Shown here: positions 1 to 38,442 of the stretch, one piece after another
Layout: each line of letters starts with the position of its first letter
Position numbering within the stretch: the stretch's first letter is position 1
Assembly (NCBI GenBank): GCA_016182905.1
Contig: JACPFR010000055.1
Location: forward strand, 1 to 38,442
DNA: 38,442 bases
From: Elusimicrobiota bacterium
GTDB taxonomy: Bacteria; Elusimicrobiota; Elusimicrobia; UBA1565; UBA9628
Direction: 5' to 3'
Position numbers and translations under genes: made by a program
Notes under the pieces: model-generated
Databases searched by the model: none
What the model was told of the DNA's origin: nothing
Seen by the model: the letters and a program-made list of their open reading frames with translations, nothing else

Positions 1-3
1 GGC

Positions 4-492
4 TCAGCCGCGGTAGACGCCCTTGAAGGACTTCTCGGCCTCGCGGCGGAGGTCCTTCTTCTTCATGGAGTCGCGGCGGTCGGCGCCGGTCTTGCCCTTG
101 GCGAGGCCCAGGGAGACCTTGGCCCAGCCGTTCTTGAAGTAGACCTCGAGAGGGATCAAGGTGAGGCCCTTGGTGGTCAGCTTGCCGGTGATCTTCCGGA
201 TCTCGGCTCCGTGCAGGAGGAGCTTGCGGTTGCGGCGGGTGTCGAGGGGCTCGGTCAAGGTGGTGGCGAAGACGTACGGGGGGATGTAGAAATTGTGGAG
301 GAAAAGCTCGCCTTTCTCGTTGGGCCGGGCGTAACAGCCGTCGAGGGAGGCGTTGCCGCCGCGCAGGGCCTTGACCTCGGGGCCGGCCAGCTGCAGGCCG
401 GCCTCGAGGACGTCCAGGATCTCGTAGAACTGGCGCGCCTTGCGGTTGGTGGCGACGATCTTTCGTTCGTCCTTGTTGTCTTTGCGCGACAT
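4..492 (-). CDS. smpB: SsrA-binding protein SmpB
   Basis: This 162-residue protein matches SmpB, the tmRNA-binding partner that delivers tmRNA to stalled ribosomes for trans-translation. Recognisable parts are the N-terminal KIVATNRKARQFYEI strand, the GPEVKALRGGNASL region, the YARPNEKGELFLHNFYIPPY region, and a basic C-terminal tail (KKKDLRREAEKSFKG) that enters the ribosome in this family. Length fits the usual 150-160 residues. The start at 492 is chosen because a longer reading to 618 would run through tRNA-Leu on the opposite strand and add non-homologous sequence. It is divergent from the tRNA-Leu gene. Confidence 0.95.
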   Translation of the reverse strand: MSRKDNKDERKIVATNRKARQFYEILDVLEAGLQLAGPEVKALRGGNASLDGCYARPNEKGELFLHNFYIPPYVFATTLTEPLDTRRNRKLLLHGAEIRKITGKLTTKGLTLIPLEVYFKNGWAKVSLGLAKGKTGADRRDSMKKKDLRREAEKSFKGVYRG

Positions 493-533
493 AGTATCGT
501 AGAATGAAAGTGTAGCACTTCGTCCCGGGCGGT

Positions 534-617
534 GGGCAGGTGGCGGAACTGGCAGACGCGCACGGCTCAGGACCGTGTGGGCGCAAGCTCTTAAGGGTTC
601 AAGTCCCTTCCTGCCCA
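534..617 (+). tRNA. tRNA-Leu (anticodon CAG)
   Basis: A perfect 7-bp acceptor stem is formed by 534-540 (gggcagg) with 610-616 (cctgccc). U8 is at 541. The anticodon stem pairs 561-565 with 573-577, and the loop at 566-572 places anticodon CAG at 568-570, which reads CUG. There is a long class II variable arm near 578-594 and a T arm with TTCAAGT. Discriminator A is at 617. The next bases are CCG, so the terminal CCA is not fully encoded and must be added enzymatically. Confidence 0.95.
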
Positions 618-650
618 CCGACCGGGATGAAGCGTGAGCGACGCAAGGAG

Positions 651-673
651 ACTATAGTCACTGTGACTATAGT
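651..673. promoter_or_regulatory. Perfect 23-bp palindrome upstream of pilin promoter (candidate operator)
   Basis: Positions 651-661 (ACTATAGTCAC) and 663-673 (GTGACTATAGT) form a perfect inverted repeat around T662. Each arm contains the 8-bp palindrome ACTATAGT. The element ends 10 bp before a consensus -35 box. It is AT-rich in a GC-rich neighbourhood and has no following T-tract, so it looks like a binding site for a dimeric regulator rather than a terminator. Being upstream of -35 would suit an activator. No matching regulator can be named from this window. Confidence 0.6.
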
Positions 674-683
674 TGTCGTAATC

Positions 684-712
684 TTGACAGCGGCGTGGCT
701 TCCGGTTATACT
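684..712 (+). promoter_or_regulatory. Sigma-70-type promoter of first pilin gene
   Basis: A full-consensus -35 TTGACA (684-689), a 17-nt spacer and a -10 TATACT (707-712) stand upstream of the pilin start at 795. This is the best-looking housekeeping promoter in the window. It predicts transcription from about 719 with a leader of about 75 nt. Confidence 0.8.
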
Positions 713-758
713 TCGTACGCGTGACCAGAGTGCCGGCATATAACACATCTGTCCCAGT

Positions 759-1280
759 CATCCATAAATAATCGGCACAGGGGGTCATGCAATAATGACG
801 AAGTTGAAAGAGCTGTCCAAGAAGGGCTTCACGCTCATCGAGCTGATGATCGTCGTCGCGATCATCGGCATCCTCGCGGCGATCGCCATTCCGAAGTTCG
901 CCGAGCTGATCCGCAAGTCGTCCGAAGGCGCGTCCAAGGGCAACCTCGGCGCTCTCCGGTCGGCCATGAGCATCTACTACGGGGACATGGAAGGCTCGTA
1001 TCCCGCCAACGTCGCCGCGCTGACGATCGGTGGTAAGTACCTCACGGCGCTTCCCGTCGCGAAGACTCCGAACTACCACCCCGACAGCACGGCCGTGGTC
1101 ACGCTCGCCAACGAGGCGGACATGATCACCACGACCAACGCCAACCCCACGAACGTGGGCGGCTGGTACTACAACAACCAGGCCACCAACGCGAACGTCG
1201 GCAACGTGCTCGTCAACTGCACGCACACCGACACGAAGGGCTCGGTCTGGACGGGCTACTAAGCCTGCAGGATCGACGAT
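759..1280 (+). repeat. Pilin cassette duplication, unit 1
   Basis: The segment from CATCCATA (759) through the pilin gene to the bases before the terminator is nearly identical to 2180-2698. The end of the 5' leader and about 20 bases after the stop are included. This points to duplication of a whole cassette, not just of the coding sequence. Confidence 0.85.
795..1262 (+). CDS. Type IV pilin / pseudopilin, copy 1
   Basis: A 155-residue prepilin with a short basic leader and the cleavage/methylation motif KKG|FTLIEL. Cleavage by a type IV prepilin peptidase would fall after Gly11, giving mature Phe1 and the conserved Glu5 (Glu16 of the precursor). The hydrophobic N-terminal helix runs to about residue 32. 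A Tyr/Asn/Thr-rich globular part follows with a single cysteine (Cys142), so there is no C-terminal disulfide loop. A purine-rich ribosome site (CAGGGGG) precedes ATG 795. It is almost identical to the copy at 2213-2680, differing only at L7P, K9R, N106D and V121A. A strong promoter precedes it and a strong terminator follows, so it is probably monocistronic and highly expressed. Whether it is a major pilin or a secretion pseudopilin cannot be decided here. Confidence 0.93.
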   Translation: MTKLKELSKKGFTLIELMIVVAIIGILAAIAIPKFAELIRKSSEGASKGNLGALRSAMSIYYGDMEGSYPANVAALTIGGKYLTALPVAKTPNYHPDSTAVVTLANEADMITTTNANPTNVGGWYYNNQATNANVGNVLVNCTHTDTKGSVWTGY

Positions 1281-1283
1281 GAC

Positions 1284-1318
1284 GAGCCCCCGGGGTCTTC
1301 GACCCCGGGGGCTCTTTC
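1284..1318 (+). terminator. Rho-independent terminator after pilin copy 1
   Basis: A perfect 14-bp stem (1284-1297 with 1301-1314) with a TTC loop is followed by TTTC. It separates the pilin from the prepilin peptidase gene. Confidence 0.85.
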
Positions 1319-1335
1319 GTCCCTAGAGAACGCCG

Positions 1336-2127
1336 GTGGATCCCGCTCCTCTCGTCGCCGCCCTGTTCGGCTCCCTGTACGGGAGCTTCCTGAACGTCGT
1401 CATCCACCGCCTGCCCCGCGAGGAGTCCGTGGCGTCCCCGCGCTCGCGCTGCCCGCATTGCGGCAAGCCGATCCGCTGGCAGGACAACCTGCCCGTGGTC
1501 TCCTGGCTCCTCCTGCGCGGCAAGGGGCGCTGCTGCCGCAAGCCGATCTCGGTCCGCTATCCGCTGGTCGAGGCCGCGACGGCCCTGCTCGCCGGTGGCC
1601 TGTGGCTCAAGTGGGGCGCCTCGCCCGTGTTCGCGGGCGCGGCCGTGGTCGCCTGCGGGGTCCTGCTCGCCGCCGCGCTCATCGACTGGGACACCTTCCT
1701 GATCCCGGACGAGCTGTCCGTCGGCCTGGCCCTGGCGGGCCTGCTGGTCTCCCCGTTCAACCCCTATCTCGACGCGGGCGCGTTCGGCGCCTGGTGGCTG
1801 GCCCCGTGGTGGAGCGCGCGCGGGGCCGCGCTCGGCTTCCTGCTGGGCTGGGCGGTCGCGGCCGCCGGCGAGGCGATCTTCAAGAAGGAGGCCTTCGGCG
1901 GCGGGGACGTGAAGCTGCTGGCGGGCATCGGGGCGTGGACGGGGATCACCGGCGCGTTCGACGCGCTGATGATCGGGTCCTTGCTCGGCTCGGCGTACGG
2001 CCTGGCGCTGCTGCGCTCCGGCAAGGCGAGCCGCTCCGACGCGATCCCTTTCGGCCCCTTCCTGGCGGCGGCCGCGGCGTTCAACTTCTTCAAGCTCCTG
2101 CCCCTGGGCTGGCCCTTCACCTTCTGA
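1336..2127 (+). CDS. pilD: Type IV prepilin peptidase (A24 family, PilD/GspO type)
   Basis: A 263-residue integral membrane aspartyl protease that cleaves and N-methylates prepilins. The N-terminal segment GSLYGSFLNVVIHRLP is typical. A cytoplasmic zinc-binding region contains C39-P-H-C42, followed by RWQDNLPVVSWLLLRG. Catalytic aspartates are in LIDWDTFLIPDE (Asp117) and GGGDVKLLAGIGAW (Asp191). About seven to eight membrane segments are apparent. The second zinc knuckle is contracted: Cys66-Cys67 are adjacent where CxxC is usual. Start is GTG 1336. A weak TAGAGA box lies 6 nt upstream and no Shine-Dalgarno is seen. The gene sits between its two likely substrates. Confidence 0.93.
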   Translation: MDPAPLVAALFGSLYGSFLNVVIHRLPREESVASPRSRCPHCGKPIRWQDNLPVVSWLLLRGKGRCCRKPISVRYPLVEAATALLAGGLWLKWGASPVFAGAAVVACGVLLAAALIDWDTFLIPDELSVGLALAGLLVSPFNPYLDAGAFGAWWLAPWWSARGAALGFLLGWAVAAAGEAIFKKEAFGGGDVKLLAGIGAWTGITGAFDALMIGSLLGSAYGLALLRSGKASRSDAIPFGPFLAAAAAFNFFKLLPLGWPFTF

Positions 2128-2168
2128 AGTTCACTTAATGTTGCGTGGTCGTCCTCCGGCCCCGCGGG

Positions 2169-2174
2169 TATACT
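2169..2174 (+). promoter_or_regulatory. Candidate -10 box of pilin copy 2
   Basis: TATACT at 2169-2174 gives a leader of about 32 nt before ATG 2213. No good -35 is present at 17 nt (TGGTCG), so this promoter looks weaker than that of copy 1. Read-through from the prepilin peptidase gene is also possible. Confidence 0.5.
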
Positions 2175-2179
2175 ACGAG

Positions 2180-2698
2180 CATCCATACCTAATCGGCGCA
2201 GGAGGTCATCCCATGACGAAGTTGAAAGAGCCGTCCAGAAAGGGCTTCACGCTCATCGAGCTGATGATCGTCGTCGCGATCATCGGCATCCTCGCGGCGA
2301 TCGCCATCCCGAAGTTCGCCGAGCTGATCCGCAAGTCGTCCGAAGGCGCGTCCAAGGGCAACCTCGGCGCTCTCCGGTCGGCCATGAGCATCTACTACGG
2401 CGACATGGAAGGCTCGTATCCCGCCAACGTCGCCGCGCTGACGATCGGCGGCAAGTACCTCACGGCGCTTCCCGTCGCGAAGACTCCGAACTACCACCCC
2501 GACAGCACGGCCGTGGTCACGCTCGCCGACGAGGCGGACATGATCACCACGACCAACGCCAACCCCACGAACGCGGGCGGCTGGTACTACAACAACCAGG
2601 CCACCAACGCGAACGTCGGCAACGTGCTGGTCAACTGCACGCACACCGACACGAAGGGCTCGGTCTGGACGGGCTACTAAGCCTGCAGGATCGACGAA
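2180..2698 (+). repeat. Pilin cassette duplication, unit 2
   Basis: This is the second copy of the cassette at 759-1280. Leader bases (CATCCATA, TAATCGGC, GGTCAT), coding sequence and the post-stop GCCTGCAGGATCGACGA are conserved. The far upstream promoter and palindrome of unit 1 are not duplicated. Confidence 0.85.
2213..2680 (+). CDS. Type IV pilin / pseudopilin, copy 2
   Basis: A 155-residue prepilin with the leader MTKLKEPSRKG and the conserved FTLIELMIVVAIIGILAAIA helix. Predicted cleavage is after Gly11, with mature Glu5 present. The start at 2213 is fixed by a perfect AGGAGG (2200-2205) seven bases upstream; an in-frame extension to 2138 lacks pilin features. Only four residues differ from copy 1 (P7, R9, D106, A121), and the mature helix is identical. 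Such near-identity suggests recent duplication or ongoing gene conversion. It lies 85 bp after the prepilin peptidase gene. Confidence 0.93.
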   Translation: MTKLKEPSRKGFTLIELMIVVAIIGILAAIAIPKFAELIRKSSEGASKGNLGALRSAMSIYYGDMEGSYPANVAALTIGGKYLTALPVAKTPNYHPDSTAVVTLADEADMITTTNANPTNAGGWYYNNQATNANVGNVLVNCTHTDTKGSVWTGY

Positions 2699-2702
2699 GA
2701 CG

Positions 2703-2741
2703 GGCTCCCGGGGTCTCGGCCCCCGGGGGCCTTTCTTTTTT
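2703..2741 (+). terminator. Rho-independent terminator after pilin copy 2
   Basis: An 11-bp GC stem (2703-2713 with 2721-2731, one G-U pair) with a 7-nt loop is followed by TTTCTTTTTT. The T-tract overlaps the stop codon of the convergent membrane protein gene. Confidence 0.85.
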
Positions 2742-4170
2742 AGCGGAGCTCCCGGGCGGCGAGCCAGGGCCGCGGGACGCTCGCGCGCCGCGCGAAGAGG
2801 AGGGCCTGCCCGTCCGCATAGACGAGGGCCCAGCGCTCCCGGGGCATGTAGGCGGCGTGGTAGGGGAGCATGGTCGCCGCGTCGATCAGCGGCAGGTTCT
2901 CCATGAGGGCGAGGTCGATGCCGCGGCGGTCGAGGAAGGCCTGCCAGTCCGCCGGCGAGGCGAGGGCGTCGCCGGTCTCCACGAGGAGGTCGTGGAACAG
3001 GTAGCGGCCGTCCTGGAAGACGAGATAATCCGGGTGCAGGCGCCAGCCCAGGTAGCCGCCCCAGCCCCAGGGATTGTAGAGGGCGCGGCGCGGCAGGTCT
3101 CCGGCCTGGCTCGCGAGGAACTCCGCGGCGCGGCGCGGCACGAAGTGGTCGTTGAAGGGCGTCCGCCCGAAGCCGTAGAGGAGCGCGCAATACAGAGAGA
3201 AGGCCCCGAGCCCGGCGGCCAGCGCCCAGGCTAGGCGGCGCCGGGAGGGAGAGGCCGCGACGCCCGCGTCCTTCAGGAAGGCGGCGATCAGGGGAACGGA
3301 GCAGGCCACGGAGTAGGCCGCCATCCGGGAATGGCGGGAGGCGGCGAAGCCGAAGAACAGCACGGCGGCCAGCGGGCCGAGCGCCGGGCGGCGCCGGGCG
3401 CGGAGCGCGAGCAGGGCCGCGCCGCAGGCGCCTAGCAACGCGAGCCAGAAAGGCCAGTGCCAGGGGTCGTCGAGACGGATGGCCCGCCACTCGCTCAGGC
3501 GCACGGAGATGTTCCCGGCGTCCTGCCAATGCCGCCAGATCACCGCGAGGCCCGCGGGGCCCTGGACCTGGAGCAGGCAGCCGAGGGCGGCGGCGCCCAG
3601 GTGCCGCCAGGCGCCGTAGAGCCCGAGGAGGACGAGGCCGTACACGAAGCCGGGATGGAGGTTGGCCCAGAGGCAGAACAACGCGGCGCACCAGGCGGGG
3701 CCGGGCGCGGGGAGCCCGAGGCGGCGGCGCTCCAGCCCGAGGAAGACCAGGCCGAAGCCGATAAGGGAGAACAGCTCGGGGCGGATGTCGGAGCGCGTGA
3801 GGCTCGCCGCGCCCCACAGGGCCAGGGCGGCGGCGCGCGTCGGTTCTTCGGCGTCGTATAGCTCGAGCGTCTTGAGGAGGAGCCAGGCCGAGGCGGCGAT
3901 CATCGCCGCCTTGAACAGCCACAGCGCATGAAGGCCTCCGGCGCGGTACAGGGCGTCGAAGATCAGCTGGACGGCCCACTCGAAGTCCGCCCACGGCGCG
4001 CCGGCGCGCGTCGACGACAGCCAGTCCGCCGTCGGGATCGACAGGGTCTCGCGCATGCGCCGGGCGGCGCTCAGGTGCCAGAACAGGTCGGGGTTGGAGA
4101 GGGGCAGGAGCGCGACGGGGACGAGGGAGAGCGGCCCCAGGCGGCGCAGGATCCGGTCGGAGCGGCTCAT
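2740..4170 (-). CDS. GT-C-like polytopic membrane protein
   Basis: A 476-residue protein with about ten hydrophobic segments. Near the N-terminus is SNPDLFWHLSAARRMRE (Asp28), resembling the D-L-W-W-H-L motif that opens the first periplasmic loop of many GT-C glycosyltransferase-like proteins. The C-terminal third is a soluble, probably periplasmic region (NPWGWGGYLGWRL, FQDGRYLF). GT-C enzymes use lipid-linked sugar donors; no substrate can be read here. Start 4170 is chosen because it overlaps the stop of the upstream gene in an ATGA and because the sequence upstream in this frame is non-homologous. It is the second gene of an operon with the 4167-5576 gene. Confidence 0.75.
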   Translation of the reverse strand: MSRSDRILRRLGPLSLVPVALLPLSNPDLFWHLSAARRMRETLSIPTADWLSSTRAGAPWADFEWAVQLIFDALYRAGGLHALWLFKAAMIAASAWLLLKTLELYDAEEPTRAAALALWGAASLTRSDIRPELFSLIGFGLVFLGLERRRLGLPAPGPAWCAALFCLWANLHPGFVYGLVLLGLYGAWRHLGAAALGCLLQVQGPAGLAVIWRHWQDAGNISVRLSEWRAIRLDDPWHWPFWLALLGACGAALLALRARRRPALGPLAAVLFFGFAASRHSRMAAYSVACSVPLIAAFLKDAGVAASPSRRRLAWALAAGLGAFSLYCALLYGFGRTPFNDHFVPRRAAEFLASQAGDLPRRALYNPWGWGGYLGWRLHPDYLVFQDGRYLFHDLLVETGDALASPADWQAFLDRRGIDLALMENLPLIDAATMLPYHAAYMPRERWALVYADGQALLFARRASVPRPWLAARELR

Positions 4171-5576
4171 CGGGGCTCGTACACGGAGGCGCGCTCGGAG
4201 GGCTCCTCGTGCAGCTTGCGGAACAGCTTCGGGTCCTCGAGACGGCGGTGGACGCGCTCCACCTGGCGGCGGGGGACGGCGCCCTCGTCGGCGAGCAGGC
4301 CGAAGTCGAGGCCCTCGACGCGCAGGACGTAGGTCACGCGCGCGGCCTTGAGGGCGGCGGCGAAATCCTCGTCGCGCTCGACGGCAGGCAAGGGCACGCT
4401 CGGCAGGCCGGAGAGCCAGCCGTCCCGGACCGGCGCGGCGCTGGTGAGCAGGCCGGGGCCCGGGCGCGCGGCGAGCCAGGCGTAGGTCATCTTGAGCTCC
4501 GGCTCGGCCCAGGGGCTCGGGCGGCCGAGGCGCGGCAAGGTCTGGGCTCCCAGCTGCAGCGCGAGGAGAAGCGCGAGCGCGGGCTTGGCCGCGCGGCCGA
4601 GGCCGGCGGCGAGCGCCCAGAGCAGGAGGGGAAGAAGGGGGATGAGGTAGCGCTCGTACTGCCAGCCCCAGACGGCGAGCATGAGCGCCGTGCCGGCCAG
4701 CGCGAGCGCGGCCGGGTCGTCGCGCCGGGCGCGCAGGGCGATGACGAGCCCGCGCAGAGCGGCGGCGCACAGCGCCGCGCCCAGGAGCGAGGCGAGGACG
4801 CCCGCGGCGAGGGAAGGCGGGGTGAAGCTCCCGCCCCACTCGGAGGCATAGAAGCGCGCGTTTGCCGCGGCGACGCGCGCGAGCTTGGCCGACGGCGCGG
4901 AGCCGTAGGTGAAGGAGAACATGCTGAACTTGTCGACGGAGCGGATCTTCGACCAGGACCAGGCGGACCAGGCGCCGAAGGCCAGGACCGGAGGCAGGAG
5001 GGCTTCCGCGGCCGGACGGAGCTTCTTCTTCTCGAGGAAGACGGCGAGCGCGGGCAAGGCGGAGACCCCGGCCGTGCGCGTGAGCAGCAGGGCGGCGGCG
5101 GAGAGGCCGGCGAGCAGGGGGCGCCCCGAGTCCGCGGCCGTCAGCAGCCCCAGGAGCGCCAAAGTGAACGGAGCCTCGGACATGACGACGCCCGACTGGG
5201 ACAGGACGAGCGGCGAGGACGCGAACAGCGCGGCGGCGAGCAAGGCGGTCGCCTCGTCGGTCCGGCGCCGCAGCCACAGCCACAGCGCCGCGGGGACGAG
5301 AGCCAGGACCAAGGCCGAGGCGGCCTGGAAAAGGCCCGCGCCCTCGGTGAGCCAGGACAGCGGCGCGAGCAGGGCCGGCCACGCCGGGTTGATCATCGTC
5401 AGCGGGGGGCAACCGGGGGAGGTGAGCAGGCAGTAGCGTCCCGCGGCGAGAGCGCGCGCGCCGACGAGGTACAGGACGTCGTCCTGCTGGCGGCCGAAGT
5501 ACTGGGCCGGCGCGAAGGCCAGCACCAGGAGCGCGCACGCGGCGAGGACGAAGGCGGAGCGCGGGGGGATGTTCAA
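4167..5576 (-). CDS. GT-C glycosyltransferase-like membrane protein (family 39/ArnT style)
   Basis: A 469-residue polytopic membrane protein. After a first membrane helix it has QQDDVLYLVGARAL (Asp32-Asp33), the position of the catalytic Asp in the first external loop of GT39/ArnT-type transferases. A repeat-rich set of transmembrane helices follows, including WQYERYLIPLLPLLLW, similar to the R-Y-L-P segment of the family. The C-terminal ~120 residues are soluble. The first codon in frame is TTG at 5574-5576, only 5 nt after the encoded CCA of tRNA-Ser. No ribosome site is visible, so the exact start is uncertain. It is translationally coupled (ATGA) to the next GT-C-like gene. Confidence 0.75.
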   Translation of the reverse strand: MNIPPRSAFVLAACALLVLAFAPAQYFGRQQDDVLYLVGARALAAGRYCLLTSPGCPPLTMINPAWPALLAPLSWLTEGAGLFQAASALVLALVPAALWLWLRRRTDEATALLAAALFASSPLVLSQSGVVMSEAPFTLALLGLLTAADSGRPLLAGLSAAALLLTRTAGVSALPALAVFLEKKKLRPAAEALLPPVLAFGAWSAWSWSKIRSVDKFSMFSFTYGSAPSAKLARVAAANARFYASEWGGSFTPPSLAAGVLASLLGAALCAAALRGLVIALRARRDDPAALALAGTALMLAVWGWQYERYLIPLLPLLLWALAAGLGRAAKPALALLLALQLGAQTLPRLGRPSPWAEPELKMTYAWLAARPGPGLLTSAAPVRDGWLSGLPSVPLPAVERDEDFAAALKAARVTYVLRVEGLDFGLLADEGAVPRRQVERVHRRLEDPKLFRKLHEEPSERASVYEPR

Positions 5577-5581
5577 AAAAA

Positions 5582-5671
5582 TGGCGGAAGAGGAGGGATT
5601 CGAACCCTCGAGGGCTTTTAGACCCTACACGATTTCCAGTCGTGCGCCTTCGACCACTCGGCCACCCTTCC
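5582..5671 (-). tRNA. tRNA-Ser (anticodon GGA)
   Basis: On the minus strand, acceptor GGAAGGG (5671-5665) pairs with CTCTTCC (5592-5586) with one G-U. Discriminator G is at 5585 and CCA is encoded at 5584-5582. Anticodon stem CACGA/TCGTG encloses loop CTGGAAA, giving anticodon GGA for UCC. There is a long class II variable arm, and the T loop is GGTTCGAATCC. It lies directly upstream of the GT-C operon in the same direction. Confidence 0.95.
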
Positions 5672-5681
5672 TACGGCAGGG

Positions 5682-5687
5682 ATTATA
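5682..5687 (-). promoter_or_regulatory. -10 box of tRNA-Ser promoter
   Basis: A perfect TATAAT on the minus strand lies 10 nt before the tRNA 5' end. A TTGACG exists further upstream but at 27 nt, too far for a standard -35. This promoter may also drive the downstream GT-C genes. Confidence 0.65.
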
Positions 5688-5724
5688 GCGCATTTTCGTA
5701 TCGAGTACCGCCCCCGTCAAAAGG

Positions 5725-7425
5725 CTACGGCCGGCCGCCGGCGGATACCCTCAGGGCCCAAGCGGCGTCGGGATCGCGCGGGGCGTAGCGGGCGAACGCG
5801 CGCAGATGGGGGATCGCCTCGGCGGCGCGGCCCGAGGCCAGCTCCAGCCGGGCGAGATTGAAGTTCGCGGCCGGGTTCCACGGCGACAGCGCGAGGGCGC
5901 GCCGCAGGGCGGCTTCCGATCCGGCGAAGCGTCCGCGCTTCTCGGCGACGAGGCCCGCCAGCACCCAGGCGTCGGCGACGGTGGGATCGCGCTCCAGCGC
6001 CTCGGCGATCCGGCGCTCGGTCTCGGCGGCGTCGCCGCGCTCCCAGGCGAGCCGCGCGAGGTTGTAGTAGGGCAGGGCGAGCCCCGGAGCGAGGCGTATC
6101 GACTCGGCGAACTGGGCTTGGCCTTCGGCGGCGCGGCCCGCGAGTATGAGCTCCATCCCGTAGGCCGCGCGCGCTCGCGCGGACACGGGATTGCACGCGA
6201 GCACCCTTTCGTAATAAGGGATGCCGCCGCGCCACGCCCGGGCATACGCCGCGCAGGCCCAGGCCCCGCCCGCGAGCAGGAGGAGGCCGGACGCGAGCGC
6301 CGTCCGGGGGGCCGTCGCGCGGGCCCGCGTCCACAGGACGCCGAGCCCGGCCGCCAGGCCCAGGCTCGGCAGGTACAGGAAGCGCTGCGCGCCGATCTCG
6401 TTGAGCGGCGTCAGGACGTGGATGGTCGGCAGCAGGAAGACCGAGGGGGCGCACAGCCAGAAGGCCCAGCGGGCGCGCCGGGCGAGGAGCGCCCAAAGTC
6501 CGAAGGCATAGAGGGCGGCGAGGCCCAGGAGAGGCGGCCAGGACCAAGGCGAGCCGGGTCGCGCGTCCGGGATCAGCGGCCGCGCGAAATCGGGGCACAG
6601 CCCCGCGCCCGTGAGGCTCGGCCAGAGGTAGCGCGCGAAGGCGAAGCGGGCGACCGTCAGCGCGGCCGTGAGGCGGTCTCCGAAGTAGGGGACGCCGCCG
6701 CTGAAGGGGACGCCGGCCAGCGCCAGGCGGACGACCAGGTAGAGCGCGATCGATCCGAGCAGCGCCGCGTGGACGCCGCGACGCCCGCGAGACCAGGGCT
6801 TCGCGCCGTCGAAGGTCCAATCGGAGGCCGCGACCAGGATCGGAAAAAGAAGCGCGTGCTCCTTCACGAAGAGGGCGGCCGTGAACAGCGCGACGCCGCC
6901 CGCCGTCCGCACGGGGGAGGAGCGGCGGTCGAGGAGGAGCCACGCGCCGAGGAGAAGGACCGCGGAGAGGAGCTCGGAGCGTCCCGTCACCGCGGCCACG
7001 GCTTCGACGTGGGTCGGGAGGACCGCGAACGCGGCGGCCGCGGCCAGCGCGGCGCCGGCGGGCAGGCGGCCGCGGAGGACGATGAGCAGCAGCCAGCACG
7101 CGGCCGCGTGCAGCAGGAGATTGGCGGCGCGGAGGGGGCGCGCGTCCCGGCCCGTCGTCAGGTTCTGGGCGAGGAAGGTGAGCATGAGGAGCGGCCGGTA
7201 GAGCACGGGCTTGCTGAGGCCGTACACCCGCGCGCCGGAACCGTCCGCCGCCTCCCAGATGCCCTTGCCGAGCAGCCCCTCGAGGCCGCCCAGCCCCGCG
7301 TCGAGCAGGACGTTGCCTCCGACGAGGTGGGCGTCGTCGTGCACGTATCCGCGCTGGCCGAGGATCGTCGCGTACCCCGCGAGGCACAGCAGCAGAAGGA
7401 AGGCCGCATGTCGGTAGCCGAGCAT
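5725..7425 (-). CDS. TMTC-like membrane glycosyltransferase with C-terminal TPR repeats
   Basis: A 566-residue protein in two parts. Residues 1 to about 390 are polytopic, with YVHDDAHLVGGN (Asp30-Asp31) in the first external loop, THVEAVAAVTGRSELLSAV and RFLYLPSLGLAAGLG. This pattern resembles the TMTC/DUF1736 group of GT-C proteins, whose eukaryotic members O-mannosylate cadherins. Residues about 395-560 form tandem tetratricopeptide repeats (ARAAYGMELILAGRAAEGQA, LPYYNLARLAWERGD, NFNLARLELASGRAAEA). The ATG at 7425 is preceded by GATAAT exactly 6 nt upstream, predicting a leaderless transcript. Acceptor protein and donor sugar are unknown; a pilin target is only a hypothesis from proximity. 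Confidence 0.8.
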   Translation of the reverse strand: MLGYRHAAFLLLLCLAGYATILGQRGYVHDDAHLVGGNVLLDAGLGGLEGLLGKGIWEAADGSGARVYGLSKPVLYRPLLMLTFLAQNLTTGRDARPLRAANLLLHAAACWLLLIVLRGRLPAGAALAAAAAFAVLPTHVEAVAAVTGRSELLSAVLLLGAWLLLDRRSSPVRTAGGVALFTAALFVKEHALLFPILVAASDWTFDGAKPWSRGRRGVHAALLGSIALYLVVRLALAGVPFSGGVPYFGDRLTAALTVARFAFARYLWPSLTGAGLCPDFARPLIPDARPGSPWSWPPLLGLAALYAFGLWALLARRARWAFWLCAPSVFLLPTIHVLTPLNEIGAQRFLYLPSLGLAAGLGVLWTRARATAPRTALASGLLLLAGGAWACAAYARAWRGGIPYYERVLACNPVSARARAAYGMELILAGRAAEGQAQFAESIRLAPGLALPYYNLARLAWERGDAAETERRIAEALERDPTVADAWVLAGLVAEKRGRFAGSEAALRRALALSPWNPAANFNLARLELASGRAAEAIPHLRAFARYAPRDPDAAWALRVSAGGRP

Positions 7426-7431
7426 GGGGTG

Positions 7432-7444
7432 ATTATCCTATTTT
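7432..7444. promoter_or_regulatory. Back-to-back -10 boxes of divergent leaderless genes
   Basis: GATAAT on the minus strand (7437-7432) ends 6 nt before ATG 7425. TATTTT on the plus strand (7439-7444) ends 6 nt before ATG 7451. The two boxes are one base apart. Any -35 contacts would lie inside the opposite gene, and none matches consensus. Confidence 0.55.
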
Positions 7445-7450
7445 CTCAGC

Positions 7451-9697
7451 ATGGCGGCGCCGCCGAGACGGACCACTCTTTATTGGGCCTCGGCCTCGGC
7501 CGCTCTGGCCCTGATCGGGCCGGCGCTCCTGCGCGGAGAAGGCCTGCTCGCCACCGCCGCGCTGTGGCGGGTGCCGCCGTGGAACGCGGTCCTCCCGCCT
7601 CGCCTCGGCGCCGGGCTGCTGGCCGATCAGCTCCTGTACTTGGCGCCGTGGCGCCAGTTCATGCGCGAGGGATTCCTGGCGTGGGACCTCCCGTTGTGGA
7701 ACCCCTTCATCCTGGCCGGGGTCCCGTTCGCGGCGTGCATCCAGGCCGCGCCGTTCCATCCGCTGAACGCCGGGCTCCTGTGGCTTCCCGCCGTCCCGTT
7801 CACCTTGGTCTCCGCTTTCCTCAAGCTGTTCTGCGCGGGCGTTTTCACGGGGCTGCATCTGCGGCGCCTCGGCGCCTCGGAGCGCGGCTGCGTCCTCGGG
7901 GCCGTCGTCTTCTCCCTGGGCGGCTTCATGGTCGCCTGGCTCGGCCATCCGCACTCGACGACCGCGTGCCTGCTGCCGGCGCTGTTCTGGGCGCTGGGAC
8001 GGCTGTCGGACCGCCCGGGATCCCGCGAGGCCGCGCTCCTCGCCCTGTTCACCGGCCTGGCCTTGCTCGGCGGCCATCCTCCGACGATGCTCCACGTCCT
8101 CGGCGCGGCCGCCGCGTACGGGCTTTTCCTGTCGGCCGGGCGCCCGCGCTTCCTCGTCTGGGCGGCGCTGGGCGCGGCGCTCGGCGCCTGCCTGGCGGCG
8201 CCCGCCTTGCTCCCTTACTTCGAGTACGCCGGCCTCAGCTCGACGGCCGCCGCCTCGGGCTCGCTCGCGCGCTGGGGCTTCCGCCTGTCGCCGTGGCTGC
8301 CGCTGCACCTGCTCATGCCGCTCGCCTCGGGCTCGCCCGCGCGCGGCGCCGAGATACTGGCCGGCCTGTTCGGGCTCGGCCCGGAGAGCAATTTCATCGA
8401 GCGCGCGGCGTGGACCGGCCTGATCCCGCTCGCCTTCGCCGCGCTGGCCGTCGCGCGCCGCCGCGACGGGCAGACCCTGTTCCATCTGGGGCTCGCGCTG
8501 TTCGGACTGTCGGCCGCGCTCGGCGCGCCGCCGCTGCCGTGGCTGTGGAAGGCGCTCCCCGCCTTCTCGGCGGCGAACCCGACGCGGCTGCTGCTCGTCT
8601 GGACCTTCGGCGTCGCCGTGCTCGCGGGGCTGGGCGCGGACGCCGACCCCGCGCGGCTCGAGCCCGCGGTCCGGCGCGTCCTGCGCTGGTCGCTGTGGGT
8701 CCCGTCCGTCCTGGCGCTCTCCGCGTATTGGATCCTGGCCTGGCGCTCCCTCGACGAACTCCGCCCGAGCGAGGTCCTGTTCGCGGTCGCGGTGATGGCG
8801 GTGTTCCTCGCGGAATGCCTCGCGGCGCGGCGGCTGCTCGACCCGAGGCGGCGCGCCTGGACGCCGTGGCTGGCGGGCCTGTTCTGCCTGATCCCCGCTC
8901 TCGACGTCAACCCGTCGGCGCCGGCGTCCACCTTCTATCCGGAGACCCCGGCGATCACGGCCCTGAGGGACGCGGCGGGCGAGGGGCGCGTGTTCGCGCT
9001 CGGGCGGGCGCTCGAGCCGAACCTGGGCATGCCCTTCCGTCTGCGCGACGCGCGCGGGCGGGACTTCACCGCGCCCCGGCGCTACGAGGAGCTCGTGACG
9101 GGACGTGCCGGGGATTTCGATTTCTATTCGGGCGCGGCCGAGCCGCCGCCGAACCCGACTTTGCTCGCCGTCGGGGCCGTCGGAGCGACCGCGAGGACCG
9201 CGTCGGCCGCGCCGAAGGGCTGGAAGCCGGTCCACGAGGGGGACCTGCTCGTCTTCCGCGCGCCGGCCCCCGCCCGCCGCGCGCTGTTCGTCGCCGAGGC
9301 CCGCACGGCGGCGCCCGCCGAGGTCCTCGCCGCCGTGCGCGCGCCGGGCTTCGACCCGGCGCGCATGGTCTGGCTCGACGACGGCGACGCGCCGGCCTTC
9401 AAGGCCGCGAAGGGCGCGGCGCGCATCGCCGCGGACGGCGCGGACTCCGTCGTCGTCGAGGTCGACGCGGGCGGTCCCGGCTGGCTGGTGCTCCTCGACA
9501 ACTGGTACCCGGGCTGGGAGGCGGCGGTGGACGGCCGGCCCGCCCGCGTGCGCCGCGCCGACTACGCGTTCCGGGCCGTCGAGGTGCCCGCCGGGAAGTC
9601 CGTCGTGCGCTTCGACTACCGCCCGCGCCCGTTCCGGCTCGGCCTGCTGCTCGCCCTGCTCGCCGCGCCGGCGCTGCTCGCCGCGGCGCTGCTCTAG
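7451..9697 (+). CDS. YfhO-family membrane protein (GT-C fold)
   Basis: A 748-residue protein with about twelve membrane helices followed by a soluble C-terminal domain and a final hydrophobic helix. The N-terminal loop has QLLYLAPWRQFMREG and LPLWNPFILAGVPF, and the C-terminal part has LLDNWYPGWEAAVDGRPA and AYAFRAVEVPAGKS-like sequence, both characteristic of YfhO-family proteins. Studied members are involved in glycosylation of cell-wall polymers or proteins; the specific role here is not visible. The gene is divergent from the TMTC-like gene with 25 bp between start codons, and its TAG stop shares the CTAG palindrome with the convergent hydrolase gene. Confidence 0.85.
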   Translation: MAAPPRRTTLYWASASAALALIGPALLRGEGLLATAALWRVPPWNAVLPPRLGAGLLADQLLYLAPWRQFMREGFLAWDLPLWNPFILAGVPFAACIQAAPFHPLNAGLLWLPAVPFTLVSAFLKLFCAGVFTGLHLRRLGASERGCVLGAVVFSLGGFMVAWLGHPHSTTACLLPALFWALGRLSDRPGSREAALLALFTGLALLGGHPPTMLHVLGAAAAYGLFLSAGRPRFLVWAALGAALGACLAAPALLPYFEYAGLSSTAAASGSLARWGFRLSPWLPLHLLMPLASGSPARGAEILAGLFGLGPESNFIERAAWTGLIPLAFAALAVARRRDGQTLFHLGLALFGLSAALGAPPLPWLWKALPAFSAANPTRLLLVWTFGVAVLAGLGADADPARLEPAVRRVLRWSLWVPSVLALSAYWILAWRSLDELRPSEVLFAVAVMAVFLAECLAARRLLDPRRRAWTPWLAGLFCLIPALDVNPSAPASTFYPETPAITALRDAAGEGRVFALGRALEPNLGMPFRLRDARGRDFTAPRRYEELVTGRAGDFDFYSGAAEPPPNPTLLAVGAVGATARTASAAPKGWKPVHEGDLLVFRAPAPARRALFVAEARTAAPAEVLAAVRAPGFDPARMVWLDDGDAPAFKAAKGAARIAADGADSVVVEVDAGGPGWLVLLDNWYPGWEAAVDGRPARVRRADYAFRAVEVPAGKSVVRFDYRPRPFRLGLLLALLAAPALLAAALL

Positions 9698-10551
9698 AGC
9701 TCGACGACCTGGCCTTCCCTCGCCGCGAAGCAGTCGATGGAGAGCTTGCGCGAGGAGATCAGGGCGACGCTCTCGACCAGGCGGGCGTCGAGCTTGTCGT
9801 CGTCGTGCAGCGGGTCGTGGTGGAACAGCGCCATGCGCTTGACCTCGGCCGCCTGCGCCAGGTCGAGGATGTCCGCGAAGGTGCTGTGGCCCCAGCCGCG
9901 CTTCATCCTGTACTCGTCGGGGGTGTACTGCGCCTCGCAGATCAGCAGGTCCGACCCGGCGACGAAGCGCGCGATCGCCGCGTCCTCCTTGTCGCTGAAC
10001 TCGCCCTTCGGGTTCAGCGCGCCGTAAGGCTCGTGGTCGCTGATGTAGGAGACGACCTTGCCCTCGTATTCGAAGCGGTAGCCGACGGTGATGCCCGGGT
10101 GGTTCAGGAAATGGGTCGTGACCCTGACCGCGCCCGCCTGCAGGGGGCCGTTCATCTCGTGGAACTCGGGCTTGGAGCCGAGGTCCTTGAGCTGGAGGGG
10201 GAAGTAGGTCGAGTGCATCTGTCCCGCCATCACCTCCTGGAAGGACTTCATCGTGCCGTGCATGCCGTAGACCTCGAACTTCGTCGTCGGCAGGAACAGC
10301 GGCGTGAAGAAGGGGAAGCCCTGGATGTGGTCCCAGTGGGTGTGGCCGATGAACAGGCGGCCCTTGATCGGCCCGCCGGCCGCGCGCCGCATCAGGTCGA
10401 AGCCGAGCTCGCGGATGCCGGTCCCGGCGTCGATGATGAAGGTCTCGCCGGCGATCTCCATCTCCACGCACGGCGTGTTGCCGCCGTAGCGGACCGTCCT
10501 CGGCCCGGGCGCCGGGATCGAGCCGCGCACGCCCCAGAAGCGCACGCGCAT
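9694..10551 (-). CDS. Metallo-beta-lactamase-fold hydrolase
   Basis: A 285-residue MBL-fold enzyme beginning MRVRFWGVRGSIPAPG, a typical N-terminus of the RNase Z/phosphodiesterase-like branch. The metal motif is GHTHWDHIQGF (HxHxDH). Further metal ligands are plausible in the H-P-G-I-T and SDHEPYG segments and in FHHDPLHDD near the C-terminus. The family hydrolyses phosphodiesters or related bonds, but no substrate can be assigned. The start at 10551 overlaps the upstream response-regulator stop in TGATG, so the two proteins are made together. An in-frame extension upstream is only a shadow of the regulator gene. Confidence 0.88.
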   Translation of the reverse strand: MRVRFWGVRGSIPAPGPRTVRYGGNTPCVEMEIAGETFIIDAGTGIRELGFDLMRRAAGGPIKGRLFIGHTHWDHIQGFPFFTPLFLPTTKFEVYGMHGTMKSFQEVMAGQMHSTYFPLQLKDLGSKPEFHEMNGPLQAGAVRVTTHFLNHPGITVGYRFEYEGKVVSYISDHEPYGALNPKGEFSDKEDAAIARFVAGSDLLICEAQYTPDEYRMKRGWGHSTFADILDLAQAAEVKRMALFHHDPLHDDDKLDARLVESVALISSRKLSIDCFAAREGQVVEL

Positions 10552-10919
10552 CAGGCGCCGCCCGCCATCTCGTCGACGCGGCGATTGAACTCGCCGACCT
10601 CGAAGGGCTTGACGATGTAGCCGTCGGCGCCCGTCTCCTCGACGGCGGTGCGCACGTCGTGCTGGTAGGACTTCGAGGAGCTGATCAGGATCTTGATGCC
10701 CTTCAGCTCCGGGTCGGCGCGCAGGCGCTGGCAGACCTCGAAGCCGTGCATGATGGGCATGAGCAGGTCGAGCACGAGGACGTCGGGACGCACCGCGCGC
10801 ACGACCGCGAGCCCCTTCGCGCCGTCGTTGGCGGTGGAGACGTCGTAGCGTCCGCGCAGCAGCATGCACATCAGCTCGCGCATGTCATCGTCGTCGTCGA
10901 CGACCACCACCTTTTTCAC
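10551..10919 (-). CDS. Single-domain response regulator (CheY-like receiver)
   Basis: A receiver-only protein of 122 residues (MKKVVVVDDDDDM...). The acidic pocket, the phospho-acceptor Asp in VLVLDLLMP, the Ser of ILISSSKS and the Lys of YIVKPFE are all present. There is no output domain, so it acts by protein contact. Two GTG codons are possible starts (10922 and 10919). I prefer 10919 because TACACT on the minus strand (10931-10926) is exactly 6 nt upstream, matching the leaderless pattern of the window. The 1-bp overlap with the MBL hydrolase gene suggests the hydrolase is its functional partner. No histidine kinase is in the window. Confidence 0.9.
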   Translation of the reverse strand: MKKVVVVDDDDDMRELMCMLLRGRYDVSTANDGAKGLAVVRAVRPDVLVLDLLMPIMHGFEVCQRLRADPELKGIKILISSSKSYQHDVRTAVEETGADGYIVKPFEVGEFNRRVDEMAGGA

Positions 10920-10950
10920 CACCGCAGTGTAGCGGGTCCGGGCCCCGGCG

Positions 10951-11250
10951 TCAATACGGCCAGCCGAGAATCTTCCCCGATTTCAGCAGGCCCCAGCGGC
11001 GGTTGTCCCGTCGCCGCTGGGCCTCCTCGGCCAGCAGATCTCCGCATTCCTCCGCGAGCTCCTGGACGTCGAACAGCACGACGTAGCCCAGTCCCGAGAA
11101 CAGCTTGATCCATGTCTCGATCGCGGTGTTCCCGCCGCGCTCCGCCCGGTTGACGACCGAGGAGTTGACCTTCGCCTCGTCGGCGAGTTGACGCTGCGAG
11201 ATGCCGCGCTCCCGGCGCAGGCGTCTCAGATTTTCGGCCAATGGATTCAT
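10951..11250 (-). CDS. XRE-family HTH transcriptional regulator
   Basis: A 99-residue protein with an N-terminal Cro/C1-type helix-turn-helix (LRRLRRERGISQRQLADEAKVNSSVVNRAERGGN, about residues 8-41). A short C-terminal region LFSGLGYVVLFDVQELAEECGD follows, probably for dimerisation. It resembles small antitoxin-like or housekeeping XRE regulators, but no toxin gene is adjacent. The ATG at 11250 is preceded by TATAGA 4 nt upstream, so a very short or absent leader is likely; a TTG three codons in is an alternative start. It is divergent from aspartate kinase across an inverted-repeat element. Confidence 0.85.
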   Translation of the reverse strand: MNPLAENLRRLRRERGISQRQLADEAKVNSSVVNRAERGGNTAIETWIKLFSGLGYVVLFDVQELAEECGDLLAEEAQRRRDNRRWGLLKSGKILGWPY

Positions 11251-11311
11251 CTTATCTATACGACCGACCCCCCGAAAAAGTTCCCTCGGTCGGGGGCCGC
11301 CGGTGTGGGGA

Positions 11312-11338
11312 CCTTTTTCGGTTCGCTGCTTTTAAGCA
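11312..11338. repeat. 27-bp perfect inverted repeat, left arm
   Basis: Left arm (CCTTTTTCGG...TTTTAAGCA) is the exact reverse complement of 11387-11413, with a 48-nt spacer. It also pairs with one mismatch to 11272-11285 over 14 bp, so two mutually exclusive hairpins are possible. Confidence 0.85.
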
Positions 11339-11386
11339 TCGCCCCCCGCAAATGACGTGATTTAAACCATCTATTCCGCTTCCCGC

Positions 11387-11413
11387 TGCTTAAAAGCAGC
11401 GAACCGAAAAAGG
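11387..11413. repeat. 27-bp perfect inverted repeat, right arm
   Basis: Exact reverse complement of 11312-11338. The arm is AT-richer than its surroundings. No T-tract or open reading frame in the 48-nt loop supports a terminator or a transposase. Confidence 0.85.
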
Positions 11414-11449
11414 ATAAGTCGGGCCGTCGGGCCCGCCCCGTCAATACGG

Positions 11450-11455
11450 TACAAT
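11450..11455 (+). promoter_or_regulatory. -10 box of aspartate kinase gene (leaderless)
   Basis: TACAAT ends 6 nt before ATG 11462, placing the expected transcription start at the start codon. No Shine-Dalgarno is seen (CTTCCC precedes ATG) and no consensus -35. Confidence 0.6.
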
Positions 11456-11461
11456 CTTCCC

Positions 11462-12784
11462 ATGATCGTCATGAAATTCGGCGGCTCCAGCGTCGGCGCG
11501 CCCGACCGCATCGCGCGCGTCATCGAGATCGTGCGCGGGCGCCTGGCGCGCAAGCCGGTCGTGGTGGTGTCCGCCTTCCGGGGCGTGACCGACGACCTGC
11601 TCGCCCTCGGACGCGAGGCCCTGGGGGGGAACATCGGGCGGCTCGACCTCGTCGGCAAGCGCCATCGCGACGCGGCGCGCGACCTCGGCGTTGATCCCGC
11701 CCCGCTCGAGCCGCTGCTGGCGGAGCTCGCGGAGCTGGCGCGCGGAGTCTCGCTCCTCAAGGAGCTCACGCCGCGCACGCTGGACCGACTCGCCGGCTGC
11801 GGCGAGCGCTTGTCGGCGCGCATCGTGGCGGCCGTGTTCGCCAAGGCGGGCGTGCCGGCCGTCGCGGTGGACGCCTCCGCGGCGGGGCTGGTCACGGACG
11901 AGCGGTTCGGCGAGGCCGCTCCGCTGCCGGAGGCCGACGCGCTGCTGCGCGCCGCGCTCGGCGGCGACGGACCGCTGCGGGTCGTCACGGGCTTCATCGG
12001 CCGGACGCGGGGCGGGGAACTGACGACCTTGGGCCGCAACGGAAGCGATTTCTCCGCGACCATCATCGGGGCGGCGCTCGGAGCGGAGGAGGTCGAGATC
12101 TGGTCGGACGTGGACGGGATCATGACCGCGGACCCGCGGCTGGTGCCCGGCGCGCGGCCGCTGGAGACCTTGAGCTTCGCGGAGGCCTGCGAGCTGGCGC
12201 ACTACGGGGGGAAGGTCCTGCATCCGCACACCTTGGTGCCGGCCATGCGCAAGGGAATCCCGGTGCGGGCGCTCAACACGTTCAAGCCGGAGCATCCGGG
12301 CACGCGGATCGTCGCGGCGGCGGCGGCGGCGCACGGCGTGGCGCTGAAGTCCATCGCCTTCAAGCGGCATCAGCTGATCCTGAGCGCGTCGAGCCCGCGC
12401 ATGCTGTCGGGCCCCGGCTTCCTGGCGCGCATCTTCGCGGCCCTGGCGCGGCACGACATCGACGTGGACATGGTGGCGACGTCGGAGGTGTCGGTGTCGG
12501 CGACGACCGGGGACGAGAAGGGCGTGGCCAAGGCCGTCGAGGAGCTGTCGGCCGAGTTCGAGACCACGGTCGAGCGGGGCATGTCGGTGGTCTGCGCCGT
12601 CGGCGACGCGATCCAGTCCACGCCCGGCGTCGCCGCGGAGATCTTCGGCGCGATGAAGTCGGCCGGGGTCAACGTGCGCATGATCTCCCAGGGCGCCTCC
12701 AAGAACAACGTCGCCTTCGTCGTCGAGGACGCGGCCGTCGACGCCGCGGTCAGGGCCCTGCACTCCCGCTTCTTCCCCATTTGA
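11462..12784 (+). CDS. lysC: Aspartate kinase (monofunctional, ACT-domain regulated)
   Basis: A 440-residue aspartokinase, catalysing ATP-dependent phosphorylation of aspartate, the first step to lysine, threonine, methionine and diaminopimelate. The N-terminal MKFGGSSVG (residues 4-12), VVVVSAFRGVTD, LTPRTLDRLAGCGERLSA and TTLGRNGSDFSA (about 188-199) are kinase motifs. EIWSDVDGIMTADPRLVPGA binds nucleotide and substrate. Two ACT domains occupy about residues 310-440 (FLARIFAALARHDIDVDMV; VNVRMISQGASKNNVAFVV), implying feedback control by an amino acid. Length and layout resemble the LysC/AKIII class. It stands alone, with no other lysine or threonine genes nearby. Confidence 0.93.
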   Translation: MIVMKFGGSSVGAPDRIARVIEIVRGRLARKPVVVVSAFRGVTDDLLALGREALGGNIGRLDLVGKRHRDAARDLGVDPAPLEPLLAELAELARGVSLLKELTPRTLDRLAGCGERLSARIVAAVFAKAGVPAVAVDASAAGLVTDERFGEAAPLPEADALLRAALGGDGPLRVVTGFIGRTRGGELTTLGRNGSDFSATIIGAALGAEEVEIWSDVDGIMTADPRLVPGARPLETLSFAEACELAHYGGKVLHPHTLVPAMRKGIPVRALNTFKPEHPGTRIVAAAAAAHGVALKSIAFKRHQLILSASSPRMLSGPGFLARIFAALARHDIDVDMVATSEVSVSATTGDEKGVAKAVEELSAEFETTVERGMSVVCAVGDAIQSTPGVAAEIFGAMKSAGVNVRMISQGASKNNVAFVVEDAAVDAAVRALHSRFFPI

Positions 12785-12795
12785 TATCCTGAGCC

Positions 12796-13704
12796 ATGCT
12801 TCCGAGCGTGGAGGACTGGCTGTCCGCGTCGTGGGCGGACTATCGTCGCCGATGGGCGGCCCTGATGGCGGTGCTCGCCTTGAGCGTCGTCGCCGCCGTC
12901 GGCGCCGCGCTCCTGCCGTTCGTCCCGGCCGCGGCGGCCGCTTTGGCCGGGGCCGCGCCGCCGTGGACGCTCTTCGGCGTCGGCTGGGTCCTTTCCGTCC
13001 TCGCCGTGATGGTCGCGTCCGCCTGGGGCATGGCGGCGACGCTCCGCGCGGCCGCCTTCGATGAAGGCGTCGCGGAGTCCCTGCGGGCGGCGTGGCGTCA
13101 GACTCCGGCGTTCGCCTGGGTCACCTCGTTGGCGATGCTGGCCGCGGGCGGAGGCTTCGTCCTGCTGATCGTCCCCGGTCTGATCCTCGGCGTCCTGGTG
13201 TTCTTCTCGCCTTTCTATCAGCTCTCGGGGGAAGCGTCGGGGCTGGCGGCCATGGAGCTGTCGTTCGCGCGCGTGCGGCCGGTGCTGGGAGCGGCGGCGG
13301 GTCGGCTCGCGCTGCTCGCGACGGTGGTGTGCCTCCCGTCGTGGATCCCCTGGGTCGGGTGGATCGTCGCCGCGCTGTGGGCGCCGTTCGGCTACGTCGC
13401 CTGCGCGCGTCTCGCCGACGACCTCAAGGCGCTGAACCCGGCGCCTGAGCGCCCCCGGCTCGGCGGAGCCGTCGCCGCGCTCGCGCTCGTCATGACTCTC
13501 GCGACCGTCGCGATCTCCTGGGCCGCGGCGCGCGCGGGGGCCGCGATGAGCGAGGCGTTCGCGTCGGGCGCGGTGGCCTTGCCCGACGCGGAGACGGCGC
13601 AGTCCATGCTGGCCGTGCTGCAGGGCCGCGGCACCGAGGACGACGCGCGGCGCTCGACGACCTTCGTGCTGACGCTCTCGTCGACCTCGTCGGGGGGGAG
13701 ATGA
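12796..13704 (+). CDS. Polytopic membrane protein of unknown function
   Basis: A 302-residue protein with about six hydrophobic segments. Conserved-looking parts are VEDWLSASWADYRRRWAALM at the N-terminus and LLIVPGLILGVLVFFSPFYQL in the middle, which resemble the membrane-domain proteins of the YciC/glycerophosphodiester-phosphodiesterase-membrane-domain type. No catalytic motif is seen. A TATCCT box ends 5 nt before the ATG. Its stop overlaps the start of the UPF0104 protein (ATGA), so the two are coupled. Confidence 0.7.
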   Translation: MLPSVEDWLSASWADYRRRWAALMAVLALSVVAAVGAALLPFVPAAAAALAGAAPPWTLFGVGWVLSVLAVMVASAWGMAATLRAAAFDEGVAESLRAAWRQTPAFAWVTSLAMLAAGGGFVLLIVPGLILGVLVFFSPFYQLSGEASGLAAMELSFARVRPVLGAAAGRLALLATVVCLPSWIPWVGWIVAALWAPFGYVACARLADDLKALNPAPERPRLGGAVAALALVMTLATVAISWAAARAGAAMSEAFASGAVALPDAETAQSMLAVLQGRGTEDDARRSTTFVLTLSSTSSGGR

Positions 13705-14756
13705 AGAGCGGGGGGCGCGTGGCCCTCGCCGTCGGCGCGGCCGTCGCGCTCGGGCTGCTCTCGTGGGTCGTGGGCTCGAACTACGCCGAGGTCCGCGCGG
13801 CGGCGGCCGACCTGTCGTGGGGCTGGGCGGGCGCGGCGCTGCTGTGCGCGCTGACGAGCCACGCGATGGGCGGGCTCGCGCTGTCGGCGGTCCTGACCTT
13901 GCTCGGCCATCCGCTGGGAGCCCCGACCGTGCTCGGCATCTCGCTCGTGTCGACGACGGCGAACTACGTGGTCTCGACCGGCGGCGTGAGCGGCTTCGCG
14001 CTCAAGGCGCACCTCCTGCACAAGCGCCTCGTGCCGATCGCGACGACCATCGTCGCCTCCGCTCTGACCTCGGTGATCCTGTACGCCGTCCTCGCCGCGG
14101 TCCTCGTGCAGGGCCTCGCGTCCCTGATGTTCCGGCTCCAGGGCAGCCGCGTCGGCCTCGTCGAGGGCGTCGTGGGCCTGTGCGTCCTGATCGTGGCCGC
14201 CGGCGGGCTGATCGTCCTGTTCCTCGACGGGCGCCTGCGCGGCAAGGCCGCGAGGCGCGTGTTCCACTGGACGAACCAGGCCGCCTTCCGGCTCTCGACC
14301 AAGCAGATCCCGGCGGAGAGCTTCATGGCCTTCGAGAGGCAGATGGCGCACGGCCTCGCCCGCATCCGGCACGAGCACGGGCACCTGACGCGCGCGGTGC
14401 TGTTCACCTGCCTCGACTGGGGCTTCGCGATGCTCTCGCTGTGGCTGTGCTTCAAGGCGGTCGGCGATCCGCTTCCGCTGGGCCCGCTGTCCGCCGTGTT
14501 CGCGGTCGGCCAGGGCGCGACCTTGATCCCGGTCCTGCCCGGAGGGCTCGGCGCGGCCGAGGGCTCGACGGCGGCCGTGCTCGTCGCCCTCGGCTACGAC
14601 GGGGGGCGCGCCGTCGTCGCGGCCCTGCTGTACCGCGCGGCCTACTACGTCGTGCCGTCCCTGCTCAGCGTCCTCGTGCTCTGGGGGCTCAAGGTCTCCG
14701 AGCCGTCCGTGCTCGCTGAGGCCGCCGCTTTGGCCGAGGAGCTTCCGCGGAAGTAG
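13701..14756 (+). CDS. UPF0104 / LPG-synthase-TM flippase-like membrane protein
   Basis: A 351-residue protein with about eight membrane helices. The family signatures are STTANYVVSTGGVSGFALKA near residue 90 and the C-terminal VLPGGLGAAEGSTAAVLVALGYD with LLYRAAYYVVPSLLS. These match the transmembrane domain of lysylphosphatidylglycerol synthase MprF (flippase part). The aminoacyl-transferase domain of MprF is absent, so lipid or lipid-linked precursor flipping is more likely than lysyl transfer; the substrate is unknown. Translation is coupled to the upstream membrane protein. Confidence 0.85.
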   Translation: MKSGGRVALAVGAAVALGLLSWVVGSNYAEVRAAAADLSWGWAGAALLCALTSHAMGGLALSAVLTLLGHPLGAPTVLGISLVSTTANYVVSTGGVSGFALKAHLLHKRLVPIATTIVASALTSVILYAVLAAVLVQGLASLMFRLQGSRVGLVEGVVGLCVLIVAAGGLIVLFLDGRLRGKAARRVFHWTNQAAFRLSTKQIPAESFMAFERQMAHGLARIRHEHGHLTRAVLFTCLDWGFAMLSLWLCFKAVGDPLPLGPLSAVFAVGQGATLIPVLPGGLGAAEGSTAAVLVALGYDGGRAVVAALLYRAAYYVVPSLLSVLVLWGLKVSEPSVLAEAAALAEELPRK

Positions 14757-14838
14757 GCCTTAAGGCCCATGGTCCATCTGGGCCCATTGCCGGGCGCCGG
14801 ACGGCGCCGCGCCGCTTCCGCATTTCCCGGGCCCTTGC

Positions 14839-14844
14839 TAAGAT
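14839..14844 (+). promoter_or_regulatory. -10 box of exported protein gene (leaderless)
   Basis: TAAGAT ends 6 nt before GTG 14851. No Shine-Dalgarno is present (GGGCGT occupies the gap). Confidence 0.5.
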
Positions 14845-14850
14845 GGGCGT

Positions 14851-15603
14851 GTGAGAACGGCGATCCTGCTGTCGGCCCTGCTCGCGGCGCGCGCGTCCGC
14901 CGCGCCGGACCCCGCGGCCCTGGTCCGCTCCGCTTTGCCTCCCGGCTTCGCGCCCTTCGCCTTCGACGCCCCTGTCTCCGTCCGCGTCCCCGTTCCCGTC
15001 CTGATGCGCGTCCAGACGGCCGCCGACACGCAGACCGTCGCGCTCGGGCCTCTCCTCGACCGCCATCTCGCCGCGACCGACTCCTTCGCGGGCGCCGGAG
15101 GCCGGACGATGGTGGCCGGGACCTTGGACCTCGCCGGCGACGGCTTCCTCGCGGTGACGCCCCCGGGCGGCGCGACGCGCTTCGTCAAGATCGAGCGCGG
15201 CATGTCGGGGAGCTGGAGCGACGGCGCGCGCGGCTACCGCGTGAGCCTTTCGGTGAGCATCTTCCGGCCGCGCCTTGCCAACTATATCGTCATTCGGGAT
15301 GCCGCGACCGGCCAGGTGGTGTGGGAGAAGCGGATCAGCGAGCTGTTCCGCCTGACCTACAGGGCGGGAGAGCCGGTGAACCTCGCCGGGCGTCCCTACC
15401 GCCTGTTCTTCTCCGCGCGCCCCGACCTGGGCCTGTGCTTCATCTACGACGACACCAGCGAAGGCGGCCACGAGTACAAGTTCTACATGGTCCCGGCGAA
15501 GCAGATCCAGGGCGCGGCGCCCGCTTCCTATAAGATGTACGGCGGGGACGTCGTGAGGCTTCAAGCCTCTTCGGATTTGTCAACCCTTTTCATCACGCGC
15601 TGA
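14851..15603 (+). CDS. Exported protein of unknown function
   Basis: A 250-residue protein with a signal peptide (MRTAILLSALLAARASA|AP). The remainder is beta-rich with no family I can name: GTLDLAGDGFLAVTPPGG, ATGQVVWEKRISELFRLTYRAGEPVNLAG and YDDTSEGGHEYKFYMVPAKQ. The pattern could suit a periplasmic beta-sandwich, but this is a guess. The GTG start is supported by the signal peptide and by TAAGAT 6 nt upstream. It stands alone between the flippase-like gene and the nuo operon. Confidence 0.75.
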   Translation: MRTAILLSALLAARASAAPDPAALVRSALPPGFAPFAFDAPVSVRVPVPVLMRVQTAADTQTVALGPLLDRHLAATDSFAGAGGRTMVAGTLDLAGDGFLAVTPPGGATRFVKIERGMSGSWSDGARGYRVSLSVSIFRPRLANYIVIRDAATGQVVWEKRISELFRLTYRAGEPVNLAGRPYRLFFSARPDLGLCFIYDDTSEGGHEYKFYMVPAKQIQGAAPASYKMYGGDVVRLQASSDLSTLFITR

Positions 15604-15625
15604 CTCCGCGGCTTGACCCCCGGTA

Positions 15626-15654
15626 TGGACCCCGGGACCGAAAATGGCTAAGAT
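15626..15654 (+). promoter_or_regulatory. Promoter of the nuo operon
   Basis: -35 TGGACC (15626-15631), a 17-nt spacer and -10 TAAGAT (15649-15654) end 9 nt before the nuoJ ATG. This gives a leader of only about 2-3 nt. No Shine-Dalgarno is visible. Confidence 0.55.
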
Positions 15655-15663
15655 AGCCGCGCA

Positions 15664-16143
15664 ATGGTCGTGTGGGCCGCGCTGGTCGCGGGAATCGTCG
15701 CCGTTTTCTTCGCCGGAGTGATGCTTCTGCATCGCTCCCTCTACGTGAGCGCGGTCAGCCTCCTCGTCGTGCTGCTGCAGACCGCGGCGCTCTTCCTCCT
15801 CTGCGGCTCGCCCCTGCTCGGCCTGCTCCAGGTCATGATCTACGCCGGCGCGGTGATGGTCCTCGTCGTGATCACGGTCATGGCGGCCGGCGAGGAGGGC
15901 GAGCGCTTCGCCGACTTCTCGTTCCCGCGGCCGCTGGCCTGGGCCGGCGTGATCGCGGCCGTTCTCGAGATCGCGCTCGTCCTGTCCCGCGGCGACGCCC
16001 CGGCGGCCGTCCCCGTGGACCCGGCGCTCCAGGCGAAGCTCGGCGCCGTCCTTTTCCAGCCCTACGCGCTGGCCACCGAAGCCGTGACCCTGCTCATGTT
16101 CCTCGCGGCGCTGGCGATAGCGCCGGAGCGGGAGGCCGCGTGA
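15664..16143 (+). CDS. nuoJ: NADH-quinone oxidoreductase subunit J
   Basis: A 159-residue ND6-like membrane subunit of complex I with five hydrophobic segments. The family segment GLLQVMIYAGAVMVLVVITVM (third helix, around the pi-bulge region) is clear. The C-terminal helix is ATEAVTLLMFLAALAI. It is first in the operon here, which is unusual because nuoA normally leads. The stop overlaps the nuoK GTG (GTGA). Confidence 0.93.
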   Translation: MVVWAALVAGIVAVFFAGVMLLHRSLYVSAVSLLVVLLQTAALFLLCGSPLLGLLQVMIYAGAVMVLVVITVMAAGEEGERFADFSFPRPLAWAGVIAAVLEIALVLSRGDAPAAVPVDPALQAKLGAVLFQPYALATEAVTLLMFLAALAIAPEREAA

Positions 16144-16442
16144 ACCTGACCGCGGTCGTCTGGGCGACGACGGGGGCGTTGTTCTCCTTCGGGCTCATCA
16201 TCGTCGTCTTCCGCCGCCAGCTCCTGGCCATGCTGCTCGGCCTCGAGCTGATGCTCGCCGCCGTCAACGTGAGCCTCGTCCACCACGCCGGCCTGTTCAA
16301 CGACGCCGAGGCCCTGGCGGTCGTCGCCCTCGTCATCGCCGTCGCCGCCGCCGAGGCGGTCGTCGGCCTCTCCTTGATCCTGCGCATGCGCCGCGGAGGG
16401 CGCGGCGCCGACGCCGCGCTGCTGACGGAGCTGCAGGGATGA
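16140..16442 (+). CDS. nuoK: NADH-quinone oxidoreductase subunit K
   Basis: A 100-residue ND4L-like subunit, the family's standard length, with three helices. The two conserved membrane glutamates used in proton transfer are present in LLGLELMLAAVN and VAAAEAVVGLSLIL. The GTG start at 16140 overlaps the nuoJ stop. The stop overlaps the nuoL ATG in ATGA. Confidence 0.95.
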   Translation: MNLTAVVWATTGALFSFGLIIVVFRRQLLAMLLGLELMLAAVNVSLVHHAGLFNDAEALAVVALVIAVAAAEAVVGLSLILRMRRGGRGADAALLTELQG

Positions 16443-18336
16443 CCGCCGCCCAAGTGCCGCCGGCCGCCTGGCTCCTGTTCGCGGCTCCCGTGTCGGCGAT
16501 CCTGGTCGGGTTCTTCGGCTTCCGCCGCTGGAAGCCCGAGTGGACGCATCTGCCGGTCCTCGCCTCGTGCGCGGTCGTCACCGCGTCGGCCTTCTGGCTC
16601 GCGGCCCACGTCTACACCGGCCACAGCTTCGACCTGAACCTGTTCCGCTTCGCCGAAGCCGGAGACTGGGCCGTGGACTTCGGCCTGCGCGTCGACGGCC
16701 CCGGCGTCGCGGTGCTCGCGATGGTCTCCTTCGTCGGCTCGTTGATCCACCTGTACGCCGCGGGCTACATGAAGGGCGACCCGGGATTCTCGCGGTTCTT
16801 CCTGGTCTTTCATCTGTTCTTCCTCGCGATGATCGGCCTGCTGACGGCCAACAACTTCGTCCAGCTGTACCTGTTCTGGGAGCTCGTCGGCGTGGCGTCG
16901 TACCTCCTCGTCGGGTACTGGTTCCATAAGGAGACGGCCCGCAAGGCCGCCCTGAAGGCCTTCCTGACCAACCGCGTCGGCGACTTCGGCCTCCTGCTCG
17001 CGGTGCTCCTGATCGTCCTCCAGTTCAAGATCACGCATTTCCACCTGCTGTACCTGAAGGCCGCGAGCGGCGCGACCTTCGAGCTCCTGCCCGTGATCGG
17101 CGTCCTCCTCGTGTGGGCGGCGTGCGCGAAGTCCGCGCAGTTCCCGCTGTACTTCTGGCTGCCCGACGCGATGGAGGGGCCGACGCCGACCTCGGCGCTG
17201 ATGCACGCCGCGACGATGGTGACCGCGGGCGTGTTCCTGCTCGTGCGTTCCTGGCCGCTGATCTCGCTCGTCGAAGGCCTGCCGCACCTCATCGCGTGGA
17301 TCGGGGCGATCACCGCCCTCGGCGCGGCGGTCGTCGCCGGCACGAAGAAGGACCTCAAGAGGATACTCGCCTACTCCACGGTCAGCCACCTCGGCCTCAT
17401 GATGCTGGCGCTCGGCCTCGGCCAGATCGCCGCGGCGCTCTTCCACCTCATCGTGCACGGCTTCTTCAAGGCCGCCCTGTTCCTCTGCGCGGGCAACGTC
17501 GCCCACGCCCTGCATCAGCCGACGGCCAACGTCGACGACGTCGGCGGCCTGCAGAAGAGCATGCGCCTGACCTACCTCTCCTTCCTGCTCGCGGCGCTCT
17601 CGCTGGCCGGCGTGTTCCCGCTCGGCGGCTTCTTCAGCAAGGACGCGATCCTCGACGCCGCCTGGCACCACGGCGGGGCCCTGGCGGCGATGGGCATGCT
17701 CGTCGCCGCGGGCTCGGCGTTCTACATCTTCCGCATGCTGTTCCTCGCCTTCTACGGCGCGCGCCCCGAGCAGAAGCGGGCGCCGCACGCGCACGAGGCC
17801 GAGCCGATCCTGGGAGTGCCGGTGCTGTTCCTGGCGCTGGGCGCCGCGGCCGCGGGCCTGCTCAAGGGGCCGGTCGAGCGCTTCGTGCTCGTGGGTTGGC
17901 GCGGCATGCCGAGCGGCCTGGCGGGCCTCGACCTCGTGCTGAACCTGCCCGGCGAGCCGGTCCTGCCTCATCTCAACCTGACGGTGGCGGCCCTGGGGAC
18001 CTTCATGGCGGCGCTCGGCGCGGCGGCGGCGTGGCGCCTGACGATGTCCGACCCCGGCTTCGACTGGCGCTGGCGCGGCGGCGCGGCCGAGGCGATGTTC
18101 GAGTCCGATTTCGGCTGGAAGACCTTCGTCGACTGGTTCGCGTCCGCCGTCTCCCGGCTCGCCGGCTTCACCGGCGGGGTCCTCGACAAGGCCGGGGTGG
18201 ACGGCGCCGTCGAGGGCAGCGGCGGGTTCGTCCGCGCCGCGGGCGCGGCGATCGCGCGCTCCGCCCAGGGCCGGATCAACGATTATCTGTGGTGGATGCT
18301 GGCCGGCACGGCCGTCCTCCTCCTGAGGGTCCTGCG

Positions 18337-18340
<4 letters not shown>
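16439..18340 (+). CDS. nuoL: NADH-quinone oxidoreductase subunit L
   Basis: A 633-residue ND5-like antiporter subunit, of usual length. Core motifs include YLFWELVGVASYLLVGYW, FPLYFWLPDAMEGPTPTSAL with the following HAATMVTAGVFLLVR, KRILAYSTVSHLGLMML and HGFFKAALFLCAGNVAHAL. The C-terminal lateral helix and final anchor (DYLWWMLAGTAVLLL) are present. It forms the distal proton channel of the membrane arm. It overlaps nuoK and nuoM by 4 nt each. Confidence 0.96.
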
Positions 18341-19775
<1,435 letters not shown>

Positions 19776-19779
<4 letters not shown>

Positions 19780-21125
19780 CGATGATGCCGATGGCCCCGC
19801 AGGCGGCCCTCGCGGCCGGCGTCCTGGGCGCGCTGTCGCTCGGCCTGATGCGGCGCCCGTCCGCGCTCGCCCTGCGCGCGCTCGCCGTCGCCGCGGTCGC
19901 GGGCGCGATGCTCCTGGCCGTCTGCTCCGCGGCCGACGGGTACGCCTCCGCGATCGTCCTCAGCGACTCGAAGAGCATCGGCTGGCAGTATCTGATCTAC
20001 CTCGGCGCCCTGCCCCTGGCGCTGTGGCTCGACGGCGAGGACGACGTCCTCGTCGCCCTGTTCCTCGGCGCCACGCTCGGCATGTCCTTGCTCGCCGCGG
20101 CGTCGAACCTGCCGATGCTGTTCATCGCCCTCGAGTTCATGTCCCTCCCCGCCTACCTGCTCGTCGCCCGGTCGCGGCGGGGCGACCGGGCTTTAGAGGC
20201 GGCGATCAAGTATTTCTTCGCGGGCGGCGTCGCCGGGGCCCTGTTCATGCTCGGCCTCTCGCTGTACTACGCCGATACGCGCAGCCTCGCCGCCTCGACC
20301 GCGCTCTCCCCGCTCGGCCAGGCCGGCGCGGGCCTGATGGCCGCGGCGGCGCTGTTCAAGCTCGGCGCCTTCCCGCTGAACTGGTGGCTGCCCGACGCCT
20401 ACGACGCCGCCGCCCCTGAGGTGTCGGGCTTCCTGTCCACGGCGATGAAGTCCGCGGCGGTCCTCTTCCTGATGCGGTTGTGCGAGCTCGCGCCCGAGGC
20501 CGGCTTCAGCTCCTTCCTGCCCGCCGTCGGCGCGATCACCGCGCTGGCCGGCTCGGTCATGGCCCTGCGCCAGGAGCGCCTGCAGCGCCTGTTCGCCTAC
20601 TCCTCGGTCGCCAACGCCGGCCTGCTGATCATCGGCGTCGGCGCGTGGGCGGCGTCTGGCCGCTCCGCCGAGGGCGTCTCCGCCCTCCTGTTCTTCCTCG
20701 GCGCCTACGCGTTCATGAGCAACGGGACGTTCTCGTTCCTCAAATTCTCCGGCCTCGAGACGCGGACCCAGCTCAAGGGGAGGGGGGCCGCGATGCCCGC
20801 CGCCGCCGCCGCCTTCACCGTCCTGCTCTTCTCCCTCGGCGGCATCCCGCCCACGGGCGGCTTCATGGCCAAGCTCCTCCTCCTGTGGCGCGCCGTGGAC
20901 GCGGAGCTTTTCTGGCCCGCCGCGGCCGGCGCCGTCTCCGCCTTGATCTCTTTGGCCTACTACCTGGGGATGACCCGCGACCTCTGGTTTGAAAAGGCCG
21001 ACGAGTCGGTCTCTTTCAGGCCGGACTCCGGCGCCGCCCTCGTCGTCGCCTGCGCCGTCGGCGTCGTGCTCCTCGGCGCGGCCCCCTGGCTGATGTCGTC
21101 GCTCTCGGGAGCCCTGACCAGATGA
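19776..21125 (+). CDS. nuoN: NADH-quinone oxidoreductase subunit N
   Basis: A 449-residue ND2-like antiporter subunit. Motifs are LFIALEFMSLPAYLLVA, AAIKYFFAGGVAGALFMLG, FPLNWWLPDAYDAAAPEVSG with TAMKSAAVLFLMR, and RLFAYSSVANAGLLIIGVG. Start 19776 overlaps the nuoM stop (ATGA). Its own stop overlaps the nuoA ATG, so the unusual N-to-A junction is translationally coupled like all the others. Confidence 0.95.
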
Positions 21126-21474
21126 GCAAGCTCTCCCTGTTCGCGCTCGGCGTCAACCTCCTGGTCGTCCTCGGCGTCACGGGGCTGTTCGCCAACGCCG
21201 GCCGCCTGTTCGGCCCGCGGCCCAAGCACCAGGGCGACGCCGAGCTCCCGTACGAGACCGGCATGCCGCCGCTGGCGCCCGCCTACGAGCGCATGACCGT
21301 CTCCTACTGGCGCTACGCGGTCCTGTTCGTCGTCTTCGACGTGGACCTCGCCTTCCTCCTGCCGTGGGCCCTGTCCCGGCCGGCGCTGTCCCTGGAGTCC
21401 ATGCTCGCCATCACCACCTTCGCCGCCTTGATGCTTCTGATGCTCGCCTATTTCTGGCGCAAAGGGGTCCTCGA

Positions 21475-21484
<10 letters not shown>
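21122..21484 (+). CDS. nuoA: NADH-quinone oxidoreductase subunit A
   Basis: A 120-residue ND3-like subunit with three helices and the family loop LPYETGMPPLAPAYERMTVSYWRYAVLFVVFDVDLAFLLPWA. The usual YECG of the loop is YETG here, so the loop cysteine is missing. The FDVE motif is FDVD, keeping an acidic residue. In canonical operons this gene is first; here it follows nuoN. It overlaps nuoB by 10 nt. Confidence 0.94.
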
Positions 21485-21950
<466 letters not shown>

Positions 21951-21954
<4 letters not shown>

Positions 21955-22432
21955 GCAACCTCCGCGGAGAGCGCCGCGACGTCCCGGCCGCCTCGAACCA
22001 CGAGGAGCTGACCAAGCTCCGGGCCGCGGGCTACAACATGCTCGTCGACCTGACCTGCGTGGACTACCTGACGAAGGGCCGTCCGCACCGCTTCGACGTG
22101 ATCTACCGCCTCATGCGCCTGGATCCCGCCACCGGCGAGGACCTCGGCCGCGTGGAACTGCACTGCGCCGTCGACGGCGAGCCCGTCCTGCGCTCGGCCA
22201 AGGACATCTGGCCCGCCGCCGACTGGCTCGAGCGCGAGGTCTGGGACATGTTCGGCGTGAGGTTCGCCGACCGTCCCGGCATCAAGCGCCTCCTCATGTA
22301 CGAGGAGTTCGTCGGCCACCCGCTGCGCAAGGACTACCCGATCGCCAAGCGTCAGCCGCTGATCGGGCCGAAGTCGGGCGACAAGGCGGACAGCCCCAGC
22401 TTCAACATCCTGAGACCGACGGTGACGGGCGA

Positions 22433-22436
<4 letters not shown>
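21951..22436 (+). CDS. nuoC: NADH-quinone oxidoreductase subunit C
   Basis: A 161-residue 30-kDa-type subunit of the hydrophilic arm. Signature sequence is WLEREVWDMFGVRFADRPGI followed by RLLMYEEFVGHPLRKDYP. Like most bacteria outside the enterics, it is separate from nuoD. GTG start overlapping the nuoB stop (GTGA). The stop overlaps the nuoD ATG. Confidence 0.95.
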
Positions 22437-23742
<1,306 letters not shown>

Positions 23743-23746
<4 letters not shown>

Positions 23747-24228
23747 GCAAAGTGGATTTGAAGTCTCCGTTCACGCCGGAGCAGGAGAAGGTCCTCCTGG
23801 GTTGGACGAAGAAATATCCCTACACGAATCTCGGCCTCATCGAGGCGCTGCGGTCCGTCCAGGACTGGCACCGCATGATCACGCCGGAGGCGGCGTCCCG
23901 GGTCGCGGACATCTTCTCTTTGCCGTTCAATCACGTCTGGGGCGTGGCCACCTTCTTCCCGACCTTCACGCGCTGGAAGACGGGCGAGAAGCGCGTCGGC
24001 GTCTGCCACGGGCTCTCGTGCTACCTCAAGGGCTCCGATAAGGCGGAGAAGTGCCTGGAGAAGACCTTGGGCGTGCCCAAGAAGCAGGCCACGCCCGACG
24101 GGAAGCTCTCCTGGGAGACGATGGAGTGCCTCGGCGCCTGCGAGCAGGCCCCGGCCCTCCTGGTCAACGACCGATTGGTGGGGCCGGCGACCGAGGAAGC
24201 GATCGCGAAGCTGAAGGATCTCAAATGA
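23743..24228 (+). CDS. nuoE: NADH-quinone oxidoreductase subunit E
   Basis: A 161-residue thioredoxin-like subunit of the NADH module, binding cluster N1a [2Fe-2S]. Ligands are Cys88, Cys93 (VCHGLSCYL, C-x4-C) and Cys129, Cys133 (ECLGACEQAP, C-x3-C). Start 23743 is set by the ATGA overlap with nuoD. The stop overlaps the nuoF ATG. Confidence 0.95.
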
Positions 24229-25451
24229 CCAAGATCCTGACGAAGCACTTCGACGAGCCCAAGCTCCACGAGCTGGAGACCTATCGCCGCCTCGGCGGCT
24301 ACGAGGCCCTCAAGAAGGCCCTCGGCATGGAGCGCAAGGCGCTCCAGGAAGAGGTGGTGAAGTCCAACCTGCGCGGCCTCGGCGGCGCGGGCTTCCCGGT
24401 CGGCTTCAAGTGGAGCACGGTGCCGCCCGAGGACAAGGTCCCGGGGCCGCGCTACGTCGTCGTCAACTGCGACGAGTCCGAGCCCGGCTGCTTCAAGGAC
24501 CGCGTCCTGGTCACTCGCGCGCCGCATCAGCTCCTCGAGGGCCTGCTGATTGCCTCCTACGTGGTCGGAAGCAAGGATTCGTTCATCTTCATCCGCGGCG
24601 AGTACCAGAACCAGTACGACATACTGGAGAAAGCCGTCGCCGAGGCGAAAGCCGCCGGGCTGCTCGGGGACGTCAACATCCATCTCATGCGCGGCGCCGG
24701 CGCCTACATCTCCGGCCTCGACACCGCTTTGCTCGAGACCATGGAGGGCAAGAAGGCCTGGCCGCGCCAGCCTCCGCCCTTCCCGACCGTCGCCGGCCTG
24801 ATGGGCAAGCCCACGGTCGTCAACAACGTCGAGACCCTGTCGATGCTCCCCTTCATCGTGCGCGAGGGCGGCGAGGCCTTCGCCAAGATCGGCTCCGCCA
24901 AGAACGGCGGCACCGTCCTGTTCTCCATCTCCGGCCACGTCGAGAAGGAAGGCGTCTATGAAGTCCCCATGGGCACCAAGCTGCGCGACGTCCTGGCGCT
25001 CGCCGGCGGCGTGAAGGGGGGCAAGAAGCTCAAGGCCGTCATCCCCGGCGGCACCTCGATGCCGCCCCTGCTCGAGAAGGACCTCGACGTCGCCCTCGAC
25101 TTCGACGCGATCAAGGCGGCCGGGACCATGCTCGGCGCGGGCGGCATGATCGTTTTAGACGAAACGGTCGACGCCGTGGAAGTCGCGCACAACATCGAGC
25201 GCTTCCTGACGCACGAGTCCTGCGGGCAGTGCACGCCGTGCCGCGAGGGCTCGAACTGGTCGGAGCGCATCTTGGAGCGCATGCTCGAGGGCAAGGGCGA
25301 GAAGGGCGACACGGAGAACCTCGCGCGCGTGGGCGAGAACATCACGGGCAAGGTCATCTGCGCGCTCGGCGACACGGTCGGGATGGTCACGCGCGCGTGG
25401 ACCTCGAAGTTCCCGGACGATTTCAAGAAGCGGGTGCCGAACAATGGGTAA
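24225..25451 (+). CDS. nuoF: NADH-quinone oxidoreductase subunit F (NADH/FMN/N3)
   Basis: A 408-residue flavoprotein subunit. The Gly-rich LRGLGGAGFPVGFKW and VVNCDESEPGCFKDR bind NADH and FMN. Cluster N3 ligands are Cys333, Cys336, Cys339 (ESCGQCTPCREG) and Cys379 (VICALGD). One core motif is altered: the usual GAGAYICGEETALLE reads GAGAYISGLDTALLE, with Ser163, Leu165 and Asp166 in place of Cys, Glu and Glu. This motif lies beside the NADH pocket in known structures. Start is set by the ATGA overlap with nuoE. It overlaps nuoG by 8 nt. Confidence 0.95.
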   Translation: MTKILTKHFDEPKLHELETYRRLGGYEALKKALGMERKALQEEVVKSNLRGLGGAGFPVGFKWSTVPPEDKVPGPRYVVVNCDESEPGCFKDRVLVTRAPHQLLEGLLIASYVVGSKDSFIFIRGEYQNQYDILEKAVAEAKAAGLLGDVNIHLMRGAGAYISGLDTALLETMEGKKAWPRQPPPFPTVAGLMGKPTVVNNVETLSMLPFIVREGGEAFAKIGSAKNGGTVLFSISGHVEKEGVYEVPMGTKLRDVLALAGGVKGGKKLKAVIPGGTSMPPLLEKDLDVALDFDAIKAAGTMLGAGGMIVLDETVDAVEVAHNIERFLTHESCGQCTPCREGSNWSERILERMLEGKGEKGDTENLARVGENITGKVICALGDTVGMVTRAWTSKFPDDFKKRVPNNG

Positions 25452-26934
25452 AACGGTCAAGTACAAGCTGAACGGGGTCGAGCGCGAGGCCGAGGAGGGC
25501 AAGCTCGTCATCGAGGCCGCCAAGGACGTCGGCGTGGAGATCCCGCACTACTGCTACCACCCGGCGCTGGGCAACCCCGGCAACTGCCGCATGTGCATCG
25601 TCGAGGTCGCGGGCGCGCCCAAGCCCCAGGTCTCCTGCCGCACGAGCGTGCGCGAGGGCCTCGACGTCAAGACCGACTCCGACCTGGTCAAGCGCGCGCA
25701 GGCTTCCGCGCTGGAGCTCCATCTCGTCAACCACCCGCTCGACTGCCCGGTCTGCGACCAGAGCGGCGAGTGCGGTCTTCAGGACTATTACATGAAGATC
25801 GGCCAGTACCAGAGCGCGGTGCGCGAGGACAAGGAGCACAAGGGCAAGCGCATCGCCGCCGGCCCCCACATCATGCTCGACCAGGAGCGCTGCGTCCTGT
25901 GCACGCGCTGCACCCGCTTCGTCGACAACGTGACCAAGACCCACGAGCTCGGCATATTCGGCATGGGCCACTCGGAGAAGATCGAGGTCACGCCCGGCAT
26001 GACCCTCGACAACGCCTACTCGGGCAACGTCGCGGACATCTGCCCCGTCGGCGCGCTCACCGACCGCGACTTCCGCTACAAGGTCCGCGTCTGGTACCTC
26101 GACAAGACCGACTCGATCTGCCCCGGCTGCGCGCGCGGCTGCAACATCTCCGTGCACACGAACACCGCGCGCCCCTGGCACAACGACGGCAAGCGCGTGG
26201 CGCGCCTGAAGCCTCGCGTGAACATGGACGTCAACGGCCACTGGATGTGCGACGACGGGCGCTACGGCTTCGGCAATCTCGACACCGACCGCCTCGGCAA
26301 GGTCTTGAGGCTCCGGCCCGAGAAGGCCGAGCTGTCGTGGTTCGACATGGCGAGCGAGCTCGCCGCGCTGCTGAAGAAGGACGGCCTCGCGGTCGTCGCC
26401 TCGGGGATGCTTTCCAACGAGGACTGGGCCGCGTACAAGGCCCTGTTCGTCGACACCCTTAAGCTCCAGGACCATTACTTCTCCGCCGAGCCGGACCAGA
26501 TCGGCGTCGAAGACGCTCTTCTCCGGAGAAAGGAGAAGGTCCCCAACCTGAAGGGCGCCGAGAACCTCGGCCTCAAGAGCGGGTCGTTCGATGAACTGGC
26601 CAAGAGTCTGGAGTCGGGAAAGATCAAAACGTTGTACGTGATCGAACGCGACCTCTCCAAGGTGTGGGGGGACAAGGCGGCGTCGTTGCTGGCCAAAGCG
26701 AGCGTCTCGATCCTCCAGGGCCCCAACAAGTACGCCTTGGGGGATTCGTTCACCTACCGCCTGCCGGCGACCGCCTACGTCGAGGAAGACGGGCATTTCA
26801 CCAACTTCGAGGGCAAGGTGGGGACCTACTTCAAGGCGCTGTCTCCCATCGGCGACGCCCGCCCGGACTGGGCCGTCTTCGGCCTCCTGCAGAAGGCCCT
26901 GAGCGGCGCGAAGACCCCGGAGGCCGTGGCGTGA
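25444..26934 (+). CDS. nuoG: NADH-quinone oxidoreductase subunit G (short form)
   Basis: A 496-residue subunit with a full set of iron-sulfur ligands. N1b [2Fe-2S] is Cys37, Cys48, Cys51, Cys65. N5 is His97, Cys101, Cys104, Cys110. N4 is Cys150, Cys153, Cys156, Cys200. N7-type ligands Cys226, Cys229, Cys233 and Cys269 are present. The remaining ~225 residues are a reduced molybdopterin-oxidoreductase-like domain, much shorter than in the ~700-900-residue homologues of well-studied bacteria. The sequence ends cleanly at the nuoH overlap (GTGA), so it is a short form rather than a truncation by frameshift. Confidence 0.95.
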   Translation: MGKTVKYKLNGVEREAEEGKLVIEAAKDVGVEIPHYCYHPALGNPGNCRMCIVEVAGAPKPQVSCRTSVREGLDVKTDSDLVKRAQASALELHLVNHPLDCPVCDQSGECGLQDYYMKIGQYQSAVREDKEHKGKRIAAGPHIMLDQERCVLCTRCTRFVDNVTKTHELGIFGMGHSEKIEVTPGMTLDNAYSGNVADICPVGALTDRDFRYKVRVWYLDKTDSICPGCARGCNISVHTNTARPWHNDGKRVARLKPRVNMDVNGHWMCDDGRYGFGNLDTDRLGKVLRLRPEKAELSWFDMASELAALLKKDGLAVVASGMLSNEDWAAYKALFVDTLKLQDHYFSAEPDQIGVEDALLRRKEKVPNLKGAENLGLKSGSFDELAKSLESGKIKTLYVIERDLSKVWGDKAASLLAKASVSILQGPNKYALGDSFTYRLPATAYVEEDGHFTNFEGKVGTYFKALSPIGDARPDWAVFGLLQKALSGAKTPEAVA

Positions 26935-28013
26935 CCTTCCCGCTTCCGCTGAACGACGTCGTCTTCGCTGTCGCGAAGATTCTTTTCTCGATACTCGGCG
27001 TGGGCCTGAGCATCGCGGGCTTCCTCGGCTGGGTCGAGCGCAAGCAGAGCGCGGTGATGCAGGACCGCATCGGCGCCAACCGGGCGTCGATCTTCGGCTT
27101 CACCGTTCTCGGCCTCTTCCACCCGATCGCCGACGCGATCAAGCTGCTCACGAAGGAGGACTTCGTGCCGAAGGGCGCGCGCAAGCCGCTGCACGGCCTG
27201 GCGCCGATCATCTCGCTGGGCTGCGGCATGTTCTGCCTCGCGGCCCTTCCCTACGGCGGCGTCGTGGACTACGCCGGGCGCGCCTGGGACCTGACGCCGA
27301 TCGCCCTGCCGATGGGCGTGCCGCTCGTGCTGGCCGCGCTCGCCTTCGGCGTGCACGGCATCGTGATGGCCGGCTACGCCTCGGGCTCCAATTACGGCCT
27401 GCTCGGCGCCATGCGCGGCGCGGCCCAGATGATCGCCTACGAGGTGTGCTTGGCCTCCGCGCTGGCCGGCCTTCTCTTCGTCTACGGCACGCTCGACTTC
27501 ACCGAGGCCGTCCGGTGGCAGGTCTCGCACGGGGTGTGGGGGATCTTCCTCCAGCCGCTCGCCTTCATCATCTTCCTCACCGCCGGCACCGCCGTGACCA
27601 AGCGCGTCCCCTTCGACCTCCCCGAGGGCGAGAGCGAGATCGTCGGCTACCACGTCGAGTACTCGGGCATGAAGTTCGGCATGTTCATGATGACCGACTT
27701 CTTCGAGTCCATCGTGATCTGCGGCGTCATCACCGCGCTGTTCCTCGGCGGCTGGTCCATCCCTTTCGTCGATTTCCCCTCGCTGGCGGGCCGCTCCGGG
27801 CTGTGGGGCCTGTGGCCGGTGGCGGCCGGCGCCCTGATGGTGGGCAGCTCCGTCGGCAAGATACTCCTGATGCTCTTCCTCCTCATGCAGGTGCGCTGGA
27901 CCTTGCCCCGCTTCCGCTTCGACCAGGTCCTCGACCTCGGCTGGAAGCATCTCCTGCCGCTGGCCCTGATCAACTTCCTCGTCACCGTGTGGGTGGTCTA
28001 CTTATGGCGATAA
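26931..28013 (+). CDS. nuoH: NADH-quinone oxidoreductase subunit H
   Basis: A 360-residue ND1-like subunit that links the two arms and forms part of the quinone chamber. Motifs are WVERKQSAVMQDRIGANRA, HPIADAIKLLTKEDFVPKGA and the acidic loop RVPFDLPEGESEIVGYHVEY followed by SGMKFGMFMMTDF. GTG start at 26931 overlaps the nuoG stop. An in-frame extension back to 26664 is a nuoG shadow. It overlaps nuoI by 10 nt. Confidence 0.96.
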   Translation: MTFPLPLNDVVFAVAKILFSILGVGLSIAGFLGWVERKQSAVMQDRIGANRASIFGFTVLGLFHPIADAIKLLTKEDFVPKGARKPLHGLAPIISLGCGMFCLAALPYGGVVDYAGRAWDLTPIALPMGVPLVLAALAFGVHGIVMAGYASGSNYGLLGAMRGAAQMIAYEVCLASALAGLLFVYGTLDFTEAVRWQVSHGVWGIFLQPLAFIIFLTAGTAVTKRVPFDLPEGESEIVGYHVEYSGMKFGMFMMTDFFESIVICGVITALFLGGWSIPFVDFPSLAGRSGLWGLWPVAAGALMVGSSVGKILLMLFLLMQVRWTLPRFRFDQVLDLGWKHLLPLALINFLVTVWVVYLWR

Positions 28014-28540
28014 CCGTCCGGACCGTCAAGCGCCCGGAGCGCACCTTCGCGACCGAGCTCTACCTCGTCGAGATCGTCAAAGGCCTCGGCCTGACCTTCC
28101 GGCACCTGTTCGTCAACCTGTACCGGCACTCCAAGCGCGCCCTGGGTCTCAAGGGCCTGCCCGGCTCGGTCACCGTCCAGTACCCGGACGACCCCGCCGT
28201 GCTCGGCAAGCGCGCTCGCACCCGCCACCGCCTGCTCAAGCGCGACGACGGCGCCCCGCGCTGCACGGCCTGTCTCCTGTGCGAGACGATCTGCCCGGCC
28301 AAGTGCATCCGCATCACGGCCGAGAACGCGCCCGACGTGACCGTCGAGAAGCGGGCCAAGACCTTCGACATCGACCTGGGCATGTGCATCTTCTGCGGCT
28401 ACTGCGTCGAGGCCTGCCCCGTGGACGCCATCCACATGGACGCCAACGAGGTGGAGCTCTCGTCCTACAACCGCAAGGACATGATCTGGAACATGCCCGA
28501 GCTCCTCGGCGACGTCCCCAAGACACCCTCCCGGCCGTGA
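28004..28540 (+). CDS. nuoI: NADH-quinone oxidoreductase subunit I
   Basis: A 178-residue TYKY-type ferredoxin subunit with two [4Fe-4S] motifs for clusters N6a and N6b: Cys87, 90, 93, 97 (CTACLLCETICP) and Cys128, 131, 134, 138 (CIFCGYCVEACP). ATG 28004 lies inside the end of nuoH. It is the last complex I gene in this permuted operon. Its TGA overlaps the GTG of a small Flp-like pilin gene. Confidence 0.96.
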   Translation: MAITVRTVKRPERTFATELYLVEIVKGLGLTFRHLFVNLYRHSKRALGLKGLPGSVTVQYPDDPAVLGKRARTRHRLLKRDDGAPRCTACLLCETICPAKCIRITAENAPDVTVEKRAKTFDIDLGMCIFCGYCVEACPVDAIHMDANEVELSSYNRKDMIWNMPELLGDVPKTPSRP

Positions 28541-28701
28541 GGGCCCGCGGCCAGGCCACCGTCGAGTACATGTTCCTCCTCTGCACGGTCCTGTGCCTGG
28601 CCCTCCTGACGGGGACCTTCCTCAACAAGTTCGGCCGCGACCTCCTGGATGACATCGCCCTGAAGGTCCTCGACGCCGCGATCACCCTCGCGATGCCGTA
28701 A
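28537..28701 (+). CDS. Small Flp/type IVb-like prepilin
   Basis: A 54-residue protein beginning (GTG)RARG|QATVEYMFLL. The Gly followed by Glu at +5 and Tyr at +6 fits the G|xxxxEY processing motif of Flp/TadE-type prepilins. One hydrophobic helix (to about residue 26) and a short amphipathic tail FLNKFGRDLLDDIALKVLDA follow. The start overlaps the nuoI stop in GTGA, so it is coupled to the nuo operon. No tad secretion genes are in the window. The prepilin peptidase at 1336-2127 or another could process it. Function is inferred only from the motif and size. Confidence 0.7.
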   Translation: MRARGQATVEYMFLLCTVLCLALLTGTFLNKFGRDLLDDIALKVLDAAITLAMP

Positions 28702-28747
28702 CCTTTCGTTCGCCGTTTGTTGGGGCGCGGCGCCTCTCCCCAGCGGC

Positions 28748-28753
28748 TACACT
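28748..28753 (+). promoter_or_regulatory. -10 box of small membrane protein gene (leaderless)
   Basis: TACACT ends 6 nt before ATG 28760. No Shine-Dalgarno and no consensus -35 at the right distance. Confidence 0.55.
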
Positions 28754-28759
28754 ATCGGC

Positions 28760-29080
28760 ATGAGCACGCGAGACATGACGTTGGGCGGGGTCTGGGGCCT
28801 CAACCTCCTGGCGATCTGCGCCTCCAACTTCAACGAGGTCAGGCATTGCCTGGCGGTCCTGGTCCTCTACTCCGCGACGTACTTCCTGTTCGCGCCGCTG
28901 CACGCGCTGATCCTGCTGTGCGTGTGGGCGGCCTACTCCCTCGAGAGGGGGGACTCCCCGCTGACCGAGGGCTGCGCGGCGCGGGCGGCCGTGCGCGTGG
29001 TCTGCGCGGAGACCGTCCTGTTCTGGGCGCTGTATTGGGGCATGGTGTTCGAGATCCTGCCGCTGCACATGCGGGTGTAG
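28760..29080 (+). CDS. Small membrane protein of unknown function
   Basis: A 106-residue protein with three hydrophobic segments (about residues 9-23, 30-60 and 78-100). There are no recognisable motifs. It may belong with the adjacent cyclase operon but has its own promoter-like box and is 46 bp away. The TACACT box and lack of overlap with other reading frames' genes support it as real. Confidence 0.65.
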   Translation: MSTRDMTLGGVWGLNLLAICASNFNEVRHCLAVLVLYSATYFLFAPLHALILLCVWAAYSLERGDSPLTEGCAARAAVRVVCAETVLFWALYWGMVFEILPLHMRV

Positions 29081-29111
29081 GCGGGCCCTAGCGAGGCGGC
29101 GCTTCTTCCGC

Positions 29112-29117
29112 TATACT
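29112..29117 (+). promoter_or_regulatory. -10 box of cdaA operon
   Basis: TATACT ends 9 nt before ATG 29127, giving a leader of only about 2-3 nt. No Shine-Dalgarno is present. Confidence 0.55.
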
Positions 29118-29126
29118 GGCCCGGTC

Positions 29127-30008
29127 ATGCCTCCCGGCTTCAAGCCCATAGCCGTCGCCGACATCATGGACATGCTCCTCGTGGGCACGCTCGTGTACGG
29201 CATCATGCTGTGGTTCAAGCGCACGAAGGCCGCGTTCGTGGCCCTGGGGCTCCTGTTGCTGGTCGTCGTGTACACGGTGGCCTTCGTCTCGGGCATGTAC
29301 ATGACCGTGCGTATTTTCCAAGGGTTTTTCGCCGTCTTCATAGTCGCGGTGATCGTGATCTTCCAGGAGGAGATCCGCTCGATGTTCGAGCGCATCGCGA
29401 TCTGGAGCCTCACCGGCGGCGTGCTGCGGGCCGCGCCGACCCACCGCCAGGTCGAGATCCTGGTGAGCTCGCTGGGCGACCTCGCGCGCGAGAACATCGG
29501 CGCGCTCGTCGTCCTGCGCGGCCTCGACCCGCTCGACCGCCACATCGAGGGCGGCTGGGACCTGAACGGCGACCTGTCCGAGGCCCTTTTAAAGAGCATC
29601 TTCGACTCCCACTCGCTGGGCCACGACGGCGCGTTCATCGTCGAGGAGGGGCGGGTGACCCGGTTCGGCGCGCAGCTCCCGCTGTCCAAGGACTTCTCCA
29701 AGATAACGAACCTCGGCACGAGGCATTCCGCGGCCCTGGGGCTGTCGGAGCGCTGCGACGCGATGTGCCTCGTCGTCAGCGAGGAGACGGGCCGGATCTC
29801 GTTCGCGCTGCGCGGGGACCTCGTGGGGGTCAAGGACCTCGAGGAGCTTCAGGACGGCATCGAGATCTTCCTGACCAAGCACCTGCCCAAGACCCCGCAG
29901 AACTACGTCTACCACTTCGTGACCGAGAACATGCGCGAGAAGGTCATCGCGACCGTCGTCTCGGTCCTGCTCTGGGTGTTCTTCGTCGGCTTCGGAGCGG
30001 GACGATGA
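29127..30008 (+). CDS. cdaA: Diadenylate cyclase, CdaA type (c-di-AMP synthase)
   Basis: A 293-residue membrane protein that makes cyclic di-AMP from two ATP. Three N-terminal helices (about residues 15-80) are followed by FQEEIRSMFERI and the DAC domain with HDGAFIVEEGRVTRFGAQLPL (DGA at 167-169) and TNLGTRHSAALGLSE (GTRH at 197-200). These are the nucleotide-binding and catalytic motifs. Unusually, a fourth membrane segment at 272-289 (KVIATVVSVLLWVFFVGFG) follows the DAC domain. It resembles the first helix of YbbR/CdaR proteins, but no YbbR repeats are attached. ATGA overlap couples it to the DHH phosphoesterase gene. Confidence 0.93.
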   Translation: MPPGFKPIAVADIMDMLLVGTLVYGIMLWFKRTKAAFVALGLLLLVVVYTVAFVSGMYMTVRIFQGFFAVFIVAVIVIFQEEIRSMFERIAIWSLTGGVLRAAPTHRQVEILVSSLGDLARENIGALVVLRGLDPLDRHIEGGWDLNGDLSEALLKSIFDSHSLGHDGAFIVEEGRVTRFGAQLPLSKDFSKITNLGTRHSAALGLSERCDAMCLVVSEETGRISFALRGDLVGVKDLEELQDGIEIFLTKHLPKTPQNYVYHFVTENMREKVIATVVSVLLWVFFVGFGAGR

Positions 30009-31042
30009 AGCCCGGCTTCCACGCCCGGCGCCTGGTCAAGCTCCTGACCGGGAGGGGGAGGTCGCTGTCGCCGCTGACCATCCTGACGCACGACCACCCC
30101 GACCCTGACGCGCTGGCGAGCGCCTGGGCGCTGGCGCACCTCGCGCAGTCGCTGGGCAAGATCCGCACGCGCATCGTGTACGGCGGCATGATCGGCCGCG
30201 CCGAGAACCGGATGATGGCCGAGCGCCTGCTCCTGCCCGCGCGGCCGCTGCGCAAGGGCGAGCTCGCCGGCGTGCCGCACCTGGCGCTCGTGGACACCCA
30301 GCCTCCCTTCAAGAACAACCGCTGTCCCCCGCGGCGCATCCCCGACCTTATCCTCGACCACCACCCGCGCCACGCCGACACGCACTCCGACATGGCGCTG
30401 ATCGACGAGAGCGTGGGAGCGACGACGACCATCCTCGTCGAGGCGCTGAAGGCCGCCGGCCTGCGCGTCCCCGGGCGCCTGGCCACCGCGATCGTCTACG
30501 GCATCGGCTCGGAGACGCAGAACCTGGGCCGCGAGGCGACCGCGCGCGACATGGAGGCTTATCAGGCCCTGTGGCCCAAGGCGAACATGAAGACGCTGTG
30601 GCGCATCTCCTATCCGCAGCGCTCCGAGGCGTTCTTCATGACCTTGGCCCACGCGGTGCGCGAGGCCTTCGTGGTCGGCCGCGTCGTCGGCGCGAACCTC
30701 GGCGAGGTCAGCACGCCCGACCGCGTGGCGCAGATGGCCGACTTCCTCCTGACTCTCGAGAAGATGCAGTGGTCCATCGTGACGGCGCGCTATCAGGGCC
30801 GCCTGCACGTGTCCTTGAGGGCCAACGACCCGGGCGCCGGGGCCGGGCGCCTGCTCAAGCGCCTGCTCGGCGGGGGCAACCGCGGCGGCGGCCACGGCAT
30901 GATCGCCGGCGGCTCCCTCGAGCTCGGGGCGGACGCGCCGGAGCAGGACTGGCGCGCGGCGGAGGAGAAGGTCGTGACCGAGTTCCTGGCGTATCAGGGC
31001 CTCAACGCCGACGACCGGCGGCGTCCCTTCCGCGGCGCCTAG
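30005..31042 (+). CDS. DHH/DHHA1 phosphoesterase (NrnA-like, possible c-di-AMP or pApA hydrolase)
   Basis: A 345-residue soluble protein. Metal-binding motifs are THDHPDPDALAS (His29-Asp35), LVDTQP (Asp97) and LDHHPRH (Asp118-His120). The DHHA1 substrate motif is GGGNRGGGHGMIAGG (about 289-303). The motif normally reading D-T in the third region is GSETQNLGREA here, with Glu170 instead of Asp. Family members degrade nanoRNA, pApA or c-di-AMP. Co-translation with the c-di-AMP synthase strongly suggests a role in c-di-AMP turnover, but the activity is inferred. No transmembrane or PAS/GGDEF domains (so not GdpP). Confidence 0.88.
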   Translation: MKPGFHARRLVKLLTGRGRSLSPLTILTHDHPDPDALASAWALAHLAQSLGKIRTRIVYGGMIGRAENRMMAERLLLPARPLRKGELAGVPHLALVDTQPPFKNNRCPPRRIPDLILDHHPRHADTHSDMALIDESVGATTTILVEALKAAGLRVPGRLATAIVYGIGSETQNLGREATARDMEAYQALWPKANMKTLWRISYPQRSEAFFMTLAHAVREAFVVGRVVGANLGEVSTPDRVAQMADFLLTLEKMQWSIVTARYQGRLHVSLRANDPGAGAGRLLKRLLGGGNRGGGHGMIAGGSLELGADAPEQDWRAAEEKVVTEFLAYQGLNADDRRRPFRGA

Positions 31043-31045
31043 CCG

Positions 31046-31061
31046 GGCGGGTGTTCCCGCC
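31046..31061. terminator. Small hairpin between convergent genes
   Basis: GGCGGG (31046-31051) and CCCGCC (31056-31061) form a 6-bp stem with loop TGTT in the 18-bp gap between convergent genes. No T-tract follows, so a termination role is tentative. Confidence 0.3.
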
Positions 31062-31465
31062 TACTTCCAGCCGATCACCGACCAGCCCTTCTCGGCCATG
31101 CAGCGCTGCGTGTACGCGCGCTGGATCTCGTCCGGCGAGCCCGCCTCCCAGGCGCCGTGCGCCAGGCCCGCGGCGGCGCCGACGGCGGCTCCTTCGGCGA
31201 CGGCCCGCCTGTAGTTCCCCGTGAACGCGCCGAACACCATCCCCATGAAGGCGCCGAAAACCCCGCCGCGGGCGGTCCGGCCCGCGACGCGCTTGGCGGG
31301 GTTGGCCTTCAGGTAGGCCTTGGCCTCCTTCAGGCAGAGGTCCGCGTCGGCCTTGGCGGCCTCCTCGCCGCCGGCCTTGTAGCGCTCGTCGGGGTAGACG
31401 ACCGGGCGCGGGTGGGAGCACGCCGCGAGGGCCAGTACGGCCGCGAAAAGCACGCGCCGAAGCAT
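31061..31465 (-). CDS. Glycine-zipper lipoprotein of unknown function
   Basis: A 134-residue protein with a lipoprotein signal peptide (MLRRVLFAAVLALAAC; lipobox LAAC with Cys16). A glycine-zipper stretch GGVFGAFMGMVFGAFTG then GAAVGAAAGLAHGAW lies in the middle, and a basic C-terminal part ends in GWSVIGWK. Such proteins are usually attached to the outer membrane. TATACT on the minus strand ends 5 nt before the ATG, another leaderless-type start. Confidence 0.75.
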   Translation of the reverse strand: MLRRVLFAAVLALAACSHPRPVVYPDERYKAGGEEAAKADADLCLKEAKAYLKANPAKRVAGRTARGGVFGAFMGMVFGAFTGNYRRAVAEGAAVGAAAGLAHGAWEAGSPDEIQRAYTQRCMAEKGWSVIGWK

Positions 31466-31511
31466 GCCGAAGTATACCCCCGGAACGGCCGCCGGTCAAC
31501 GGACGCGCCCC

Positions 31512-33527
31512 TCAGAACGTCCAGCTGACCGTGTAATCGAGCTCCCGCCCGGACCTCAGAGGAAGGGACTCGACGGTGCGCTGCCGCACGAATTCGGGTA
31601 TCTCGACGCGGCGGTCGGTCAGGTTTGAGACGGAGACGGCATGGCGGAAGGCGCCGCGCCGGAGGCCGACGCCGGCGTCGATCCAGTACGATGGAGGCAG
31701 CCGCGTGCGCAAAGTCTCCATGCTCGAGTAGTGGTTGACGCGGGCGGTCGCGGAGAAGCCTCCGAGCGTACGCCCCAGCCCGGCCGCGACGGTGTAACGC
31801 GGCACGGACTTGAAGTTGTAGACCTGCCGCGTCTCGCCCGGGCCCGGCGAGACGTCATGCGCGTCGCCGTGGCTGCCGTGGACGTAGTTGAGACCCAGGT
31901 AGGCGCGCGTGCTCCTGTCCTCGTACTTGAGCTCGGTCTCGATCCCCTTGAGCGTGATCTTTCCCGCGTTGTCGTAGAAGTTGATGTTGTTGTACGTGAC
32001 GCCGTCGCGGACGACGGTTCCGAGGTTGCGGTAGATGGTGTTCAGGTACTCGGCGTAGTAGGCGGTGGCCTGCGCGTACGCGCGCCCGCGGGAGAAGAGC
32101 AGGGACAGCTCCGCGGAGCGGTTCTTCTCCGGGGCGAGGGCGGGATTGCCGAGGATCACGGCGGGGCTGCTCGTCGGGGGTCCCAGATAGAGCTCGGCTA
32201 AAGCGGGCGCGCGGTAGGACTGTCCCAGGACGAGCTTGACGCTGCTGTGCTCATCGATCATGCAGACGGCCGAGCCGCGGGAGGACATGTTCGAGCCGAA
32301 CGACTTGTTGCGGGTGTAGCGGCTGCCGAGGAGCAGCTTCCAGGACGGCGGCTCCCAGCCCGCCTGCGCGAACAGCGAGCCGTCCCACGTCGAGGGGTGA
32401 TCGGAATCCGTCGTCGTCTGGTCGAGCGTCCGATATACCTTCGGGGAGGACTGCAGATAGTCGTGGTCGCCGCCGACCTCCAGGTTGAAGTCCCCGGGGA
32501 GCTCGGCGTGGAAGGCCAGGCGGTTCGCCGCCCGGTAGCCCCAGGTGTCGGTGCGCAGGGAGCCGTCGCCGGTGCGGGAGAAGTTCCTCCGCTGGCGGTC
32601 GTAGGTCAGGGAGTAGCGCAGCCCGCGCTCCTCGGTTCCCCGGTCGTACGCGTAGCTGAGCAGTTCCTTCTCCTGCTCCTCGTTCGTTCCCAGCCCGGTG
32701 GCCGTCGTGATCGCGATCCCGAAGTTCGCCTGCTCGCTGCGCAGCACGTTGACGAGCAGCGAGTGCCCGTCCCGCTCCCCGCGGAAGGTGAAGGAGCGGA
32801 TATTCAGGGAATCCTTCATGAGGACCGCGTTCCGCGCCCCGTCGGTGAACTCGTACAGCGGCGGCGCGCGGCCGGTCATGTCCGCCGCGATCAGGAACGA
32901 GGAGCCGGCCTCGCCTCTCCAGGCGTAGAGGCCTCCGGCGCGCTTGACGTCGGCGGCGCCCTCGAGCTTCCCGTGGCCGGTGCCGACCCCGGCGGTCGCC
33001 TGGCCGAAGCCCCCCGCGGCGGGAGGCTTGCGCAGGACGATGTTGATCGCGCCGTTGAGCGCGTTGGAGCCGTAGACGACGGAGGCGGGCCCGCGGAGGA
33101 CCTCGATGCGCTCCACGGCGTCGATGCCGACCCGGTCCAGGTCGCCCTCCCCGTTATGGGCGCTGAAGGCGGGGACGTTGTCGATCATCACGAGGACCTT
33201 GTTGGCGTAGTGCTCCTGGAGGCCGCCGCGGAAGATGGGGATGTTGCGCCGGGAGAAGGTGCGCCAGACCATGACGCCGGGAAGCATCTCCAGGGCCTCG
33301 GACACCGAGGCGAACTGGAAGCGCTCGATGTCCCCGCGGTCGATGACGGAGACGTTCGAGACGCTGTCGAGGACGCTTTCGGGCCGGGCGGAGGCGACGG
33401 TCAGCATCTTCGCCTCCTCCGCCATGAACCGGAAAAAATCCTCGGCCGGCTCCGCGGCCCGGGCAGCCGTCGCGGCCCAAGCGGCGATCATGAGCGCCGC
33501 GGCGATCGTTCGTCGAGGGAGCCGCAT
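31512..33527 (-). CDS. TonB-dependent outer-membrane receptor
   Basis: A 671-residue protein with a signal peptide (MRLPRRTIAAALMIAAWAATAARA). A plug domain follows (SVLDSVSNVSVIDRGDIERF, MLPGVMVWRTFSRRNIPIFRGG, VERIEVLRGPASVVYGSNAL with NGAINIVL). The rest is a ~500-residue beta-barrel ending YTVSWTF, with the terminal Phe typical of BAM-inserted proteins. MLTVASARP near residue 41 may be the TonB box. It resembles receptors of the vitamin B12/siderophore type, but the ligand cannot be read. No TonB, ExbB or ABC uptake genes are adjacent. TATAAT lies 17 nt before the ATG. Confidence 0.93.
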   Translation of the reverse strand: MRLPRRTIAAALMIAAWAATAARAAEPAEDFFRFMAEEAKMLTVASARPESVLDSVSNVSVIDRGDIERFQFASVSEALEMLPGVMVWRTFSRRNIPIFRGGLQEHYANKVLVMIDNVPAFSAHNGEGDLDRVGIDAVERIEVLRGPASVVYGSNALNGAINIVLRKPPAAGGFGQATAGVGTGHGKLEGAADVKRAGGLYAWRGEAGSSFLIAADMTGRAPPLYEFTDGARNAVLMKDSLNIRSFTFRGERDGHSLLVNVLRSEQANFGIAITTATGLGTNEEQEKELLSYAYDRGTEERGLRYSLTYDRQRRNFSRTGDGSLRTDTWGYRAANRLAFHAELPGDFNLEVGGDHDYLQSSPKVYRTLDQTTTDSDHPSTWDGSLFAQAGWEPPSWKLLLGSRYTRNKSFGSNMSSRGSAVCMIDEHSSVKLVLGQSYRAPALAELYLGPPTSSPAVILGNPALAPEKNRSAELSLLFSRGRAYAQATAYYAEYLNTIYRNLGTVVRDGVTYNNINFYDNAGKITLKGIETELKYEDRSTRAYLGLNYVHGSHGDAHDVSPGPGETRQVYNFKSVPRYTVAAGLGRTLGGFSATARVNHYSSMETLRTRLPPSYWIDAGVGLRRGAFRHAVSVSNLTDRRVEIPEFVRQRTVESLPLRSGRELDYTVSWTF

Positions 33528-33544
33528 GGGTTATAGTTACATTT

Positions 33545-33550
33545 ATTATA
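33545..33550 (-). promoter_or_regulatory. -10 box of TonB-dependent receptor gene
   Basis: A perfect TATAAT on the minus strand, 17 nt before ATG 33527. The AT-rich leader contrasts with the surrounding sequence. A second, overlapping TATAAC is closer to the start but only 2 nt away. Confidence 0.5.
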
Positions 33551-33584
33551 CGACGCCGCAAGTCTCCGGAAGTCCGGCCCCGGC

Positions 33585-35999
33585 CTAGGGCGCGGCGATC
33601 TCCCGGACGCTCATCTTCTTATAAAGGAGCCCGTTCGTCCCGACGTTGGTGCTTCTCCAGTAGACGGTGATGTTGGGCTTGCCCGTCTCGGTGCCCGGCC
33701 GGGCGTCGCTGTTGGTCAACCGGAGCCGCGGGTCGATGCCCGACCTGCAAGCGGCCCCGCCGACGCCGAAGTTCGTCCCGTTGTCGACGAACTCGTTGAC
33801 CTTCGTCCAGGTTCCGCCGTTGGCCCCGTCGGTCAGGTCCAGGTACAGCTCGGCCTTCACGTTCCCGTCGGGCAGGTCGTAGACGACGTACTTGTATCCG
33901 ATCCAGGTCCGGTACGGGAGCGTGGACCACATCGCCTTGCTCGCGACCGGGGTCGCGCTCGGATGCGAGGTCTCCTTCTCGAAGTCGATGCGGCCGTCGT
34001 AGCGCACGCGGGCCCCCATGCCGCGGGTGTCGCACAGGTTGGCCGTCTCCGAGCCGATGCTGCCGTGGTTGGACCGGGCGATGCCCACGATGCCGCCGTA
34101 GGCCGTGCCGTCGTCGGCGACGCGCTGCGCGTAGACGGTCATCTCCACGTTGCGCCAGCTGTCCTGGTGCGCGGGGTCGTGGACGTACATCCGGGGCACC
34201 GGGCCCGTGATCGCGAAGACGCCGTTGCCGTCGACGCGGTAGGAGGCGTTGCCGTGGTTGGCGTCGAACCACGGGTCCTGGGGATCGATGCCGCTGAAGC
34301 TGCGGGCCGAGCCGTTGTCCCATTTGGAGACCCAGTTCTTGCCGCCCGGCGCCGTGGGATAGAGGTTCTTGACGCCGAAGCGGTCGGCGCCGCCGCTCTG
34401 CGCCGCGTTGGAGACCGTGACCGGGATCGAGGCGCTGGCCCGGTTCCCCGCCGCGTCGCGCGCCGTCGCGGACAAGGTGTGCGCGCCGTTGGCCGCGGCC
34501 GTGGTGTTCCACGCCAAGGCGTAGGGCGGCGCGGCGACCTCCGCGCCTATGTTCGCCCCGTCCAGCTTGAACTGCACGCCGGCCACGCCGACGTTGTCCG
34601 TCGCCGACGCGGCCACGGACGCCGAGCCGGAGACGGTGGCCCCCGAGGCGGGGGAAGTGACGGCCGTCGCCGGCGGCGTGGTGTCGGCGGCGGGCGGGGG
34701 CGGGGTCGCGGAGCCGGCGCCGAGCGTGAAGCCGCACACCTGATGCGTGCCGGAGCCGGACTGCAGCGCCAGGTTGTCGAGGCTCGAGGTCGCGGCCTGC
34801 TCGCTGCGGAACGAGAAGTTCGACGCGACGGTCCTTTCCGCCGCGCCGGGCGGGGTGACGAACACCGAGTAGCGGCGCGCGGCCGGGTCCACCGCGAGCC
34901 GGAAGCGGTAGGTCGCGCCGGAGACGTAAGGGACGGCGGTGTCGGCGGCGTAGGCGCCGCCGTTGCGGGCGTCGATGTAGCCGGCGTTGTTGAAGCGCAC
35001 GACCGCGGCGACGCTGTTGTAGCCCGACGCCGCGCCCAGCGAGAGCCCGGTCAGGGCGTCGATCCTCCCGGCCCCCGGGACGGCGTCGAAGGTCGCGCCG
35101 AAGGCGGCGCTCTGGCGCGCGACGGCCGTGTTCTTCCATCCGGTCGAGGAGGCGAGACAGACCGGAGCCGCGGCGTTCTTGACGGTGACCGTCACGGCCG
35201 CGCTCGCCGTCTTGTTGCCCGCCGCGTCGCGCGCCACGGCGGCGAGGTGGTGCGTGCCGTCGGCGGCGGCGGCCGTGTTCCAGGCCGCCGCGTACGGAGC
35301 CGTCGTGTCCTCGGCGCCCAGGACGGCGCCGTCGAGCAAGAACTGCACGCCGGCCACGGCGACGTTGTCCGAGGCGCCCGCGGCGACCGAGACGGCCCCG
35401 GACACGGCGGCGCCCGAGGCCGGCGACGTCAGGGTGACCGTGGGCGCGACGGTGTCCGGCCCCGGCGCCGCGGGCGTGATCGCGAACGCGCACACCTGAT
35501 GGCTGCCGGCGCCCGACTGGAGCGCCCAGTTGTCGAGGCGGGAGACCGAGGCCTGCTCGGTGCGGAAGGCGTAGTTCAGCGCCAGGAGCCGCTCCGCGGC
35601 GCCGGGGGGCGCGACGTAGACCGAGTAGCGATGGGCGGCCGGGTCGACCGCGAGGCGGAACTTGTAGGTCGCGCCGGCGGTATAAGGGATGGAGGCGTCG
35701 GCGGCGTAGACGCCGCCGTTGCGCGCGTCGATGTAGCCGGCGTTGTTGAAGCGCACGATCGCCGCGAGGCTCGCGTAGCTCGAGGCGGCGTTCAGGGAAA
35801 GGCCGGTCAGGGCGTCGATCCTGGCGGCGCCCGGGATCGCGCTGAAGGTCGCGCCGAACGAGGCGCTCTGCGAGGCGAGGGCGTTGTTCTTCCACGCGGC
35901 CGCGGAGGCGAGGCATTGCCCCCGCGCCTGGCCGGCGGCGAGCGCGCTCAGCGCGGCCGAGGCGGCGAGGATCTTGAGTGAGGAGAATCGGATGTTCAT
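33585..35999 (-). CDS. Secreted protein with duplicated lectin-like and Ig-like modules
   Basis: An 804-residue exported protein. After a signal peptide (about 1-27, cleavage near QARGQ) come two copies of a ~146-residue beta-rich module (29-174 and 281-426; each runs from CLAS to VC-F) with the features [14 protein letters not shown] and FRLAVDP. They alternate with two Ig-like modules (about 183-274 and 440-530) with GVQFLLDG / GVQFKLDG and ARDAAGN. The C-terminal ~265 residues ([20 protein letters not shown] onward) look like a jelly-roll carbohydrate-binding or lyase-like domain, not identified. The start at 35999 is set by the signal peptide and AGAGGTG five bases upstream; an extension to 36062 would precede the signal peptide. 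A polysaccharide-binding or degrading role is a guess. Confidence 0.85.
34722..35159 (-). repeat. Lectin-like module, copy 2 (coding repeat)
   Basis: It encodes residues 281-426 of the secreted protein, homologous to copy 1 at 35478-35915. Each copy has one Cys near either end (CLAS...HQVC), probably a disulfide pair. Confidence 0.8.
35478..35915 (-). repeat. Lectin-like module, copy 1 (coding repeat)
   Basis: It encodes residues 29-174 of the secreted protein. It is repeated at 34722-35159 with high similarity at protein level, including [18 protein letters not shown] and PPGAAER. Confidence 0.8.
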
Positions 36000-36075
36000 G
36001 GAGGCACCTCTCGGCCCGATTCTAGATATGCGCGGGCGCGGCGGCCATGGAGGAAAGGTCAAGTTAATCTTGCCG

Positions 36076-37317
36076 CTATTTGGCGAGGGTGAAGGTCTGA
36101 TAGACCTTGCCGCCGTCCCGGGTCGTGATGACGGCGATGTACACCCCCGACGGGGCGAGTCCCCCGGACGCCTCGCGCCCGTTCCAGACGAGGGGGCCGC
36201 CGTTCGAGGACTCGTGGAAGACGCGGCGGCCCCGGATGTCGACGATGGACACCTCGCGGGCGTCCGGCCCGAAGACCGCCCGGTCGTTGACGCCGTCGGC
36301 CAGCGCGGGCGTCAGCACCCTCTGCGGGGCCTTGGCCTCGGCCGCGGCGGGCGCGGCGGCGGCCCGCCCCGCGGCGCCGTAGGCCGCCGCCGGTTCGCCC
36401 GTCGCGAAGAGGTAGTCGGGGGATACGGCGAGCAGGCCGGCGGCGTCCCGGGACCGGACGCGGAAGTGGTAGAGCGCCTCGGAGGCGAGCCCCGTCAGGG
36501 AGACCCCGCGGCTGACGACCTTAATCGAGCTCAACGGCGTCGCGTCCCCGTAGTCCTGCGTCATCCCGTACTCGACCTGGGCGTCCGCCGGCTCGCTCGT
36601 CGTCCAGGAGACGACCGCGCCGTCGGCGGTGAGCGCGGAGGCCGAGACCTCGCCGATGACGGGGGGCGTGTTGTCCGTCGTCACGCGGACGATGGGCGAG
36701 GTCGCGGCGCGGCCGGCGGCGTCGCGGACGACGGCGGCGAGCGCGTGCGTGCCGTCGCCGGCGAGAGAGGTGTCCCAGCCCAGGGTGTAGGGCCCCGCGG
36801 TCAGCGGCGGGCCCAGGTCCTGGCCGTCGAGCAGGAACTGGACGCTCGCCACACCGGCGCCGGCGCTCGCGTTGGCCGACACCGTCGCGGTGCCCGAGAC
36901 GACGGCGCCCGCCGGCGGGGTCATGATGAGGACGAGCGGCAGGGCCTGCCCGGAGGCGGGGATATCGCGGGAAGGCGGCGGCGTCGTGAAGGTGAGGTCT
37001 TCCGAGACGGACAGCAGGCCGGCGGCGTTGCGGGACTTGGCCCGGTAGTGGTAGAGCGCGCCCGGGACCAGGCCGGTCAGCCGCACGGAGTGGCTCGTCG
37101 CGGGCGGGCTGTTCAGGAAGACGGAGTTGGCGTAGGCCTCGGACGGGCCGTAATCCACCTCGGCGTCGGCAGCCTGGTCCGTCGTCCAGGAGATCACGGC
37201 GCCGGTCCCGCCCTCGGCGGCGGCGGACACGCCGCTGATCGCCGGGGGCGGGGACGGGCCCTGCGCCCGCGCCGCGACGGCCAGCGCGAGCAGCAGGGCC
37301 GCGGCGCCCGGGCTCAC
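36076..37317 (-). CDS. Secreted Fn3/Ig-like protein with FlgD-like C-terminal domain
   Basis: A 413-residue exported protein. Signal peptide is 1-19 ([10 protein letters not shown]). Fibronectin type III-like domains are at about 26-112 and 219-306 ([56 protein letters not shown]). Between them lies an Ig-like domain at about 130-212 ([20 protein letters not shown]). An Ala-rich linker leads to a C-terminal ~70 residues with [14 protein letters not shown] and [22 protein letters not shown], the FlgD/gliding-type Ig fold often used as a secretion or anchoring tail. The GTG start overlaps the stop of the upstream exported protein (GTGA). Confidence 0.85.
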
Positions 37318-37964
37318 CGGTCGGCGCCCGTCGGCATCATGACCCGCGTGTTGTCGGCCTCGAACTGCAGCGCCTCGAGCAAGGACGAGGATTTCCCCGA
37401 GGCGGCGAGCCGCGCCGTCTTCAGGTACTCGGCGCGGGCGTCGGCGACGCCCCGCTTGCCGGTGACGATCTCGTCGGCCAGGTTCAGGGCCAGGCGGTTC
37501 TTCGCCTCGCTCTCCGAGGCGAAGCCGAGCTCGCCCGCGGTCTGGCTGACGATGATCCTCGGGTTGAAGCGCGTCAGCTCGGCGACCTTGTCGTTCGGGA
37601 CGAGATAGCCGATGCTCTGCTCCAGGACGTCGGTGCGCGTCACGGCGGGGTCGCGGTGCTGCCGCCGGCGGTAGACGATGGTCCTTTTCCACTCGCCGTT
37701 GTTGAACCAGACCATGGTATCGCGGTCGAACTGGTCGGGGCGACCGTACTTCTCGAGCAGAAGCCCGGCGGTGTTCCGCGAGCGCGGCGGCCAGCGCTGG
37801 ATGATCGCCTCCGGCGCCTCGCCGGGCGTCGCGCTGACGACCCGGGCGGCTCGCTCGGGGGTCCGGCCGGCCCGGGGCTGATCCGCGGCGGACGCCCAGA
37901 TGAGCATGGTCAGTATCCCCAGTCCTGCGGCGCACGAGTTACGGACGACGGTGATCTTCACCAT
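37314..37964 (-). CDS. Exported protein of unknown function
   Basis: A 216-residue protein with an N-terminal signal-like helix (RNSCAAGLGILTMLIWASA). No known family is recognised. Features are IIQRWPPRSRNTAGLLLEKYG, DTMVWFNNGEWKRTIVYRR and a C-terminal charged helical region. AGGAGG lies 4 nt before ATG 37964, so this gene has a proper ribosome site. It is coupled by GTGA to the Fn3/Ig protein, suggesting a shared surface function. Confidence 0.75.
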   Translation of the reverse strand: MVKITVVRNSCAAGLGILTMLIWASAADQPRAGRTPERAARVVSATPGEAPEAIIQRWPPRSRNTAGLLLEKYGRPDQFDRDTMVWFNNGEWKRTIVYRRRQHRDPAVTRTDVLEQSIGYLVPNDKVAELTRFNPRIIVSQTAGELGFASESEAKNRLALNLADEIVTGKRGVADARAEYLKTARLAASGKSSSLLEALQFEADNTRVMMPTGADR

Positions 37965-37991
37965 GAATCCTCCTGCACGTCTTTCACGGTC

Positions 37992-37997
37992 ATTGTA
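37992..37997 (-). promoter_or_regulatory. -10 box of the exported-protein/Fn3 operon
   Basis: TACAAT on the minus strand about 27 nt before ATG 37964 gives a leader long enough to include the AGGAGG ribosome site. No clear -35. Confidence 0.45.
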
Positions 37998-38064
37998 GTC
38001 GTCCGGGCCGCGGCGGGTCCATAAAGGGAGCGTAAACGAATTTTGGACTTCTTATGTCGCCTCC

Positions 38065-38091
38065 GGCCGGGGGGCCTAAAGACCCCCGGCC
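38065..38091. other. GC-rich hairpin in the divergent intergenic region
   Basis: GGCCGGGGG (38065-38073) and CCCCCGGCC (38083-38091) form a perfect 9-bp stem with loop GCCTAAAGA. It has no T-tract on either side and lies between divergent genes, so it is not a normal terminator. Its role is unknown. Confidence 0.4.
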
Positions 38092-38133
38092 CCGGCGACC
38101 GAAGGGCCCTAGGAGCCCGGCGGGGGTCCGCGG

Positions 38134-38139
38134 TAGACT
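38134..38139 (+). promoter_or_regulatory. -10 box of the last gene (leaderless)
   Basis: TAGACT ends exactly 6 nt before ATG 38146. No Shine-Dalgarno is present (CTTCGC fills the gap). Confidence 0.55.
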
Positions 38140-38145
38140 CTTCGC

Positions 38146-38442
38146 ATGATCCGACGCCTGATCTCCGCCGCGCTGATCGTTTCCGTGACCGTGCCGACCC
38201 CGGGCGGGAGCTTCTACGAGGCGTGCGCCCAGACGATCGCCGCGCCCGCCGCGCGCGCCGGAGTCTCCGGCTCCGCGGGCGCCGCCGCCGTCCTCCGCCT
38301 CGAGCTCTCCGCGCCGTCGCTCGGCGCCGCCCTGCCCCGCGCGTCGCTCGACGGCTCCTTGTCCGCCGCGCCGGCCCCGCTGCCCTCCGCGCTCTCCGCC
38401 GTCCCCGTTTCGCCGGTCGCGGCGGTCGCGGCGGCCGCGCCC
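38146..38442 (+). CDS. Exported Ala/Pro-rich protein, partial (cut by window end)
   Basis: An open reading frame of 99 codons that runs off the window. It starts with a signal-like segment (MIRRLISAALIVSVTVPTPG) and continues as a low-complexity Ala/Pro/Ser/Val-rich stretch (SLSAAPAPLPSALSAVPVSP). No domain is visible yet; a folded domain may follow downstream. The TAGACT box 6 nt upstream supports the start. Confidence 0.6.
   Translation, partial: MIRRLISAALIVSVTVPTPGGSFYEACAQTIAAPAARAGVSGSAGAAAVLRLELSAPSLGAALPRASLDGSLSAAPAPLPSALSAVPVSPVAAVAAAAP

Follow-up and report, generated by a model that had tools for sequence, protein, structure and literature searches.

A conserved, overlapping pair of genes for a CdaA-type diadenylate cyclase and a DHH/DHHA1 phosphoesterase in Elusimicrobiota: a probable c-di-AMP turnover unit

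The window, i.e. the whole 38,442-nucleotide stretch of Elusimicrobiota DNA that was analysed, carries NuoF, NuoG and NuoI genes, followed by two small reading frames and then by a gene pair encoding a predicted diadenylate cyclase and a predicted phosphoesterase. The features are listed below, all on the plus strand (L, G and f numbers in the text are our handles for loci, genomes or genome samples, and families).

28004..28540, +, NuoI, the last nuo gene 5' of the pair (TIGR01971, 1.3e-33)
29127..30008, +, cdaA, membrane diadenylate cyclase of 293 aa, apparently a truncated CdaA-YbbR (PF02457, PF19293, 9g69, DAC fold)
29148..29363, +, N-terminal membrane region, three helices, aa 8-79 (CdaA_N aa 8-83, hydropathy peaks)
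29469..29819, +, DAC catalytic domain (PF02457 match, genome search)
29625..29633, +, DGA motif, aa 167-169 (invariant in cyclase alignments A1 and A5)
29721..29729, +, RHS replacing RHR, aa 199-201 (second Arg lost across the clade)
29931..29999, +, C-terminal membrane helix, aa 269-291, putative remnant of a YbbR-carrying tail (conserved residues, tail lengths)
30005..30008, +, ATGA overlap of cdaA and the DHH gene (sequence; NTGA in 35/47 order loci)
30005..31042, +, stand-alone DHH/DHHA1 phosphoesterase gene, 345 aa (PF01368, PF02272, structure model)
30356..30364, +, DHH motif, aa 118-120 (DHH in 52/73, DQH in 21/73)
30512..30514, +, Glu170 codon of GSET (Glu in 52/73, Asp in 21/73)

The ATGA overlap at 30005-30008, claimed in an earlier, sequence-only reading of this DNA, is read directly from the sequence, and the coupled cyclase/phosphoesterase operon proposed there is kept in relatives. 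Among 56 genomes of the window's order (Elusimicrobiota MAGs), a DAC protein was found in 50 and the DHH protein in 49, with both in 49 and neither in 6; G210, which has the cyclase and gave no DHH match, is the sole cyclase-only genome. The two genes are adjacent in all 49 genomes that have both, with cdaA directly upstream in the 47 usable loci and, in two contig-edge copies, a truncated DHH gene at the contig end that still adjoins the cyclase. In 35 of the 47, the genes overlap by NTGA and the start codon is in frame with the DHH gene. The pairing is thus far beyond chance in the order, but outside it the DHH family often occurs unpaired. Across the whole phylum, 54 of 340 genomes have the DHH family as against 220 with DAC, and most DAC-bearing Elusimicrobiota outside the window's order are without it. 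Chance co-location was also considered for 59 other DAC loci (30 from the rest of the phylum, another 25, and 4 of the G348 sample) and was rejected, none having a DHH match within flanks of about 1.5 kb. A fixed ratio of c-di-AMP synthesis to breakdown, as had been suggested, is not implied by a shared transcript. No sigma-70-type promoter was found and the terminator-like matches are intragenic, both observations being uninformative in this organism. The small genes between nuoI and cdaA (28534-28701 and 28760-29080) occur in close relatives only, and one of them gives a weak match to a class III signal peptide.

The window cyclase matches DAC (PF02457, 6.3e-33) and CdaA_N (PF19293, 5.7e-07), both over cut-off, and hence combines the N-terminal membrane domain and DAC domain by which membership in CdaA is recognized; its closest solved chain is 9g69 (1.3e-26) and its DAC fold agrees with CdaA crystal structures. 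With 165.8 bits it falls below the 188.8 cut-off of the NCBIfam CdaA equivalog TIGR00159, which makes it a divergent CdaA-type enzyme and no strict equivalog. The active site has the DGA motif of CdaA, but RHS in place of RHR, and this exchange, missed in the sequence-only reading, is the real active-site oddity of the protein. In a 70-row DAC tree (the window, 32 further clade rows, 18 of the 30 canonical phylum loci and 19 others), the 33 rows of the paired clade form one side of a branch with an SH-aLRT of 99. The second Arg is missing in all 33, being replaced by Ser, Thr, Ala, Leu or Met, whereas RHR is kept in 37/37 other rows; likewise, it is lost in 26/26 clade loci of the G348 sample, with RHR in the 4/4 other loci. 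DGA, Arg199, His200, Ser218 and Glu220 are invariant in the cyclase clade alignment. According to PMC3328451, changing RHR to AAA ended ATP binding and activity of the Mycobacterium tuberculosis cyclase. Loss of the second Arg in the window's clade could therefore impair activity, which would count against the turnover reading set out below, although in that mutant all three residues had been changed together.

The C-terminus of the window cyclase has a hydropathy (Kyte-Doolittle) of 2.43 over 19 residues from residue 273, the structure model places a helix at 269-288 (mean pLDDT only 74.5) and the chain stops five residues past residue 288 with no extracytoplasmic YbbR repeat, in agreement with the extra helix without YbbR repeats noted from the sequence. 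That this helix is of the CdaR/YbbR type is borne out by relatives which have a YbbR domain behind the same helix. In the 50-row cyclase alignment A5, from which L126 (cut off), L139 (of another kind) and the near-copies L083, L085 and L087 are omitted, the tail past residue 288 is 1-8 aa long in 33 rows, the window's family, and 96-125 aa long in 17, with Trp283 of the helix kept in 50/50 rows and Asn268 and Lys272 in 49/50. All eight genomes of the sister family f3 encode a longer CdaA of 382-399 aa, with about 100 residues after the same helix, and CdaA-YbbR/CdaR fusions also occur in some Omnitrophota, Verrucomicrobiota and Ignavibacteria. PF07949 was detected in 10/17 long tails at E values up to 1, the best match (4.1e-06, in the L117 copy) being over cut-off, and a long-tail profile finds Lmo2119 (5hqh, 1.7e-05), which we take to be the Listeria CdaR, and, weakly, three chains named YbbR (0.021 to 0.34). 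By these profile matches, the long tails of the fused relatives can be assigned as YbbR domains. A separate cdaR was not found with PF07949 in the window's genome; as the model detected only 2/8 fused f3 genomes and is insensitive, this absence is weak evidence. Of the two usual partners said to be missing, cdaR is thus not found, while the absence of glmM holds for the immediate neighbourhood only. Every row of the clade that does not belong to the window's family is fused, which makes fusion the likelier ancestral state, and the AU test does not reject a tree with all truncated rows in one clade (p-AU 0.603), so that one loss suffices. Fusion first and loss of YbbR later is the likelier order of events on this comparison, the helix of the window cyclase being, by its conserved residues, the apparent remnant of a CdaA-YbbR fusion tail. 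Literature searches on the fusion and its architecture found no published CdaA-YbbR fusion, although a prior description is still possible.

The phosphoesterase matches DHH (PF01368, 1.1e-06) and DHHA1 (PF02272, 4.7e-07), both over cut-off, and its structure model (pLDDT 93.4) has the full fold, with Z values of 20-27 to DHH-DHHA1 structures; with the NrnA equivalog model NF053633 it scores 16.8 bits, under the cut-off of 350. The highest are those to TmPDE (27.4) and the GdpP catalytic domain (26.5), followed by nanoRNases, and the top Foldseek match is GdpP with pApA; since neighbouring Z values are nearly tied, the fold alone cannot decide between c-di-AMP and nanoRNA as the substrate. The protein has His29, Asp33, Asp35, Asp97, Asp118-His-His and GGH, and at motif IV it has Glu170 (GSET, as had been noted from the sequence) in place of Asp. 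The statement that Asp is usual at this position stands for the aligned solved relatives and fails within the protein's own subfamily, where Glu is found in 45/45 order members (alignment A2, 45 rows, omitting the broken copies L079 and L080). In the 73-row alignment A4, which omits the broken copies L116, L128 and L143, L104 and L156, which are short or masked, and the near-copies L083, L085 and L087, motifs III and IV covary fully, with DHH and Glu in 52 rows, DQH and Asp in 21 and no mixed row. Glu170 is therefore a lineage marker and not an atypical feature of this one protein. A role for Glu170 as the mark of an inactive enzyme was rejected, Glu being fixed in all 45 order members. The two covarying positions presumably bind the same metal, as in work on family II pyrophosphatases, and Glu for Asp at such a putative metal ligand would count against the turnover reading set out below. 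Three DHH genes are split into two or three frames beside an intact cyclase (L116 in G203, L128 in G226, and L143), owing to sequencing error or decay.

The window's genome (3.98 Mb, 97% complete) encodes one DAC protein, by genome search, and a single PF01368 protein, both in this pair; no other DHH protein was found in it, and PgpH-type PF07698 was found in 0/56 order genomes. An oligoribonuclease-type protein, Orn (NF003765, 4.1e-79), is present. Together, these observations point to a likely route from c-di-AMP to pApA by the DHH protein and from pApA to AMP by Orn. RecJ is also unseen by PF01368 in the window's genome, the same search matching 13/14 control genomes. The c-di-AMP riboswitch RF00379 was looked for in the window's genome and rejected (0/1).

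The reading that we consider probable is that the pair is a self-contained c-di-AMP turnover unit whose cyclase is a reduced CdaA-YbbR fusion. Membrane-bound CdaA would convert ATP to c-di-AMP, its soluble partner, the co-translated DHH/DHHA1 protein, would open this to pApA, and Orn, encoded elsewhere, would cut pApA to AMP. The cyclase would derive from a CdaA-YbbR fusion carrying its CdaR regulator in the same chain; the window's family may have lost the YbbR ectodomain and kept the membrane helix only, probably as a fourth anchor or to touch the N-terminal helices. The genes, their coupling and conservation, the fused relatives, the changed motifs and the lack of any further DHH or PgpH protein in the model searches are direct observations, whereas the two enzyme activities, what the DHH protein acts on, the direction from fusion to loss and the role of the helix are what we infer.

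It is also conceivable, though unlikely, that the DHH partner hydrolyses pApA and nanoRNA in the manner of NrnA/Pde2 and serves product clearance only, with another enzyme opening c-di-AMP. NrnA, Rv2837c, DhhP and Pde2 are all near the window protein in fold and the DHH family occurs also away from cyclases, but the searches gave no further DHH protein and no PgpH that might open c-di-AMP, and the Orn family covers dinucleotides, so that a genome with Orn can dispense with the DHH protein for nanoRNA. Still less probable is a pyrophosphatase-like or other phosphoesterase function with a merely genomic link to the cyclase, which we regard as very improbable. In sequence-only searches, family II pyrophosphatases score level with GdpP; a pyrophosphatase heads the profile search and the top NCBIfam match is the Mn pyrophosphatase model, at 39.8 bits, far from its cut-off of 283. 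The protein has DHHA1 with its GGH motif, however, and full-length structural matches are to GdpP, TmPDE and NrnA, whereas the close alignment to pyrophosphatases ends at around residue 177.

A further alternative starts from the cyclase: the clade with RH(S/T/A) might make another product or act as a nucleotide-binding regulator, with a DHH partner tuned to it. The uniform loss of the second Arg in clade rows and G348 clade loci, set against its retention in all other rows, would fit such a change, as would the second DAC protein in several genomes. The invariance of DGA, the first Arg, His and Ser218/Glu220, and the fact that the clade cyclase is the sole DAC protein of the window's genome, make it a rather improbable explanation next to the turnover unit.

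Beyond the phylum, the fused cyclase precedes the DHH gene in some Omnitrophota and one Planctomycetales-labelled MAG (L119, L125, L127, L130), and the order is reversed, DHH then CdaA-YbbR, in Verrucomicrobiota, Ignavibacteria and one Omnitrophota MAG (L132-L134, L136, L143, L158). Of the 43 DHH loci L119-L161, 26 have no cyclase within the fetched flanks, which counts against the turnover-unit reading; of 38 genomes with the DHH family, 36 have a DAC protein, and the two without one, MAGs that are perhaps incomplete, likewise count against it. Of 285 genomes sampled around G348, 26 carry the cyclase clade (at least 308 bits, other matches among those listed reaching about 219), and a DHH protein lies in the 1.5 kb flanks of 10 of these 26 loci. 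Six of these belong to the window's DHH family (L203-L206, L209, L222) and four to another, only distantly similar family beside longer-tailed CdaA (L215:2897-3850, L219:2-880, L221:3-956, L228:1334-2257), suggesting repeated recruitment of phosphoesterases by clade cyclases. In a Planctomycetota MAG, a DAC domain with RHR stands at the head of a frame coding for some 1297 aa (L139:3-3893, minus strand) that diverges from a DHH gene.

The arrangement resembles in part systems that are already known. The CdaA-CdaR(-GlmM) operon and complex, described for Firmicutes in PMC8573169, shares with the window a CdaA-type membrane cyclase and a CdaR-type helix, with a YbbR domain in the window's relatives; it differs in that the regulator domain is fused in these relatives and lost in the window, no glmM lies next door, the partner gene is a phosphoesterase and the motif is RHS. 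The DHH protein shares the whole DHH-DHHA1 fold and the conserved motif residues given above with the GdpP catalytic domain, TmPDE, Rv2837c, DhhP and Pde2/NrnA, from which it differs by Glu170 for Asp, an identity of about 20% and translational coupling to a cyclase; unlike GdpP, it is without membrane and PAS parts. The c-di-AMP locus of Porphyromonas gingivalis also has cyclase and phosphodiesterase genes close together, but, according to PMC9259658, the phosphodiesterase is of the PgpH/HD type, no DHH-DHHA1 enzyme is reported as found, and cdaR is separate and distant; this locus was therefore rejected as a precedent for the DHH pair. Searches of the literature for c-di-AMP with Elusimicrobia and with Omnitrophota found no study of the present locus. 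Overall, the domains themselves are known; their arrangement is conserved and in part reduced, and two changes in the active sites are specific to the lineage.

The gene neighbourhood, surveyed with Pfam for chosen genes only, varies between families. A Mg2+-transport or glycogen gene lies within 1.5 kb of the cyclase in 12/17 fused loci, 0/35 loci of the window's family and 4/59 other DAC loci. In five f3 loci, a CNNM-CBS-TrkA_C gene is next and then an alpha-glucan phosphorylase, other fused loci have MgtE, GlgB, GH57, GH77, maltokinase or isoamylase as neighbours, and single G348 clade loci adjoin MscS channels or a gene of the GT20 trehalose-phosphate synthase type. The idea that a carbohydrate/Mg neighbourhood is unique to the clade was rejected, the matches at the four other DAC loci all being to the phosphorylase query. 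In family f21, a phosphorylase-like gene adjoins a canonical cdaA (L007, L010, L014, L015), and the glycogen link may therefore predate the fused clade. In L113, L117, L118, L121 and L124 (f3), the fused cdaA is preceded by an aconitase gene that is read in the other direction. In the window's family, NuoI is 5' of the pair on the same strand in 31/35 loci, at a distance of 50 bases or less in 15 (several overlapping), 51-700 bases in 9 and further in 7.

In Synechocystis, TrkA, KtrA and MgtE are named as putative c-di-AMP receptors, and c-di-AMP is described as influencing glycogen synthesis via SbtB and GlgB, in PMC10117731. In the window's family, a connection of c-di-AMP with complex I, drawn from gene position, is plausible, because the pair lies behind nuo genes and because, as stated in PMC5836111, Staphylococcus aureus dacA is dispensable anaerobically and its suppressors map to respiration genes. 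It may tentatively be suggested, as a possibility that we hold to be less than even, that CdaA-YbbR with RHx and a two-state DHH protein form a multi-phylum cassette, placed mostly by genes for Mg2+ transport (CNNM-CBS-TrkA_C, MgtE) and glycogen or trehalose metabolism, which in the window's family would have moved to the end of the operon for complex I, shed the sensor domain and come to couple c-di-AMP to respiration.

The mode of CdaA regulation by CdaR was called unclear in PMC8573169 (2021), and the fused, longer-tailed and truncated cyclases would offer a natural series for testing CdaR control in one chain. The linked changes DHH+Glu and DQH+Asp and the lost second Arg offer clean mutational tests of both enzymes, and, judging from the neighbouring genes, the outputs of c-di-AMP in these phyla may include Mg2+ transport, glycogen and respiration.
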